From Acinetobacter sp. ASP199 (GTDB lineage Bacteria; Pseudomonadota; Gammaproteobacteria; Pseudomonadales; Moraxellaceae): a stretch of DNA of 64,000 nucleotides. Below, piece after piece: positions 1 through 64,000 of this stretch. The DNA is taken from assembly GCF_022700675.1 (NCBI RefSeq), contig NZ_CP062182.1, positions 558,001 through 622,000 of the forward strand, read 5' to 3'. Position numbers and translations under genes: made by a program. The notes below the pieces were generated by a model, which did not search any database, was not told the DNA's origin, and saw only the letters and a list, made by a program, of their open reading frames with translations. The stretch's first letter is position 1, and the number at the start of each line of letters is the position of its first letter.

Positions 1-183
1 ATATATTTAAAGTCAGAGAATAAGTTTACTAAGCCTATTTATCTTAATGATTTTGTTGATTATTACGTGGAGGTTGTCGACGTAATAAAAGAGAGAAAAA
101 AAGTTGTATTTGAAACTGGTGCATTTATAGACGGTAAGAAATGCATATCAGGTACAGCAGAGTTATATATTCCAGGTGAATAA
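1..183 (+). CDS. Hot-dog fold (MaoC-like) protein, C-terminal fragment
   Basis: An open frame runs in from the left edge and stops with TAA at 181-183, giving about 60 residues. The tail, with a YLNDFVDYYVEVVDV stretch, alternating beta-strand pattern and an ending GTAELYIPG, resembles the last strands of MaoC-like dehydratase or thioesterase hot-dog domains. It ends 7 bases before an FdtB-type aminotransferase gene, so the two are probably co-transcribed in the same sugar-modification cluster. A role in making or transferring an acyl group for an amino sugar is inference. The family call rests on a short fragment. Confidence 0.5.
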   Translation: MYLKSENKFTKPIYLNDFVDYYVEVVDVIKERKKVVFETGAFIDGKKCISGTAELYIPGE

Positions 184-190
184 TTGAATT

Positions 191-1306
191 ATGATTTCAT
201 TTTTAGATTTAAAGCAAATTAATCATCAGTACGCCGAAGAGCTAAAGGCTGCATGTAATCGTGTCATTGATTCTGGATGGTATATTGGTGGTCAAGAATT
301 AGAGAAATTTGAACAGAATTTTGCAGATTATTGTGAGACTAAATTTGCTATTGGTGTTGCCAATGGTTTAGATGCTCTAATTCTTACCTTACGAGCATGG
401 AAAGAGTTGGGCAAACTCAAAGATGGTGATGAAGTCATTGTGCCGGCGAATACCTATATCGCAAGTATTCTCGCAGTTACAGCCAATCATTTAATACCTG
501 TTTTGGTAGAGCCAGATGAAAATAGTTTTAATATTTCGATTGAAGCAATACGAGCAGCAATTACTCCAAAAACAAAAGTGATTTTACCTGTTCATTTATA
601 TGGACAATTAGCAAATATGTCTGCAATTATGCAAATTGCACAACAGCATAATTTGTTAGTATTAGAAGATTCAGCTCAGGCACATGGAGCTGAAGTTGAA
701 GGTAAAAAAGCGGGTAATTGGGGAGATGCAGCAGGTTTCAGTTTTTATCCAGGGAAGAACTTAGGTGCATTAGGTGATGCTGGTGCCATCACTACTAATG
801 ATGCAGAGTTAGCGCAAACTTTAAAAGCTTTGCGTAATTATGGATCCTATGAGAAATATAAAAACTTATTTGTAGGCGTAAATAGTCGTCTTGATGAAAT
901 TCAAGCAGCGATGCTTGACGTAAAATTAAAATATTTAGACGATGAAGTTCGCCGTCGTAGAGCTGTTGCAGCGCAATATATTGAAGGAATCGATAATCCT
1001 TTAATTTCACTACCATTGCAAAATATCAGTGCTGTGGAATATTCACAACATGTATGGCATCTTTTTGTCATTAAAAGTGAGAAAAGAGATCAGCTAAAAG
1101 AATATTTACAACAGGCAGGCATTCAAACACTCATACATTATCCAATTCCTCCGCACAAACAACAGGCATATTCTGGACTTAATTATTTAAGTTTCCCAAT
1201 TACTGAAAAAATTCATGAACAAGTCCTGAGTTTACCTATGGGACCTACTTTACAGGCTGATGAAGTACAGAAAATTATTGCAGTATGCAATACTTTTGAA
1301 GGATGA
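191..1306 (+). CDS. fdtB: DegT/DnrJ/EryC1/StrS-family sugar aminotransferase (FdtB/QdtB type)
   Basis: PLP-dependent aminotransferase of 371 residues, the usual family length. It probably converts a dTDP-3-keto-6-deoxyhexose to the 3-amino sugar (Fuc3N or Qui3N) for surface glycan. The N-terminal [15 protein letters not shown] opening and the [11 protein letters not shown] block are typical of the family. EDSAQAHGA carries the Asp (D160) that contacts the PLP ring nitrogen, and [12 protein letters not shown] carries the Schiff-base lysine K189. The next gene begins 4 bases after its stop. Which of the two epimeric sugars is made cannot be told from this gene alone, so the symbol is tentative. 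Confidence 0.82.
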
Positions 1307-1310
1307 GATA

Positions 1311-2168
1311 ATGAATACATCACTACCATTGGTGACAGTTGTTATTCCAAGTTATAATCATTCTAAATATATTCAACAAAGTATTCAGTCTGTTATTGAT
1401 CAGACTTATGCTCGCATTGAATTAATAGTCATTGATGATGGTTCGCAGGATGATTCTGTTGCGCGTATTGAGGTAATGCGACAGTTATGTGAGAAACGCT
1501 TTGAGCGATTTCTATTTATCACTCGTGAGAATAGAGGGCTGAGCAAAACTCTCAATCAAGGTATTGCTTTAGCTAATGGAGAATTTTTTAGTACAGTTGC
1601 TTCTGACGATATTATGCTGCCAGAAAAAACTACTATCCAAATTGAAGCAATTACTAAAAATACAAATATTGCTGCAATTTTTGGAGCGCATCAGCTTATC
1701 AATGATGATGGGGATGTTGTAAAAGTAAAAGAGAATGCGCGTTACCGTGAGTTCACATTTCAAGAAATCTTCTTTCATCAACATGATATTCCAGCTTCGT
1801 CCCAGCTCATTGACTTAAAGCTTCTAAAAGAAATAGGAGGTTATAATGAAAATACTAAAGTTGAAGATTGGGATTTATGGCTCAGACTCACTGAGCATGA
1901 TGCTAAATTAATTTATCTCCCTGAAATAATCGTTGGTTATCGAATGCATGAGACGAATCTTAGTAGAGATAAATCACTCATGTTTGAGGAAGTATTTAAA
2001 ATTTTGCAACAATATAAGGATAAGAAAGGATATCCTTATGCAGAATATAAAGTGTATAAATTTTATAAAATACGGCCTGCCAAGGAGAAGAGTTATATAA
2101 ACTATCTTCTGTTAAGAATTAAATACTCTATAAGTTATTTAATTAAATCTATTTGCGAAAAAAAATAA
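1311..2168 (+). CDS. Glycosyltransferase family 2
   Basis: A GT-A fold transferase of 285 residues. It opens with PLVTVVIPSYNHSKYI, followed by VIDDGSQDDS (nucleotide-sugar binding), VASDDIMLPEKT (metal-binding acidic pair) and EDWDLWLRL near residue 200, the ED motif of inverting GT2 enzymes. I chose ATG 1311 rather than an in-frame start at 1260: 1260 lies inside the aminotransferase gene, while GGATGA stands just upstream of 1311. No membrane segment is obvious, so it should act at the cytoplasmic face on an oligosaccharide acceptor. Donor and linkage cannot be predicted. Confidence 0.85.
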   Translation: MNTSLPLVTVVIPSYNHSKYIQQSIQSVIDQTYARIELIVIDDGSQDDSVARIEVMRQLCEKRFERFLFITRENRGLSKTLNQGIALANGEFFSTVASDDIMLPEKTTIQIEAITKNTNIAAIFGAHQLINDDGDVVKVKENARYREFTFQEIFFHQHDIPASSQLIDLKLLKEIGGYNENTKVEDWDLWLRLTEHDAKLIYLPEIIVGYRMHETNLSRDKSLMFEEVFKILQQYKDKKGYPYAEYKVYKFYKIRPAKEKSYINYLLLRIKYSISYLIKSICEKK

Positions 2169-2184
2169 GTCGGATCAATTTCTC

Positions 2185-3402
2185 ATGATTAGACAAATTT
2201 TATTGAATTATGCAGCATCGAAAGATTTTAACTTATCAGGCTTTTTTGTAACTTTACTCAAGTTGAAAAAAATTTATATTAAAAAAATTGTTTGGTTAGA
2301 TCAATTGCCCAACGATAACCTACAGATGCTAGCAGGCGATGAGAGGTGTGTGAGTTATTCTCCTCAATTGCCTGAACAGCAAGAGTTATTTAAATTTACT
2401 GAAAAATCGATACAATTATATAAATTTGATCATGTTTTAATTAATATTACTTCATCTTGTATATTATTACGAGCCAACAACAAGATGATTGTCGAGCGAG
2501 TAGAAGAAGCACCTATAGAATACTCAGATTATTCTGCAGGTTTTGTTAAAAAGCATAATTCTGATACAGCCTTGGTAAGGTTAAATCAAAAAAGAATTAA
2601 AATGAATAACGTTCTTTACCTAGGGGGAAACGGTTGTTTTAACTATTATCATTGGCTTATTGAGATTATCCCTAAACTTTTATATCTCAACAATGATATT
2701 CTTGCTGAGTATCAAATAGACAGTATTCTATGTGATATATCTGCTCAAAGAATAGAATCTTTTGGAAAGATATTAAATATAATTTTGACAGAGAAAGGTA
2801 TTGATCTTCCAATCAAATATGTAAATAGAAAAAATGATATTGAATTACAACGTATACTTTATGTTAATAATTTTAATAACCTAGTTTTTAATAGTAAGAT
2901 TCGTTTATCTGGTGTCGAATACTCTCATTTTTATATTAATAGTTTAAAAAAACTTAGAAAAATTCTTATTAATGCAGTGAATAAAAAAGACTTGGGTTAT
3001 AAAAAAATATTTTTGGCTCGAAAAGAGAGTCAAGTACGTTTTTATAATCAAGCTGAGGTGCTAAGTTATTTTATCTCTCAGGGATTTAAACCTGTTTATC
3101 TAGAAGAATATTCATTTGAGGAACAAATTTCATTATTTACGCATGCTGACTTTATCGTAGGACCGAGTGGTGCTGCATGGTCAAATATCATTTTCTGCAA
3201 AGAAGGGTGTCAAGGAATGAGTTGGTTACCTGAGCGCTTATCAGAGTTTTCAGCTTTTTCTTCACTGGCAAAAATTTTTGGCTGTGATTTAAAATTTATT
3301 TTGACTGATCAATCTGAGAACAAACAAGATATTCATTCGAATTATGTGATTAATATAAATAAACTTATTGAGCTCTATACACAGATGACAACTGTAAATT
3401 GA
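2185..3402 (+). CDS. Glycosyltransferase family 61 (DUF563) protein
   Basis: A protein of 405 residues. The family signatures visible are NYYHWLIE (153-160), KIFLARKES in the second half and GPSGAAWSN (326-334), as in GT61/DUF563 enzymes that act on LPS or capsule sugars. It follows the GT2 gene by 16 bases and is the last gene of the left-hand cluster. The coding is strongly AT-rich, more so than the housekeeping genes to its right, as is common in exchangeable glycan loci. The sugar transferred is unknown. Confidence 0.78.
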   Translation: MIRQILLNYAASKDFNLSGFFVTLLKLKKIYIKKIVWLDQLPNDNLQMLAGDERCVSYSPQLPEQQELFKFTEKSIQLYKFDHVLINITSSCILLRANNKMIVERVEEAPIEYSDYSAGFVKKHNSDTALVRLNQKRIKMNNVLYLGGNGCFNYYHWLIEIIPKLLYLNNDILAEYQIDSILCDISAQRIESFGKILNIILTEKGIDLPIKYVNRKNDIELQRILYVNNFNNLVFNSKIRLSGVEYSHFYINSLKKLRKILINAVNKKDLGYKKIFLARKESQVRFYNQAEVLSYFISQGFKPVYLEEYSFEEQISLFTHADFIVGPSGAAWSNIIFCKEGCQGMSWLPERLSEFSAFSSLAKIFGCDLKFILTDQSENKQDIHSNYVININKLIELYTQMTTVN

Positions 3403-3412
3403 AGTTTAAAAT

Positions 3413-3640
3413 TTATTCTTTGTCAGGATTCCCTTTTAATACCATATAAATCAAACCAACAAAAATCAGGAAAGCACCAATAATGCTACTTAAGCAGAAG
3501 TAGACAATACGGTCATTGGTATCTAAGGAGAACAGATTGTTGGCAAGGATATAGCGCATAAATAGCCATTGAACGACTGAAAACACAATTAGCATGATGC
3601 CACGATTACGGACAGCAGGACGCATCGCCATGGGAGACAA
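3413..3640 (-). CDS. Small two-helix membrane protein, unknown function
   Basis: A protein of 75 residues with two hydrophobic helices, about residues 14-33 (GIMLIVFSVVQWLFMRYILA) and 45-68, joined by a short polar loop. It converges with the GT61 gene; the stops are 11 bases apart. Alternative starts exist at M4 and M6. I recognise no named family. The position between the glycan locus and an acyltransferase suggests an envelope setting but gives no function. Confidence 0.6.
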   Translation of the reverse strand: MSPMAMRPAVRNRGIMLIVFSVVQWLFMRYILANNLFSLDTNDRIVYFCLSSIIGAFLIFVGLIYMVLKGNPDKE

Positions 3641-3748
3641 TCCCTATCTTAAAAGAACGTTAAGATTATGCCATTTTTAGGGCGGAATCTCAATTTAATC
3701 TATTTTCCAGAATTAAGAGTTAGCTAACAAATGCTTATGAAATTTGAT

Positions 3749-4615
3749 TTAAGCTTTATAGGGGTTGCGATTACCAAAACAGTTTCTAAAGCGTTTATAA
3801 GACCAAATATACTGTGCCGGTACTACTGCAATCATCTGTTCCATATGTTGATTCAGGCAGAGTACGCTAGTTTGTATATCTTTAGATATAATATCCTTTG
3901 ATACAGCACTACAGTGAATATCAAAATGACCAGCACGCTTGGTTCGAAGGCAGCTTACACCTACAACATTGCATTGTGTTTTTTGAGCTAGCTTAGGAAC
4001 AATGGTTCCTGAGAGAACATTTTGCTTAAAAAAATCTGCATAGATGCCCCCCGAAGGCTTAGGAAGATGATCTGGCAAAATAACAGTGAGGCCACCTTGT
4101 TTTAAATGTTTAAATATTGCTCTTATCCCAATTTCATCTGCAGGGACTAAAATTGCATTTGTTTTTTGGCGAGCCTCCAAAATATAACGATTGATAGTTT
4201 TATTTCTATTCGGCTTATACATAATCATGGGTTGTGTTTGTGTGCAAAGCCACGCATTAAGTAATTCCCAGCTTCCCAAATGTGGCACAATAACAATGAT
4301 GCCTTTTTTCTCATTGATAGCATTATTGAAATGCTCAATTCCATGAATTTTATTGATACGTGAAAGAGCGTAATCAATAGGCATTCCCCAAAACTTAATG
4401 CATTCTAAATAACTTAAACATTGGCTTTGAATGCTTTCTCGAATGATTTTTTTCTGTTGTTTTGGATTCAGTTCAGGATAAACCAGTTGGATATTAATCT
4501 GTGTTATACGATGAATAGATGAGTTGGTTTGATATAGAAGCCAAGCAACCAGGTACCCAAGCGATTGTAATATGCGTAAAGGTAATAGAGCTAAAAAAGT
4601 TAATAGAAAATACAT
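3749..4615 (-). CDS. LpxL/HtrB-like lysophospholipid or lipid A acyltransferase
   Basis: Inner-membrane acyltransferase of the LpxL/LpxM superfamily, 288 residues. A hydrophobic N-terminal helix starts MYFLLTFLALLPLRIL. The catalytic H-x4-E motif is HLGSWE, followed by a YKPNRN block and a VLPDHLPKPSGG block typical of late acyltransferases. A TTG start at 4642 would add nine residues, but it has no ribosome-binding site; the ATG at 4615 follows AAGAG and begins exactly at the membrane helix. Likely substrate is lipid A or another lysolipid, using acyl-ACP or acyl-CoA (inference). Acinetobacter has several paralogues, so I give no symbol. Confidence 0.75.
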   Translation of the reverse strand: MYFLLTFLALLPLRILQSLGYLVAWLLYQTNSSIHRITQINIQLVYPELNPKQQKKIIRESIQSQCLSYLECIKFWGMPIDYALSRINKIHGIEHFNNAINEKKGIIVIVPHLGSWELLNAWLCTQTQPMIMYKPNRNKTINRYILEARQKTNAILVPADEIGIRAIFKHLKQGGLTVILPDHLPKPSGGIYADFFKQNVLSGTIVPKLAQKTQCNVVGVSCLRTKRAGHFDIHCSAVSKDIISKDIQTSVLCLNQHMEQMIAVVPAQYIWSYKRFRNCFGNRNPYKA

Positions 4616-4844
4616 GTTAAAGAAGACTCTTTTGTTAGGCAATTTTGTTAGTAAAAATTATATAAGTGCCTAAAAATCTAAGAGATTATCAAAAATAGCA
4701 AAGCAACTTAATGGCTAAATAAAATAAGGTGAAATAATTAGCTTAGGAAAATTCATCTATATTTTCATATTGAAATGATAATATTTTTTATGCTCAAAGC
4801 TTTGGCTAAAACTATCAAAAAATGAATTGCTAAAATCGCGATAA

Positions 4845-4871
4845 AAAAGCCCTGCACAGAGCAGGGCTTTT
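4845..4871 (-). terminator. Intrinsic terminator of aspS
   Basis: Stem AAAAGCCCTGC / GCAGGGCTTTT (4845-4855 and 4861-4871) with loop ACAGA, just after the aspS stop, with a U-tract on the minus strand. Confidence 0.88.
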
Positions 4872-4889
4872 CACATCAGTCGCTAAAAA

Positions 4890-6674
4890 TTATTTTGCTT
4901 CTTCAGCTTTTGGTTTTTCGCGTAAACGAATACCAAGGTCACGCAATTGAGTTGATTCAACTGGCGCTGGAGCTTGAGTCAATGGACATTCAGCAGTTTT
5001 GGTTTTCGGGAAAGCAATTACGTCACGGATTGAAGATGCACCTGTCATCAACATTACCAGACGATCAAGACCGAATGCCAAACCACCGTGAGGAGGCGCA
5101 CCGAATTTCAACGCATTTAACAAGAAGCTGAATTTCTCTTCTGCTTCTTCTTCACCAATACCAAGCGCTTCAAAGATCGCTTTTTGCATTTCTAGGTTAT
5201 AAATACGAAGTGAACCACCACCAATTTCAGTACCGTTCAATACCATATCATAAGCAACTGAAAGCGCAGCACCTGGATTGTTCTTCACTTCTTCCACGCT
5301 TGATTTTGGTAGCGTGAATGGGTGGTGAACAGACGTCCATTTACCATCATCAGTTTCTTCGAACATTGGGAAGTCAACCACCCAAAGCGGTGCCCACTCA
5401 CAAGTTGCAAGCTTCATGTCATGACCGATTTTTACACGAAGTGCACCCATCGCATCATTTACAACTTTTGCTTTGTCCGCACCAAAGAATACGATGTCGC
5501 CATTTTCAGCGCCAACACGTTTCAACAAATCAAGCACGATTGGCTCGATGAATTTAACGATTGGAGACTGAAGACCTTCAATGCCTTTTTCAAGTTCGTT
5601 GACTTTGATATACGCCAAACCTTTCGCGCCATAGATGCCTACAAATTTAGTGTATTCATCAATCTGGCTACGTGGTAATGAACCTGCACCCGGTACGCGA
5701 AGCGCAACGATACGGCCTTTAGGATCTTTAGCAGGACCTGCGAATACTTTGAACTCAACGTCTTGCATCATGTCTGCAACGTCAACCAGTTTCAAAGGAA
5801 TACGCATATCCGGTTTATCAGATGCATAGTCACGCATGGCATCTGCATAAGTCATACGTGGGAATTTGTCGAATTCAACGTTTAGAAGTTCTTTGAACAT
5901 CTTCACGGTTAATGTTTCCATCAAATCCATGATGTCATCGTCACTCATGAACGATGTTTCAACGTCGATCTGGGTGAATTCAGGCTGACGGTCTGCACGC
6001 AAGTCTTCATCACGGAAACATTTGGCGATTTGGTAGTAACGATCAATACCACCCACCATCAACAACTGTTTAAATAGCTGTGGAGATTGTGGAAGTGCAT
6101 AGAAGCTACCATTTGATACACGGCTAGGTACTAAATAGTCACGTGCACCTTCAGGAGTCGCGCGAGTTAAGATCGGAGTTTCAACGTCTAGGAAACCATT
6201 TTCTTCGAAGTAGTTACGAATCAGGTTAGTCAGTTTAGAACGGAAACGTAAACGGTCTAACATTTCAGGGCGACGGATGTCCAGGAAACGGTACTTTAAA
6301 CGTACTTCTTCAGAAATGTTGGTATTTTCGTCATTCAATGGGAATGGCGGAGTTTCAGAAGCAGCAAGAACTTCGATTTCTTTACCAAGAACTTCGATTT
6401 GACCGCTGGTGATATTTGCGTTTTCAGTCCCTGCATAACGACGACGTACGCGGCCTGTAATTTTTAATACAAATTCTGAACGTGATTTGTCGGCAGTTGC
6501 GAATGCTTCAGGAGTATCTGGGTCAATAACCACTTGAACAAGACCGTCACGGTCACGCATGTCAAGGAAGATTACACCACCGTGGTCACGGCGACGGTGA
6601 ACCCAACCGCATAATGTTACGGTTTGGTCAATTTGAGCTTCGGTTAATGAACCGCAGTAATGAGTTCGCATCAT
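4890..6674 (-). CDS. aspS: Aspartate--tRNA ligase (aspartyl-tRNA synthetase)
   Basis: Class II aminoacyl-tRNA synthetase of 594 residues, the bacterial AspRS length. An N-terminal OB-fold anticodon-binding domain ([20 protein letters not shown]) is followed by class II motif 2 ([16 protein letters not shown]) and motif 3 ([12 protein letters not shown]), with the bacterial GAD insertion between them. It charges tRNA-Asp; whether it is discriminating or also charges tRNA-Asn was not judged. Two adjacent ATGs (6674 and 6671) are possible starts. In A. baumannii aspS flanks the outer-core locus, which matches the glycan genes to its left. Confidence 0.97.
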
Positions 6675-6836
6675 AGCGTTAAAAATCCAACTATATGGTT
6701 TAAGGTCAGCGAATACGTAAACAGCGTACCGCTTTTCGTAAAGGTAGGATTATGCCTCTTTGGGCATATAGTCACAAGAACCTGGGTCAAAAACAATATT
6801 ATTTTAAAGTGAATAGACGAAAAGCCAGCGCTTTAT

Positions 6837-7601
6837 CTAACCCATCCTGCGACCTCTGTCTAAAAATAAAAACAGTAAACAGCCTAGGCTGAATGTGATT
6901 AGGAAGCCCTGACTAAATTCATTAATAGATCGTCCAGTAAAATAGTAGAGATCTGATTGCCAGACGTCTGTAGGAATATAGCGTGCATAATCCCAGACTG
7001 AAAACAGAGCGGTTAATATAGAAAAGAAAAATAAGCCTCCGGCAAATGATTTGATTTTCAGACTGACTGCGAGATATTGGCGATGCTTTTTATAGTAGTG
7101 CACACTCATCCACAGCATAAACGGCAAAACAATCACGGACGTACCGATCTGTAAAATCCGGTGCAGCGGATAACTTTGTCCAAATAACTGAAACTGTTGC
7201 GCTAAGATTTCATGGAAGGCAAAAGTCCGAAAATCGACGTGGGTCAGACCATCCCAGATTAAATGAGTGGCTGTGCCGATGATCAGTGCCAGACACATCG
7301 CCAAGATAAATCTTATAACTGAAAGTATATTGTGAATCTTTAAATCATGCTGAATGCCGATGAAACGGTAAATTACTGGCCGGTAAACCAGATACCAGAT
7401 GCTACAGAAAGCCAGCCCAATCCAGAGGTCTGGATGAATCAGCGAAGACCATAAATGCGTGATATTTGAATTGCTCGAAGTAAAGAGTCGATGTAAATCG
7501 GGCACCATACAGCCAATCGCCATCGCAGCAATCGGTAGCCGATTACCGCTTAAACGTGAAATAGGTGGAGCAAGCACAGCATGCGATAAGGTAAAGGGCA
7601 T
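6837..7601 (-). CDS. DUF4184 family membrane protein
   Basis: A protein of 254 residues opening MPFTLSHAVLAPPI with a downstream GCMVPDLHRL, the N-terminal signature of DUF4184. Its conserved His/Asp residues resemble those of membrane-bound metal-dependent hydrolases. At least five hydrophobic segments follow (LWIGLAFCSIWYLVY, FILAMCLALIIGT, IVLPFMLWMSV, GGLFFFSILTALF and the C-terminal LITFSLGCLLFLFL), with a conserved-looking HLIWDGLTH between the second and third. It is divergent from the znuD gene across 141 bases that contain a Zur box. No function is established. Confidence 0.75.
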   Translation of the reverse strand: MPFTLSHAVLAPPISRLSGNRLPIAAMAIGCMVPDLHRLFTSSNSNITHLWSSLIHPDLWIGLAFCSIWYLVYRPVIYRFIGIQHDLKIHNILSVIRFILAMCLALIIGTATHLIWDGLTHVDFRTFAFHEILAQQFQLFGQSYPLHRILQIGTSVIVLPFMLWMSVHYYKKHRQYLAVSLKIKSFAGGLFFFSILTALFSVWDYARYIPTDVWQSDLYYFTGRSINEFSQGFLITFSLGCLLFLFLDRGRRMG

Positions 7602-7678
7602 AAAAATAATGTTTTAATGTAATAAAAAAATATTCAAAAAGCATTCTAATAAAATATATCACTGGTTATCGTAAACGA

Positions 7679-7706
7679 TTGCAAAAATAATGAAATGTTA
7701 TATTAT
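7679..7706 (+). promoter_or_regulatory. Candidate sigma-70 promoter of znuD
   Basis: TTGCAA (7679-7684) and TATTAT (7701-7706) are separated by 16 bases, and the -10 lies inside the Zur palindrome. This geometry would let zinc-loaded Zur block RNA polymerase. Confidence 0.55.
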
Positions 7707-7712
7707 AACATT
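7694..7712. promoter_or_regulatory. Zur box
   Basis: A perfect inverted repeat, AATGTTATA and TATAACATT around a central T, inside a GAAATGTTATA context. It matches the gammaproteobacterial and Acinetobacter Zur operator, and lies about 30 bases before a zinc-receptor-like gene. Confidence 0.85.
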
Positions 7713-7742
7713 ATTCTATTTTAGTCATTTTGAGCTTGGGTC

Positions 7743-9887
7743 ATGTCTTTTCATAAGAATTTAATAACACTCTCTATTTTTGCGGTTATTACGCCATCAG
7801 CATTCGCACAACAAGAAGAAGCGACAGTAGCTGTACAAACGCTGGAAACCATCCAGGTTCAGGCCCATCCATTGATACAAACCGCAGCAGATTTTGCGGT
7901 TGCAGATCAGGTCGTGAATCAGAAAGCGTTGTCTGAACGTGCTACCACCATTGGTGATGCCTTGGCAGATGAATTGGGTGTCTATTCAAATCAGTTTGGT
8001 ACAGGTGCAAGTCGTCCGGTCATTCGAGGTCAGGATGGCCCACGTGTGAAAGTGTTGCAGCATGCTTCAGAAACTGCTGATGTTTCGACCTTGTCTCCGG
8101 ATCATGCTGTCACCGTTGATCCGATTCTGGCGAAACAGGTAGAAGTGATTCGCGGTCCATCTACATTACTTTACGGTGCCGGTACAGTCGGTGGGTTGGT
8201 GAATGTCACCGATCAAAAAATTCCGACCCAAATGCCGGCAGATGGTCTGGAAGGTACAGTCGGCCTGCGTTATAACTCAGGTAGTGACGAAAAACTGGCA
8301 AGTGCTGGTGTGACAGCGGGTATTGGTGAAAACTTTGCTCTACGTGTAGAAGGTTCAAAACGTAAAGCTAATAACTATATTGCTCATGCAGGTTATTTCA
8401 CAGAACATTCTCATCATGAAGAAGATGAAAATGGAAATGAAATTGAAGAAATTCATCGTGAAAAAGCCCGCCGTGTAGATAATACCTTTGCAGAAGGACA
8501 AACAGTCAATATTGGTGGATCATGGATTCATGATCGTGGTTTTGTTGGTCTATCTTATAGCAACCGTCAAGACCAATATGGTTTGCCAGGGCATAGTCAT
8601 GAATATCATGACTGTCATCCACATGGTAATGAATTGCACTGTGGCGGACATGGCCCAGCACCGCAACCAGATCCAAATGCAGTTGAAGAAGAACACGCAC
8701 ATGGTGGTCCATGGGTTGATCTGGAATCACATCGTTATGATATGCGCACTGAGTTAAATAACCCATTTGCCGGTTTTGACAAGTTGCGTGCCCATGCCAG
8801 CTTTACTGACTATGAGCACGATGAACTGGAAGAAAATGAAGTCATTAGTAACTTTAAAAGTAAAGGTTATGATGCTCGTTTAGAACTTGTGCATAAACCA
8901 GTCGCTGGTTGGGAAGGGGTCATTGGTACTCAATATAGCCAGCAAAAAATTAATCTTGCCGGTGGTACAGAGGAACATGAGGGCCATTCCCATAGTAGTG
9001 TTCTGATGGCAGATACCAAAACTGAAAAATATAGTTTATTTGGTCTTGAGCACAAACAGATCGGGGATGTGCATGTTGAACTCGGTGCACGAGTAGAACA
9101 TCAAAAAATTGATGTGGATTCAACTCAAAAAAATTACTCAGATACCGGTGTTTCAGGTTCAGCAGCAGCCAATTGGGAATTTGCGCCAAACTATAAGCTT
9201 TCTGTGGTTGGCTCGCATCAGCAACGTTTGCCTTTGGCGCAAGAACTTTATGCAGATGGGGTTCACTTTGCCACCAATACTTATGAGCGTGGGAATCAGG
9301 ATTTAGATGTTGAGAAATCAAATAATCTTGAATTAGGTCTGCATTATGAAGGCGATAAGCTAGACTATCATGTGCATGTCTATCACAACTGGTTTGATAA
9401 CTACATTTATGGTTCAACGACTGATAGTGAAGGTGACTTCCGCTTGGTCGACTATACACAAGACAAAGCTCGATTCTATGGTACGGAAGCACAAGCTGGT
9501 TATCAGATCAATGACATGTATAAGCTCAGTGTCTTTGGTGACTATGTGCGCGGTAAAATCGAAGGCGAGAATGCCCCACGTGTACCGGCAGGTCGCTTAG
9601 GCACCAAAGTCGAAGCAGACTTTGCCGATGGCTGGTCAGGTCTGGCTGAGTATTATCATGTCTTTAATCAGGACAAGATCGCCAGTTATGAAGATGAAAC
9701 CCAAGGCTACAATATGGTTAATCTTGGCCTAAGCTATGCCAATACGATTGCCGATAAAAATGCTTATCGGGTGTATTTCAAAGCCAATAACTTGCTGGAT
9801 GATCAGGTCTATTCTCATACCTCTTTCCTGTCAAATATTCCGCAGGTCGGGCGTAACTTTACTGTTGGCGTACAGTATGATTTCTAA
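7743..9887 (+). CDS. znuD: ZnuD-like TonB-dependent outer-membrane zinc receptor
   Basis: Outer-membrane receptor of 714 residues. A signal peptide ends near PSAFA-QQ. A plug domain contains PVIRGQDGPRVKVL and VEVIRGPSTLLYGAG, and a 22-strand barrel ends in VGVQYDF with terminal Phe. Three histidine-rich loops are visible: around 222-240 (HSHHEED), 284-320 (repeated His with two Cys in DCHPHG and LHCGGH) and 412-417 (HEGHSH). Such loops are known for zinc capture in ZnuD of Neisseria and Acinetobacter. The Zur box upstream implies induction under zinc starvation. Uptake needs TonB-ExbBD, which is not in this window. Zinc as substrate is a strong inference. Confidence 0.9.
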   Translation: MSFHKNLITLSIFAVITPSAFAQQEEATVAVQTLETIQVQAHPLIQTAADFAVADQVVNQKALSERATTIGDALADELGVYSNQFGTGASRPVIRGQDGPRVKVLQHASETADVSTLSPDHAVTVDPILAKQVEVIRGPSTLLYGAGTVGGLVNVTDQKIPTQMPADGLEGTVGLRYNSGSDEKLASAGVTAGIGENFALRVEGSKRKANNYIAHAGYFTEHSHHEEDENGNEIEEIHREKARRVDNTFAEGQTVNIGGSWIHDRGFVGLSYSNRQDQYGLPGHSHEYHDCHPHGNELHCGGHGPAPQPDPNAVEEEHAHGGPWVDLESHRYDMRTELNNPFAGFDKLRAHASFTDYEHDELEENEVISNFKSKGYDARLELVHKPVAGWEGVIGTQYSQQKINLAGGTEEHEGHSHSSVLMADTKTEKYSLFGLEHKQIGDVHVELGARVEHQKIDVDSTQKNYSDTGVSGSAAANWEFAPNYKLSVVGSHQQRLPLAQELYADGVHFATNTYERGNQDLDVEKSNNLELGLHYEGDKLDYHVHVYHNWFDNYIYGSTTDSEGDFRLVDYTQDKARFYGTEAQAGYQINDMYKLSVFGDYVRGKIEGENAPRVPAGRLGTKVEADFADGWSGLAEYYHVFNQDKIASYEDETQGYNMVNLGLSYANTIADKNAYRVYFKANNLLDDQVYSHTSFLSNIPQVGRNFTVGVQYDF

Positions 9888-9956
9888 TAAGCTAGATGAA
9901 ATAATCGACTAAATCAAATAGATGTCACTGAAATCTACTTGAAAAATCATAAGATT

Positions 9957-9990
9957 AAACCTAGCCTGAGCCTATTGGGTTAGGTTTTTT
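9957..9990 (+). terminator. Intrinsic terminator after znuD
   Basis: Stem AAACCTAGCC (9957-9966) with GGGTTAGGTTT, loop about 10 bases, then six T ending at 9990. The T-run stands 3 bases before the next start codon, so the hairpin also occupies the ribosome-binding region of the following gene. Confidence 0.7.
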
Positions 9991-9993
9991 CTT

Positions 9994-11457
9994 ATGCGTA
10001 TCTTTCAACGAATTCACAATAAATTGAACTGGTCGAATCGCCGTTATGCGGCTTTGATCATTAGTATGCTGGCCGTGGGTTATCTGGCTTCAGCGATCTA
10101 CCACACGTATAAGCCTTTGCCGGAAGGTCTGAATTATACGGGCAAGCTGCGTCATGCCGAAGTCAAGTTTCTGGCTGATCAGACTTATCTGGATGCACAA
10201 GGCAAGCAGCAGCTAGATCATCGCATTTTTAATGAAATGCTGAAAATGATTGAAGAAGCCAAATCGCTGATCGTGCTTGATATGTTTTTATTTAATCAGC
10301 AAACAGGGGCATCTACGCAGGAACATCAGGCATTAAGTCAACAACTCACGGATGCTTTAATCAGTAAACGTCTGTTGCAACCTGAAGTCGAAATCAAGTT
10401 TATTACTGATCCGATTAATTCCGTCTATGGGGGCATTGTGCCTGAACATTACCGGCAATTGCGCCAGCATGGTATCGATGTGATTGAAACTGATCTAACA
10501 CCGTTACGCGCCTCCAATCCAATGTGGTCTGGGTTCTGGTACCTGTGCTGTCAGGGGATTGGCAATAATCCGGAAAAAGGCTGGCTACCCAATCCATTTG
10601 GCGATGAAAAAATTACCCTGCGCAGCTATTTTAACCTGCTGAACTTTAAGGCCAATCACCGCAAAACTTTAGTAGTCGATACTGATGAAGGCTGGAAAGG
10701 TCTGGTCACTTCCATGAACCCTCATGATGGCAGTTCCCGTCATTCCAATATCGCCCTGATTGTTAAAGGCAAAACGGCGCTGGATATCCTGCAGACCGAA
10801 CAGAGTGTGGGGATGATGTCGGGTGCCAATATGCCGACAGTCATTGCCGGTGAGTTTGAGGCCGCGAAAACTGAACCACAGGTGCAGGTGCTGACTGAAA
10901 AAGCTATTTATGATGCGACTCTAAAGCTGATTCAGACAGCCAAAGCCAATGAGCAGATTGATCTGGCGATGTTTTATTTGTCCGAGCGCAAAATTATCAA
11001 GAGTCTGATTGCAGCATATGAACGCGGTGTTAAAGTTCGGATTCTACTTGACCCCAATAAAGATGCCTTTGGCCGTGAGAAGAATGGGATTCCAAATCGG
11101 CAAGTGGCTTCAGAATTGCATAAGGCAGGTATCGAGGTACGTTGGTGTCATACTCAGGGTGAACAATGCCATAGTAAAATACTGATCAAGCGCAATGCTC
11201 AGCAAGCTGAAATGATTTTAGGCTCGGCCAATTCCACCGCACGGAATCTGAAAAACTATAATCTGGAAACCAATATGCGCGTAGTGGGGCAGCCTCAGGC
11301 CGAAGTGTTCAAGGATGCTCAGCAATATTTTGAGGGTGCATGGTCAAATCTGAATGGTCGTTCCATGAGTGTGGACTATACACAATATGCAGAAAACTCG
11401 CTCTTTAAATATTGGCTGTATCGTTTTATGGAATGGAGTGGCTGGTCGACGTTCTAA
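9994..11457 (+). CDS. Phospholipase D-family protein (cardiolipin synthase-like), membrane anchored
   Basis: A protein of 487 residues with an N-terminal membrane anchor (about 19-36, AALIISMLAVGYLASAIY) and two PLD domains. HKD motif 1 is intact: H222-x-K224-x4-D229 (HRKTLVVD). In motif 2 the spacing H393-x-K395 is kept (HSKILIK) but Arg400 stands where Asp is expected; the downstream GSANSTARN block is intact. Family members hydrolyse or transfer phosphatidyl groups, for example in cardiolipin synthesis. The degenerate second motif makes the exact activity uncertain. The start immediately follows the znuD terminator, and some transcription may read through from znuD. Confidence 0.78.
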   Translation: MRIFQRIHNKLNWSNRRYAALIISMLAVGYLASAIYHTYKPLPEGLNYTGKLRHAEVKFLADQTYLDAQGKQQLDHRIFNEMLKMIEEAKSLIVLDMFLFNQQTGASTQEHQALSQQLTDALISKRLLQPEVEIKFITDPINSVYGGIVPEHYRQLRQHGIDVIETDLTPLRASNPMWSGFWYLCCQGIGNNPEKGWLPNPFGDEKITLRSYFNLLNFKANHRKTLVVDTDEGWKGLVTSMNPHDGSSRHSNIALIVKGKTALDILQTEQSVGMMSGANMPTVIAGEFEAAKTEPQVQVLTEKAIYDATLKLIQTAKANEQIDLAMFYLSERKIIKSLIAAYERGVKVRILLDPNKDAFGREKNGIPNRQVASELHKAGIEVRWCHTQGEQCHSKILIKRNAQQAEMILGSANSTARNLKNYNLETNMRVVGQPQAEVFKDAQQYFEGAWSNLNGRSMSVDYTQYAENSLFKYWLYRFMEWSGWSTF

Positions 11458-11471
11458 TACTCTGCAATATT

Positions 11472-11502
11472 AAAAAAGGAAGTCGAGATGACTTCCTTTT
11501 TT
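11472..11502. terminator. Bidirectional intrinsic terminator
   Basis: Perfect 13-bp stem AAAAAAGGAAGTC / GACTTCCTTTTTT with loop GAGAT, between the convergent PLD-family and acyl-CoA synthetase genes. It has T-runs on both strands. Confidence 0.9.
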
Positions 11503-11519
11503 AATCGCATAACAATGGA

Positions 11520-13160
11520 TTAACTAAATTCACCGGTTGAGCGTTCTTTGGCCCATTCACGCAGCACAAATTTTTGCAGCTTGCCGGTCGATGTTTTTGG
11601 AATTTCCGTAATCACCACATCTTTAGGCACTTTAAAGCGTGCCAGATGCTGCTTGCAGAACTCAATCAGTTCTTCAGCGGTGGCTGTTTGACCTTCTTTA
11701 AGTTCTACAAACGCACATGGAACCTCCTGCCAGCGTGGGTCAGGCTTTGCCACTACTGCCGCAGTCAGAATTGCAGGGTGCTGATACAGCACTTCTTCCA
11801 CTTCTAGCGAAGAAATATTTTCGCCACCAGAAATGATGACATCTTTAGAGCGGTCGGTGATTTTGGCATAACCGTCTGGCTGGCAAACAGCGAGGTCACC
11901 GGTATGGAACCAGCCACCGGCAAAGGCTTCTGCCGTAGCTTCCGGATTTTTTAAATAACCTTTCATGACGATGTTACCGCGGAACATGATCTCGCCCAGC
12001 GTTTTACCGTCATGTGGCACTTCCTGCATGGTTTCAGGATCAAGCACTTTCATACCATCCTGTAATGGATACGGTACGCCTTGACGTGAGTGCAACTGGG
12101 CCTGTTCCTGAATAGAGAGATCGGACCAGCCAGCTTGAGATGCACATAGCGCAGAAGGTCCATAAGTCTCGGTTAGGCCATAGACGTGAGTTACATTGAT
12201 CCCAATATTGCGCATGCCTTCAATGATGGCTGCTGGAGGTGCAGCACCGGCCACCATGACTTCCACACGGTGATCGAATTTGGTTCTTTTCTGTTCCGGT
12301 GTATTGATCAGCATCGACAGGACAATCGGTGCGCCACAGAAATAATCCACTTTATGTTTAGCAATCAGTTGGAAGATCAGTTCAGGATCAACTTTACGCA
12401 GACAGATATTGGTGCCGCCGTTGGCAGCCATGGTCCAGGCAAAGCACCAGCCATTACAGTGAAATAATGGTAGGGTCCAGAGATAAGTTGCACGTGGCAT
12501 CATGCCACAGGCAATAATGTTACTTGCTGCGTTAATATATGCACCACGATGATGATAAACCACGCCTTTCGGGTTGCCAGTCGTGCCAGACGTGTAGTTC
12601 AGGCTGATCGCATCCCATTCATCTTGTGGCAGGTGCCATTCAAAATTGGCATCACCTTGAGCCAGCCAGGTTTCATATTCAATCTGACCAATGCTGTTAG
12701 CAGCTTGTTCATAGTTCTCATCTGCTACATCGATGATATAAATATCCTGCTTGATTAGTGCTAGCGCTTCGTGCGCCACCGCAGTAAATTCAGGATCGAC
12801 GAGCAAAACTTTAGTTTCCGCATGTTCCAGCATAAATGCCAAAGTTTTGGCATCTAAACGGGTATTTAAAGTATTGAGTACAGCACCCGCCATTGGTACG
12901 GCAAAGTGCGCTTCAATCATGGCTGGGACGTTTGGTAAAAGGACAGATACAGTATCATTCTTGCCTACACCAAGTTGTTGCAGCTGATGAGCGAAACGAC
13001 GGCAGCGCTGATAAGTGTCATGCCAGGTGATTTCACGCTGGCCATGAATAATGGCATTCTGGTTGGGATAGATATAGGCTGCACGTTCTAGATAGCGTAA
13101 AGGTGAAAGCGCTACAAAGTTTGCTGGTGTGCGTGGTAATTCATCATATGCACTGACCAT
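11520..13160 (-). CDS. AMP-forming acyl-CoA synthetase
   Basis: ANL-superfamily ligase of 546 residues. The adenylate-binding loop is NYTSGTTGNPKGVVYHH, then HVYGLTETYGPSA, the hinge DRSKDVIISGGENIS, and the C-terminal catalytic lysine in PKTSTGKLQKF. The opening PRTPANFVALSPLRYLERAA resembles short/medium-chain and DmdB-like acyl-CoA ligases more than long-chain FadD. A TTG at 13211 and an ATG at 13172 are possible starts; ATG 13160 has GGAG six bases upstream, so I place it there. It activates a carboxylic acid with ATP and CoA. The chain length or aromatic nature of the substrate cannot be read from the sequence. Confidence 0.88.
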   Translation of the reverse strand: MVSAYDELPRTPANFVALSPLRYLERAAYIYPNQNAIIHGQREITWHDTYQRCRRFAHQLQQLGVGKNDTVSVLLPNVPAMIEAHFAVPMAGAVLNTLNTRLDAKTLAFMLEHAETKVLLVDPEFTAVAHEALALIKQDIYIIDVADENYEQAANSIGQIEYETWLAQGDANFEWHLPQDEWDAISLNYTSGTTGNPKGVVYHHRGAYINAASNIIACGMMPRATYLWTLPLFHCNGWCFAWTMAANGGTNICLRKVDPELIFQLIAKHKVDYFCGAPIVLSMLINTPEQKRTKFDHRVEVMVAGAAPPAAIIEGMRNIGINVTHVYGLTETYGPSALCASQAGWSDLSIQEQAQLHSRQGVPYPLQDGMKVLDPETMQEVPHDGKTLGEIMFRGNIVMKGYLKNPEATAEAFAGGWFHTGDLAVCQPDGYAKITDRSKDVIISGGENISSLEVEEVLYQHPAILTAAVVAKPDPRWQEVPCAFVELKEGQTATAEELIEFCKQHLARFKVPKDVVITEIPKTSTGKLQKFVLREWAKERSTGEFS

Positions 13161-13642
13161 GTTCCACTCCATGAATAAATAATTATTGTGTAATTGCTCT
13201 AAATTTAGCAATTTTTAGCTATTTTGACATTTATGCTTTAGTCGAGTGTCAATGATAGATAGAAATTTTAATGCTATATTTTTGTTTTTATTAAAATTTA
13301 ATATGTAAAATGAACTGTTACTTTCCATGTCGGTCATCAGAATAAACAGAATAGAGTTAGGTTAGATAGAATCCGGTGGGGAGTTTAGTTTCAAAGACCA
13401 GCACAAGTAGCTAAAGTTATTGGTTTTTATTTTTGTGGATTAGTGACTGATAAAATCAAATTATTTTGCAAGTATTTATAAAAAAACAAGTTTTACAAAT
13501 TTATAAAGACAAGCAAGTTGACTTCTTTCTCTAAATAGCCGCATGATATTTTTTAAATAACAAGATGTTCATAACAACAAGAATAAGAGCAATCATACAA
13601 GCCCGGGTTTTATTGACTTAAATCGGGTAAAAGGAAATCGCT
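13161..13642. other. 482-bp divergent intergenic region
   Basis: AT-rich spacer between the acyl-CoA synthetase and the oxidoreductase operon; it should hold both promoters. The only structure I can point to is a possible hairpin just before the + strand start: CCCG (13602-13605) with CGGG (13624-13627), extended by GTTT/AAAT. No coding frame is convincing. Confidence 0.4.
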
Positions 13643-14923
13643 ATGGAGATAGCACACGCGGAGATGTGGGCCAACTGGTCAGGTTCCCAACGATCCAGTC
13701 CCAGTATTTTTCATCCTTACAGTATTGAGATGCTGCAGGGGCTTGTGCATGTCTATCCAAAATTACGTGTTGTGGGCGCGGGTCACTCTTTCAGTGCCTT
13801 GGCAAAAACCAGTGATGTACTGGTTTGTCTGGATCAGCTTAAAGGGATGTGTGACTACGATCGAGAACAGTGCCGCAGTACCTTTTGGGCGGGGACCCGT
13901 TTGTATGATATGGGCGAGAAGCTGGCCACCGTTGATCAGGCACTGGCAAACCAAGGCGATATCGACCGACAAAGTTTGGCAGGTGCGATTGCTACAGGCA
14001 CGCATGGAACTGGCGTGGAGTTACCTTGTCTGTCCGCATTGGTTTCTGAATTTGAATTGCTGACTGCGGACGGTAACTTGCTACGCTGTAATCCTGAGCA
14101 GAATTCAGACATTTTTACTGCAGGACGGGTGGCATGTGGCAGTCTCGGCATTATGACCCGTATCCAGCTGCAAAACCGGCCCATGTACCGGTTGCAGGAG
14201 CAGATTCGACTTTGCTCACTCACAGACCTGTATGCAAACATCGAGAAATGGAAGCATCAGCACCGTCATATAGAGTTTTGGGCCTTTACCCATAGCGATA
14301 ATGTCATTCTAAAAAGTCTGGATGAAACTCAGGAAGAAGCACAGGCGAGGCTGGATGGGTGGCTGGATGAAGACTTTATGTTGAACATGTGCTGTGAGTT
14401 GACCCGAATATGGCCAGGGCTAAATCCTTGGTTGCAGCGTCTGTTAAATGTAGCGATCCGACCATCGAAAGTAGTGGACTGGTCCAGCCGTATTTTTCCT
14501 AGTGTGCGTAATACCCGTTTTAATGAAATGGAATACCAGCTGCCGGTGAAACAGGGTTTGGCATGCTTTGAGGAGGTCATGGGTGTCCTGCAACAGCAGA
14601 AAGCGCCGGTCTTTTTTCCAATTGAATTTCGTTATGTACGCGGGGACGATATCTGGCTGAGTCCGTTTTATCAACAGGATTCAGTCTCGATCTCGGTACA
14701 TCAGTTTCACAAGCAGGACTATCAGGTGATTTTTGACCTGGTAGAACCGATTTTCAGGAAATACGGTGGACGCCCGCACTGGGGCAAGCTGCATTCACTG
14801 GAAGCCCGACAACTTTGCGACCTCTATCCAAAATGGGATGAGTTTATGCAGTTACGAAAATCCCTTGATCCACTGGATAAATGGCTCAATCCTTATCTGG
14901 AGCGCCTGTTCATTCCATCTTGA
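13643..14923 (+). CDS. FAD-dependent sugar-1,4-lactone oxidase family protein (ALO-like)
   Basis: Flavoprotein of 426 residues from the vanillyl-alcohol-oxidase superfamily. The PP-loop region is RVVGAGHSFSAL, with H48 at the position used for covalent FAD attachment in relatives. GDIDRQSLAGAIATGTHGTG is the second FAD-binding stretch, and HWGKLHS near the C-terminus (about 397) is typical of D-arabinono/L-gulono-1,4-lactone oxidases. AAGGA lies 8 bases before the ATG. It is followed 22 bases later by a PLP enzyme, apparently one operon. The true substrate in bacteria of this type is not established; a polyol or sugar lactone is an inference. Confidence 0.82.
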   Translation: MEIAHAEMWANWSGSQRSSPSIFHPYSIEMLQGLVHVYPKLRVVGAGHSFSALAKTSDVLVCLDQLKGMCDYDREQCRSTFWAGTRLYDMGEKLATVDQALANQGDIDRQSLAGAIATGTHGTGVELPCLSALVSEFELLTADGNLLRCNPEQNSDIFTAGRVACGSLGIMTRIQLQNRPMYRLQEQIRLCSLTDLYANIEKWKHQHRHIEFWAFTHSDNVILKSLDETQEEAQARLDGWLDEDFMLNMCCELTRIWPGLNPWLQRLLNVAIRPSKVVDWSSRIFPSVRNTRFNEMEYQLPVKQGLACFEEVMGVLQQQKAPVFFPIEFRYVRGDDIWLSPFYQQDSVSISVHQFHKQDYQVIFDLVEPIFRKYGGRPHWGKLHSLEARQLCDLYPKWDEFMQLRKSLDPLDKWLNPYLERLFIPS

Positions 14924-14945
14924 ATGAGCTGAGGAGGAATACAGC

Positions 14946-16103
14946 ATGGTATATTTTGACTATTTTCAGGAACTCCAGAAAAGTCTGCACCAGCAAGGAA
15001 ATGGGCAACCACAACTGATTCTGGATTTGTCTACGCTAGAGCAAAATGTTGACTGGTTGCAGCATAAGATCCCGGCACATCTGAAACCGCGTCTGGTGGT
15101 GAAATCATTAGCCAATTCAATGTTGTTAAAACGAATTGCGAAAGCCTTTAACACCCAGTCTTTTATGGTGTTTCATCTTCCGCATGCGGTGCATATCCTG
15201 CAAGCCTATACACAGGCAGATATTCTGATGGGCAAGCCTGTGCCTTTGCAATGCCTGAAAAGCTTTATTGAGGATCAGGCCGAACATCTGCCCAAAGTGC
15301 AGTGGCTCATTGATTCAGCTGAACGTCTGAAAAATTATCTGGCATATGCCAAGGAGCGGAATTTACAGCTGCGGATCAATCTGGAAATTGATATTGGCCT
15401 GCATCGCGGTGGCCTGTCAGATCTGGAACAATTTATGCATTGCCTGGCCATTATCAAAAGCCATTCTGAACATCTGATTTTGAGTGGGCTGATGGGTTAC
15501 GATGCTCACATCTCCAAACTGCCTAGTGCGTTATTTCCTCCCATTCAGAGTTATCAGAAATCCCAGCAATGTTATATGAACTTCATTGAGGTTATGTGCC
15601 AGATGCTGCCTGAACTGGATCTGTCTACACTTTGTCTGAATGGAGCGGGAAGTGGCACTTTGCATCACCACTTTATTCAGACAGTTTGTAATGATGTGTC
15701 CTTCGGTTCCATGCTGCTTAAACCGACTGATTTTGATCTGGAAGGGCTAGAGCCGATGCAGCCTGCTTTGTGGATTGCTGCACCAGTATTAAAAGTGTTG
15801 GACCAAATCCAGTTGCCTGGGCTAGAGCGATTAAAGCGGTTTCAACCACGGCAACGGGCAGTATGTATCTATGGCGGTTACTGGCGCGGGAAATGTATCT
15901 ATCCGCCAGGTGCGAAGCCGCATTTACTGTATGGACGTAGTAGTAATCAGGAATTGTTGCAGATTCCATCTAGTTGCCGAATTCAGGTCGATGATTATGT
16001 ATTTTTCCGGCCGGCCCAAAGTGAATCGATTTTGCCGCAATTTGCTTCGCTGTATGCTTATGAACAGGGCCAATATCAAAAGTGGGAGAATTTTAGGGAA
16101 TAA
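14946..16103 (+). CDS. DSD1-family PLP-dependent amino-acid deaminase/aldolase
   Basis: Fold-type III PLP enzyme of 385 residues with an alanine-racemase-like N-terminal barrel and a C-terminal D-serine-dehydratase-like beta domain. The probable PLP lysine is K53 (RLVVKSLANS). A metal-binding segment typical of D-threonine aldolase and DSD1 relatives would lie in the C-terminal part (near YGGYWRGKCIYPPG), but I cannot confirm the His/Cys pair. It has a strong ribosome-binding site, GAGGAGGAA. Relatives act on D-threonine, D-serine or other 3-hydroxy D-amino acids. Pairing with a lactone-oxidase-like flavoprotein suggests one catabolic or modifying step sequence, not yet identified. Confidence 0.8.
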   Translation: MVYFDYFQELQKSLHQQGNGQPQLILDLSTLEQNVDWLQHKIPAHLKPRLVVKSLANSMLLKRIAKAFNTQSFMVFHLPHAVHILQAYTQADILMGKPVPLQCLKSFIEDQAEHLPKVQWLIDSAERLKNYLAYAKERNLQLRINLEIDIGLHRGGLSDLEQFMHCLAIIKSHSEHLILSGLMGYDAHISKLPSALFPPIQSYQKSQQCYMNFIEVMCQMLPELDLSTLCLNGAGSGTLHHHFIQTVCNDVSFGSMLLKPTDFDLEGLEPMQPALWIAAPVLKVLDQIQLPGLERLKRFQPRQRAVCIYGGYWRGKCIYPPGAKPHLLYGRSSNQELLQIPSSCRIQVDDYVFFRPAQSESILPQFASLYAYEQGQYQKWENFRE

Positions 16104-16341
16104 CAGGATGGATCATGGCAATTATTTCCCAAGTCATCCTGAATATCCTGCAAAGGATTGGCAGTAAAGTATGTTTCCCGCCGAGAAAAAAGGATTAACG
16201 GTTTATTAAACGGTCCGAGACGTGTAAAATTCTAGGCGATTTTTTATTTATCCACCGTTTTTATCTTTTGAGGTTCTCCTCGATCATAATCTCGCGGTGA
16301 CATGCTCTATTGTACGGGGCATCACTCCTTAAGGATTTTTT
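16104..16341. other. Spacer with possible 19-codon reading frame and thrS leader
   Basis: Directly after the PLP gene, ATG at 16108 opens a 19-codon frame ending TAA at 16165-16167 (MDHGNYFPSHPEYPAKDWQ), preceded by AACAGG. It could be a remnant of a lost third gene or chance. The rest is the AT-rich thrS upstream region. It includes a small hairpin GAGG-TTCT-CCTC (16270-16281) and AAGGA 8 bases before the thrS ATG. I do not see a convincing tRNA-Thr-like operator. Confidence 0.3.
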
Positions 16342-18264
16342 ATGCCAATTATCACTTTGCCAAATGGCGATCAAAAACAATTTGATCAAGCCGTATCTGT
16401 GATGGAAGTTGCTCAAAGCATCGGTCCTGGTCTTGCAAAAAATACAGTTGCAGGCCGTGTAAACGGTCAACTTGTAGATGCATCTGACTTAATTACTGAA
16501 GACGCAACCCTACAAATCATTACGCCTAAAGATGAAGATGGTGTTCACATCATTCGTCACTCTTGTGCACACCTTGTGGGTCACGCGGTTAAGCAATTGT
16601 TCCCAGAAGCAAAAATGGTGATTGGTCCTGTTATTGAAGATGGCTTCTACTACGACATCTTCAGTGAAAAGCCATTTACACCAGAAGATATGGTTGCAAT
16701 CGAAGAGCGTATGAAAAAGCTCATCGATCAAGACTACGATGTCATCAAAAAAATGACACCACGTGATGAAGTGATTGCAGAATTCACCAAACGTGGCGAA
16801 GACTATAAATTACGTTTGATCGAAGACATGCCTGAAGAAACACAAATGGGCTTGTATTACCATCAAGATTATCTGGATATGTGCCGTGGTCCGCACGTTC
16901 CAAATACTAAATTCTTAAAAGCATTCAAACTGACCAAAATGTCAGGCGCTTACTGGCGTGGTGATGCGAAAAATGAACAGTTACAACGTATTTACGGTAC
17001 AGCGTGGGCGGACAAAAAACAGCTTGCTGCTTATGTAAAACGTATCGAAGAAGCAGAAAAACGCGATCACCGTAAAATTGGTAAAGCGCTTGACTTGTTC
17101 CATATGCAAGAAGAAGCACCGGGTATGGTGTTCTGGCATCCGAACGGTTGGACCATTTACCAAGTGCTTGAACAATACATGCGTAAAGTTCAGCAAGACA
17201 ATGGTTATGAAGAAATCCGCACACCACAAGTGGTTGATTTCACGCTTTGGGAAAAGTCAGGGCATGCTGCAAACTATGCAGACAACATGTTTACGACACA
17301 TTCTGAAAATCGTAACTACGCGGTTAAACCAATGAACTGTCCTTGTCACGTACAAGTGTTCAATCAGGGTTTAAAATCATACCGTGATCTTCCTGTACGT
17401 CTGGCAGAATTCGGTTCATGTCACCGTAACGAGCCATCAGGTTCTTTACACGGCATTATGCGTGTTCGTGGTTTTACTCAGGATGATGCGCATATTTTCT
17501 GTACCAAAGAGCAAATTGGTCAAGAAGTTGCAGATTTTATCAAATTGACACTAGACGTATACAAAGACTTTGGCTTCGAAGAAGTACAAATGAAGTTGTC
17601 GACTCGTCCTGAAAAACGTGTGGGTGATGATGCACTTTGGGATATGGCAGAAAAATCTTTGGCAGATGCTTTAGATGCTGCTGGTCTGGAGTGGGAACTG
17701 CAACCAGGTGAGGGTGCATTCTACGGTCCGAAGATCGAATTCTCATTGAAAGACTGCTTGGGCCGTGTATGGCAATGCGGTACGATTCAATGTGACTTCA
17801 ACCTTCCAGAACGTCTAGATGCATCTTATGTGACCGAAGACAACGACCGTGATCAGCCAGTAATGTTGCACCGTGCAATTCTTGGCAGTTTCGAGCGTTT
17901 TATTGGTATACTTATTGAACACTACGCGGGCTTTATGCCACCTTGGTTATCACCAATTCAGGCGTGTGTCATGAACATTACCGATTCTCAAGCTGAGGCT
18001 TGTGAGTCAATCGTCGCAAAACTTAAAGAAAGCGGTATCCGCGCGATTTCTGACTTGAGAAATGAGAAAATCGGCTTTAAGATTCGTGAACGTACTTTAG
18101 AGCGTATTCCTTATCTACTGGTACTTGGGGACCGTGAAGTAGAGGAAGGTACGGTGAATGTCCGTACACGCTCAGGAACAAATTTGGGTACCATGTCAAT
18201 CGATGCTTTCGTTGACCTGGTAAAAACAGCCGTTGCCGAACGCGGCCGGTACATTGTGGAGTAA
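16342..18264 (+). CDS. thrS: Threonine--tRNA ligase (threonyl-tRNA synthetase)
   Basis: Class II synthetase of 640 residues. Domain order is N-terminal TGS ([19 protein letters not shown]), then the editing domain with HxxxH-like [10 protein letters not shown], then the catalytic core with the zinc cysteine in [10 protein letters not shown], motif 2 ([13 protein letters not shown]) and motif 3 ([13 protein letters not shown]), then the C-terminal anticodon-binding domain. It charges tRNA-Thr and edits Ser-tRNA-Thr. infC follows with only 5 bases between the stop and its ATT start, as in E. coli, so the pair is co-transcribed. Confidence 0.98.
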
Positions 18265-18269
18265 CAGCG

Positions 18270-18821
18270 ATTAAACAGCCTGACCGTAATCAACAGGGCG
18301 GTAACAAATCAAACCGTCCTGCGTTGAATGATGAAATTCGTGCTAAAGAAGTCCGTCTTGTAGACGAAAATGGTGAGCAAAAAGGTATCGTAAGCTTAAC
18401 TGAAGCTTTACGTGCAGCAGAAGCCGTTGATCTTGACCTGGTTGAGATCGTAGCAAATGCTGAGCCACCTGTTTGTAAAATCATGGACTTTAACAAGCAT
18501 TTGTTTGATCTTAAACAAAAGCAGAAAGAAGCGAAGAAAAAACAACATCAAGTACAGGTGAAAGAAATCAAGCTACGCCCTGGTACTGATGTAGGTGATT
18601 ACAACGTAAAACTACGTGCAATTATCAAGTTCCTTGAAGAAGGTAACAAGGTAAAAATCACGCTTCGTTTCCGTGGTCGTGAGATGGCTCACCAGCAGTT
18701 GGGTCTGGCTCAATTACAAAAAATTGAAGCTGACGTAGCTGAAATTGGTGTAGTTGAACAGTCTCCAAAAATGGAAGGCCGTCAAATGGGTATGCTGCTT
18801 GGTCCTAAAAAGAAAAAGTAA
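18270..18821 (+). CDS. infC: Translation initiation factor IF-3 (ATT start)
   Basis: IF-3 of 183 residues. It binds the 30S subunit and discriminates against wrong initiation codons. The [17 protein letters not shown] block, [11 protein letters not shown] and [13 protein letters not shown] are family hallmarks, and the protein ends GPKKKK. The N-terminus ([10 protein letters not shown]) lies in frame upstream of the TTG at 18324. The only sensible start is ATT at 18270, with GGAG overlapping the end of thrS and an 8-base spacing. A non-canonical ATT start is the known basis of IF-3 autoregulation in E. coli and appears conserved here. Confidence 0.95.
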
Positions 18822-18835
18822 GCACTCATTAAGCG

Positions 18836-18865
18836 AAAAAAGCCCTGCAATTGCAGGGCTTTTTT
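18836..18865 (+). terminator. Intrinsic terminator after infC
   Basis: A perfect 15+15 palindrome, AAAAAAGCCCTGCAA and its complement, followed by further T. It ends the thrS-infC unit, so rpmI-rplT needs its own promoter here. Confidence 0.93.
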
Positions 18866-18867
18866 TA

Positions 18868-19151
18868 TGGCAATATATCTGTTTTGTATCACTAGCATTT
18901 AATTTTTATATATTTTTTAACTCATATCATTTTTTGGTCTTTAAAAATAAAGAAGTATCTGGTTGTAACTGTTCTGACAAAAATAATAAACCTCTGTCAC
19001 CCATCTAAAGCTTCAAAAAAACAACTAAACTATGACGCATTATTTGTACTGAAAATAATTTTGACCAAGATTACATATATAAACGTCACAAATATGAGTA
19101 GAGAAGAGATATATTTTTTAGTCTTGGTATCAATTGCTGGATGACTGCCTT
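18868..19151. other. AT-rich spacer between infC and the HAD gene
   Basis: About 280 bases of AT-rich sequence without a convincing frame. It should hold the promoter of the HAD hydrolase. TTGACC at about 19061 and TATAAA further on look promoter-like but are too close together (11 bases) to be called. Confidence 0.3.
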
Positions 19152-19823
19152 ATGGCTTTGTTAAATAATCCTGTTGTACCGTATCAAATGGTCATTTTTG
19201 ATGTAGATGGCACCCTGGTTGATTCCTTTGAACAGTTTATCGAGTTGTTGAATCGCTTTGCCGGTAAATATCGCTATGCATTGATGCATAAGGATCAGGT
19301 CGAGCATTTAAGAGCTTTGCCGCCACGACAGATCCGTCGGGCACTCAATCTATCAATGTTCCAGACTTTTCGCTTAATGTATGATTGTAAACGAGAGATG
19401 CAGCGTAGTGGCAAAACTCCAGAATTATTTGAAGGAATTGCAGATCTACTTCATCATCTGAAACAGCAGGGCGTTCGCCTGGCAATTGTCACCTCAAATA
19501 CTCCAAATAATTGCCGCAAATATTTAGGTCGTGAGCTATTTCAGTTATTTGACTGGGTCGAAAGCAATGCTTCAATTTATGGCAAGGCCAAACAGATTAG
19601 AAAAATTGTACAGAATTCAAAACTGCATCCAGAACAGGTGATTTATATTGGTGATCAGATCATTGATATAGAATCAGCTTATCAGAATGGGGTTACTGTT
19701 GCTGCGGTGACTTGGGGTTTTAATAGTGAATCAGCACTGGTGGCTCATCAGCCGCATTATCTGGTTCGTAGTGTTCAACAGTTAGAAAGCCTGTTATTAA
19801 CTCCACAATCCAGACTGGCTTAA
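19152..19823 (+). CDS. HAD-family hydrolase (phosphoglycolate phosphatase-like)
   Basis: Haloacid-dehalogenase superfamily phosphatase of 223 residues. HAD motif I is VIFDVDGTLVDSF, with nucleophile and acid/base aspartates. Motif II is IVTSNTP, motif III lysine falls in GKAKQIRK, and motif IV is YIGDQIIDIES. The cap lies between motifs I and II (subclass C1), as in Gph-like enzymes. A TTG at 19134 would add six residues; I prefer ATG 19152. The substrate is a small phosphorylated metabolite; 2-phosphoglycolate is only one option. It is an insert, relative to E. coli, between infC and rpmI. Confidence 0.82.
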   Translation: MALLNNPVVPYQMVIFDVDGTLVDSFEQFIELLNRFAGKYRYALMHKDQVEHLRALPPRQIRRALNLSMFQTFRLMYDCKREMQRSGKTPELFEGIADLLHHLKQQGVRLAIVTSNTPNNCRKYLGRELFQLFDWVESNASIYGKAKQIRKIVQNSKLHPEQVIYIGDQIIDIESAYQNGVTVAAVTWGFNSESALVAHQPHYLVRSVQQLESLLLTPQSRLA

Positions 19824-19831
19824 AAACAAAA

Positions 19832-19851
19832 AAAGGCCCCGAAGGGCCTTT
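19832..19851 (-). terminator. Intrinsic terminator of hsp20
   Basis: Stem AAAGGCCC / GGGCCTTT with loop CGAA, in the gap between the convergent HAD and hsp20 genes. The longer U-tract is on the minus strand. It may also serve the HAD gene weakly. Confidence 0.8.
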
Positions 19852-19873
19852 CCAGAATATTCTGTACATTTAT

Positions 19874-20347
19874 TTATTCCGGATTTACTGTTTTTTCAGT
19901 GACTTCTTCCGGATTTTCCAGCAACAATTTTTTGCCAATCGGGATTTGTCTTGGCAGTTTTTCTTCTGGAATTACACGCTGTAGGTCAATTACGAGTAGA
20001 CCGTTCGCATAATCTGCCTGCTGCACTTCAATGTGTTCATCTAAACGCAGTGACAGTTTGAAGGCACGACGGGCAATACCTTTATGTAGATATTCAGTAC
20101 CTTCAACCTGAACAGCTTCAGGTTTTCCAGAAATTGTCAGCAAGCGATTTTCAAGGGAAATACTTAACTCTTCCTGATTAAAACCAGCAGTGGCTACGAC
20201 AATGCGGTAACGGTTTTCAGCATGTTTTTCGATATTGTAGGGCGGATAATTTGGCGCATCGCTTTGCATGGCATAATCAATGAAATCGTTGAGACGATCA
20301 AAGCCAATGCTGCGGCGGAATAACGGATGTAGATTGATATTACTCAT
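19874..20347 (-). CDS. ibpA: Small heat-shock protein, Hsp20/IbpA type
   Basis: A protein of 157 residues with a central alpha-crystallin domain (about 35-130): YNIEKHAENRYRIVVATAGF, LTISGKPE and GIARRAFKLSLRL. The N-terminal HPLFRRSIGFDRLND resembles IbpA. It acts as an ATP-independent holdase that forms oligomers and keeps unfolded proteins soluble for DnaK/ClpB. The strong AGGAGG ribosome-binding site is embedded in a candidate ROSE-like hairpin, and a sigma-32-like promoter stands about 100 bases upstream. This suggests double heat control, transcriptional and translational. Confidence 0.9.
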   Translation of the reverse strand: MSNINLHPLFRRSIGFDRLNDFIDYAMQSDAPNYPPYNIEKHAENRYRIVVATAGFNQEELSISLENRLLTISGKPEAVQVEGTEYLHKGIARRAFKLSLRLDEHIEVQQADYANGLLVIDLQRVIPEEKLPRQIPIGKKLLLENPEEVTEKTVNPE

Positions 20348-20353
20348 TATTAG

Positions 20354-20373
20354 AACCTCCTGAGGTCAGCAAA
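20354..20373 (-). promoter_or_regulatory. Candidate ROSE-like RNA thermometer hairpin
   Basis: Read on the minus strand, UUUGCU pairs with the AGGAGG Shine-Dalgarno across a six-base loop (GACCUC). The pairing leaves a G opposite G inside U-G-C-U / A-G-G-A, the signature of ROSE thermometers in ibp-type leaders. A further CTGTC/GACAG inverted repeat lies upstream in the leader (about 20398-20418). Confidence 0.6.
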
Positions 20374-20455
20374 GTTTTAAAAATAAGAAAACGCCTCTGT
20401 CATGATGATCATCGACAGGGCAAAAGATGAATGGATCATCCTTATGCAAAAATAA

Positions 20456-20483
20456 ATATGTGTTCAGGCCGGAAATTTTCAAG
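20456..20483 (-). promoter_or_regulatory. Candidate heat-shock (sigma-32) promoter of hsp20
   Basis: On the minus strand CTTGAAA (20477-20483) is followed after 13 bases by ACACATAT (20456-20463). The sigma-32 consensus is CTTGAAA, 11-16 bases, CCCCATNT; the -35 is perfect and the -10 matches 6 of 8. Confidence 0.55.
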
Positions 20484-20630
20484 GAATTTAAGTGAATTTT
20501 TTAATGAATCAATGTTAATTTATTGAAATTAAATTAAAAATTATTTTATTAAGCACTGCTTGTTGTTTTTAAGCAGATCTATTATTTTGTTGAAACACCA
20601 TAATAATAGGTGCATGGAGTATAGGCACGA

Positions 20631-21251
20631 ATGATTGATTTATATTACTGGGGTACACCCAACGGCCATAAGATTACAATTGCATTAGAAGAAATGGGAC
20701 TGCCTTATCAGATCTTTCCAATTAATATTCTGGAAAATGACCAGTTTCAGCCAGACTTTCTGGCAATCTCACCGAACAACAAAATTCCAGCCATTGTCGA
20801 TCAGGAGGGACCAGACAATCGGTCGATTTCAATCTTTGAATCTGGGGCCATTTTGCAGTATCTGGGACGTAAAACCGGACTGTTTTATCCATCCGATGAA
20901 ATTAAGCGGATTCAAGTGGAGCAATGGCTGATGTGGCAAATGGGGGGGCTAGGCCCAATGCTTGGACAGAATCATCACTTTAGCCGTTTTGCTCCAGAGC
21001 GGATACCTTATGCGACCGAACGCTATGTAAATGAGAGCAAGCGCTTATATGGTGTACTGGATAAACAGTTGATTGGTCAGGACTATGTTGCTGGTGAATA
21101 TTCAATTGCTGATATGGCAATTTTCCCCTGGTTGCTACGCTATGAATGGCAAGGTATTGATCTGGCAGATTATCCTGAAGTGAGCCGTTATATTGAGCGC
21201 ATACAGGCACGTCCTGCAGTGCAAAAGGCATTAGCGATTCAGGTCAGTTAA
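20631..21251 (+). CDS. Glutathione S-transferase family protein
   Basis: A protein of 206 residues with an N-terminal thioredoxin-like GST domain (LYYWGTPNGHKITIALEEMGLPY; NKIPAIVD with the cis-proline; FESGAILQYL) and a C-terminal helical domain containing YSIADMAIFPWLLRY. The TPNGHK active-site region resembles YfcG/YghU-type GSTs, which use glutathione as a disulfide-bond reductase or for conjugation. Physiological substrate unknown. It is separated from hsp20 by a 283-base divergent spacer. Confidence 0.87.
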   Translation: MIDLYYWGTPNGHKITIALEEMGLPYQIFPINILENDQFQPDFLAISPNNKIPAIVDQEGPDNRSISIFESGAILQYLGRKTGLFYPSDEIKRIQVEQWLMWQMGGLGPMLGQNHHFSRFAPERIPYATERYVNESKRLYGVLDKQLIGQDYVAGEYSIADMAIFPWLLRYEWQGIDLADYPEVSRYIERIQARPAVQKALAIQVS

Positions 21252-21287
21252 TCTGCTGTTGTTATGTTAATATGTACAAAATTTATT

Positions 21288-21313
21288 AAAACCACCGATT
21301 CAGGTGGTTTTTT
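21288..21313 (+). terminator. Intrinsic terminator after the GST gene
   Basis: Stem AAAACCACC / GGTGGTTTT with loop GATTCA and a six-T run. It lies between the GST gene and the next small gene, and shows that an apparent upstream ATG at 21264 is not the start of that gene. Confidence 0.85.
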
Positions 21314-21320
21314 ATTGGAT

Positions 21321-21617
21321 ATGAGCATGAATGCATTTTTCCTGAACTTCACTCGAATTGTAGAAGCTAATCCTCGAATTTACTGGAGTATTATTTTTGG
21401 TCTGGCTGCCTGTTTAGCTCTGTTTGTGGCAGAGATTGTGCATATTCAAGTCATTATCAATGAACTGAATACCAAGGATCAGAATGTGTTGGCTGAGGCA
21501 ATTTTGCCATTGGCAACTAAATATAAATGGTCTCGTATATTGGTGATAGCGCTCGCGATCTTCTGGTCAAATATGGAATATCTGAAAGCCAAAAAACAGT
21601 TAGGTTTGACACGCTAA
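21321..21617 (+). CDS. Small membrane protein, unknown function
   Basis: A protein of 98 residues. One clear hydrophobic segment spans about 24-41 (SIIFGLAACLALFVAEIV); a second moderately hydrophobic one is near 70-85 (ILVIALAIFWSNMEY). The start is ATG 21321 or 21327, both after the GST terminator with GGAT upstream. The next gene, yqaA, starts 18 bases after its stop, so the two may be co-transcribed. I recognise no family. Confidence 0.6.
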   Translation: MSMNAFFLNFTRIVEANPRIYWSIIFGLAACLALFVAEIVHIQVIINELNTKDQNVLAEAILPLATKYKWSRILVIALAIFWSNMEYLKAKKQLGLTR

Positions 21618-21635
21618 GCTGTTCGGATCACTTAG

Positions 21636-22058
21636 ATGACATTGCTGATTTTGTTTCTGTCTGCCTTTGGTGCGGCAACTTTACTGCCTTTGCAGTCAGA
21701 AGCTGTGTTGTTAGGATTACTGGTCAATAGTAGTTATTCAGCTGTGCTACTGATCACCGTCGCCAGTGCAGGAAATATCCTCGGTTCTTGCGTGAACTGG
21801 TATTTAGGTCTGAAAATTGAACAGTATAAAGATCGGAAGTGGTTTCCTGTTTCTGAACAGCAGATGCAAAAAGCACAAAGGATCTATCAGAAATACGGTT
21901 ATTGGTCCTTGCTGCTGAGTTGGGTGCCTATTATTGGTGATCCAATCACCTTAATTGCAGGCCTGCTGAAGGAAAATTTTACTCGATTCTTGGTGATTGT
22001 GAGTATTGCGAAAATTGGACGCTATCTGTTTACTTACATGGCCTATAGCATGATTTAA
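21636..22058 (+). CDS. yqaA: YqaA family membrane protein
   Basis: A protein of 140 residues with several hydrophobic segments and the DedA/SNARE-associated family features: an N-terminal re-entrant stretch (FGAATLLPLQSEAVLLGLL), ASAGNILGSCVNWYLG, and KYGYWSLLLSWVPIIGDPITLIAGL, where the conserved prolines and acidic residue lie. YqaA proteins are small relatives of DedA; DedA members act in lipid-carrier recycling, but for YqaA the substrate is unknown. Confidence 0.8.
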   Translation: MTLLILFLSAFGAATLLPLQSEAVLLGLLVNSSYSAVLLITVASAGNILGSCVNWYLGLKIEQYKDRKWFPVSEQQMQKAQRIYQKYGYWSLLLSWVPIIGDPITLIAGLLKENFTRFLVIVSIAKIGRYLFTYMAYSMI

Positions 22059-22081
22059 AAAAGAGGCTTAAAGCCTCTTTT
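22059..22081. terminator. Bidirectional intrinsic terminator
   Basis: Stem AAAAGAGGC / GCCTCTTTT with loop TTAAA, directly at the ends of the convergent yqaA and TonB-like genes. Confidence 0.88.
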
Positions 22082-22084
22082 GGT

Positions 22085-22825
22085 TTATTTACATTCATTC
22101 AGTTTAAACTGAATTTCATCCTTAAAGCTGGATGGTTTATACAACCATAGGGTACTTGCGCGGCGTTTGGTACTGATCTGTGTACCTTTTAATGCACTCG
22201 CGATTTGCTGATCTAATTGATAAATGCCTGAGCCTTTTCTGATATTGACCTTTTTAATTTCACCTTTACGATTGGCTTTAATCTGGAATGCCACTTTACG
22301 GTCATGTTCATTCAGTAAATCTGTATCAACGTTTAGTTCAGGCTGATTCAGATACTGAAATTTAGTCTTTTGATGCTGCTGTTGCGCTTGCCAGTTTTTG
22401 GAATTAAAGCTGTATTCACAAAATTCCTGATCTTGCTCAGTTAGTTTCAGATTAAACACCTGATAGCCAATGATCGGTAGTGCTGTTTTATTTTCAATAT
22501 GCGGTTTAACTTTCGCAGATTTCACGGCATTAAGTAGTAGCTGATCCAATTGCTGATAACCGGTACTGTCCTGAATGGCAGCCTGTTTGACTTGTCCCTG
22601 CTCGTTGGCATAGATGCGTACCACCGCAGAACGGTTCTGACCTTTTAAATCTGCATTGCTGTATTTCGGTTTGGGAAACTTGGTCCACTCAATGCGTGTA
22701 GTTAAATGCATCGGCTGTACATCAATGGTCTGTGTAGGTAATTGCGGGGCTTTTTTTGTGGATGCGCTATAGCTTGCTGCAAAAGGGAAGCCCATCAATA
22801 GGGTCATGCACAGAATACGTTTCAT
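22085..22825 (-). CDS. Periplasmic protein with two TonB C-terminal-like domains
   Basis: A protein of 246 residues with a cleavable signal peptide (MKRILCMTLLMGFPFAASYSA). Two similar modules follow, each with the TonB_C pattern: about 55-110 (AVVRIYANEQGQVKQAAIQDSTGYQQLDQLLLNAV) and about 170-230 (VAFQIKANRKGEIKKVNIRKGSGIYQLDQQIASAL). Real TonB has an uncleaved N-terminal anchor that meets ExbB and a Pro-rich linker; neither is seen here. It is therefore probably a soluble periplasmic relative, not a working energy transducer. Confidence 0.65.
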   Translation of the reverse strand: MKRILCMTLLMGFPFAASYSASTKKAPQLPTQTIDVQPMHLTTRIEWTKFPKPKYSNADLKGQNRSAVVRIYANEQGQVKQAAIQDSTGYQQLDQLLLNAVKSAKVKPHIENKTALPIIGYQVFNLKLTEQDQEFCEYSFNSKNWQAQQQHQKTKFQYLNQPELNVDTDLLNEHDRKVAFQIKANRKGEIKKVNIRKGSGIYQLDQQIASALKGTQISTKRRASTLWLYKPSSFKDEIQFKLNECK

Positions 22826-23206
22826 AAGTTTCGGTCTTGAATCAAGCAGAGAGGGTGGTCAATCTTGAAGCGCAGTATTTCCTGAATTGGTAGTGCTGGC
22901 AAGTATCTCATTCAAAATATTTTATTTTTCTGTCTCATAATTACGTAAGGCTGCAAATGCATCATGGCAGGAGTCGGGAGCTTTTTATAGAAAGATGCAC
23001 AGATTATAAAAAAGCTTGGATTGGGATGCTTGGTATTTCATCACATAATGCTTATGGAAAGTCGGACTAAACGTCAGTCATCTATCTTTTACTTTTAATA
23101 CTGCTTTTGTTTTAAACAAAGATGCATTAGAATATCGGCTCCCTTACCTGCAGGGCGTCTTTGCAATGGTGCAGACGTGCCGAACAGGTGTTCAAAAGAG
23201 GTTGTT
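22826..23206. other. 381-bp divergent region and rpmI leader
   Basis: Spacer between the TonB-like gene and rpmI. Because infC has its own terminator, rpmI-rplT must start here. A possible promoter is TTTTGT (23105-23110) with TAGAAT (23128-23133), 17 bases apart, next to the palindrome TTTGTTTTAAACAAA. A leader hairpin is listed separately. Confidence 0.4.
23156..23177 (+). promoter_or_regulatory. Leader hairpin upstream of rpmI (possible L20 autoregulation)
   Basis: CGTC/GACG outer stem, TT bulge, TGCA/TGCA inner stem, loop ATGG, 29 bases before the rpmI ATG. L20 represses the rpmI-rplT unit through leader structures in E. coli and Bacillus; that this hairpin is the L20 site is inference. 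Confidence 0.35.
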
Positions 23207-23401
23207 ATGCCTAAGATGAAAACTCGCCGTGGTGCAGCTAAACGCTTCAAAGCGACTGCTAACGGTTTTAAGCGTAAACAAGCGTTCAAACGCCACATTT
23301 TGACCAAAAAATCTGCTAAGCGTATTCGTCAATTGCGCGGCTGTGTAATGGTTCACGTAAGTGACGTTGCTTCAGTTCGTCGTATGTGCCCGTACATCTA
23401 A
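23207..23401 (+). CDS. rpmI: 50S ribosomal protein L35
   Basis: A highly basic protein of 64 residues, [20 protein letters not shown] and onward, the standard L35 length and sequence. An in-frame start at 23177 would add ten non-conserved residues; ATG 23207 has AGAGG upstream and gives the canonical N-terminus. rplT follows 11 bases later. Confidence 0.97.
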
Positions 23402-23412
23402 GGAGATTATAA

Positions 23413-23772
23413 ATGGCTCGTGTAAAACGTGGTGTACAGGCTCATCGCCGTCACAAAAAAATTCTTGCTCGCGCTAAAGGTTACTATGGTGCTCGTTCAC
23501 GCGTTTACCGCGTAGCGTTCCAGGCGGTAATCAAAGCTGGTCAATATGCTTACCGTGACCGTCGTCAGAAGAAACGTCAATTCCGTGCTCTATGGATTGC
23601 GCGTATCAACGCTGGTGCTCGTCAAAATGGTTTGTCGTACAGCCGTATGATCGCTGGCTTGAAAAAAGCTCAAGTGATTATCGACCGTCGCGTACTTGCT
23701 GACATCGCTATGCATGACGCAGTTGCGTTTGCAGCTCTAGCTTCTAAAGCTAAAGATGCATTGGCTGCATAA
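23413..23772 (+). CDS. rplT: 50S ribosomal protein L20
   Basis: A protein of 119 residues. [26 protein letters not shown] is the long basic N-terminal helix that threads 23S rRNA, and [28 protein letters not shown] is the globular domain. It is needed for early 50S assembly and, in other bacteria, represses its own operon. Ends in a strong terminator, which breaks the usual path to pheST. Confidence 0.98.
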
Positions 23773-23787
23773 GTCTTTATGACTTAG

Positions 23788-23817
23788 AAAAAAGACCGCT
23801 TTAGCGGTCTTTTTTTT
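23788..23817. terminator. Intrinsic terminator after rplT
   Basis: Stem AAAAAAGACCGCT / AGCGGTCTTTTTT with a two-base loop and a seven-T tail. The tail overlaps the stop codon of the convergent Xre-ImmA gene (23816-23818), so the hairpin may end both transcripts. Confidence 0.9.
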
Positions 23818-24907
23818 AGATAATTCTAAGTTTCTTTTCTGGAGTAAAAAATTTCATATTAGTGAGCTTTTCAAGTATAGAGATTGAAATATTCAACTCA
23901 TTAGAAATTTGTTCAGCAGAAATACCATCACTGAGTATGATATTTATGGCATCTTGAAGTAACGAGGGTGTTTCAATAGGCATCCTGATATCCTCAGATT
24001 CTTGTCTTGCCTCACCATTAACTCTTAAATGAATAGCGCCAGTTTTATATTGATTATCATCAATCAGATTGAGCTGCTTGGCTCTATATAAGATAGCTGC
24101 TTTGCTAATCCCCCAAATTTGCTTAAACTCACTCATTTTATTCCAATCAAATCTTCCGCCTTTAAATAAAATGGGAAAATTTGTTCTTAACATGGCTTGT
24201 GGTAATAGTAAGGCACTGGAAAATCTATGTGCTTGAGATTCAGTTAATGTATCCCCCGTAGTGACTCCATTATGGAGTACCATGTGACCAATCTCATGAG
24301 CAATATCAAATCTTTGTCGACATGCACTATTTTTACTTGTGTTGCGAACGATAATAGGTCTTTGGCAAATTAGTGATAAAGCATCGACTTCACTTGAGAT
24401 TGAGTTAAAATCAGTTATAACAACCCCAATATCTTCACAGAACTCAGTTAAATTGCTAATAGGGGCTAAATCTAAATCAAATTCTTTTCTAAAGTCTTCA
24501 GCAATTTTTTCAATTTGGTCGCCTGTCAATTGAGTATGATCAACCTCAATAGAATTAATTAGGTATTGAGGTAAATCAACATGTTCTTCAATAAATCGAA
24601 TTAATCGATTTAACTGTTCAGCCCTTGAGATAACAACTTGTTTAGCAAACTGCCTAGAAGTTTTGAGACTCCGGAAATGAATTTGATCTTCTTGAAGCGG
24701 GGAATGAACTTGATAAAAAAAATCCTTTTTCACGTCAAAAAAATTGCATAACTCCACTAAAAGGTCATCGGTTGGATAGCTAAGACCTGTTTCTAGCTTA
24801 TGTATATATTGTTTTGACTTACCAACTTTAACTGCTACGTCTTCAAGGGATAACTCATTGAATAATCTAAGCAGTTTGAGTTCGAGTCCATTGAAAGAAT
24901 TAAACAT
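23816..24907 (-). CDS. Xre-family HTH regulator fused to an ImmA/IrrE metallopeptidase
   Basis: A protein of 363 residues with two modules. Residues about 9-64 form an Xre helix-turn-helix (LELKLLRLFNELSLEDVAVKVGKSKQYIHKLETG). Residues about 175-240 form a COG2856 peptidase: H204-E205-x-x-H208 (AHEIGHMVLHNG), with E223 in TESQAHRFSSALLLP as probable third zinc ligand. A C-terminal region of about 110 residues has a second helix-turn-helix-like stretch (SAEQISNELNISISILEKL). Relatives cleave repressors (ImmA of ICEBs1, IrrE of Deinococcus) or pair with toxins. It follows the 201-residue gene by 20 bases, as second gene of a two-gene unit. The coding is AT-rich compared with the ribosomal genes beside it. 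Confidence 0.85.
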   Translation of the reverse strand: MFNSFNGLELKLLRLFNELSLEDVAVKVGKSKQYIHKLETGLSYPTDDLLVELCNFFDVKKDFFYQVHSPLQEDQIHFRSLKTSRQFAKQVVISRAEQLNRLIRFIEEHVDLPQYLINSIEVDHTQLTGDQIEKIAEDFRKEFDLDLAPISNLTEFCEDIGVVITDFNSISSEVDALSLICQRPIIVRNTSKNSACRQRFDIAHEIGHMVLHNGVTTGDTLTESQAHRFSSALLLPQAMLRTNFPILFKGGRFDWNKMSEFKQIWGISKAAILYRAKQLNLIDDNQYKTGAIHLRVNGEARQESEDIRMPIETPSLLQDAINIILSDGISAEQISNELNISISILEKLTNMKFFTPEKKLRII

Positions 24908-24927
24908 TATAAAACCTAGTAATTAAT

Positions 24928-25533
24928 TCAATTCTCATCAGATCTGTCAGCTTTGTTTCGCTTGCTTGATAGGTTTCGAGTGCGTTTCGGCTTACGATTA
25001 TCAGGGGTATACAGATCATCTGAAGGGATTGATGGGGATGAGCTGGAAGAATTATATTCCCAGAAAGAAACTATATTCTCGTTAACATCATAACTAACAA
25101 AACGTACAGTTGCTAATGGAAGTCCATCTTCATCTAATGAATACATAAGATAGAAGTTAGAATAACAGGGCAAGCCAATATCACTAAATAAGCTTAGCTG
25201 TTCATTTAGAACAAATGCGCCTTTTTTCGTTGGATTATAGTAGTCTTTTTCTTCAAAAAAACGACAAGGAGTTTGCCCAATTTGAAAAATAAATTTATTA
25301 GTTCGATCTAAAATTTGAATGTTATAAGGACATGTATTGCTTTCAAATTCTTTCTTTAAACGATTATGAGTACGTTTAAAGAATACTGTTCCAAATGTAT
25401 AGTTATCATCATCAGGATCTCGTGTATCCCTAAAACTTTTATCAAATGATGAAAGCATTAATTTTGATACATATATTAATTTTTCATCAGTAAGTTCTTT
25501 GTCAAATGTACAAGGATGGGGGTAATTTCCCAT
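24928..25533 (-). CDS. Unidentified partner of the Xre-ImmA/IrrE protein
   Basis: A protein of 201 residues that I do not recognise. Residues 1-150 look folded, with mixed helix (KLIYVSKLMLSSF, THNRLKKEFE) and strand (YNIQILDRTNKFIFQIGQ, YSNFYLMYSLDEDGLPLATVRFVSYD). The last 45 are Ser-rich, then Arg/Lys-rich and probably disordered (SSSSSPSIPSDD, RKPKRTRNLSSKRNK). There is no signal peptide or membrane segment. A strong AAGGAG precedes the ATG. It is the first gene of the pair, driven by a promoter with an inverted-repeat operator. The arrangement suggests a sensor, toxin or peptidase target; function is not known. Confidence 0.75.
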   Translation of the reverse strand: MGNYPHPCTFDKELTDEKLIYVSKLMLSSFDKSFRDTRDPDDDNYTFGTVFFKRTHNRLKKEFESNTCPYNIQILDRTNKFIFQIGQTPCRFFEEKDYYNPTKKGAFVLNEQLSLFSDIGLPCYSNFYLMYSLDEDGLPLATVRFVSYDVNENIVSFWEYNSSSSSPSIPSDDLYTPDNRKPKRTRNLSSKRNKADRSDEN

Positions 25534-25579
25534 ATAACGGCTCCTTTTTCTAATTTTTACCTAAGGTTAGCGAACTTAC

Positions 25580-25608
25580 AAGTTATTTCAAAAGTTTAAA
25601 AACGTCAA
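25580..25608 (-). promoter_or_regulatory. Promoter of the Xre-ImmA cassette
   Basis: On the minus strand TTGACG (25603-25608) and TAACTT (25580-25585) are 17 bases apart, close to consensus. It lies about 50 bases before the first gene of the pair. Confidence 0.65.
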
Positions 25609-25644
25609 CTAAATATTTCAAATATTTAATTTTGTCACCTAAAT
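25604..25644. promoter_or_regulatory. Candidate operator: inverted and direct repeats at the cassette promoter
   Basis: TAAATATTT-C-AAATATTTA (25610-25628) is a perfect 9-1-9 inverted repeat immediately upstream of the -35. GTCAACTAAAT (25604-25614) and GTCACCTAAAT (25634-25644) repeat at a 30-base interval, about three helical turns. The Xre domain encoded by the cassette is the obvious candidate to bind here. Confidence 0.5.
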
Positions 25645-25737
25645 TTGATGGCTAATTAATCTTATTCTATGATGTAAACTTATTTACTCAATTTGAAAAG
25701 AGAAGTGAAACCCAGATATTCACTTATGGGATTTAAA

Positions 25738-25772
25738 AATAGCTCCTAAATTTTTTAAATTTAGGAGCTATT
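25738..25772 (-). terminator. Intrinsic terminator of the tail-anchored protein gene
   Basis: A 16-bp perfect stem AATAGCTCCTAAATTT with its complement (25738-25753, 25757-25772) and loop TTT. The T-run is on the minus strand, downstream of the 25799-26821 gene. Confidence 0.8.
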
Positions 25773-25798
25773 CTTACGTATTAAACTATAAGGAAAGT

Positions 25799-26821
25799 CT
25801 ATAAACCAAAATAATACCCAATCAAACAGATGATCACCGTAATAATAATCAGGGTAATGACATTGCCTGAATTGGATTTGGCTGTATCGTGAGGCTTGTG
25901 TGATTTAGATAGTTTGGTCACATGTTCTTCGGTATTCATCCCGGCAAATGGATCGGCACTGATTTTTGGACTCAGTTTAGCGGTCTTGTAATGATTCGCG
26001 ATTTTGACAATAAACTTCGCTTTCAGATCATCCAGCTTTTGCGCAAAATGACGTAGATCAAGCTGTTGATCGGGTGTCAGTACTTCACCATTTTCATGAT
26101 AAGGATGCTGGATTTTGGCTTCGATCAGTTGTTCCAACGCATCCAGGCGGTATAGCATGTCATGGGCAAAGTCAGCCGCATAATCGGTTGGCAGTAACGC
26201 AAGTTTACTACCGATGCCTGTATCCGTAGTAGAAGAAACCCCATAATAAGGCTGTCCAAGTTGAGCGGGTTGAACAAAACCTTGCGCAAATCTGGTATCA
26301 AATAATTCATGATCCATAAAGACCTGAATATCATCCCAGTTTGGTTGTTCCAGATCTGCAAGTACACGTCTGGCCAGTTTGCTGTTGAGTTCATATTGCC
26401 AGAAGGTTTCATGACGTAGAGAGGATCGCTGCGTAGCAGGCGCTTCATAGTCATTGTCTGCCGTATACCATTCTGGTAGTTCCTTACCAATAATCCAGGC
26501 ATTTTTTTTCTGGGCTTCATGGCTCACAATGAAATATTCAAATGGCAGCAGCTCTACATTTGCATTGGGATTCTGTTCATCTTCAAGCAGGGTAGAGCGG
26601 TGCAAACTTAGACGCTGTACGCCCTGTTTTTTCAAACCTTCCAGCCAAACCTGGAAATGCTGTGCTAAAAGATGCTGTGAAATCAGATCACGAAAGGCAA
26701 ATTGATGTTGATTAAAGATGGAATGCTGAAGCCAGCGATTGAAACTTAAATCCTGAGACAGGTACTCATTTCCATAAGTCACTAAAGTAAGTTGCTGTTT
26801 CCAAATTTGATCGATTGCCAT
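25799..26821 (-). CDS. Tail-anchored protein of unknown function
   Basis: A protein of 340 residues. About 290 soluble residues are rich in Gln, Leu and aromatic residues. A low-complexity polar linker (THKLSKSHKPHD-like, near 300-317) leads to a single C-terminal membrane helix, VITLIIITVIICLIGYYFGL, ending the chain. This topology suggests a cytoplasmic domain tethered to the inner membrane. I see no known catalytic motif. It is divergent from pheS. Base composition resembles the core genes rather than the Xre-ImmA cassette. Confidence 0.65.
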   Translation of the reverse strand: MAIDQIWKQQLTLVTYGNEYLSQDLSFNRWLQHSIFNQHQFAFRDLISQHLLAQHFQVWLEGLKKQGVQRLSLHRSTLLEDEQNPNANVELLPFEYFIVSHEAQKKNAWIIGKELPEWYTADNDYEAPATQRSSLRHETFWQYELNSKLARRVLADLEQPNWDDIQVFMDHELFDTRFAQGFVQPAQLGQPYYGVSSTTDTGIGSKLALLPTDYAADFAHDMLYRLDALEQLIEAKIQHPYHENGEVLTPDQQLDLRHFAQKLDDLKAKFIVKIANHYKTAKLSPKISADPFAGMNTEEHVTKLSKSHKPHDTAKSNSGNVITLIIITVIICLIGYYFGL

Positions 26822-26960
26822 AGTGATTTGATCTAATTGATATCATGTTTATTTTATACTTTTTATTTTTGCATCTGCCAATCTAATTTTCATTGTATGC
26901 CATCTTCATCAATGTGCCTAAAAACTGTTAGAATATGGGGTTTTTAAAATAATTTTTTAA

Positions 26961-27962
<1,002 letters not shown>

Positions 27963-27973
27963 AACAAATTTAT

Positions 27974-28060
27974 ACCTCTCCCTGACCTCTCCTAAAAGGA
28001 GAGGGGTTGTACAACTATGACACAGGGTTCTCCGCCTTTGATACAGGGGAGTTAGAGGGG
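27974..28060. repeat. CCTCTCC fold-back intergenic repeat, copy 1
   Basis: CCTCTCCT-AAA-AGGAGAGG (27986-28004) forms a hairpin, flanked by CCTCTCCC to the left and ACAGGGG...AGAGGGG to the right. Related sequence occurs at 38922-39051 and 44687-44850. This copy sits inside the pheS-pheT operon. Confidence 0.65.
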
Positions 28061-28093
28061 ATTCTAAAGATTTGAATTACAGGTTTTATATCA

Positions 28094-30475
28094 ATGAAAA
28101 TTAGCGAAAATTGGCTACGCACATGGGTTAACCCAGCCATCGATAGCGACACATTATCCGATCAACTGACCATGTTGGGTCTGGAAGTTGACGACTTATC
28201 TCCTGCAGCGAAACCATTTACTGGTGTGGTTGTTGGTGAAGTTCTGACTGTTGAACAGCACCCGGATGCAGACCGTTTACGTGTAACTACCGTGAATATC
28301 GGTTCAGGTGAACCACTCCAAATCGTGTGTGGTGCACCAAACGTACGTGCAGGTATGAAAGCGCCTGTTGCAACAATTGGTGCAGTACTCCCGGGCGATT
28401 TCAAAATCAAAAAAGGTAAACTTCGTGGTATTGAATCACAAGGGATGCTGTGCGGTGCGTCAGAAATTGATCTTGAAGACAAAATTGATGGTCTATTAGA
28501 GCTTCCTGATGATGCGCCTGTTGGTGTCAACATCCGTGAATATCTAGACTTAGATGACAATGTGATTGATATCAGCATCACACCAAACCGCGGTGACTGT
28601 TTCAGCATTCGTGGTATTGCACGTGAAATTGGTGTGATTAACCAACTTCCTGTGACTGCGCCAGAAATTCAAGAAGTGGCTGCAACCATTGCTGATGAAA
28701 AGAAAGTGGTGGTGTCGACTGAAGGTTGTCCACGTTACCTAGGTCGTGTGATCAAGAACGTTAATACCAAAGCACCAACACCTGAATGGATGGAGCGTGC
28801 ATTGGCACGTTCAGGTATTCGTCAACACAGCATTTTGGTCGATATTACCAACTATGTATTGATCGAGCTGGGTCAACCGTTACACGCATTTGATGGTGGC
28901 AAGGTTCAAGGTGCAGTTCACGTTCGTCAAGCAACAGCCGGTGAAAAGCTGGTGCTGTTAAATGAACAGGAAGTTGAACTGCATGAAAAAGTGATGGTGA
29001 TTGCAGATGATGAAAAAGCATTGGCAATTGCAGGTATCATGGGTGGCTTGTCTTCATCTGTAACCGATGAAACCACTGAAATCTTCTTGGAATCAGCATT
29101 CTTCGCACCATTACACATTGCAGGTCGTGCGCGTAGCTTTGGTTTACATACCGATGCATCGCAGCGTTATGAGCGTGGTGTGGACTTTGAATTGCCAATG
29201 ATCGCAATGCATCGTGCATCTCAACTGATTAGCGAGCTTGCAGGCGGTGAATTTGGTCCAATTACCATTGCTGAAAATGCAGCAGTATTGCCAACACGTG
29301 AAGCGATTGAGCTTGAACAAGCGCAAGTGGATCAACTTCTGGGTTATAAAGTTGAATCAGACTTCATTACTGACGCGCTGACACGCTTAGGTTGTGAAGT
29401 GACTGTGAAAGCACAAGGTCAATGGTCTGTGGTACCACCGTCGCACCGTTATGACATGGCGATCTACCAAGACTTGATCGAAGAAGTTGCACGTATTCAC
29501 GGTTATGACAACATTCAAATCAGCTTGCCTGTGATTGATGTCAAACTTGCTAAATACCAAGACCAATTTGAAGTGGCTCAGCTTCGTCAAACTGCGGTGA
29601 CTTTGGGTTATCAAGAAGCGATTAGCTTTAGCTTTGCTGACCTGAAACTTGAAAAACAATTGAATCCAAGTGTAAATCCATTGGCATTGGCAAACCCGAT
29701 TTCAAGTGATTTGGCCGTGATGCGTTCAACACTGTTATCCAGCTTGATTCCATGTGTACAGTACAACGTCAACCGTCAGCAAAACCGTGTACGCTTCTTT
29801 GAGCTGGGTCTGCGTTTTGATTATCAGGATGCTGCATCGATTCATGACCTCAAGCAAATTCCAACTTTCGCTTTGATTGCGACTGGTTCACGTACCAATG
29901 AATCATGGCATGGTAAAGCACAGCCAATGGACTTCTTTGACTTTAAAGGTGATGTTGAGGAAATTCTGGCAGCAGCTCGTCTGAATGTTGAATATGTACG
30001 TTCTGAGCGTGAATGGCTACATCCGGGTCAATCTGCTGAAATCATGGTTGATGGTCAGTCGATTGGTTATTTGGGTCGTTTACATCCATCGCTTGAAGAT
30101 GAGCTGGATTTGGCAACCACTTGGGTCGCTGAACTCGATCAAAAAGCCGTTTTGCAAACTTATGTATCTAATTTTACAGAATTATCACGTTTTCCATCGG
30201 TTCGACGTGATATTGCGCTTTTAATTAGTGATAAGATTAATGTTAGCGAAATTCAGAGACTTATCGAAAAGACTGGTGGTGAGCTCCTAGAGTCAACCTG
30301 GTTGTTCGATGTGTACACTGGACAAGGGGTAGAAGAAGGCAAGCGTTCTCTAGCATTTGCTCTTCTCTGGCAGCATCCAACCCGTACCCTGGAAGATGCT
30401 GAAATTAAATCAGGCATGGATAATATCCTGCAAGTGTTAGAAAACACTTATCATGCGACATTGAGGGCTTCATGA
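28094..30475 (+). CDS. pheT: Phenylalanine--tRNA ligase beta subunit
   Basis: A protein of 793 residues, the full bacterial PheT length. Domains in order: EMAP/tRNA-binding OB fold (about 40-150, [26 protein letters not shown]), B3/B4 editing domain for Tyr-tRNA-Phe, the pseudo-catalytic core, and a C-terminal ferredoxin-like anticodon-binding domain ([18 protein letters not shown] to the end). It overlaps ihfA by 4 bases (ATGA), implying translational coupling. Confidence 0.98.
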
Positions 30476-30768
30476 CAGCACTAACTAAAGCAGAGATGGC
30501 TGATCATTTAAGTGAGCTCACGAGTTTAAACCGTCGTGAAGCAAAACAAATGGTCGAGTTGTTCTTCGACGAGATTAGCCAGGCGCTAATCTCGGGTGAG
30601 CAAGTAAAACTATCAGGTTTCGGTAATTTTGAGTTGCGTGATAAGCGTCAACGTCCAGGCCGTAACCCAAAGACTGGCGAAGAAATTCCGATTTCTGCAC
30701 GCCGGGTTGTAACCTTCCGTGCGGGACAGAAGTTCCGTCAACGTGTAGGAACTGAGCAGGTCAATTGA
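30472..30768 (+). CDS. ihfA: Integration host factor subunit alpha
   Basis: DNA-bending protein of 98 residues, [29 protein letters not shown]. The beta-arm with the intercalating proline is [33 protein letters not shown]. It forms IHF with IhfB (not in this window) and acts in recombination, replication and promoter architecture. Coupled to pheT through a 4-base overlap, the same order as in E. coli. Confidence 0.97.
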
Positions 30769-30823
30769 TCTGCTTTTTTCTTTACATGGATTGCCTGTAG
30801 AAATTTCGATTTTTATAGGCATA

Positions 30824-30852
30824 AAAAAAGAGAGCCAATGGCTCTCTTTTTT
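30824..30852. terminator. Bidirectional intrinsic terminator
   Basis: Stem AAAAAAGAGAGCC / GGCTCTCTTTTTT with loop AAT, between the convergent ihfA and alanine-rich lipoprotein genes. Confidence 0.92.
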
Positions 30853-30871
30853 GTACTGAATAATCGTTAGA

Positions 30872-31150
30872 TTATTGAGCAGCAGCTTCAGAAGCAGCAG
30901 TAGCGTCAGCAGCAGCGTCAGTAGCAACTGCAGCAGCTTCAGATGCAGCAGCAGCGTCAGAAGCAGCAACTTCAGAAGTAGCTTCTACAGCAGCAGCGTC
31001 AGCAGCAGCTTCAGCTTCAGAAGCAGCTTCTACAGCTTCAGAAGCAGCTTGGTTAGCGTCAGCAGCAGCATCTTCAGTTTTTTTAGCACAACCAACGAAA
31101 GCTAAAGTAGTAGCAACTGCAGCAGCAATAGCGATTTTTTTGAATAACAT
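30872..31150 (-). CDS. Alanine-rich small lipoprotein
   Basis: A protein of 92 residues. The signal peptide MLFKKIAIAAAVATTLAFVGC ends in a lipobox (FVGC), so Cys21 would be lipidated. The mature part is almost only Ala, Glu, Asp, Ser, Thr and Val in AASEAAADA-type repeats, strongly acidic, with no aromatic residue and no Gly after the lipobox, and likely a long helix. A role as a periplasmic spacer or Lpp-like structural lipoprotein is speculation. The repeats also leave the antisense strand open, but that frame is a shadow. Confidence 0.8.
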   Translation of the reverse strand: MLFKKIAIAAAVATTLAFVGCAKKTEDAAADANQAASEAVEAASEAEAAADAAAVEATSEVAASDAAAASEAAAVATDAAADATAASEAAAQ

Positions 31151-31520
31151 GGCATCACTCTCTAAAAATTGAGATTAAAAAAAAACCGACGTTAGCCTGT
31201 TATGTGCTTTTATTATTCCTAATTTTGTTAGGTACTAACAACGCAGGAGCAGTCTAACTGGTCTGCAAATATGCTATCACTGCGCATTTTTAATTGCTAC
31301 AGGGCAAGTCTAAAAAAGTGCGAAAAACATATGAAATTCATGATTTTTTTAACAGAAAATAACAATTAAAGGAAAGACTTACATTGGAGAAAGGCGATTT
31401 AAACCCCTAAAACTTATACAATTTTTTTTACCATTATTTTATTAATCATAAACTTGCAAATAAGTTTACAAATTCCGGTGGACTTTGTTTCTTTGTGTAA
31501 TCAATGTCAACCTCAATAAA
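31151..31520. other. Spacer between the lipoprotein gene and rho
   Basis: AT-rich. On the minus strand TTGTTA (31236-31241) followed 18 bases later by AATAAT is a possible lipoprotein promoter. CCTAA-TTTTG-TTAGG (31218-31232) and overlapping TTAG/CTAA form a small inverted-repeat cluster inside it. Nothing else recognised. Confidence 0.35.
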
Positions 31521-31546
31521 AAAGGCCATCGTTTTAGATGACCTTT
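31521..31546 (-). terminator. Intrinsic terminator of rho
   Basis: Stem AAAGG-c-CATC / GATG-a-CCTTT with loop GTTTTA and one mismatch, U-tract on the minus strand, just downstream of the rho stop. Confidence 0.7.
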
Positions 31547-31562
31547 CTATAATTTACAGGGC

Positions 31563-32831
31563 TTAGTTAGATGCCTTACGCTTCATCTGATCGAAGAAGT
31601 CATCATTAGTCTTGGTTTCTTTCATACGATCAAGCAGGAATTCCATTGCCGCCAGTTCGTCCTGAGTATGCAAGAGCTTACGGAGAATCCATACTTTACG
31701 CAGATTGTCTTCTGACATCAGACGTTCTTCACGACGGGTGCCAGATTTCTTGATGTTCATTGCCGGGAATACACGTTTTTCCGCAATACGGCGATCAAGC
31801 GTGATTTCCTGGTTGCCTGTACCTTTGAATTCTTCGTAGATCACTTCATCCATTTTACTGCCGGTTTCAATCAGTGCAGTAGAAATAATTGTCAGTGAAC
31901 CACCTTCTTCGATATTACGTGCCGCACCGAAGAAACGTTTTGGGCGTTCCAGCGCATGAGCATCGACACCACCTGTTAATACCTTACCTGATGAAGGAAT
32001 CACAGTGTTATAAGCACGTGCCAGACGGGTAATTGAGTCAAGCAGAATCACAACGTCTTTTTTGTGTTCAACCAGACGTTTGGCTTTTTCAATCACCATT
32101 TCAGCTACTTGTACGTGACGAGCTGGAGATTCATCAAAGGTTGAAGCAACCACTTCACCACGAACCGTACGTTCCATTTCAGTTACTTCTTCAGGACGTT
32201 CGTCAATCAGAAGCACAATCAGGAAACATTCAGGGTTGTTACGAACAATCGACTGCGCGATGTTTTGTAACAACATGGTTTTACCGGCTTTCGGTGGTGC
32301 AACAATAATAGAACGCTGACCTTTACCGATCGGGGCAACCAGATCGACCACACGAGCTGTCAAATCTTCAGTAGTACCATTACCCAATTCCATCACCAAT
32401 TGCTCAGTTGGGAAGAGTGGGGTCAAGTTTTCAAATAGAATCTTGTTACGAGAGTTCTCAGGTGTGTCGTAGTTAATCTGGTTCACTTTTAACAGTGCAA
32501 AATAACGTTCACCTTCTTTAGGTGGACGAATCGTACCGGTAATGGTATCGCCTGTACGCAGGTTAAAACGACGGATCTGTGAAGGGCTGACATAGATGTC
32601 GTCAGGACCTGCCAGATAAGAGCCTGCCGCAGAGCGTAAGAAGCCAAAACCATCTGACAGAATTTCCAAAACGCCATCACCAAAAATCTCTTCACCATTC
32701 ATCGCATGGCGCTTTAAGATGGCAAAAATAATGTCTTGCTTACGGTTACGGGCCATGCCTTCAAGGCCCATAAACTCGGCAATCTTGATGAGTTCGCCAA
32801 TCGGTTTTTTCTTGAGTTCGGTTAAATTCAT
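31563..32831 (-). CDS. rho: Transcription termination factor Rho
   Basis: Hexameric RNA helicase of 422 residues. The N-terminal helical region ([23 protein letters not shown]) and the cold-shock RNA-binding fold ([22 protein letters not shown]) form the primary site. The Walker A is [10 protein letters not shown] and the Walker B region is [16 protein letters not shown]-loop and R-loop follow ([28 protein letters not shown]). Close to the E. coli length (419). A 327-base spacer upstream gives room for Rho autoregulation in its leader, as known in E. coli. Confidence 0.98.
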
Positions 32832-33108
32832 AGGTGGTCGGATAGAATCAAAGTTCTGAGGTACAGGTTAGAAAGGGAGTAACATTCGGCCGCATACAAG
32901 CATTCAAACGACAGCAATTGAATTTGCACAAGAACAATTCAGAGGTTTGTTTGATTGTTTCAAAGAGAAATGTGAAAAACAATTTCTATTGCCGAGCGGC
33001 ATCTTATGTATTGTGTCTTGTAAGAAATTGACAGGATTTAATATTCCTGATCTCTTGAATGAGCAATATAAGAGAGAAACAGGCGTTTGTCAATTTATTC
33101 TAGGCGAA
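32832..33108. other. rho upstream/leader region
   Basis: Non-coding region between trxA and rho holding the rho promoter and leader. A 66-codon open frame on the opposite strand has no ribosome-binding site and no protein-like composition, and I reject it. No strong hairpin seen apart from the trxA terminator to the right. Confidence 0.35.
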
Positions 33109-33139
33109 AAAAATACGCGAGGTTTAATCGCGTATTTTT
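33109..33139 (-). terminator. Intrinsic terminator of trxA
   Basis: Perfect 12-bp stem AAAAATACGCGA / TCGCGTATTTTT with loop GGTTTAA, 20 bases beyond the trxA stop. Confidence 0.9.
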
Positions 33140-33158
33140 ATCTTTAAAACAGCGTCAA

Positions 33159-33485
33159 TTAGATGTTTTCTTCAATGAACGCAGTTAATTTAGATTTAGG
33201 TGCTGCACCCACTTGAGTCGCAACCACTTCACCATTTTTGAACATCAATAGTGCAGGAATGTTACGGATGCTATAGTTCACTGCAGTTGCTTCGCAAGAA
33301 GTCACATCAACTTTAACGATTTTTACTTTGCCTTGGTATTCGTCAGCAAGTACTTCCAGTACCGGAGCAATTGCTTTACATGGCGCACACCAGCCAGCCC
33401 AAAAATCAACCAATACAGGAACGTCTGATTGAAGAACGTCTGCTTCGAAGTTTGCGTCAGTAGTATTTATGATGTTGCCAGACAT
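33159..33485 (-). CDS. trxA: Thioredoxin 1
   Basis: Redox protein of 108 residues with the active site W32-C33-A34-P35-C36 (CAPC in place of the classical CGPC). Flanking DFWAGWCAPCKAIAPVLEVLA and the cis-Pro loop RNIPALLMFKNGEVV are typical. It reduces ribonucleotide reductase, PAPS reductase, Msr and others in the cytoplasm. The trxA-rho order is also found in E. coli. The Ala for Gly change is common in some gammaproteobacterial TrxA proteins. Confidence 0.95.
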   Translation of the reverse strand: MSGNIINTTDANFEADVLQSDVPVLVDFWAGWCAPCKAIAPVLEVLADEYQGKVKIVKVDVTSCEATAVNYSIRNIPALLMFKNGEVVATQVGAAPKSKLTAFIEENI

Positions 33486-33749
33486 GGAATGCTCCAGAAA
33501 ATAATTTTTTAAAGATGACTATAATTCTTAGTATTACATAGCCTTCTTTAACAATGTAGGGGAATATGCAAATTTTCAACCTATATTGTCAATTTGTCTA
33601 ATGGATGATCACGATAGAGATGATCGTGTAACACAATTGTCACATAGCAAGAAAAAATGGAAAGGGAGGAAATTGTCGATACAAATGGCTTTTAAATTGC
33701 ATGGTTGTGAATTACTCTAAGCACAATTCGTTAAAGGTTTATTTCTGGA

Positions 33750-35270
33750 ATGGCTGACTTTTTGATTGATGAAGAATTACTTGCCGCTATCGATATGGGA
33801 TCAAACAGCTTTCATTTGGCTATCGCTCGAGTGGATCACGGTGAAGTCAAAAAAGTGGCATCAATGTCAGAAAAAGTTCAGCTTGCAGCAGGTCTGGATG
33901 AAAATAAAAATTTAACCGAAGCTGCGCAGCAGCGCGGTTTAGCCTGTCTGGCACGTTTTGTTGGTCGTTTGGGCTCGGTTCAGCCAAACCGTTTACGTAT
34001 CGTGGCGACCAATGCCTTGCGTCAGGCCAAAAATGGTCATGAATTCATTCAAAAAGCAGCAGAGATTTTACCCAAACCCATTGAAATTATTGCAGGTCGA
34101 GAAGAAGCTCGTCTGATCTATTTAGGGGTATCACATACCATGGCCAATAGTGGCCGTCGTCTGGTTGTGGACATCGGTGGTGGTTCAACTGAACTGATTA
34201 TTGGTGAAGAATTTGAACCGATTCATACCGAATCCGTGCAGATGGGTTGTGTTGCCTTTACCAAAGCTTATTTCGAAGATGGTGATATTACTCAAAAAGC
34301 CTTTGATAAAGCCGTTACAGCAGCACGTAAAGAAATTTCCGGTATTGCAAACACCTATAAAGCAGCAGGTTGGGATGCTGTGGTCGGTTCGAGTGGTACC
34401 ATCAAGGCTTGCCGCCAGATCTGTGTCAATATGGGCTGGAGCAACGAGCGCGAGGAGTTGACGCGTGAAGGCCTGGAAAAAATCAAAGATAAATTGCTCA
34501 AATATAAACATGTCACAGACATGGAATTCGAAGGTCTCAAAGAAGACCGTCGGGCGGTTTTACCAGCAGGAATTGCCATTCTATATGCAGTCTTTGATGT
34601 GCTAAATATTGATTATCTGACCTATTCTGATGGGGCATTACGTGAAGGCGTGATGTATGACCTGTTGGGGCGTTTCCAGCACGAGGATATCCGTGACCGT
34701 TCTGTGCATGCCTTGATGGGGCGTTACAATGCCGATACCAAACAGGCTGAACGTGTAGTCAAAACCGCGCAAAAACTGTTTGAGGATGTGAAACTACCTT
34801 TGGCTTTAAATAGCGAAGATAGTGATTTATTACGTCGCGCAGCTTATCTGCATGAGATTGGTCTGGCGATTAGTCATAGTGGTTATCATCGTCATGGGGC
34901 TTATTTGTTACAGCACTCGGACATTGCCGGTTTCTCGCAAGTCGACCAGAATTATCTGTCACATTTGGTCGCACATCATCGTCGTAAATTGCGCGCTGAT
35001 GCCAGGGTAGATGTCAAGAAAGTCGGTGGTTCTCGACTTTTGTACCTGTGTTTACTGCTTCGTCTGGCGGTTTTGGTCAATCACAGTCGTAGCGATGAGA
35101 TGCTTCCTGCCATTGAACTGAAGGTGAAGAATGCGCAACAATGGCAACTCAGCGTAGCCGGTGATGCCCAACAATGGCCTTTACTGGTGGCTGAACTGCA
35201 TGATGAACAGGTGCAGTTTGGGAATTGGGAAATTGATCTCGCAATTCAGTCTGAACAATTTGTTGATTAA
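33750..35270 (+). CDS. ppx: Exopolyphosphatase (Ppx/GppA family)
   Basis: A protein of 506 residues, full Ppx length. The ASKHA ATPase-like fold shows phosphate loop 1 (AAIDMGSNSFHLAIARV), VATNALRQAKN, and phosphate loop 2 (LVVDIGGGSTELII). The C-terminal HD-like helical domain includes LRRAAYLHEIGLAISHSGYHRHGAYLL. It removes terminal phosphate from polyphosphate; some paralogues instead hydrolyse pppGpp. The divergent trxA start lies 264 bases away. Confidence 0.93.
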   Translation: MADFLIDEELLAAIDMGSNSFHLAIARVDHGEVKKVASMSEKVQLAAGLDENKNLTEAAQQRGLACLARFVGRLGSVQPNRLRIVATNALRQAKNGHEFIQKAAEILPKPIEIIAGREEARLIYLGVSHTMANSGRRLVVDIGGGSTELIIGEEFEPIHTESVQMGCVAFTKAYFEDGDITQKAFDKAVTAARKEISGIANTYKAAGWDAVVGSSGTIKACRQICVNMGWSNEREELTREGLEKIKDKLLKYKHVTDMEFEGLKEDRRAVLPAGIAILYAVFDVLNIDYLTYSDGALREGVMYDLLGRFQHEDIRDRSVHALMGRYNADTKQAERVVKTAQKLFEDVKLPLALNSEDSDLLRRAAYLHEIGLAISHSGYHRHGAYLLQHSDIAGFSQVDQNYLSHLVAHHRRKLRADARVDVKKVGGSRLLYLCLLLRLAVLVNHSRSDEMLPAIELKVKNAQQWQLSVAGDAQQWPLLVAELHDEQVQFGNWEIDLAIQSEQFVD

Positions 35271-35300
35271 CACCTTTATAGGGATGAAAACGGTTAACCT

Positions 35301-36125
35301 ATGAAAAATAAAGCGACTCCATCAAAAGCATGGAAGACCGTGCAAATTGCACGTCATCCTGAACGTCCACAATTCCTGGACTACGTGGGTGAAATATTCA
35401 CTGAATTTGATGCTTTACATGGTGACCGTCTCTATGGTGACGATGGTGCAATGATCGGTGGTCTGGCTCGTCTTGACGGTCAGCCTGTGATGATCGTTGG
35501 TCAGCACCGTGGCCGTAGTACCCGTGAAAAATTACAGCATAACTTCGGGATGGCGAATCCTGAAGGTTACCGTAAAGCACAACGCCTGCTCGATATGGCA
35601 GAGCGTTTTAATCTGCCTGTATTTACCTTTATTGATACGATGGGTGCTTACCCGGGTGTAGGCGCAGAAGAGCGCGGTCAGGCTGAAGCGATTGCCACAA
35701 GTCTGGCACAGTTGTCTAACCTGAAAGTACCTGTGATTGCCACTGTACTGGGTGAAGGCGGTTCTGGTGGTGCACTGGGTATTGGTGTAGCAGACCGTGT
35801 AGTGATGCTATCTCATAGTATCTATTCTGTGATTTCACCAGAAGGCTGTGCATCGATTCTGTGGAAAACTGCGGACAAAGCTGAACAAGCCAGTGAAGCA
35901 TTGGCACTGACTGCAGAAAAACTGCAGCATATGGGCATTGTGGAATATGTGGTAGATGAAGGTGAAGGCGCGCATTTAAATCCTGATCAGGTGATGCAAG
36001 ACCTGAAAGCGGTATTGAAAGAAGCGCTGAATGAACTGCAACCGATGGAAGCCGAGGCACGATGCGAAGCACGTTACCAGCGTTTAATGAAGTTTGGCAG
36101 CGACAATTTAGGTCTGGTTTCTTAA
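35301..36125 (+). CDS. accA: Acetyl-CoA carboxylase carboxyltransferase subunit alpha
   Basis: A protein of 274 residues of the AccA crotonase-like fold; it transfers carboxyl from biotin to acetyl-CoA together with Acc[51 protein letters not shown] and [21 protein letters not shown] are family blocks. It is about 45 residues shorter than E. coli AccA, lacking most of the N-terminal helical extension. The start at 35301 follows GGGATGAAAACGG. The 3' end overlaps the tilS start by 64 bases. Confidence 0.96.
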
Positions 36126-37435
36126 AACAGCTGCAGGACTTTCCTGCAGAGACAAAATTTCTCATCGGATGTAGTGGCGGCGTGGATTCCATGCTGTTAC
36201 TGCATCTGATGTTTTTTTTGTGTCCAGAAAAAATCCGTGCAATTTATGTCGATCATCAGCTGCAAAGTCCTAGCGCTGAATGGGGCCAATTTGTCCAGCA
36301 GGAATGTCAAAAGCTAAATATTCCTTCTATTGTTCAGCCAGTTGAGGTGGCACAGGGGAATCTGGAAAATCAGGCACGAGAAGCACGCTATCAGGCTTAT
36401 TTGCAGCATTTGCAGCCGAATGAAATTTTAGTTCTCGCGCATCATCAGCAGGATCAGGCAGAAACCCTGATGCTGCGTTTGCTCTCTGGGGCAGGAGTCG
36501 ATGGCCTGTCTGCCATGAAGCGGGTAGATGTACGGGAAGATTTAACCCTCTGGCGTCCACTGCTGGATGTTTCCCGTGAGCAGATTTGCCAATGGGTAGC
36601 TGATCTGAATATTCAAAACATTGAAGATCCGACCAATCAGAATCACTATTATGATCGTGCCTGGGCACGTCAAATCTTGTGGCCACTATTAAGTGAGCGC
36701 TTTCCAAAAATGCAGGCAGCGTTAGCTCGGACTACGGATCTGATGCAGGATGCTCAGGAAATCTTGCAGGATGTGCTACAGCAGGATACTCAGACGTGTA
36801 TTCAAGATAATATTTTAGACTTATCTAAATTTTCTAAACTGTCTTTAGCACGCCAGCGCCAGCTGTTATCTAACTGGATGAAAGGGGAAGGACAGTATCG
36901 TCCTGCACTGGATATGGTGCAGCGCTTACAGCGCGAAGTAATTCATGCCCGTGCAGATGCCCAGGCAGCATTACATTGGCAAGGTTTTTATTATGTGCGT
37001 TATCAGCAGCAGGTCTATAAGCTCAGTAAAGAGATTTATCTGGCAGATCAACAGCCATTGCCTGGCGAACAGCAGACGAATTTCAGGCTTCAGGAGCGTA
37101 TTGATCTGCCTTCAGGACAGTTTCAGATTCAGCCTGCAGCGATCGGTTTATCATTGGATTTATTGAATCAGCACTTGAAACTGACACAGCGCCAAGGTGG
37201 CGAAAAGATTCATTTACAGGGGCGAGTGGGCTCCTGGCCGCTGAAAAAAGCCATTCAGGATGCGCAAATATTTCCATGGATGCGGCATACAATTCAAATA
37301 TTAAGCATAGATGATGTTATGCTAGGCGTATTTACGCCTAAAGGATTTTGGCTGGCTGAATCTGCCTATTGTGAGGCGGAGGGGTGGCGGCCAATTTTAG
37401 TCTCTTCAATCTCAGAACACAAAGACGAGCATTAA
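36062..37435 (+). CDS. tilS: tRNA(Ile)-lysidine synthase
   Basis: N-type ATP pyrophosphatase of 457 residues that converts C34 of tRNA-Ile(CAU) to lysidine, changing its codon from AUG to AUA. The P-loop SGGVDS is at 38-43. [26 protein letters not shown] and [15 protein letters not shown] are typical TilS blocks, followed by the C-terminal substrate-binding domains. The start lies inside accA, with GAGG five bases upstream. A start close to the P-loop would remove conserved residues, so the long overlap is probably real and implies coupling. Confidence 0.93.
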
Positions 37436-37437
37436 AA

Positions 37438-38268
37438 ATGAGTGCAGCTTTAAATTGTAATATCAGTTTTATTGGTGGTGGTAACATGGCTCAAGCCCTG
37501 ATTGGTGGTTTGATTGCGCGTGGTTTGCCTGCGACACGTATTACAGTTTCTGATCCGGTCGAAAAAGTACGTTCACTGCTTGCTGAAAAAGAAGTGAATG
37601 TTACCGATGATAATATTGCTGCAATCAAAAATGCCGATATTGTGCTGTTTGCAGTGAAACCGCAGGTGCTAGCCAATGTACTTAAACCGCTACAAGGTTT
37701 GTTGGACGGTAAATTGGTCATTTCTATTGTAGCAGGTGCTGAAATTGCGACCTTGTCGAGCTTACTTGGTACTGATCGTATTGTGCGTGTGATGCCGAAT
37801 ACACCCGCACTGGTACAGACCGGCGCACATGGTTTATTTGCCAATGCAGACATGAGTACAGCAGACCGTGAGCTGGCGAGTCAGGTTTTGGCTTCAACCG
37901 GACTCACAATTTGGGTAAACTCTGAAGCGCAAATTGATGCTGTAACTGCGGTTTCTGGCTCAGGTCCGGCTTATTTCTTCTATATGATGGAAAGCATGAT
38001 CCGCGCTGGCGTCAATCTGGGATTGGATGAGAAAGTTGCGACTGCATTAACCTTGCAAACTGCATTGGGGGCAGCGCAAATGGCAATTACCAGTGCAAAT
38101 ACACCAGCTGAATTACGTAAAAATGTGACTTCACCGAATGGCACGACTCAGGCTGCACTTGACGTCTTTGATCATACCCAGATTTCTCAAAACATTCAGG
38201 CAGCTCTGGCTGCTGCTGCAAAACGCAGTCAGGAGCTCGCTCAAGAGCTTAGCGACAACAGTAAGTAA
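37438..38268 (+). CDS. proC: Pyrroline-5-carboxylate reductase
   Basis: Last enzyme of proline synthesis, 276 residues, NAD(P)H-dependent. The Rossmann loop is NISFIGGGNMAQALIGGL. The substrate-binding C-terminal helices include AVSGSGPAYFFYMMESMIRAGV and KNVTSPNGTTQAAL. An upstream in-frame start at 37384 lies within tilS; ATG 37438, two bases after the tilS stop, gives the canonical N-terminus. Operon with accA, tilS and yggT. Confidence 0.95.
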   Translation: MSAALNCNISFIGGGNMAQALIGGLIARGLPATRITVSDPVEKVRSLLAEKEVNVTDDNIAAIKNADIVLFAVKPQVLANVLKPLQGLLDGKLVISIVAGAEIATLSSLLGTDRIVRVMPNTPALVQTGAHGLFANADMSTADRELASQVLASTGLTIWVNSEAQIDAVTAVSGSGPAYFFYMMESMIRAGVNLGLDEKVATALTLQTALGAAQMAITSANTPAELRKNVTSPNGTTQAALDVFDHTQISQNIQAALAAAAKRSQELAQELSDNSK

Positions 38269-38301
38269 ATTTTCAAATTTAATATTTAGGAACCTTCAGG
38301 T

Positions 38302-38871
38302 ATGGGTGCAAATTCTGCGCTAATTTTTGGCATTATCATTAACGTCGCAATTTTGCTCGTATTTTTCCGCTTTTTAATGCAGCTGGCTTCGGTAACTCCT
38401 TACAATCCGGTCGTACTTTCGACTATAAAGGCCACCAAAATTGTAGATGTGTTTAGTCGTATTCTGCCAACCTTGGCAAAGGGACGGGTGAATACTGCAG
38501 CGCTGGCATTGTTGGTGGTGCTGTATTTGCTGAAAATCTTCGGCATGATGTACCTGTCAGGGGGGATGCCAAATGGTCCAATTCATCTGATAGTACTGAC
38601 TTTTGTGACCATGATTCAGGATCTGATCCGTTTCTGTCGTTACCTGATTTTCGCGACGATCATCTTGAGCTGGGTGGTGATGTTTACTCAATCCCGTTCA
38701 CCATATATTGAGGTGGTTCAGGAACTGGCAGAACCATTGTTGGCACCATTCCGTCGTATCATGCCAAATATTGGCATGATCGACCTGTCTCCAATTTTGG
38801 CGATTCTAGCGCTGATGGTGATTGATCTGATCATGCGTGAAGTGGCTATGGTATTGCTGACTGGTTTCTAA
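38302..38871 (+). CDS. yggT: YggT family membrane protein
   Basis: A protein of 189 residues made of two YggT repeats. Each begins with hydrophobic segments (FGIIINVAILLVFFRFLMQL; IFATIILSWVVMF) and carries the NPVV / LAPFRRIMPNIGMIDLSPILAILAL motif. Inner-membrane protein, often next to proC in gammaproteobacteria as here. Proposed roles include potassium or osmotic homeostasis and membrane organisation; not settled. Confidence 0.9.
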   Translation: MGANSALIFGIIINVAILLVFFRFLMQLASVTPYNPVVLSTIKATKIVDVFSRILPTLAKGRVNTAALALLVVLYLLKIFGMMYLSGGMPNGPIHLIVLTFVTMIQDLIRFCRYLIFATIILSWVVMFTQSRSPYIEVVQELAEPLLAPFRRIMPNIGMIDLSPILAILALMVIDLIMREVAMVLLTGF

Positions 38872-38884
38872 GATTCAACAATAT

Positions 38885-38912
38885 AAAAAAGGACGCTTAG
38901 GCGTCCTTTTTT
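38885..38912 (+). terminator. Intrinsic terminator after yggT
   Basis: 12-bp stem AAAAAAGGACGC / GCGTCCTTTTTT with loop TTAG and extra T. It ends the accA-tilS-proC-yggT unit. Confidence 0.93.
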
Positions 38913-38921
38913 TTGGTTTGA

Positions 38922-39051
38922 ACTCCTCCCTTTAAAAAGGGAGGTTGGGAGGGATGAAATATTTAGTTCTTGCGAATATAAAACTAAAATTCCTCTGCCT
39001 TGGGGGAGGTGAAGAAAAAATCTCCCCAACCCCTCTTTATGAAAGAGGGGC
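38922..39051. repeat. CCTCCC fold-back intergenic repeat, copy 2
   Basis: Left hairpin CCTCCCTTT-AA-AAAGGGAGG (38925-38944). The following GGTTGGGAGGG is nearly complementary to CTCCCCAACC near 39022-39031. A right hairpin CCCCTCTTT/AAAGAGGGG closes the element. It lies between the convergent yggT and polA genes. Confidence 0.7.
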
Positions 39052-39062
39052 ATTAAAGCAAT

Positions 39063-41819
39063 TTAGTGTGCCTCATCCCAATTCTTGCCTTTGCCCACTT
39101 CTACCAGTAACGGTACAGAGATTTGCACTACAGACTGCATTACTTCAGCCAGTTTAGGTGCCAGCTCGTCAGCAATTGTCTCATCAACTTCAAATACCAA
39201 TTCATCGTGGACTTGCAGCAGCATTTTGGCTTGGTCTTTTGGCAATATCTTGTCGACTTCAATCATCGCCAGCTTGATGATATCGGCAGCTGAACCTTGT
39301 AATGGTGCATTGATTGCAGCACGTTCAGCAGCTTTTCTTATCATCATATTGCGGGCATCAATATCTGGTGTATACAGACGGCGGCCAAGAATGGTTTCTA
39401 CGAAGCCCTGTTCCAGCGCAACCTGACGGGTACGCTGCATATATTCATAAATACCCGGATAGCGGTGAAAATACTGCTTGATGTATTCCTGTGATTCCTG
39501 ACGGGTAAAGCCGAGCTGACGAGTTAAACCAAACTCAGACATACCATAAAGCAGACCGAAGTTTACTGCTTTAGCCTGACGGCGTTGGTCATTGGTGACA
39601 TCTTCCAGGGCGATACCGAGAACTTCTGCAGCGGTACGGCGGTGTACATCCTGACCATGAATAAAGGCATCTACCAGTGCATCATCCTGAGACAAATGCG
39701 CCATCAGACGTAGTTCAATTTGTGAATAATCGGCTGCAAGTAGAATGCGACCTTCCGGAGCAACAAAGGCTTTACGGATCTGGCGGCCAATTTCTTCACG
39801 AATGGGAATGTTCTGCAGGTTTGGATCGGTTGAGGATAGACGGCCGGTTGCAGTCAGTGCCTGATGATAGCTGGTATGCACACGATGAGTGTCATTATTT
39901 GCCTGCTTGCAGAGTCCATCAGTATAGGTACTTTTTAGCTTGGACAGACCACGGTAGTTCAGGATCAGTTCTGCAATCGGATGCTCGAGTTTTTCCAGAA
40001 TACTTTCACTGGTGCTGTACTGACCTGTTGTAGTTTTCTTGCCACCTTTCAGTCCCAGCTTATCAAACAGGATTTCGCCGACCTGTTTCGGAGAGCTGAC
40101 ATTAAAGGATTCACCCGCCATTTCTTCAATCTGCTGCTCCAGATTTTTCATGGTCTCAGCAAAGTCACAGCCCAACTGATCCAGGAAAGCCAGATCCAGC
40201 TGAATACCATTTTCTTCCATGCTGGTTAGTACGCGTGCGACCGGCATTTCAATATTCAGCAGGATGTTGAGTAGTTCTGGATACGCTTTGAGTTTTTCAT
40301 GTAGCACTTCATACAGACGATAAGTGACATGGGCGTCTTCTGCAGCATAGTGTGCTGCAGTTTCGATATTAATCTGATTAAAGGTTTTCTGTTTCACCCC
40401 TTTACCGGCAATCTGCTCAAAGGTCGTGGTCAGGTGACTTAAATAAAGTCGCGCCACATCATCCATGCCATGACGTGTTGCTACGGAATTAAGGACATAA
40501 GAGGCCAGCATGGTATCGAAGTACCAGCCTGCCATTTGAATGCCATGATTTTCCAAGACATGGGCATCATATTTCAGGTGATGACCAATTTTCTGAATAT
40601 TGTTATCTTCCAGAATTGGTTTGATTTGCGCAAGAATGGTTTCACGGTCTAACTGTTCAGGCGCACTATCATAGTCATGTGCTAATGGTACGTAATAGGC
40701 ATCCTGTGCATCAAAAGCCACCGAGAAGCCCACGATTTGAGCAATACGATAATCTAGACTGGTGGTTTCAGTATCGAAAGCAAAACGTTTGGCTGTGTTT
40801 AAACGATTAAATAGTGCATCCCAATCTGCCTGATTCAGCACGGTGTGATAAGTCGCTTGACCAAGCTGATCATCACTGCTGGTCAATGAAGCATGATTTT
40901 CTTCTACCGGAGCTGCAGGTTTAGCAGTGATTGACTGAGCTGCCTGCTTGTAATTACTATTATTCGGATTATTTGGATGATCCAGAGATTGCAATTGATT
41001 ACGGAATTCAAGCTCGGTATAGAGTTCGCGTAGTTTGGCAACATTTGGCTCAGCAAGTTTTAAATCATCATAACCAAAGCTCAAATCCAAATCGATCACA
41101 ATACTGGCCAGTTGATGATCCAGCGTAATGCCTTCCACATTGTCTTTGATATTTTGTCCGACTTTACCTTTGATCTTGTCGACATTTTCCAGAATGCCAC
41201 CAATTGAGCCATATTCATTCAGTAATTTGGCTGCGGTTTTGGCACCGACGCCAGGTACACCCATAATACCGTCTGAGGCATCGCCCATGAGGGTCAGGTA
41301 ATCGATAATCTGATTTGGCCAGACCCCAAACTTTTCAAATACACCATTTACATCGAGTGGCTTTTCTTTAAAGCTGTCTTCCAAGGTTACTTTTTCAGTC
41401 ACCAGCTGGGCCATATCTTTATCACCCGTAGAGATCAGTACCTGATGTCCCATGGCTTCAGCACGTTTTGCCAGTGTGCCGATAATATCATCGGCTTCTG
41501 CACCTGGCAGGACGTGTAATGGAATCCCTAAGGCTTTGATTAATGCGTGCAGGTAGGGAATTTGCTCGGCAAGCTCGCTCGGCATGCTTGGGCGGTCACC
41601 CTTATAGATTGGTGACAGTTCATGGCGAAAAGTGGGTTCAGGGGTGTCAAAAATCACCGCCATATGTGTAGGCTGGACACGGCGCATCAGTTTTTGAATG
41701 GCAGAAATTGCACCACGAATTGCGTTGGTGTGTAAACCGGTTGACGTGGTTAACGGTGGCAGCGCATGAAAGGCGCGAAATAAAAAGTAAGAGCCATCGA
41801 CCAAGACAAATGGTGGCAT
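39063..41819 (-). CDS. polA: DNA polymerase I
   Basis: A protein of 918 residues with all three activities. The 5'-3' nuclease (1-290) has VLVDGSYFLFRAFHA and GVPGVGAKTAAKLL. The 3'-5' exonuclease has FAFDTETTSLDYR, so the DxE metal pair is present and proofreading should work. The polymerase has motif A LLAADYSQIELRLMAHL, motif B RRQAKAVNFGLLYGMSEFGL and motif C LLQVHDELVFEV. It fills gaps after Okazaki primer removal and in excision repair. ATG 41819 gives the canonical MPPFVLVDGSY start. Confidence 0.98.
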   Translation of the reverse strand: MPPFVLVDGSYFLFRAFHALPPLTTSTGLHTNAIRGAISAIQKLMRRVQPTHMAVIFDTPEPTFRHELSPIYKGDRPSMPSELAEQIPYLHALIKALGIPLHVLPGAEADDIIGTLAKRAEAMGHQVLISTGDKDMAQLVTEKVTLEDSFKEKPLDVNGVFEKFGVWPNQIIDYLTLMGDASDGIMGVPGVGAKTAAKLLNEYGSIGGILENVDKIKGKVGQNIKDNVEGITLDHQLASIVIDLDLSFGYDDLKLAEPNVAKLRELYTELEFRNQLQSLDHPNNPNNSNYKQAAQSITAKPAAPVEENHASLTSSDDQLGQATYHTVLNQADWDALFNRLNTAKRFAFDTETTSLDYRIAQIVGFSVAFDAQDAYYVPLAHDYDSAPEQLDRETILAQIKPILEDNNIQKIGHHLKYDAHVLENHGIQMAGWYFDTMLASYVLNSVATRHGMDDVARLYLSHLTTTFEQIAGKGVKQKTFNQINIETAAHYAAEDAHVTYRLYEVLHEKLKAYPELLNILLNIEMPVARVLTSMEENGIQLDLAFLDQLGCDFAETMKNLEQQIEEMAGESFNVSSPKQVGEILFDKLGLKGGKKTTTGQYSTSESILEKLEHPIAELILNYRGLSKLKSTYTDGLCKQANNDTHRVHTSYHQALTATGRLSSTDPNLQNIPIREEIGRQIRKAFVAPEGRILLAADYSQIELRLMAHLSQDDALVDAFIHGQDVHRRTAAEVLGIALEDVTNDQRRQAKAVNFGLLYGMSEFGLTRQLGFTRQESQEYIKQYFHRYPGIYEYMQRTRQVALEQGFVETILGRRLYTPDIDARNMMIRKAAERAAINAPLQGSAADIIKLAMIEVDKILPKDQAKMLLQVHDELVFEVDETIADELAPKLAEVMQSVVQISVPLLVEVGKGKNWDEAH

Positions 41820-41959
41820 GTATTCAATTCCTTATTCAAATAATAGCGTTATTGTACGTGATTTTTAGCGTGCCCGCTGAGCAAGTCTGAGGCAACAGCT
41901 TAGCGAATAATGACCGAAGATGAAATAACCGGCAGCGGCATGTTGTATGATGGAGGTGT

Positions 41960-44683
41960 ATGGGACTGGAAAATATAAGAATGACAACAGGGCAAAATGA
42001 ATTGCGTATGATGTGGCTGATTAGTCTGGTGATTGTAGGCCTGAGTACCTGGTATCTGGGTTACGAAATTGTCAGCTATTTATGTGGGCTCGGTTTTCTG
42101 ATAAGTGTCATGCAGTATGTCAATGCGGTGCAACAGCCACTTGAAGAAATCGCTGGCCAGCATCAGTCGTCTATTCCCAGTTATTCCAAAGTTCCACTAT
42201 ATATTTCTTCCCTAGTTGCCATTGTAGGCGGCGTCATTGACCTGAAATGGTTGATGGGGCTGGGCGTCACGGCCTGGATTTTCTTTCTGTTCCGGTGGCT
42301 GCAACGAATAGAGCTGTCATTGCAACAGTTACAGCATCGTATTCATTCGATGCCAAGCCCGGACACTTTAAATTCTCAGCCAGTTCCACTGCCAGCCTTT
42401 CATCAGCCAACTCAAGTTGATCATGCTTCACCGGGTTTATTCGATCAGATCCAGCGCTGGATTTTTCAAGGCAATCCGGTGCTTAAGGCTGCAATCGGGA
42501 TTCTGGTGATCGGGATTATCCTGTTACTCCGTTTTGCAACGGAGCATTGGCAAATCAGTCTAGCCATGAAATTGGGCCTGATTGCTTTGGCAAGTATGGC
42601 TGTTGCTGGGTTGGGCTATTGGTTGATCGAGAAAAACCGCAGTTTTGCATTGGCATTAGAAGGGCTGGGATTAGGCGCGCTGTTTCTGACCTTATTCTTT
42701 GCCTATTACAATCTGGTCATTCCTGGCCTGTTAATGGCATCAGGGCTATTTGTGTTGATTATGGCCATCACGCTATATCTCAGCTTTAAGCAGAATAGTT
42801 TTGAGTTGACAGTGATGGCGGTGCTGATTGCCTATATCGCACCGTTTACCTTACCTGTACGGGATACCACCGCCGTAGAGCTGATTGCTTATTATCTGGT
42901 GATTAATATCGGAGTAGCAACGCTGACCAGCTTAAAACCCTGGAAGACGCTCAATCAGATTGCCTTTCTGGTCACCGCGATTGTGGGAGGCATCTATGCG
43001 CTGATTCATGGCTACACTTCTGAACGCTACAGCATGACTGGCCTGATTCTGGCGCATAGTGCCATATTTATTTGGCTGGGATTTCGCTTCAGTCAGTTGC
43101 TTGCTAAAGATGATCTGAGCAGGTTCCAGCTCAAGCCAATTCTGGATATTGCGCTGATCTTTGCCGCACCGATTACGGCTTATATTTCCCTGTATCTGAT
43201 TCATTTTAATGAACGCATGTGGCAGGCAGGACTCAGCCTGATATTTGCTGCAGTATTCGCAGCTTGCTGGTTATGGTCGCGCCGTAGCCATACTCTGAAT
43301 ATTATTGCCAATAGCTATCTCAGTTTGATGCTGATTTTTATTGCCCTGATTCCACCAATTTTGCTGGAAGGTGAATGGAGTGTCGTGGGTTGGGCAGTAG
43401 AAGGCGTATTGATTTATTTCTGGGCTTTGGAAAAGAATCTCAAAGTTGGGCAATACTTGAGTATGGGCTTGCTGATCATGGCTGGGCTGAGCAGTCTGTA
43501 TTATCTGGTTGAACTGAATCCCGCACCGCGACATATCTTCTGGACACTCAGTGGCTGTTATCTGGCAGTGATCCTGATCAGCCAGTTCAAAGAGCGTTAT
43601 ATCCAGCAACTCGATGGGTTGAGTACGGGCTTTCTGAGCTTACTCAGTTTCTCAGCCAGCCTGATGCTGTTTGCCTTACTGGAAGACGTGTTCACCTCGT
43701 CAGACGCCCATATTTATAGTCTGGCTACGGTCGCACTGATTTTTGCTGTTCTTAATGAAATTATCTTCAGAAAAAATCAGGACTGGAGCTGGCTGGTGCC
43801 GAAATGGTGCGGCTTAACGCCATTAGTTTTTGCTGGTGTGGTTTTGGCAATTGATCATAGTGAAAATGGCGTACTGATTTGGGAGAGTCAATTTGCCCGG
43901 ATGATCTTTGGGTTATCTAGCTTATTGCTAGCCTGGCAATGGCTGCGACCATCTTCAGGCTTGTTGCTTTCCAAAGAATGGGTGAGTTTAGGGGCTTTAG
44001 TGAGTCTGACTCTGGCAAGTCTATGTCTGATTCCAGATATGCCCTATATCAGTATGGTCATTTTACCCTTAGGCTTGTGTTTCTGGTCTTATAAACAATC
44101 TGCAGACTCTGCTTGGCCGATGCTGTGGCAAAGCAACAGTGCCCTAATCCTGATGGCAGCCTGGTTGTTGTGTTCACAGCTGCTCAGTCAGCAGGCCTTT
44201 GAGTTCTATTTGCTTCCTGCCCTAAATCCTTTTGATCTGGTGAGTATCGCCATGTTGATCGGCTTTATCTGGATGTTGCTGCAACAGATTCGAGCAGGGC
44301 GAGATAAAGGTATGATGGCGGTGCTCATGGTACTGAGTTTACTTTGGCTATCCAGCTATATCGTATTACGTGCTTTGCATATGTATTTAGAAACGCCGTT
44401 GAACAATTGGGAAGTCTGGAGTAATTCCACAGTCCAGTTGAGTTTGACGGTTCTGTGGGTGCTCTTGGCTTTTGCAACGATGTGGCTTGCGGCATTGAAA
44501 TCCCTAAAACCGATGTGGATTCTGGGCAGTAGTATTCTGGTGATTGTGACGTTGAAACTGGTGCTATTTGACCTATCTCATATCGGGACCTTAACTCGAG
44601 TATTATCGTTCTTGCTGGCAGGTGGGGTGATGTTATTGATTGCTTATGTTGCACCAATGCCGGATGGAGATAAGCGGGTTTGA
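41960..44683 (+). CDS. DUF2339 polytopic membrane protein
   Basis: A very hydrophobic protein of 907 residues with more than twenty membrane segments, after an N-terminal pair of helices and a short cytoplasmic linker (about 110-155, including SMPSPDTLNSQPVPLPAF). The block RWIFQGNPVLKAAIGILVIGIILLLRFATEHW, then EGLGLGALFLTLFFAYY, is typical of DUF2339. The start is uncertain: ATG 41960 has GGAGG only three bases away, and ATG 41981 is an alternative. Function unknown; an envelope or transport role is only a guess. Confidence 0.78.
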   Translation: MGLENIRMTTGQNELRMMWLISLVIVGLSTWYLGYEIVSYLCGLGFLISVMQYVNAVQQPLEEIAGQHQSSIPSYSKVPLYISSLVAIVGGVIDLKWLMGLGVTAWIFFLFRWLQRIELSLQQLQHRIHSMPSPDTLNSQPVPLPAFHQPTQVDHASPGLFDQIQRWIFQGNPVLKAAIGILVIGIILLLRFATEHWQISLAMKLGLIALASMAVAGLGYWLIEKNRSFALALEGLGLGALFLTLFFAYYNLVIPGLLMASGLFVLIMAITLYLSFKQNSFELTVMAVLIAYIAPFTLPVRDTTAVELIAYYLVINIGVATLTSLKPWKTLNQIAFLVTAIVGGIYALIHGYTSERYSMTGLILAHSAIFIWLGFRFSQLLAKDDLSRFQLKPILDIALIFAAPITAYISLYLIHFNERMWQAGLSLIFAAVFAACWLWSRRSHTLNIIANSYLSLMLIFIALIPPILLEGEWSVVGWAVEGVLIYFWALEKNLKVGQYLSMGLLIMAGLSSLYYLVELNPAPRHIFWTLSGCYLAVILISQFKERYIQQLDGLSTGFLSLLSFSASLMLFALLEDVFTSSDAHIYSLATVALIFAVLNEIIFRKNQDWSWLVPKWCGLTPLVFAGVVLAIDHSENGVLIWESQFARMIFGLSSLLLAWQWLRPSSGLLLSKEWVSLGALVSLTLASLCLIPDMPYISMVILPLGLCFWSYKQSADSAWPMLWQSNSALILMAAWLLCSQLLSQQAFEFYLLPALNPFDLVSIAMLIGFIWMLLQQIRAGRDKGMMAVLMVLSLLWLSSYIVLRALHMYLETPLNNWEVWSNSTVQLSLTVLWVLLAFATMWLAALKSLKPMWILGSSILVIVTLKLVLFDLSHIGTLTRVLSFLLAGGVMLLIAYVAPMPDGDKRV

Positions 44684-44686
44684 ATC

Positions 44687-44850
44687 TGCCTCTCTCATTG
44701 GGGGTAAAGAGTTTACCTCTCCCTTGCGAAGCAGTGCTTCTCATCTCTTGAAAGGAGAGGGAATCTGCATTTGAGAATCTAAGATTGAAAAAAGTATTTA
44801 TTTAATGACAACTCCCTCTCCCTGTGGGAGAGGGTTGGGGTGAGGGAGAT
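44687..44850. repeat. CCTCTCCC fold-back intergenic repeat, copy 3
   Basis: Contains CCCTCTCCC-TGT-GGGAGAGGG (44814-44834) followed by TTGGGGTGAGGGAG, plus a second CTCTCCC / GGAGAGGG pair around 44718-44761. It fills the gap between the convergent DUF2339 and mscS genes and probably acts as a transcript end. This motif type recurs in many gammaproteobacterial genomes. Confidence 0.7.
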
Positions 44851-44857
44851 TAAAGGA

Positions 44858-45781
44858 TTATTTTAAATCCGGTTCCCGTTTTAATTCTTTCTCATTGGCA
44901 TATTGATCAATATCCTCATTTCCCAGCGGACGCGCGAGAGGATGATCTACAAAGCCCATTTTCGGTACGGGAATCTCAATATGATTTTCCAGGAAACCAT
45001 TACGAATGCGTTCCTGCATTTCATCGCGAACTTTCAAAAAGTTTTCGCGTTGACACCAGACTGCAAATAGCAACTCAATTGAAGACTCACGGAAAGCGGT
45101 TACCGTGACAGCCGGTTTCGGATCGGCAAGCACCATTGGATATGCATTTGCCACATCCAGCAGCACTTCACGCACTTTGATAATATCTTCATGAAAGTTA
45201 ATTGCCAGCGTAATCGGAATACGCCGGATCGGGAACTTGGACAGATTCTGTACCGGGGCACGAATCAGCTGTTCATTCGGCAAACGGACGTAGATATTGT
45301 CCTGCGTTAATAATTTGACTGAGAGCAGGTCAATCGAAATCACTTCACCTTCAATGGTATGTCCACGAATCAGGGTAATCTGAATGGTATCGCCAACTTC
45401 AAAAGATCCCTCACCGATCAGAAAGATACCGCTGATCAGGTTGGATGCAGAGGTTTGAGACGCAAAACCCAGTGCAACCGTTAAAATACCTGCTGCACCT
45501 AAGAAGACACTGAGCTTAAAGCCGGCTTCCTTTAAGCTGGCCATAACAAACAGCAGGAAAATAAAGTAGAAAATACCGCGACGCCAGACCATTTGCTGAT
45601 GGGCATTAAAACGAAGACCAATTGTCCGGATAAAGGCATTCGAGAAAAAGCGTGCAATGAGGAAGCCGATAAAACACAACACGATTGCAACGGCGATTTC
45701 CGTTAGCCGGTCGGTATTGATATTGGTAAATACACCTTTCAGGCTACTGGTGACTTCAGAAGAAATACTTGAATTTGCCAT
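44858..45781 (-). CDS. MscS-family mechanosensitive ion channel
   Basis: A protein of 307 residues. Hydrophobic segments lie near 28-50 (IAVAIVLCFIGFLIARFFSNAFI), 70-85 and 90-115. The pore helix is GAAGILTVALGFASQTSASNLISGIF with the Gly/Ala packing of MscS TM3. The beta and cytoplasmic cage domain follows (FEVGDTIQITLIRGHTIEGEVISIDLLSVKLLT). It releases solutes at hypo-osmotic shock. It is preceded 9 bases upstream by a DUF432 gene in the same direction. Confidence 0.92.
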   Translation of the reverse strand: MANSSISSEVTSSLKGVFTNINTDRLTEIAVAIVLCFIGFLIARFFSNAFIRTIGLRFNAHQQMVWRRGIFYFIFLLFVMASLKEAGFKLSVFLGAAGILTVALGFASQTSASNLISGIFLIGEGSFEVGDTIQITLIRGHTIEGEVISIDLLSVKLLTQDNIYVRLPNEQLIRAPVQNLSKFPIRRIPITLAINFHEDIIKVREVLLDVANAYPMVLADPKPAVTVTAFRESSIELLFAVWCQRENFLKVRDEMQERIRNGFLENHIEIPVPKMGFVDHPLARPLGNEDIDQYANEKELKREPDLK

Positions 45782-45790
45782 TAGCCGTCC

Positions 45791-46612
45791 TTAAAAGAAT
45801 GAATCGAACATATTAAACAGGTTGCCTGCAGGATCACGCGGCGGATGCAGATAGTCCACTTCACCAGCATGCGGTGGCGTACGGTTTTCAATCCGAATTC
45901 GAGGTGGACGATCCAGACCTTCATGCAGGACTTTAATTTGTGAGGTCCAAAGGCGTCCAGTGCTGGCGCTAAAAAATAGCGGTAGGGCAGGTACGGGCAC
46001 ATTCATGCGGTCAAAGCGCAGTTGCTGATTACTGGTATTGTGGAACTCAATTGGCGTCACAGCACGAAATGCACGCGGTGTCAGCTGTTTCAGTTCAGTA
46101 CGACCATCGACTGCTGTGGCATAACAGATTTCCCCAGAACGATGATTCGGGCCAAACCAGGTATCTTTCGGCAGAATGACCGGGACATCAAAAATCGGAT
46201 CTCGCTGTCCATCGACAAAACCGGCAATCCATAGTGGCGTGCTGATATACAAGGTTCCACGTTGCCCGGCAGGAATATAAATGGGATCGACGGGTTTGAT
46301 CACGACAGAACGGTCTGCCAGACGAGGCATCAGTTGCAGTTTACTTTGGGTTGACTTGAACATATAGCGTTCAATTTTCACTGGCGGAGGAAAGGCAAAG
46401 TGCGGATCTTCGATTTGATACCATTTCTGCTCATAGTCAAACTGTACCACAGGGCGGTAATACTCTAACCGCCATTCCTGCAAGCCACGTGTCAGGCGGA
46501 ACAGCAGCGAACCAAATTGCCATGCTTTGGATTCATTTATTTCAAAATTCTGTTCACCCCACCAATGAATAGAGGGCTGAGTAGAGGAAAAATCAACTTG
46601 ATCTTGTGGCAA
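45791..46612 (-). CDS. DUF432-like protein, cotranscribed with mscS
   Basis: A soluble protein of 273 residues without signal peptide or membrane segment. It is rich in strands and aromatic residues (SIHWWGEQNF, GLQEWRLEYYRPV, IYIPAGQRGTLYISTPLWIAGF). I judge it a DUF432 member, a family first described in archaea where it also neighbours mechanosensitive channels; this is from memory of the family and needs a profile search. It starts with TTG, with AAGGA 8 bases upstream, and no ATG gives a sensible start. Probably a partner or regulator of the MscS channel. Confidence 0.65.
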   Translation of the reverse strand: MPQDQVDFSSTQPSIHWWGEQNFEINESKAWQFGSLLFRLTRGLQEWRLEYYRPVVQFDYEQKWYQIEDPHFAFPPPVKIERYMFKSTQSKLQLMPRLADRSVVIKPVDPIYIPAGQRGTLYISTPLWIAGFVDGQRDPIFDVPVILPKDTWFGPNHRSGEICYATAVDGRTELKQLTPRAFRAVTPIEFHNTSNQQLRFDRMNVPVPALPLFFSASTGRLWTSQIKVLHEGLDRPPRIRIENRTPPHAGEVDYLHPPRDPAGNLFNMFDSFF

Positions 46613-46715
46613 TGCGGCTGTCCTTTCGTACTAAATCTTTCTAAACATACTTCACGCTGTCATGTGCTTAGAGTACACTCAATTTAAATTTTTTCACTAT
46701 TATTATAATTCCGCG

Positions 46716-48209
46716 ATGCAAGTACTGAAACAATTACAAATCCCTTATAGTTTTGCCAAACGCCATGGGGTGTTGTTACGTTATGAAGGGGATCAGGTCT
46801 TTATCGTCCGTCGTGATAATACCTCGATGCTTGCATTGCAGGAAGCACGCCGTTTTTTGGGTCATGCTGCCCAGTATCAGCTCTGCAATGATCACGAATT
46901 CAGTCAATTACTCAGCAGCAGTTTCGCTGGGGACAGCGGTGAATCACAACAGGTCGCAGCTGGTCTGGAAGATCATCCAGATTTACTTAGTCTGGCCGAC
47001 TCTGTGCCTGAAGCCGAAGATTTGATGGATCAGGAAGATGATGCGCCGATTGTCCGCCTGATTAACGCCTTACTTTCAGAAGCCATCCGTGTAGGTGCTT
47101 CCGATATTCATATTGAATCCTTTGAAAAGAAACTTTCAGTGCGTTTGCGGGTCGATGGTCAGTTACGTGAAATTGTCCAGCCACGTCGTGAACTGGCACC
47201 ACTGTTAGTATCTCGTATCAAGGTCATGGCCAAACTGGATATTGCCGAAAAGCGTATTCCCCAAGATGGTCGTATTTCCCTGCGCTTAGCAGGGCGTGAA
47301 GTTGATGTCCGTGTTTCTACTTTGCCATCTTCTTATGGTGAGCGCGTGGTAATGCGTCTTCTGGACAAACAGGCGGGTCGTCTGAATATGACCCACTTGG
47401 GTCTGATGAATAATGACTATGATCGCCTCAAGACTTTAGTGCATCGTCCACACGGGATTATTCTGGTCACTGGCCCAACTGGTTCAGGTAAAACGACGAC
47501 ACTTTATGCAGCATTATCTGACCTGAATGATGGTTCCAAGAACATCCTGACCGCGGAAGATCCGGTCGAGTATCAGCTAGAGGGTATTGGTCAGACTCAG
47601 GTAAATACCAAAGTGGATATGACCTTCGCCCGTGCTTTAAAAGCGATGTTGCGTCAGGATCCTGATGTGGTCATGGTGGGTGAGATTCGTGACCTGGAGA
47701 CAGCAGAAATTGCCGTGCAGGCATCTTTAACCGGTCACCTGGTTTTATCAACCCTGCATACTAATACTGCAATTGGTGCAGTAACCCGTCTTAAGGATAT
47801 GGGGATTGAACCTTTCTTATTATCCAGTTCATTGATCGGGGTGATTGCCCAGCGTTTGGTACGTACGCTCTGTTCACATTGTGCGACCTGGCATGTGGCG
47901 GACGAATATGAGCAAGGTCTATTTGCCCATGTTTATGACGGGACACAATTAGAGTTACCACAACCGAAAGGTTGTGAGCGCTGCTCACATACCGGCTTTA
48001 CTGGTCGAACTGCGATCTATGAAATTGTCCCGGTGGATGATCACATGCGCCGTCTGATTCATGGTAATGCGCCAGAATATGAGTTGGAAAGCTACGCACG
48101 CCAACAATCTGGTTCTATTCGTGATGATGGCTTACGTAAAGTGCTGGCAGGTAAGACCACGGTTGAAGAAGTACTGCGTGTCACCAATGAAGCTGCTGAG
48201 CTAGCTTAA
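46716..48209 (+). CDS. gspE: Type II secretion system ATPase GspE
   Basis: Secretion ATPase of 497 residues. It opens MQVLKQLQIPYSFAKRHGVLL; an in-frame start at 46662 would add 18 unlike residues. Motifs: DIHIESFEKKLSVRLRVDG (N2 domain), Walker A GPTGSGKTTT, Asp box LTAEDPVEYQLEG, Walker B DPDVVMVGEIRD, His box TGHLVLSTLHTNTA. The zinc-binding tetracysteine is CSHC ... CERC, as in GspE/PilB. Length (about 500) fits GspE better than PilB. It powers pseudopilus growth to export lipases and proteases. In this genus gspE is scattered away from other gsp genes. Confidence 0.92.
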   Translation: MQVLKQLQIPYSFAKRHGVLLRYEGDQVFIVRRDNTSMLALQEARRFLGHAAQYQLCNDHEFSQLLSSSFAGDSGESQQVAAGLEDHPDLLSLADSVPEAEDLMDQEDDAPIVRLINALLSEAIRVGASDIHIESFEKKLSVRLRVDGQLREIVQPRRELAPLLVSRIKVMAKLDIAEKRIPQDGRISLRLAGREVDVRVSTLPSSYGERVVMRLLDKQAGRLNMTHLGLMNNDYDRLKTLVHRPHGIILVTGPTGSGKTTTLYAALSDLNDGSKNILTAEDPVEYQLEGIGQTQVNTKVDMTFARALKAMLRQDPDVVMVGEIRDLETAEIAVQASLTGHLVLSTLHTNTAIGAVTRLKDMGIEPFLLSSSLIGVIAQRLVRTLCSHCATWHVADEYEQGLFAHVYDGTQLELPQPKGCERCSHTGFTGRTAIYEIVPVDDHMRRLIHGNAPEYELESYARQQSGSIRDDGLRKVLAGKTTVEEVLRVTNEAAELA

Positions 48210-48244
48210 AAAGACCGACTTTAAATTAAGAATAATGCCTATAG

Positions 48245-48273
48245 AAAATAGCAGCCAATCAGGCTGCTATTTT
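48245..48273 (+). terminator. Intrinsic terminator after gspE
   Basis: 12-bp stem AAAATAGCAGCC / GGCTGCTATTTT with loop AATCA. Confidence 0.9.
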
Positions 48274-48349
48274 TGGTAGATGGCTAGACTCTGAAACTTT
48301 ATGGTTGTGGTTATATTTGAGTTCAGCCCTTGAGTTTTATCAGTGTAAT

Positions 48350-48781
48350 TTAAAGTTGGGTGATGACGTTGAGTGTCACATCTATATTATTCCGCGTCGC
48401 ATTAGAATATGGACAGACGATATGTGCAGCATCCACCAGCTTTTGAGCTTCGTCCTGATCCATACCTTCCAGATGAATATTTAGGGTGACTTCAATACCA
48501 AAGCCAGTTGGGATTGGACCAATACCGACATCACCTTCAATATAAGCATCTTTACTGATATTTAGCTTATCGCGATTGGCCACAAATTTCATGGCACCGA
48601 GGAAACAGGCCGAATAGCCAGCAGCAAAGAGTTGTTCCGGATTGGTACTGCCGCCAGGACCACCCATTTCCTTCGGTACTGCGAGTTGCATATCCAGCAG
48701 TTGATCATCCGTAGTGACACGACCATCGCGGCCACCTGTCGCTTTGGCATGTGCGGTATAGACAGCTTTTTCTAATGACAT
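48350..48781 (-). CDS. ohr: Organic hydroperoxide resistance protein (Ohr/OsmC family)
   Basis: Thiol peroxidase of 143 residues that reduces organic hydroperoxides with lipoyl-type thiols. Both redox cysteines are present: C59 in AAGYSACFLGA (peroxidatic) and C123 in AAHIVCPYSNATRNN (resolving). NPEQLFAAGYSACF and CPYSNATR separate Ohr from OsmC. No OhrR repressor gene lies beside it, so its control cannot be read here. Confidence 0.93.
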   Translation of the reverse strand: MSLEKAVYTAHAKATGGRDGRVTTDDQLLDMQLAVPKEMGGPGGSTNPEQLFAAGYSACFLGAMKFVANRDKLNISKDAYIEGDVGIGPIPTGFGIEVTLNIHLEGMDQDEAQKLVDAAHIVCPYSNATRNNIDVTLNVITQL

Positions 48782-48883
48782 GATATGAATCCCTGTTATT
48801 TTTTCATGGAGCTTCTATGCTCAATGATTTTTAGGCAGGAATAAGCAGGGATTTTGTTATTTTATGCAGGAAAATCGCAAATT

Positions 48884-49708
48884 CTAAAACTGCATCAATT
48901 TGCGATGTTGCATCAATGGCATGGATTCACGAACTTTATGCTGTTCATTTAAATCAAAGTCTACCGTGATCAGTTGAGCACCTTCCGCATGTACCATATC
49001 CAGCACCTGACCGCGGCTATTGGTTGCAGCAGCATGTCCCCAAGTTTGACGTTTTTCTCCATGCCAACCCTGTTGCGCGGCACCAAGAACGGCACATTGG
49101 GTGTCCATGGCACGTGATTGAAGTAATAATTGCCAGTGCATCTGACCAGTCGTATAGGTAAATGCAGCAGGAGCAGTCAAAATGTTTGCGCCCTGTTGGC
49201 GTAAGGTTAAAGCCAGCTCCGGGAAGCGTAAGTCATAACACACCATCAGACCAATATTGCCAAATGGGGTTTTCGCCACCATGACATCTGTACCAGGTTC
49301 AAAGAATTTGGATTCCTGATAGCCACCGACGGCATCACCGACTTGTACATCAAATAAATGAATTTTGTCATAACGTGCTTCAGTCTGTTCCGGGCTAATG
49401 CATAGGCTTACTGTGCGAACACGACCATCTTCAATGACTGAGCCATCCGGACGATAAGGGCAAGGCAGGGTACCGGCGATCATCCAGATCTGATATTGAT
49501 GTGCCAGTTTTTCAAGACGTTGCTGAATAGCTTCAAACTGAGCTGCGGTTTCGCGTTGTTTTCCGGCAGCAAAGCAGACAAAGTTTTCAGGAAAGACAAT
49601 CAGTTCAGCACCATTGGCTTTGCTCTGTTGGATCAGGGATTCTATCGTTCTGAAATTGTCTTCAATTTCATTCTGAGAATTCATTTGTACAACAGAGAGT
49701 AAAGTCAT
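48884..49708 (-). CDS. Nitrilase-superfamily amidohydrolase (deaminated glutathione amidase-like)
   Basis: A protein of 274 residues with the complete catalytic set: E41 (VFPENFVCF), K115 (RYDKIHLFDV) and C157 (MVCYDLRFPELA). The Nit1/Nit2-like KIHLFDV block suggests repair of deaminated glutathione, or an omega-amidase. No operon partner is obvious. It ends 102 bases before the ohr start and starts 24 bases after the gigB-like stop, so it may read through from gigAB. Confidence 0.87.
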   Translation of the reverse strand: MTLLSVVQMNSQNEIEDNFRTIESLIQQSKANGAELIVFPENFVCFAAGKQRETAAQFEAIQQRLEKLAHQYQIWMIAGTLPCPYRPDGSVIEDGRVRTVSLCISPEQTEARYDKIHLFDVQVGDAVGGYQESKFFEPGTDVMVAKTPFGNIGLMVCYDLRFPELALTLRQQGANILTAPAAFTYTTGQMHWQLLLQSRAMDTQCAVLGAAQQGWHGEKRQTWGHAAATNSRGQVLDMVHAEGAQLITVDFDLNEQHKVRESMPLMQHRKLMQF

Positions 49709-49732
49709 GGTTTCCTTCCTGGAAAATTAAGA

Positions 49733-50251
49733 TTAAATATTGGGTTCGGACACCTTATCGAGATTGTCCTGCTCTTTTTGCAGTTGTTTGACCAAAGGCT
49801 CGAACATATTCTTGTTACTTTCATTGAGTTTCATCAATGTCTTATGCGCATCCAGAACTGTGGTCAGCATATTGCGATGTGTCACATGTTCTTCAATGAG
49901 GGCGCGCGTACAGACATGTGAATCTCCACAATAATTCAGGATCACAAATACCTGTCCTAAACCCATGCTATTGGCCAAGGTGGTGATATCTGAATTGGTA
50001 GAGAGCATGACAGCCTGGATATGATGCACTTGTTTCAGCTTCAAACCCAGTTTTGCAAGAACGCCGAGTACAGTACTGTCAATAAAACTGGTTTCGGTTA
50101 AATCAACGATCGCACCAACGACATTATTTTGCTGTTCAATTTTGTTCAGTAACTTGTCTAGACTTATGCAAGATTGCGCACGCACTTCGCCAATAAGTTT
50201 AAAAATATGCGTTCCGTTCAAACTTGCATATTCAACATGACCTGTTGACAT
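49733..50251 (-). CDS. gigB: STAS-domain anti-anti-sigma factor (GigB-like)
   Basis: A protein of 172 residues. The N-terminal STAS domain (about 1-105) has the anti-sigma-antagonist motif VDLTETSFIDSTVLGVLAKLG, where the Ser in FIDST is the usual phosphorylation site. A C-terminal helical extension follows (RALIEEHVTHRNMLTTVLDAHKTLMKL and on). In A. baumannii GigB lies downstream of the PP2C phosphatase GigA and links to the nitrogen phosphotransfer system in stress and antibiotic tolerance. Order and domains match here. The matching sigma/anti-sigma kinase is not in the window. Confidence 0.8.
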   Translation of the reverse strand: MSTGHVEYASLNGTHIFKLIGEVRAQSCISLDKLLNKIEQQNNVVGAIVDLTETSFIDSTVLGVLAKLGLKLKQVHHIQAVMLSTNSDITTLANSMGLGQVFVILNYCGDSHVCTRALIEEHVTHRNMLTTVLDAHKTLMKLNESNKNMFEPLVKQLQKEQDNLDKVSEPNI

Positions 50252-50363
50252 ATAAATGCCATTTGCAGAGAAGGATATTAAATTATCCCATAGGGTAGTT
50301 TGATACTCAAGTAGCTGAAGGTCTGAGTCAATTTAAGTATTTATTAACACAATAATTATATTA

Positions 50364-51332
50364 CTAATTCATGCGGATGAAGCTAAGGAAGGCAATATCG
50401 TCTGCTACATGCTCTGGCGCTTGAAAAGATTGATTTTGCAAGTGATAGACCAGCTGTGAAAACTGTTCATTCAGGCCACCATCAAAAGGTTCCAGGGCAC
50501 CATCTGAACATAAAATGAAGCGGGCATGACGTTTCAGGACAAATTCCTGTTCACTGACTTCCAGTTCTTCAGTTAGTCCAAGAGGAAAACTACTGGTGGA
50601 TAAAATTTTTGGTGCCTGATTCGGCTCAAAGATAATAGGTGGTGGATAATGCCCGGCACTCGACCAGCGCACTACATGAGTTTCAAGGTTTAAAACCCCG
50701 GCAATCATGGTGATATGCTTTTCAATATTTTCCTGAACCAGCATCCCATTCAACTTTTTAATGAGCTCGCGTGGTGATTTAGAGCGACCGTGGAAAGCTG
50801 CCATCCATGAGGTGAGCAGGCTGCTGGTGACACCATGACCAGAGACATCAGCCAGATAGAATATCACCTCTTTATCGCTGATTTTCCAGTAATCGTACCA
50901 ATCACCAGACAGATAAGCAGAAGGCTGAAAATACGTTTCTACCTGATAGTTCAACAGCTCAATGGGATTGGGCAGGAGTTTTTGTTGTAATTCTGCTGCG
51001 GAAGGTAAATCACGACTATCCTGGTTTCTTTTATATTGCGCATCAATTTTTTGTAAAGCGAGGAGAGGTTGAGCTGGAAGTTTATTCCAGATCCACCCGG
51101 CAAGCGCGCCTTGCTCCCAGGCTTGAGACAGTTCAGCACCTTCATTTTCCAAAGCCAGTACAATGGTTGGAAAATCCCATTGGTATTTCAGGTAATCATG
51201 CACGTCAGAAATTGCGAGAATAGTCTGGTCATACAACTCATGATCTTCAAGACCAATCATCTGCACATCTGGAAGCGTGTCAAGGACTTGGTCAAGATAA
51301 GGAACATCACGAGTCGGCTGAATAAAATACAT
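50364..51332 (-). CDS. gigA: PP2C-type (SpoIIE/RsbU) phosphatase with receiver-like N-terminus (GigA-like)
   Basis: A protein of 322 residues. The N-terminal 110 residues resemble a response-regulator fold (VIVL-type strand FPTIVLALEN, then AGWIWNKLP), but the usual phospho-acceptor Asp region is not clear. The C-terminal SpoIIE/PP2C domain has YLSGDWYDYW, FYLADVSGHGVTSSLL and ILCSDGALEPF, which supply the metal-binding aspartates. It should dephosphorylate the adjacent STAS protein. TTG 51353 is an alternative start. The next gene, gigB, begins 112 bases downstream. Confidence 0.8.
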   Translation of the reverse strand: MYFIQPTRDVPYLDQVLDTLPDVQMIGLEDHELYDQTILAISDVHDYLKYQWDFPTIVLALENEGAELSQAWEQGALAGWIWNKLPAQPLLALQKIDAQYKRNQDSRDLPSAAELQQKLLPNPIELLNYQVETYFQPSAYLSGDWYDYWKISDKEVIFYLADVSGHGVTSSLLTSWMAAFHGRSKSPRELIKKLNGMLVQENIEKHITMIAGVLNLETHVVRWSSAGHYPPPIIFEPNQAPKILSTSSFPLGLTEELEVSEQEFVLKRHARFILCSDGALEPFDGGLNEQFSQLVYHLQNQSFQAPEHVADDIAFLSFIRMN

Positions 51333-51434
51333 AAGGAAGTGAACTAATCCCAAGTTTGTTTATTAGATGTACTATAACAAGCTATTGATTACCAGCGAAT
51401 CTTTTTCACCGGTAATCTTGCGGAAATTATGAAC

Positions 51435-52379
51435 TTAGAAGGCTGGTTCTGTCGATTCAGTCTGATCTTCATTAAATTCATCAAACTCATCTTCAAATTC
51501 GTCATCTATGTCAGTGAATAGACTTTCAGATTCCAGACCTTTCTTTTCAGCAATTGCATAGCTGGTACGTTGCAGATAAATGTCACGAATCTGTGCATAT
51601 TTATCACCGCTTAATACACCTTCAATCTCAAGTAATTGAGAACGTGCATCGACACCGCGCCATACCTGATCAAACCAGTATAGACCTTCCTGATCTTCCA
51701 GAAGATATTTCTGTGGACGTGCCTGACTGTCAACAGCAAGGCCAATACCATCACGAATTGTACTTGGACCAAAGACAGGCAATACCAGATAAGGACCAGA
51801 AGGAATACCATAATAGCCCAAAGTCATACCAAAGCGTTCACCTTCATTTTCCAGGCCTAGACGACGAGCAGGATCAGCCAGACCTAAAGTAGTTAAGGTA
51901 TTCACTGTAAAACGCCCTAATGATTTAGCTGCACGAAGCGGGCGACCTTGAATAAGCTGGTTCACAGCATTCCAGGGTTCACTCAGATTGCTGCGGAACT
52001 GAGTATAAGAGCCACGCACATCCTGCGGGACTTTCTCGGTGTATTGAACTGCCAATGGTCGAACTGTAGCGCGATCGATTGCGTCATTAAACTTAAAGAC
52101 CTTTCGGTTCCAGGACTGAAACGGGTCTTTTTGTTCATCAGCCTGAGCAGCACTGGCATTAACGTTGAGTTTTTCTTTCCAGGCAGCTAGCGCCTTTTTG
52201 TATTCGGCAGTTTCACTGGTCGATTCAGGAGTAGTAGCTTCTAGTTCAGTAGGAGAAGTAGATAAATCAGCAGAGGCCTCGGTATTTGCAGATTGATCCG
52301 TTTGGAGATCTTCTGCATAGACAAAGGAGCTGGTCACTAAACTGATTAAACCAGCATACAGATAAGAGGAATGACGCAT
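51435..52379 (-). CDS. mlaA: MlaA/VacJ outer-membrane phospholipid-retention protein
   Basis: A protein of 314 residues. The MlaA domain spans about 85-285 (DPFQSWNRKVFKFNDAIDRATVRPLA; GRFTVNTLTTLGLADPA; ERFGMTLGYYGIPSGPYLVLPVFGPSTIRDG). It extracts misplaced phospholipid from the outer leaflet with OmpC-type porins and passes it to MlaC. The signal peptide ends SSFVYA-ED and there is no lipobox cysteine, although MlaA is usually a lipoprotein. There are acidic low-complexity stretches before (about 26-60) and after (EFEDEFDEFNEDQ) the domain. Divergent from the rRNA operon. Confidence 0.9.
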   Translation of the reverse strand: MRHSSYLYAGLISLVTSSFVYAEDLQTDQSANTEASADLSTSPTELEATTPESTSETAEYKKALAAWKEKLNVNASAAQADEQKDPFQSWNRKVFKFNDAIDRATVRPLAVQYTEKVPQDVRGSYTQFRSNLSEPWNAVNQLIQGRPLRAAKSLGRFTVNTLTTLGLADPARRLGLENEGERFGMTLGYYGIPSGPYLVLPVFGPSTIRDGIGLAVDSQARPQKYLLEDQEGLYWFDQVWRGVDARSQLLEIEGVLSGDKYAQIRDIYLQRTSYAIAEKKGLESESLFTDIDDEFEDEFDEFNEDQTESTEPAF

Positions 52380-52553
52380 AGCAAATTCCAGAAAATTCTA
52401 TTTAATGATGAAGCGAAGCCGACAAAGTATAAAAATAATAAACGTGAAGAGGTGTCTATAGTCTCTATTTAATCAAATTTGACCAAATAATGAATCAAAA
52501 AAACGTAAAAGATTAAAAAATAAACATACGTTGAGATTATTTAAAAAAAGGGG

Positions 52554-52581
52554 TTGCAAGGCATGTGAAATGCTGTAGAAT
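52554..52581 (+). promoter_or_regulatory. rRNA operon promoter
   Basis: TTGCAA (52554-52559) and TAGAAT (52576-52581), spacer 16 bases, preceded by an AT-rich UP-element-like stretch (about 52510-52550). The 16-base spacing is typical of rRNA P1 promoters. Confidence 0.75.
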
Positions 52582-52771
52582 GCACATCTATCGGCGGTGA
52601 TGAAGATTAAAACTTCTGATAAAACAGTAACTTAGTTAAAGTTGATTAAGTTAGGTTTTAGAAGGGAAGTTTAAAATAATTTGAATTACTGATTGACTTT
52701 CTAGAGATAGGGGGTAATATAGCCGACCTAGCTTGCTGGTGACGAACCAACAAGAAGATCATTAAGAGATT

Positions 52772-52793
52772 ATGAAGAACAACTTGTGTGGAT
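52772..52793 (+). other. 5' arm of the 16S precursor processing stem
   Basis: ATGAAGAACAACTTG...TGTGGATT is complementary to 54486-54509 downstream of 16S, with one bulge. The long duplex is the expected RNase III site. Confidence 0.75.
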
Positions 52794-52922
52794 TTTTACT
52801 GGTTGATCAATCGAAACTATTTTCATTGATAATTGGTAGAAATTTCTCGAAGTTTATTTGAGCAAATTTTTTGTCAGTAATTGATGAGCCAAGATTGGCA
52901 CCCTATAGGTGCTATTGATTTT

Positions 52923-54462
<1,540 letters not shown>

Positions 54463-54485
54463 ACGAAAGATTGACGATTGGTAAG

Positions 54486-54509
54486 AATCCACAACAAGTT
54501 GTTCTTCAT
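54486..54509 (+). other. 3' arm of the 16S precursor processing stem
   Basis: AATCCACAACAAGTTGTTCT and following bases pair with 52772-52793; lies between 16S and tRNA-Ile. Confidence 0.75.
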
Positions 54510-54523
54510 GACGATGTATCTGA

Positions 54524-54600
<77 letters not shown>

Positions 54601-54661
54601 CTAACGACAAGCAAGCAATTGCAGAGTGAAGAAATCAGAAACATTGACTTATTGATAAGCT

Positions 54662-54737
54662 GGGGACTTAGCTTAGTTGGTAGAGCGCCTGCTTTGCACG
54701 CAGGAGGTCAGGAGTTCGACTCTCCTAGTCTCCACCA
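54662..54737 (+). tRNA. alaT: tRNA-Ala (TGC anticodon)
   Basis: 76 bases: acceptor GGGGACT/AGTCTCC with a G-U at pair 3-70 (the alanine identity element), anticodon TGC at 54695-54697, T-loop TTCGACT, encoded CCA. Confidence 0.97.
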
Positions 54738-55096
54738 CGTATCCTTCGGATACGTAATAAGCAAACGGTTTGTTAGATTATAGAATTTAGTAAGAAGTTG
54801 GCGTAATATGCGCATCTTATTAAATTCTGTGATTTATCACAGCATCTAGACCTGACGAAGGCTAGAGAAATCATTAACAGAATATATTTGAGTTGAAATA
54901 ATTTGTTCAAACTCGTTTTAAACAACCTAACAAGCAATTGTGAAAGTTGAATGAAATGAGTTCTAGCGATTAAACTGAATCAAGCGTTTTGGTATATGAA
55001 TCTAATTGAAGCTGTACAGTGATTAAGTTCACAAGACACTAAACTGTTATGTTGGTTGTTCTACTTGTAGGAACAAACGACTGTTTGGGGTTGTAT
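54738..55096. other. tRNA-Ala to 23S spacer
   Basis: About 360 bases of non-coding spacer. A hairpin ACGTATCC-TTC-GGATACGT (54737-54755) touches the tRNA-Ala 3' end and may guide processing. CTGTTTGGGGTTGTATAGTC (from 55081) is the 5' arm of the 23S stem. Nothing else recognised. Confidence 0.6.
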
Positions 55097-57988
<2,892 letters not shown>

Positions 57989-58171
57989 ATACAACACCCA
58001 AACAGTTGTATGTAAAGCATCAATTGATTTCATATTAATCAAAGCAACTTGATTTAGTGATCAAGCTAGATAAAATGAACACCTTAGATTGACTCAAGTA
58101 TCTCTGTTAATAACTCATTTGGTAGAAAGCAAGGCAACCATAAGACCTAGCGAGTATCCATAAACAGTTGT

Positions 58172-58286
58172 GCTGGCGACAATAGCAAGAGTGAACCACC
58201 TGATCCCTTCCCGAACTCAGAAGTGAAACCTCTTAGCGCTGATGGTAGTGTGGGGTTACCCATGTGAGAGTAAGTCATCGCCAGCT
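58172..58286 (+). rRNA. rrf: 5S ribosomal RNA
   Basis: About 115 bases, closed by GCTGGCGA/TCGCCAGC. Internal landmarks are GTGAACCACCTGATCCC, CCGAACTCAGAAGTGAAAC and GGTAGTGTGGGG. Ends placed by the terminal helix. Confidence 0.96.
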
Positions 58287-58295
58287 CATTATTCC

Positions 58296-58327
58296 AAAAC
58301 ACCCCCTGACAACAGGGGGTGTTTTTT
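58296..58327 (+). terminator. Intrinsic terminator of the rrn operon
   Basis: Stem ACACCCCCTG / CAGGGGGTGT with loop ACAA, flanked by AAAA and seven T. Confidence 0.95.
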
Positions 58328-58348
58328 TATGTACTAAAAATATTCTAG

Positions 58349-58591
58349 AACTCATCTTATTCATCAACTGCTGCAATTGAGGGTGGGACTGACTTTACTG
58401 CATACAGTGCTTGGCCAAGTGGAATATCTTTTTTGCAAGCACAGCAATACTTACGGCTGACTAGGCACAGCTATAGTACTAAGAATAGCTTTAACATTTT
58501 CGATATCAAGCGTAATAGATTGCTATCCTACGAGTTTGATTTCAGAGGCAAGGCGGAAACTACAGCCAGAATCAAGCTGCTAAAGGAGTGA
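58349..58591 (+). pseudogene. Orphan reading frame without a start codon downstream of 5S
   Basis: An 80-codon frame runs from just after a TAG (58346-58348) to TGA at 58589-58591 and has no ATG. Its translation looks protein-like (IEGGTDFTAYSAWPSG; FDIKRNRLLSYEFDFRG; ARIKLLKE at the end), which suggests the 3' part of a gene cut off by the rRNA operon. I do not recognise the family. A chance frame is possible. Confidence 0.3.
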
Positions 58592-58931
58592 ATAGCTTCA
58601 GTGTAGTTAAGTTATGGCATTTCTAAAGATGATTTAGTATTGCTGTAGAAATTTGGAATCGATGCTTAACTAGTAAAGATTAAATAAAGCTTTGTTTTCG
58701 CTTCGCTGGGTAATTAAAAGCTGATTGCGCAGTTGGTCGTACAGATGCTTCCCTACAGCCATATGGTGCTAATAAAAGGTTCTATAAGCTGTAAACGAAT
58801 ATTGTACAGTTTGAAAATCTTATTATCTTGTATAAAAATAGACTGACATTGCCCAATCTTTTTATTACATGACTAAAAATTTATGTATAAGCATTTATTT
58901 TTAATCATATGCTGTACGTTTGTATAAAAAT
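58592..58931. other. Degenerate spacer after the orphan frame
   Basis: AT-rich. A second short protein-like end, GRTDASLQPYGANKRFYKL followed by TAA, lies near 58736-58792 in another frame. Together with the frame to its left, this looks like gene remnants. No complete gene, tRNA or clear inverted repeat found. Confidence 0.3.
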
Positions 58932-58958
58932 AAAAAACCAGCATAAAGCTGGTTTTTT
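58932..58958 (-). terminator. Intrinsic terminator of the sspA-sspB unit
   Basis: Stem AAAAAACCAGC / GCTGGTTTTTT with loop ATAAA, just downstream of the 58974-59627 gene. Confidence 0.9.
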
Positions 58959-58973
58959 TCCAAGTAGAAAGAT

Positions 58974-59627
58974 TTAAGCAAATACTTTCATAACCTGATC
59001 TACAAGTACCCATAGGATCACGATTGCAACTACAGGTTCTGCAATTTTTGCCCAGTTTGGTACATTCACCACAACCACATCTTCAACATCATGCTCAGGG
59101 TGCTGATTATTTTGGCTGACCATCTGATTAAACTCCTTCATCGTTGCCTCCAATGATAGCTCTTCTTGTGGCATTGGTTTAGAGCCTTTGAGTTCTGTTA
59201 GGTTATTTGTTGTCCAAATCCAATCATCCGCTTGACCAGAAAGATGTTCAATCTGACCATACAACAGTTCCTGAATACTGTTCAGATTATGATTTCCGGT
59301 ATCATGCAACTGCTTAAGTTCTATGAGTTGGAGTTTGAAAATTTCATAAATACTGGCTTCTTGCATTTCAAGAGAAAGAGTAGACTGATTGGATTTAAGC
59401 GTACTTAGGTGACGAGCGATTTCCTGAATGTAAAGTTCATCAGGGTGGTTAATTTCATTATAAATTTTATTGGGATTGAGTCGCCATTCACTGATCAGCT
59501 TGCCTAAAGTCAGTGCGCTGATCTCGGCAATATATGCACGACGTTCCTGCTTTGGATACTGACTTAGAAGCTCAGGCTTTTGAGTTTCTATCTGTTCAAC
59601 AAAATATTGCACTAAATCAAAAGCCAT
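58974..59627 (-). CDS. Tail-anchored protein of unknown function, downstream of sspB
   Basis: A protein of 217 residues, mostly helical and soluble, ending in one membrane helix (about 193-213, EPVVAIVILWVLVDQVMKVF). There is no signal peptide. The soluble part is rich in Glu, Gln and Leu (YPKQERRAYIAEISALTLGKLI; IYEIFKLQLIELKQL). It starts 19 bases after the sspB stop, so it is the third gene of the sspA-sspB operon. Family not recognised. Confidence 0.65.
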   Translation of the reverse strand: MAFDLVQYFVEQIETQKPELLSQYPKQERRAYIAEISALTLGKLISEWRLNPNKIYNEINHPDELYIQEIARHLSTLKSNQSTLSLEMQEASIYEIFKLQLIELKQLHDTGNHNLNSIQELLYGQIEHLSGQADDWIWTTNNLTELKGSKPMPQEELSLEATMKEFNQMVSQNNQHPEHDVEDVVVVNVPNWAKIAEPVVAIVILWVLVDQVMKVFA

Positions 59628-59646
59628 TCACTTACTCCGTTTTTGT

Positions 59647-60075
59647 TTAATCTAATAACCTTAGGCTTGGTTTTTTCTTAGGTGTTTCAGGTTTTTCTTC
59701 AGTGTTTGATTTTAAGGCATCTTCTTCAGTTTGTGTATGCTCATATTCACTTGGATCAAAGAATAATCCCTGACCATTTTCACGTGCATAAATGCCAAGT
59801 ACCGCAGACATGGGTACATAAATATCACGTGATACACCACCGAAACGTGCCGAGAATGTAATCGCATCATTGCTTATATGCAGCGCATGTACAGCATGCG
59901 GTACGATATTCAGAATGATTTGACCATCTTTAATAAACTGCTCTGGCACCATGGTATTAGGACGCGTAGCATCGACTAACAGGTAGGGGGTCATATTGTT
60001 ATCACAGATCCATTCATAAATCGCACGAGACATATAAGGACGTGTAGGCGTAAGGTTAAATTCCTGTTCAGACAT
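59647..60075 (-). CDS. sspB: ClpXP protease specificity-enhancing factor SspB
   Basis: An adaptor of 142 residues. The N-terminal substrate-binding fold (PYMSRAIYEWICDNNMTPYLLVDA, VPHAVHALHISNDAITFSARFGG) binds ssrA-tagged proteins. An acidic linker follows, and the C-terminal KKKPSLRLLD tail matches the ClpX-binding XB motif. It tethers tagged products of ribosome rescue to ClpXP. It begins 13 bases after sspA. Confidence 0.95.
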   Translation of the reverse strand: MSEQEFNLTPTRPYMSRAIYEWICDNNMTPYLLVDATRPNTMVPEQFIKDGQIILNIVPHAVHALHISNDAITFSARFGGVSRDIYVPMSAVLGIYARENGQGLFFDPSEYEHTQTEEDALKSNTEEKPETPKKKPSLRLLD

Positions 60076-60088
60076 AATGATTACTCGA

Positions 60089-60739
60089 TTAATTTGATAA
60101 CTGGGCAGCGTAGCGATTTTTTTCCTGCAGCGTCATCGATTTGATGAAAGCAGGACGGCTAAAGATTCGCTGGCAATACAGATAGAAAGGGCGGCATTGC
60201 TGTTTAGGTAATTCTATACCCATACTGTGCAGACGGATAAAGATCGGCGCAAGCATACAATCTAATATACTAAACTGCTCCGACATGAAATATGGGAAGT
60301 GTTGAAACAATGGCATCAGTGAAATGAGAATATCGCGAAGCTGTTTTTGTGCCTGAGCTTTTGCAGCTGGATCTAAAGAATCCGAATGCTTTAACATGAT
60401 GTCAGCCAGTTTTAGCCAGTCATGTTCAAAGCGCCATAGATATTGCCGTTGCTCGGCTCGCGGCATTGGCGCATCGGCATAGAGTTTGTTTTGACGATAG
60501 CGATCATCTATATATTCAGAAATGATCTGGGTAATAAATAATTTGAGATCGTTTTCAATCAGCATTGGCAGCTGATTATAAGGGTTTAGACTGGCCAAGT
60601 CTTCATCATCACTATCGACCAAAATTAAATGATATTTAATTTGTTTTTCGGTAAGAACGTAGCGAATCCAATGGGAGCGAAAGTCATCGGCATGGCTATA
60701 TAAGGTGATTCCTTGAAGTGGCGCGCTTTCGACTGACAT
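60089..60739 (-). CDS. sspA: Stringent starvation protein A
   Basis: A GST-fold protein of 216 residues: ITLYSHADDFRSHWIRYVL, a LVDSDDEDLASLNPYNQLPMLIEND block with the cis-Pro, and FSILDCMLAPIFIRLHSMGI. It binds RNA polymerase with sigma-70 and favours stress and stationary-phase transcription. First gene of the sspA-sspB unit. Like E. coli SspA it should lack GST activity. Confidence 0.93.
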   Translation of the reverse strand: MSVESAPLQGITLYSHADDFRSHWIRYVLTEKQIKYHLILVDSDDEDLASLNPYNQLPMLIENDLKLFITQIISEYIDDRYRQNKLYADAPMPRAEQRQYLWRFEHDWLKLADIMLKHSDSLDPAAKAQAQKQLRDILISLMPLFQHFPYFMSEQFSILDCMLAPIFIRLHSMGIELPKQQCRPFYLYCQRIFSRPAFIKSMTLQEKNRYAAQLSN

Positions 60740-60866
60740 AAATCCTGAACAAATTTTAGTGAGTAGAATAGGATACTAAAAATAAACCTAAAAAGCACGA
60801 AGCATAAAAGACCAATTGGCTTTTGACAGGGTAGATTATAAGAAAAAATGAAAGGAGCAAAACAAG

Positions 60867-60986
60867 ATGATTATGAATTTAGGCTTAATCATAGTATTTA
60901 TTATTATAGGTATAGCCAACTATTATCTGACCAAGTCTTTCTGGTGTCATGAAGGGGTGTGGGGTAAAGATGTTCATGAACAATAA
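60867..60986 (+). CDS. Small 39-residue membrane peptide
   Basis: ATG 60867 to TAA 60986. The translation starts MIMNLGLIIVFIIIGIANYY, one membrane helix, with a short polar tail (KSFWCHEGVWGKDVHEQ) holding one Cys, two Trp and two His. AAAGGAG lies 9 bases upstream, a strong ribosome-binding site. It is alone on this strand between sspA and rpsI, and is followed by a terminator-like hairpin. Function unknown. Confidence 0.6.
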   Translation: MIMNLGLIIVFIIIGIANYYLTKSFWCHEGVWGKDVHEQ

Positions 60987-61023
60987 ACCTGGAATCCTGC
61001 TAAATGGTCAATTTAAAGCCATA

Positions 61024-61052
61024 AAAAAACCCTGGATATACCAGGGTTTTTT
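61024..61052. terminator. Intrinsic terminator of rplM-rpsI
   Basis: 12-bp stem AAAAAACCCTGG / CCAGGGTTTTTT with loop ATATA. It ends the rpsI transcript and may also serve the small membrane peptide on the other strand. Confidence 0.92.
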
Positions 61053-61071
61053 GTCCGATTCGGTAAACGAA

Positions 61072-61458
61072 TTAACGTTTAGAGAATTGAGGACGTTTAC
61101 GAGCTTTACGTAAACCAAGTTTCTTACGTTCAACTTCACGAGCATCACGAGTAACGAAACCAGCTTGACGAAGAGCAGGTTTAAGTGTTTCGTCAGAAGC
61201 GATCAGTGCACGAGTAATACCGTGACGGATAGCGCCTGCTTGACCACCGATACCACCACCAGCAACAGTGATGTAAAGGTCATATTTCTCAGTCGCTTCA
61301 AGAAGCTCTAGAGGTTGACGAACAACCATACGAGCAGTCTCACGACCGAAGTATTGTTCTAAAGAACGGTTGTTGATTACGAGTTTACCAGTACCAGCAG
61401 ATAGGAAAACACGTGCAGTTGCGGTCTTACGGCGACCTGTACCATAGTTAGTAGCCAT
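61072..61458 (-). CDS. rpsI: 30S ribosomal protein S9
   Basis: A protein of 128 residues, [15 protein letters not shown] at the N-terminus and the basic tail [17 protein letters not shown] whose last residues contact P-site tRNA. It follows rplM by 12 bases, the universal order. Confidence 0.98.
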
Positions 61459-61470
61459 GTGCTGTATCCC

Positions 61471-61899
61471 TTAGATGTCCAAAACTTGTGGCTGTTGAGC
61501 TGTGTGAGGATGCTCAGCACCAGCGTACACTTTCATTTTCTTGATCATTGCATAACCAAGAGGACCTTTTGGCAACATGCCTTTAACAGCACGTTGGAAG
61601 ATTTCTTCTGGTTTGTGAGCAACTAATTTTTCAAAGTTAGTTTCACGGATACCACCAGGGAAACCAGTGTGGCGATAGTATTTCTTATCAAGTGATTTGT
61701 TACCAGTCACTTGAACTTGCTCAGCATTGATAACAACGATGTAGTCACCAGTGTCAACGTGAGGAGTATAAGAAGTCTTGTGCTTACCGCGTAAACGACG
61801 AGCGATTTCCGTCGCAAGGCGACCTAGAGTTTTGCCAGAAGCATCAACAACGTACCAGTCGTGTTGAACTTCAGCTGGCTTAGCGCTGAGAGTTTTCAT
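61471..61899 (-). CDS. rplM: 50S ribosomal protein L13
   Basis: A protein of 142 residues with the family blocks [38 protein letters not shown] and [21 protein letters not shown]. An early 50S assembly protein. In E. coli L13 represses its own operon; a leader hairpin 24 bases upstream of the start may be the site. Confidence 0.98.
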
Positions 61900-61922
61900 T
61901 AAACCACTACCTATTATAGTTG

Positions 61923-61948
61923 GTTTGGGCTATGGAAGCGGCCCAAAC
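61923..61948 (-). promoter_or_regulatory. Leader hairpin upstream of rplM
   Basis: GTTTGGGC (61923-61930) pairs perfectly with GCCCAAAC (61941-61948) over a 10-base loop, inside the predicted rplM-rpsI transcript. Candidate autoregulatory site for L13. Confidence 0.5.
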
Positions 61949-61962
61949 AAAAAGGAGACGAG

Positions 61963-61991
61963 ATTCTAAACGAATACGTGAAGAATCACAA
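61963..61991 (-). promoter_or_regulatory. Promoter of rplM-rpsI
   Basis: On the minus strand TTGTGA (61986-61991) and TAGAAT (61963-61968) are exactly 17 bases apart. A transcript from here would carry the leader hairpin. Confidence 0.65.
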
Positions 61992-62206
61992 ATGAAAATT
62001 AAAAATTTCAAGCGCTGTATTTTATATAATCTACATGCATAAGGGAAGAAAAATTAAGCAGATTACCTAAAAATAGCTGGCGAGATTTGTAACGCAGATT
62101 TTCTCCAGAAGAGTAACCAACCAAAATACTGTACAGATAGATCATGGCAGGCACGCCTTATGGAAACAGGCTATACTATTGAAGGCCTTAGTGAATAGAG
62201 AAAAAG
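61992..62206. other. Spacer upstream of pdxA
   Basis: AT-rich. TATACT at 62172-62177 is a good -10 for pdxA, but I find no matching -35. No other structure recognised. Confidence 0.35.
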
Positions 62207-63175
62207 ATGCTGCCTTTATATGTCACCAGTGGGGAACCTGCCGGAATTGGTCCAGATATCTGTTTAAGTTTGGCGGATCGTGTTGATGAGCGTCCAATTG
62301 TGGTACTGGCAGATATGGAAATGCTTAAACAGCGTGCCGAGCAGTTAAATCTGGCAGTAGGGCTGATTGCATATACCGGGCAAACTTCCTCTTCAGAAAA
62401 AGGTCTGCTCTATGTTGAGCATGTGCCTTTGGCAGAGCCGGTCATATTGGGTGAACTCAATAGGCAGAATGCAGCTTATGTGCTGGAACAATTACGTCGT
62501 TCAGCTGATTATGCCATGACTGGAAAGAGTGTCGGCGTGGCAACAGCACCGGTGCAGAAATCGGTGATTAATGATGCTGGCATTCATTTTAGCGGTCATA
62601 CTGAGTACTATCAGGAATTTGCTGGCGTGCCGTGTGTAGTGATGATGCTGGCGACTAAGACCTTACGTGTCGCTTTAGCAACCACCCATCTTCCGCTTCG
62701 TGCAGTCGCAGATGCGATTACGTCTGAGCGCTTGCAACAGGTGATTGATATTCTGATTCATGACCTGAAATCAAAATTCAAGATCGAGCATCCGCATATT
62801 CTGGTCTGTGGTCTGAATCCGCATGCCGGTGAGGGCGGTTATCTGGGAATGGAAGAGATTGAAGTGATCAATCCAGTGCTGGAAACTTACCGTGCTCAAG
62901 GCATCAATATGAGCCTGAGTCTGCCTGCTGATACCTTATTTACTCCGGAAAATTTAAAAGATGCGGATGCTGTTCTGGCGATGTATCACGATCAGGGCTT
63001 ACCTGTGTTAAAATCTCAGGGTTTTGGTGAAGCCATCAATATTACTTTGGGCTTACCGTTTATTCGAACTTCTGTCGATCATGGCACAGCACTCTCCCTT
63101 GCAGGTACAGGCCTTGCGAAAAGCTCAAGCTTACATGTGGCTGTGGATTTGGCGCTGGATTTAGCGCGTCAGTGA
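62207..63175 (+). CDS. pdxA: 4-hydroxythreonine-4-phosphate dehydrogenase
   Basis: A metal-dependent NAD(P) dehydrogenase of 322 residues in pyridoxal phosphate synthesis. It begins LPLYVTSGEPAGIGPDICL; the metal-binding and catalytic residues lie in GHTEYYQEFAG, NPHAGEGGYLGMEE and AMYHDQGLPVLKS, ending with the IRTSVDHGTALSLAG block. It precedes rsmA, as in the conserved surA-pdxA-rsmA order. Confidence 0.96.
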   Translation: MLPLYVTSGEPAGIGPDICLSLADRVDERPIVVLADMEMLKQRAEQLNLAVGLIAYTGQTSSSEKGLLYVEHVPLAEPVILGELNRQNAAYVLEQLRRSADYAMTGKSVGVATAPVQKSVINDAGIHFSGHTEYYQEFAGVPCVVMMLATKTLRVALATTHLPLRAVADAITSERLQQVIDILIHDLKSKFKIEHPHILVCGLNPHAGEGGYLGMEEIEVINPVLETYRAQGINMSLSLPADTLFTPENLKDADAVLAMYHDQGLPVLKSQGFGEAINITLGLPFIRTSVDHGTALSLAGTGLAKSSSLHVAVDLALDLARQ

Positions 63176-63205
63176 TCTCGTCTTTATTACACGTTGGAAA
63201 TGTCT

Positions 63206-64000
63206 ATGTATCAGATTAATGCCTTAAACCCGAAAGATGAAGGGCATCACACGCGTAAGCGTTTTGGTCAAAACTTCTTACATGACCAACGTGTCATTGC
63301 CAAAATTGTACGTTCAGTAAATCCACGTGCAGGCGAAAATATTGTTGAAATTGGTCCGGGTCTGGCAGCGTTGACTTCACCTTTAATTGGTGAATGTGAC
63401 GCTTTAACAGTGATCGAGCTTGACCGTGATTTGGCAGCGGGTCTACCGGGTCGTGTACCACATCCTGAACGTTTAACCATTGTTGAAACAGATGCACTGA
63501 AATACGACTTCACCAATTTATTTGAAGACGGCCGTCCGCTACGTGTAGTCGGAAACCTGCCTTATAATATTTCGACACCATTGCTGTTCCATCTCTTGGA
63601 ATTCGGTGACAAAGTTAAAGACATGCACTTCATGCTGCAAAAAGAAGTGGTGGATCGTATTACCGCTTCACCAAACACCAAAGAATATGGTCGTTTGTCC
63701 GTAATGATCCAGTATTACTGTAAACCGACTTTCCTGTTTGAAGTGCCGCCGGGCTCTTTCAATCCGCCACCAAAAGTGACGTCTGCGGTGTTCCGTTTAG
63801 AGCCGTATGACGTGAAGCCAATCGTGGCAAAAAATGAAAAAGCTTTGGCACGTCTGGTATCCCATGTATTTACCCAGCGTCGTAAAACACTTCGTAATAG
63901 CCTGAAAGGCATGCTGGTTGAGGATGGTTTTGAAAAGGCAGGTGTAGATCCAATGGCACGTCCAGAGACTCTGACACTTGCTCAATTTGTAGCTTTATCT
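63206..64000 (+). CDS. rsmA: 16S rRNA (adenine(1518)-N(6)/adenine(1519)-N(6))-dimethyltransferase, 3'-truncated by the window
   Basis: 265 codons are present and the frame is still open at the window edge. The SAM-binding motif I is NIVEIGPGLAALTSPLI, the catalytic motif IV is VVGNLPYNIST, and RKRFGQNFLHD is the canonical start region. GSFNPPPKVTSAVFRL and FTQRRKTLRNSLKG complete the KsgA signature. It dimethylates two adjacent adenines near the 16S 3' end in late 30S assembly; loss gives kasugamycin resistance. ATG 63206 is preferred to ATG 63200, because GGA stands 7 bases upstream of 63206 but only one base from 63200. Confidence 0.95.
   Translation, partial: MYQINALNPKDEGHHTRKRFGQNFLHDQRVIAKIVRSVNPRAGENIVEIGPGLAALTSPLIGECDALTVIELDRDLAAGLPGRVPHPERLTIVETDALKYDFTNLFEDGRPLRVVGNLPYNISTPLLFHLLEFGDKVKDMHFMLQKEVVDRITASPNTKEYGRLSVMIQYYCKPTFLFEVPPGSFNPPPKVTSAVFRLEPYDVKPIVAKNEKALARLVSHVFTQRRKTLRNSLKGMLVEDGFEKAGVDPMARPETLTLAQFVALS

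Follow-up and report, generated by a model that had tools for sequence, protein, structure and literature searches.

The two genes beside rplT in the window (the whole 64,000-nt stretch of Acinetobacter sp. ASP199 DNA that was analysed) very likely form a RosmerTA system, a type II-like toxin–antitoxin pair used in phage defence; we put the probability of this reading at about 0.85. PADLOC RosmerTA profiles cover both proteins over almost their whole length, and the pair matches PHROG families 2439 and 5786. The first gene, rmrT (24928–25533, minus strand), encodes a putative toxin of 201 aa that matches RmrT alone in PADLOC (PDLC03929, E 2.7e–38) and phrog_5786 at E 4.4e–27. The second, rmrA (23816–24907), lies 20 nt 3′ of rmrT on the same strand in the ORF list and encodes a putative antitoxin/repressor of 363 aa, a fusion of an Xre HTH domain with an M78 (ImmA/IrrE) zinc peptidase (Pfam HTH_3, E 2.2e–12, and Peptidase_M78, E 9.2e–14). 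Its best PADLOC match is the RmrA profile PDLC03943 (E 2.7e–140), and 14 RmrA profiles match in all; capP (E 6.7e–16), capH (E 2.6e–5), HTH_VI and peptidase_U41 match more weakly. Given the RmrT and RmrA profile matches, we assign the locus to RosmerTA.

Both ORFs exist as given in the preliminary description of this DNA, which had also proposed a toxin–antitoxin or defence type of pair, in line with the profile matches of both proteins. The HEIGH motif that it called intact stands at the HExxH position of RmrA, and HExxH is kept in all 18 aligned RmrA loci. The 201-aa partner had been thought unidentified, because it has no Pfam match (E up to 1) and no NCBIfam family; neither collection places it in a housekeeping family. 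The RmrT match supplies its identity and, with the RmrA profiles and the account of RosmerTA in PMC10440598, the claim of an undescribed system falls: what Pfam and NCBIfam would leave as an undescribed pair is part of a known defence family. Each of the 50 RmrT family members scanned, ours among them, hits this same PADLOC profile and no other at E 0.001, and with 2.7e–38 versus 4.8e–90 for the best of the 50 our copy is not among the closest to the profile. As expected of RosmerTA, the locus has an RmrA with Xre HTH and M78 domains, an adjacent RmrT match, an intact HExxH and patchy, paired conservation. As a family the pair is ordinary; by its sequence it appears to be a real, acquired-looking and intact-looking RosmerTA pair.

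RosmerTA systems join diverse toxins (RmrT) to an ImmA-protease antitoxin (RmrA), and other members act in phage defence, as described in PMC10440598, where Millman et al. 2022 is the reference for the system. Both the antitoxin and toxin roles and the anti-phage activity are published (PMC10440598; PMC12322248), RosmerTA is reported from A. baumannii genomes and several prophages (PMC12421847), and Xre–COG2856 pairs were predicted as toxin–antitoxin modules in 2009 (PMC2701414). The roles could be reversed, with the Xre-peptidase as a toxic protease that the 201-aa protein restrains. We consider this quite unlikely: in PMC10440598 the antitoxin role goes to the ImmA protein and the toxin role to its diverse partners, and the Xre domain of RmrA together with the conserved promoter repeat described below is expected of an autoregulating antitoxin, although the Xre-peptidase of PD-lambda-2 alone is toxic on overexpression and rescued by its upstream gene (PMC9519451) and COG2856 peptidases appear in the 2009 survey as predicted toxins, frequently joined to an antitoxin domain, or in three-component systems (PMC2701414).

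Very improbable is a regulatory switch like ImmR–ImmA or CapH–CapP, the idea of the preliminary description, in which the peptidase would cut a different repressor, with the 201-aa protein as an accessory. The M78 domain is the same, and the capP and capH matches given above point this way, but the scores of the RmrA profiles are much better, inspection of the neighbouring ORFs by eye shows no separate gene for an Xre repressor, and 15 of 15 genomes have the 201-aa partner (see below). The partner had also been suggested as the cleavage substrate; by the family roles of RosmerTA it is instead expected to be the toxin.

The cassette at the rplT terminator

The cassette common to three carriers spans 23817–25639 (~1.82 kb, from blastn blocks) and is absent from the close relatives compared. 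In blastn of the window against three non-carriers, homology ends at 23816–23817 and resumes at 25796–25806; against the two other carriers it runs from rplT to 25639–25640 and then stops. The 3′ boundary common to the cassettes is the rplT terminator, a hairpin and T run (23789–23817) with perfect 9-bp arms at 23792. The rmrA stop codon (23818–23816) overlaps the T run, and rmrA does end inside the terminator, as had been stated. A terminator scan of 23700–26000 listed none; the scanner asks for a loop of at least 3, and that of the rplT hairpin is ~2. Rfam gave 0 matches over 22500–28500.

Among the matches listed, rplT and pheS had 150 each, with 135 genomes in both and 130 carrying the two on one contig and strand. 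The interval between them (23773–26984 in the window) is highly variable across the genus, measuring 0.2–11.4 kb in 120 of the 130 (own included) and 53–83 kb in 9; the gene order differs in one (G024), and for these 10 long or reordered genomes stretches of 10–20 kb beside rplT were read. The usual occupant is a 340-aa gene of no known family (25799–26821, minus strand), which is present in 119 of the 120 short intervals and lies outside the system. The placing of the pair between rplT and pheS needs refinement, since the 340-aa gene also lies there; as this gene separates rplT from pheS in nearly all short intervals anyway, their adjacency in E. coli does not on its own count as evidence. 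rmrTA occupies this site in only three of the 120 intervals, in the window, in A. silvestris and in a Candidatus A. avistercoris MAG. Judged by the 340-aa protein, the nearest relatives have a different gene there (G084, 94%) or only 86 bp (G118, 93%), and the search for empty sites across rplT–pheS junctions, proposed earlier, thereby found one in G118.

The 340-aa gene is positionally conserved and fast evolving (46.9–94.1% identity to the window copy); its protein has no Pfam match above cut-off, no NCBIfam match and, by eye, a hydrophobic segment at the end. Between this gene and the cassette lies a 35-bp near-perfect inverted repeat (25738–25772), probably the terminator of the 340-aa gene; it occurs at a single place in the genome and is absent from the 86-bp gap of G118. 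Two genomes have at the same site (L169, 486–6139, and L170, 517–7803) a gene for a protein of 1253 or 1845 aa that begins like a haemagglutinin, and one for a 563–569-aa partner; by eye this has the look of two-partner secretion.

GC content of the cassette is 32.9% versus 42.9% for the window, and GC3 of its two genes is 21.4% and 25.6%, where the 37 window ORFs have a median of 40.2%; in base composition the two genes are unlike most of their neighbours. These compositions (GC 32.9%, GC3 21–26%) favour a foreign origin. Three glycan genes at 191–3402 are as low in GC3 (21–26%) as the cassette genes; this block, with a DegT-type aminotransferase and GT2 and GT61 glycosyltransferases, is probably a surface-glycan locus. 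The earlier impression of acquired-looking DNA at the rplT terminator holds, and the cassette is now documented at this place alongside the vacant site of the near relative G118.

In a tree built quickly from 119 rows of the 340-aa protein, rmrTA presence needs three changes, with 40 of the 115 inner branches open and some long branches; the window groups with its two nearest non-carriers, G084 and G118, at a starred branch. Identity at fourfold-degenerate sites among the carriers is 36–47% for rmrA/rmrT, 48–61% for pheS and 27–35% for the 340-aa gene, and reaches 77–81% for rplT and 91–92% for rpmI, as expected of ribosomal genes. Recent exchange of the cassette among the three carriers is rejected, because at 36–47% the synonymous sites of rmrA and rmrT are near saturation. 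Window rplT DNA is 99.7% identical to that of non-carrier G084 and 89–90% to that of the carriers, which indicates that no donor rplT came with the cassette. The cassette thus behaves like a single unit that was either acquired at this one spot or lost from it several times; it may have entered independently at a favoured position, or it may be an old common inheritance that many lineages have lost.

The rplT–pheS interval as a defence hotspot was not supported: six cargo proteins have no PADLOC match and one of the six has a Pfam match (DUF1398). These six represent rarer clusters, the four commonest (61, 43, 30 and 26 ORFs) lay outside the scan, and a hotspot may exist. A literature search on rplT–pheS as an integration site found no paper on the subject by title.

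Distribution of the pair

In the genomes examined, RmrT and RmrA are constantly paired and patchily distributed. A search of 175 genus genomes (own included) gave 19 RmrT matches, 3 close (at least 76%), 12 distant (30–36%) and 4 weak; with close copies in 3 of 175 genomes, the pair is far from being present at this place throughout Acinetobacter. The four weak matches (L016–L019, one per genome) have five in-frame stops each over the same query range and look like one decayed rmrT copy. RmrA (at least 49% identity) adjoins RmrT on the same strand in all 15 genus genomes with RmrT at E < 1e–9, and the spacing of the two genes is –4 to +36 nt in every one of the 18 loci read. In one genome, G113, a fragment of RmrA (49%, residues 182–362) occurs with no RmrT match. 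All three close copies stand at the rplT site and 11 of the 12 distant pairs elsewhere; for the twelfth (G078) the rplT row was not among the matches listed.

Four of 293 genomes sampled from the order match RmrT (own included), versus 0 of 14 control genomes. A protein search started from the single sequence returned 22 relatives and one started from an alignment 71, our own copy counted each time; they include Pantoea and Rhodocyclales sequences. Viral contigs hold 36 RmrT-relative loci by the wider alignment and none by the close one; in genome contigs the single RmrT protein found no relative and the alignment 2 loci, and tblastn of RmrT at 1e–5 had no match in the phages collection. Ten plasmid records carry RmrT relatives, all below 60% identity. 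On an A. baumannii plasmid the relative is Tn7-like cargo and neighbours TnsD/TnsE-type genes as well as three genes with an anti-phage-associated annotation, and on a Klebsiella plasmid it lies beside phage-like replication genes. The co-occurrence survey called for earlier thus yields adjacency in 15 of 15 and a single case beside anti-phage genes.

An isolated two-gene cassette, patchy and low in GC, could also be a plain addiction module that maintains itself or its carrier and gives no useful defence against the phages of its host, and the narrow protection in published tests (PMC10440598; PMC12322248) is consistent with this. The relative beside anti-phage genes, the others in viral contigs and the published protection by RosmerTA (PMC10440598) argue for defence instead, and we regard a plain addiction module as rather unlikely.

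Promoter and tandem repeat

Upstream of rmrT we found a tandem direct repeat of period 30. The first copy (GGTGACAAAATTAAATATTTGAAATATTTA; 25610–25639, minus strand) forms the outer edge of the shared cassette, where homology with the two other carriers ends. The second (25580–25609, minus strand) contains the promoter: it begins GTTGAC, with –35 TTGACG at 25608–25603, a 17-bp spacer and –10 TAACTT at 25585–25580. This promoter (25608–25580) had been called strong; it is present and its position is conserved in relatives, but at 8 of 12 consensus positions it is not strong by consensus, and a promoter scanner that needs 9 of 12 did not list it. The perfect 9-1-9 inverted repeat noted beside it (TAAATATTTCAAATATTTA, 25610–25628) is real, lies within the first copy and is one of four such in the 64-kb window. 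As an operator it is rejected: its arms reach at best 4–6 of 9 matches in the 16 other upstream sequences with the repeat pair and are not conserved.

The conserved element consists of two head-to-tail copies that begin GKTGAC and end, by eye, near GCAATAAA, GTCCTAAA or TGAAATAA. The 52 loci, some of them shared between searches, give 18 different upstream sequences, and the box pair at 30–33 bp spacing occurs in 17 of the 18 versus 0 of 5400 shuffles; in the one without it (L009), the region had been taken from a start codon placed too far 5′. Repeat scores of single sequences are weaker than the box pair: the 19 of 26 matches in the window are reached by 1 of 100 shuffles and, L009 excepted, scores elsewhere by 0–5 of 100. 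One half-site varies, by eye largely in step in both copies (exceptions include L003 and L005), and the recognition-helix region of RmrA differs between the same groups (GKSK, GKSR, DYTR, ECTR). This covariation is suggestive of a repressor and its operator, with the reservation that the groups follow descent.

The Xre part of RmrA is likely a repressor of its own promoter, as proposed in the preliminary description, but the conserved element is the tandem direct repeat and not the inverted repeat. In the genome, the element core occurs without mismatch only at the rmrT promoter and at one further place with one mismatch, and a reversed control has 5 matches; a wider regulon is therefore not indicated by these counts. 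Among the papers listed by a literature search on a RosmerTA operator, none contained the word RosmerTA, which does not imply that no description exists.

Predicted structure and possible activity of RmrT

The AlphaFold2 model of RmrT (mean pLDDT 81) has an alpha/beta domain over residues 1–163. The disordered basic tail reported earlier is borne out by pLDDT < 50 at 164–188 and 190–201; in seven distant relatives aligned, the tail is acidic, not basic. With this alpha/beta model and no membrane segment visible by eye, the target is probably intracellular rather than the membrane. A PDB sequence search with the RmrT profile gave 0 matches at E 1, and Foldseek of the first RmrT model returned no hit with E of 0.001 or below from the PDB or from viral models. 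No clear structural match emerged; resemblance to restriction nucleases is weak and below the noise guide. Residues D42, Y45 and R54 are invariant, and R91 and K103 near-invariant.

A nuclease-like activity is our leading guess. It is conceivable, if doubtful, that this RmrT class is a diverged nuclease, PD-(D/E)XK or EcoRV-like, whose active site is non-canonical (D42/Y45/R54/R91/K103) and which is held by RmrA and released when the protease of RmrA is triggered, and that the tandem direct repeat serves as an operator with two sites, reading the level of free RmrA. The toxin class gains conserved residues, a confident folded-domain model and a conserved promoter element.

Proposed mechanism

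By analogy with the family, RmrT would be the toxin, RmrA the antitoxin and autorepressor, and a phage the trigger. Autorepression is expected, because RmrA has an Xre domain and a conserved repeat stands at the promoter. The Xre domain would bind the two repeats and repress rmrT–rmrA, and RmrA would hold RmrT inactive in a protein complex. Phage infection or another insult would disable RmrA: plausibly, the M78 peptidase is switched on and cuts an Xre domain, either in the same RmrA molecule or in a partner subunit, which is a guess, and HTH cleavage has been suggested for Rosmer-like pairs in PMC10440598. Free RmrT might then arrest the cell, perhaps by attacking nucleic acid. Toxicity, the repressor footprint and the phage trigger are now simple to test directly.

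Comparison with known systems

With the RosmerTA profiles PDLC03929 and PDLC03943 the pair shares the near-full-length match and the order of toxin gene first and Xre–M78 antitoxin second. The RosmerTA of Gordonia phage Kita (RmrT-D5) likewise joins an ImmA-type antitoxin to a toxin of no known family and is anti-phage; its RmrT is predicted at the membrane and depolarises membranes, whereas the RmrT described here is modelled as an alpha/beta domain. According to PMC10440598, the Kita toxin depolarises membranes and is not fully neutralised by its RmrA, the Kita pair protects narrowly against phages, and the prediction of the toxin–antitoxin complex was not reliable. In section 11 of that paper, text and figure legend disagree on which of Bas54, Bas55, Bas59 and Bas60 Kita RosmerTA stops. 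Of two RosmerTA homologues tried in S. thermophilus, neither worked efficiently against most phages (PMC12322248).

PD-lambda-2 of E. coli shares an Xre-peptidase fusion downstream of a small partner gene (PMC9519451). It has three components, with a HigB-like first one and a toxic Xre-peptidase, whereas the present locus has two genes: the 201-aa protein is without a Pfam match, and the cassette holds neither a HigB-like first component nor a third operon gene. The spr1629 family repressor/antitoxin NF052239 is alignable over RmrA residues 5–352 (E 5.5e–49); membership in that family was rejected at 167.2 bits versus a cut-off of 335. ImmR/ImmA of ICEBs1, IrrE and CapH/CapP share the M78/COG2856 peptidase with HExxH. 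ImmA and ImmR are separate proteins (PMC2701414) and CapH and CapP separate profiles, whereas RmrA fuses the HTH domain to the peptidase and is paired with a toxin-like gene.
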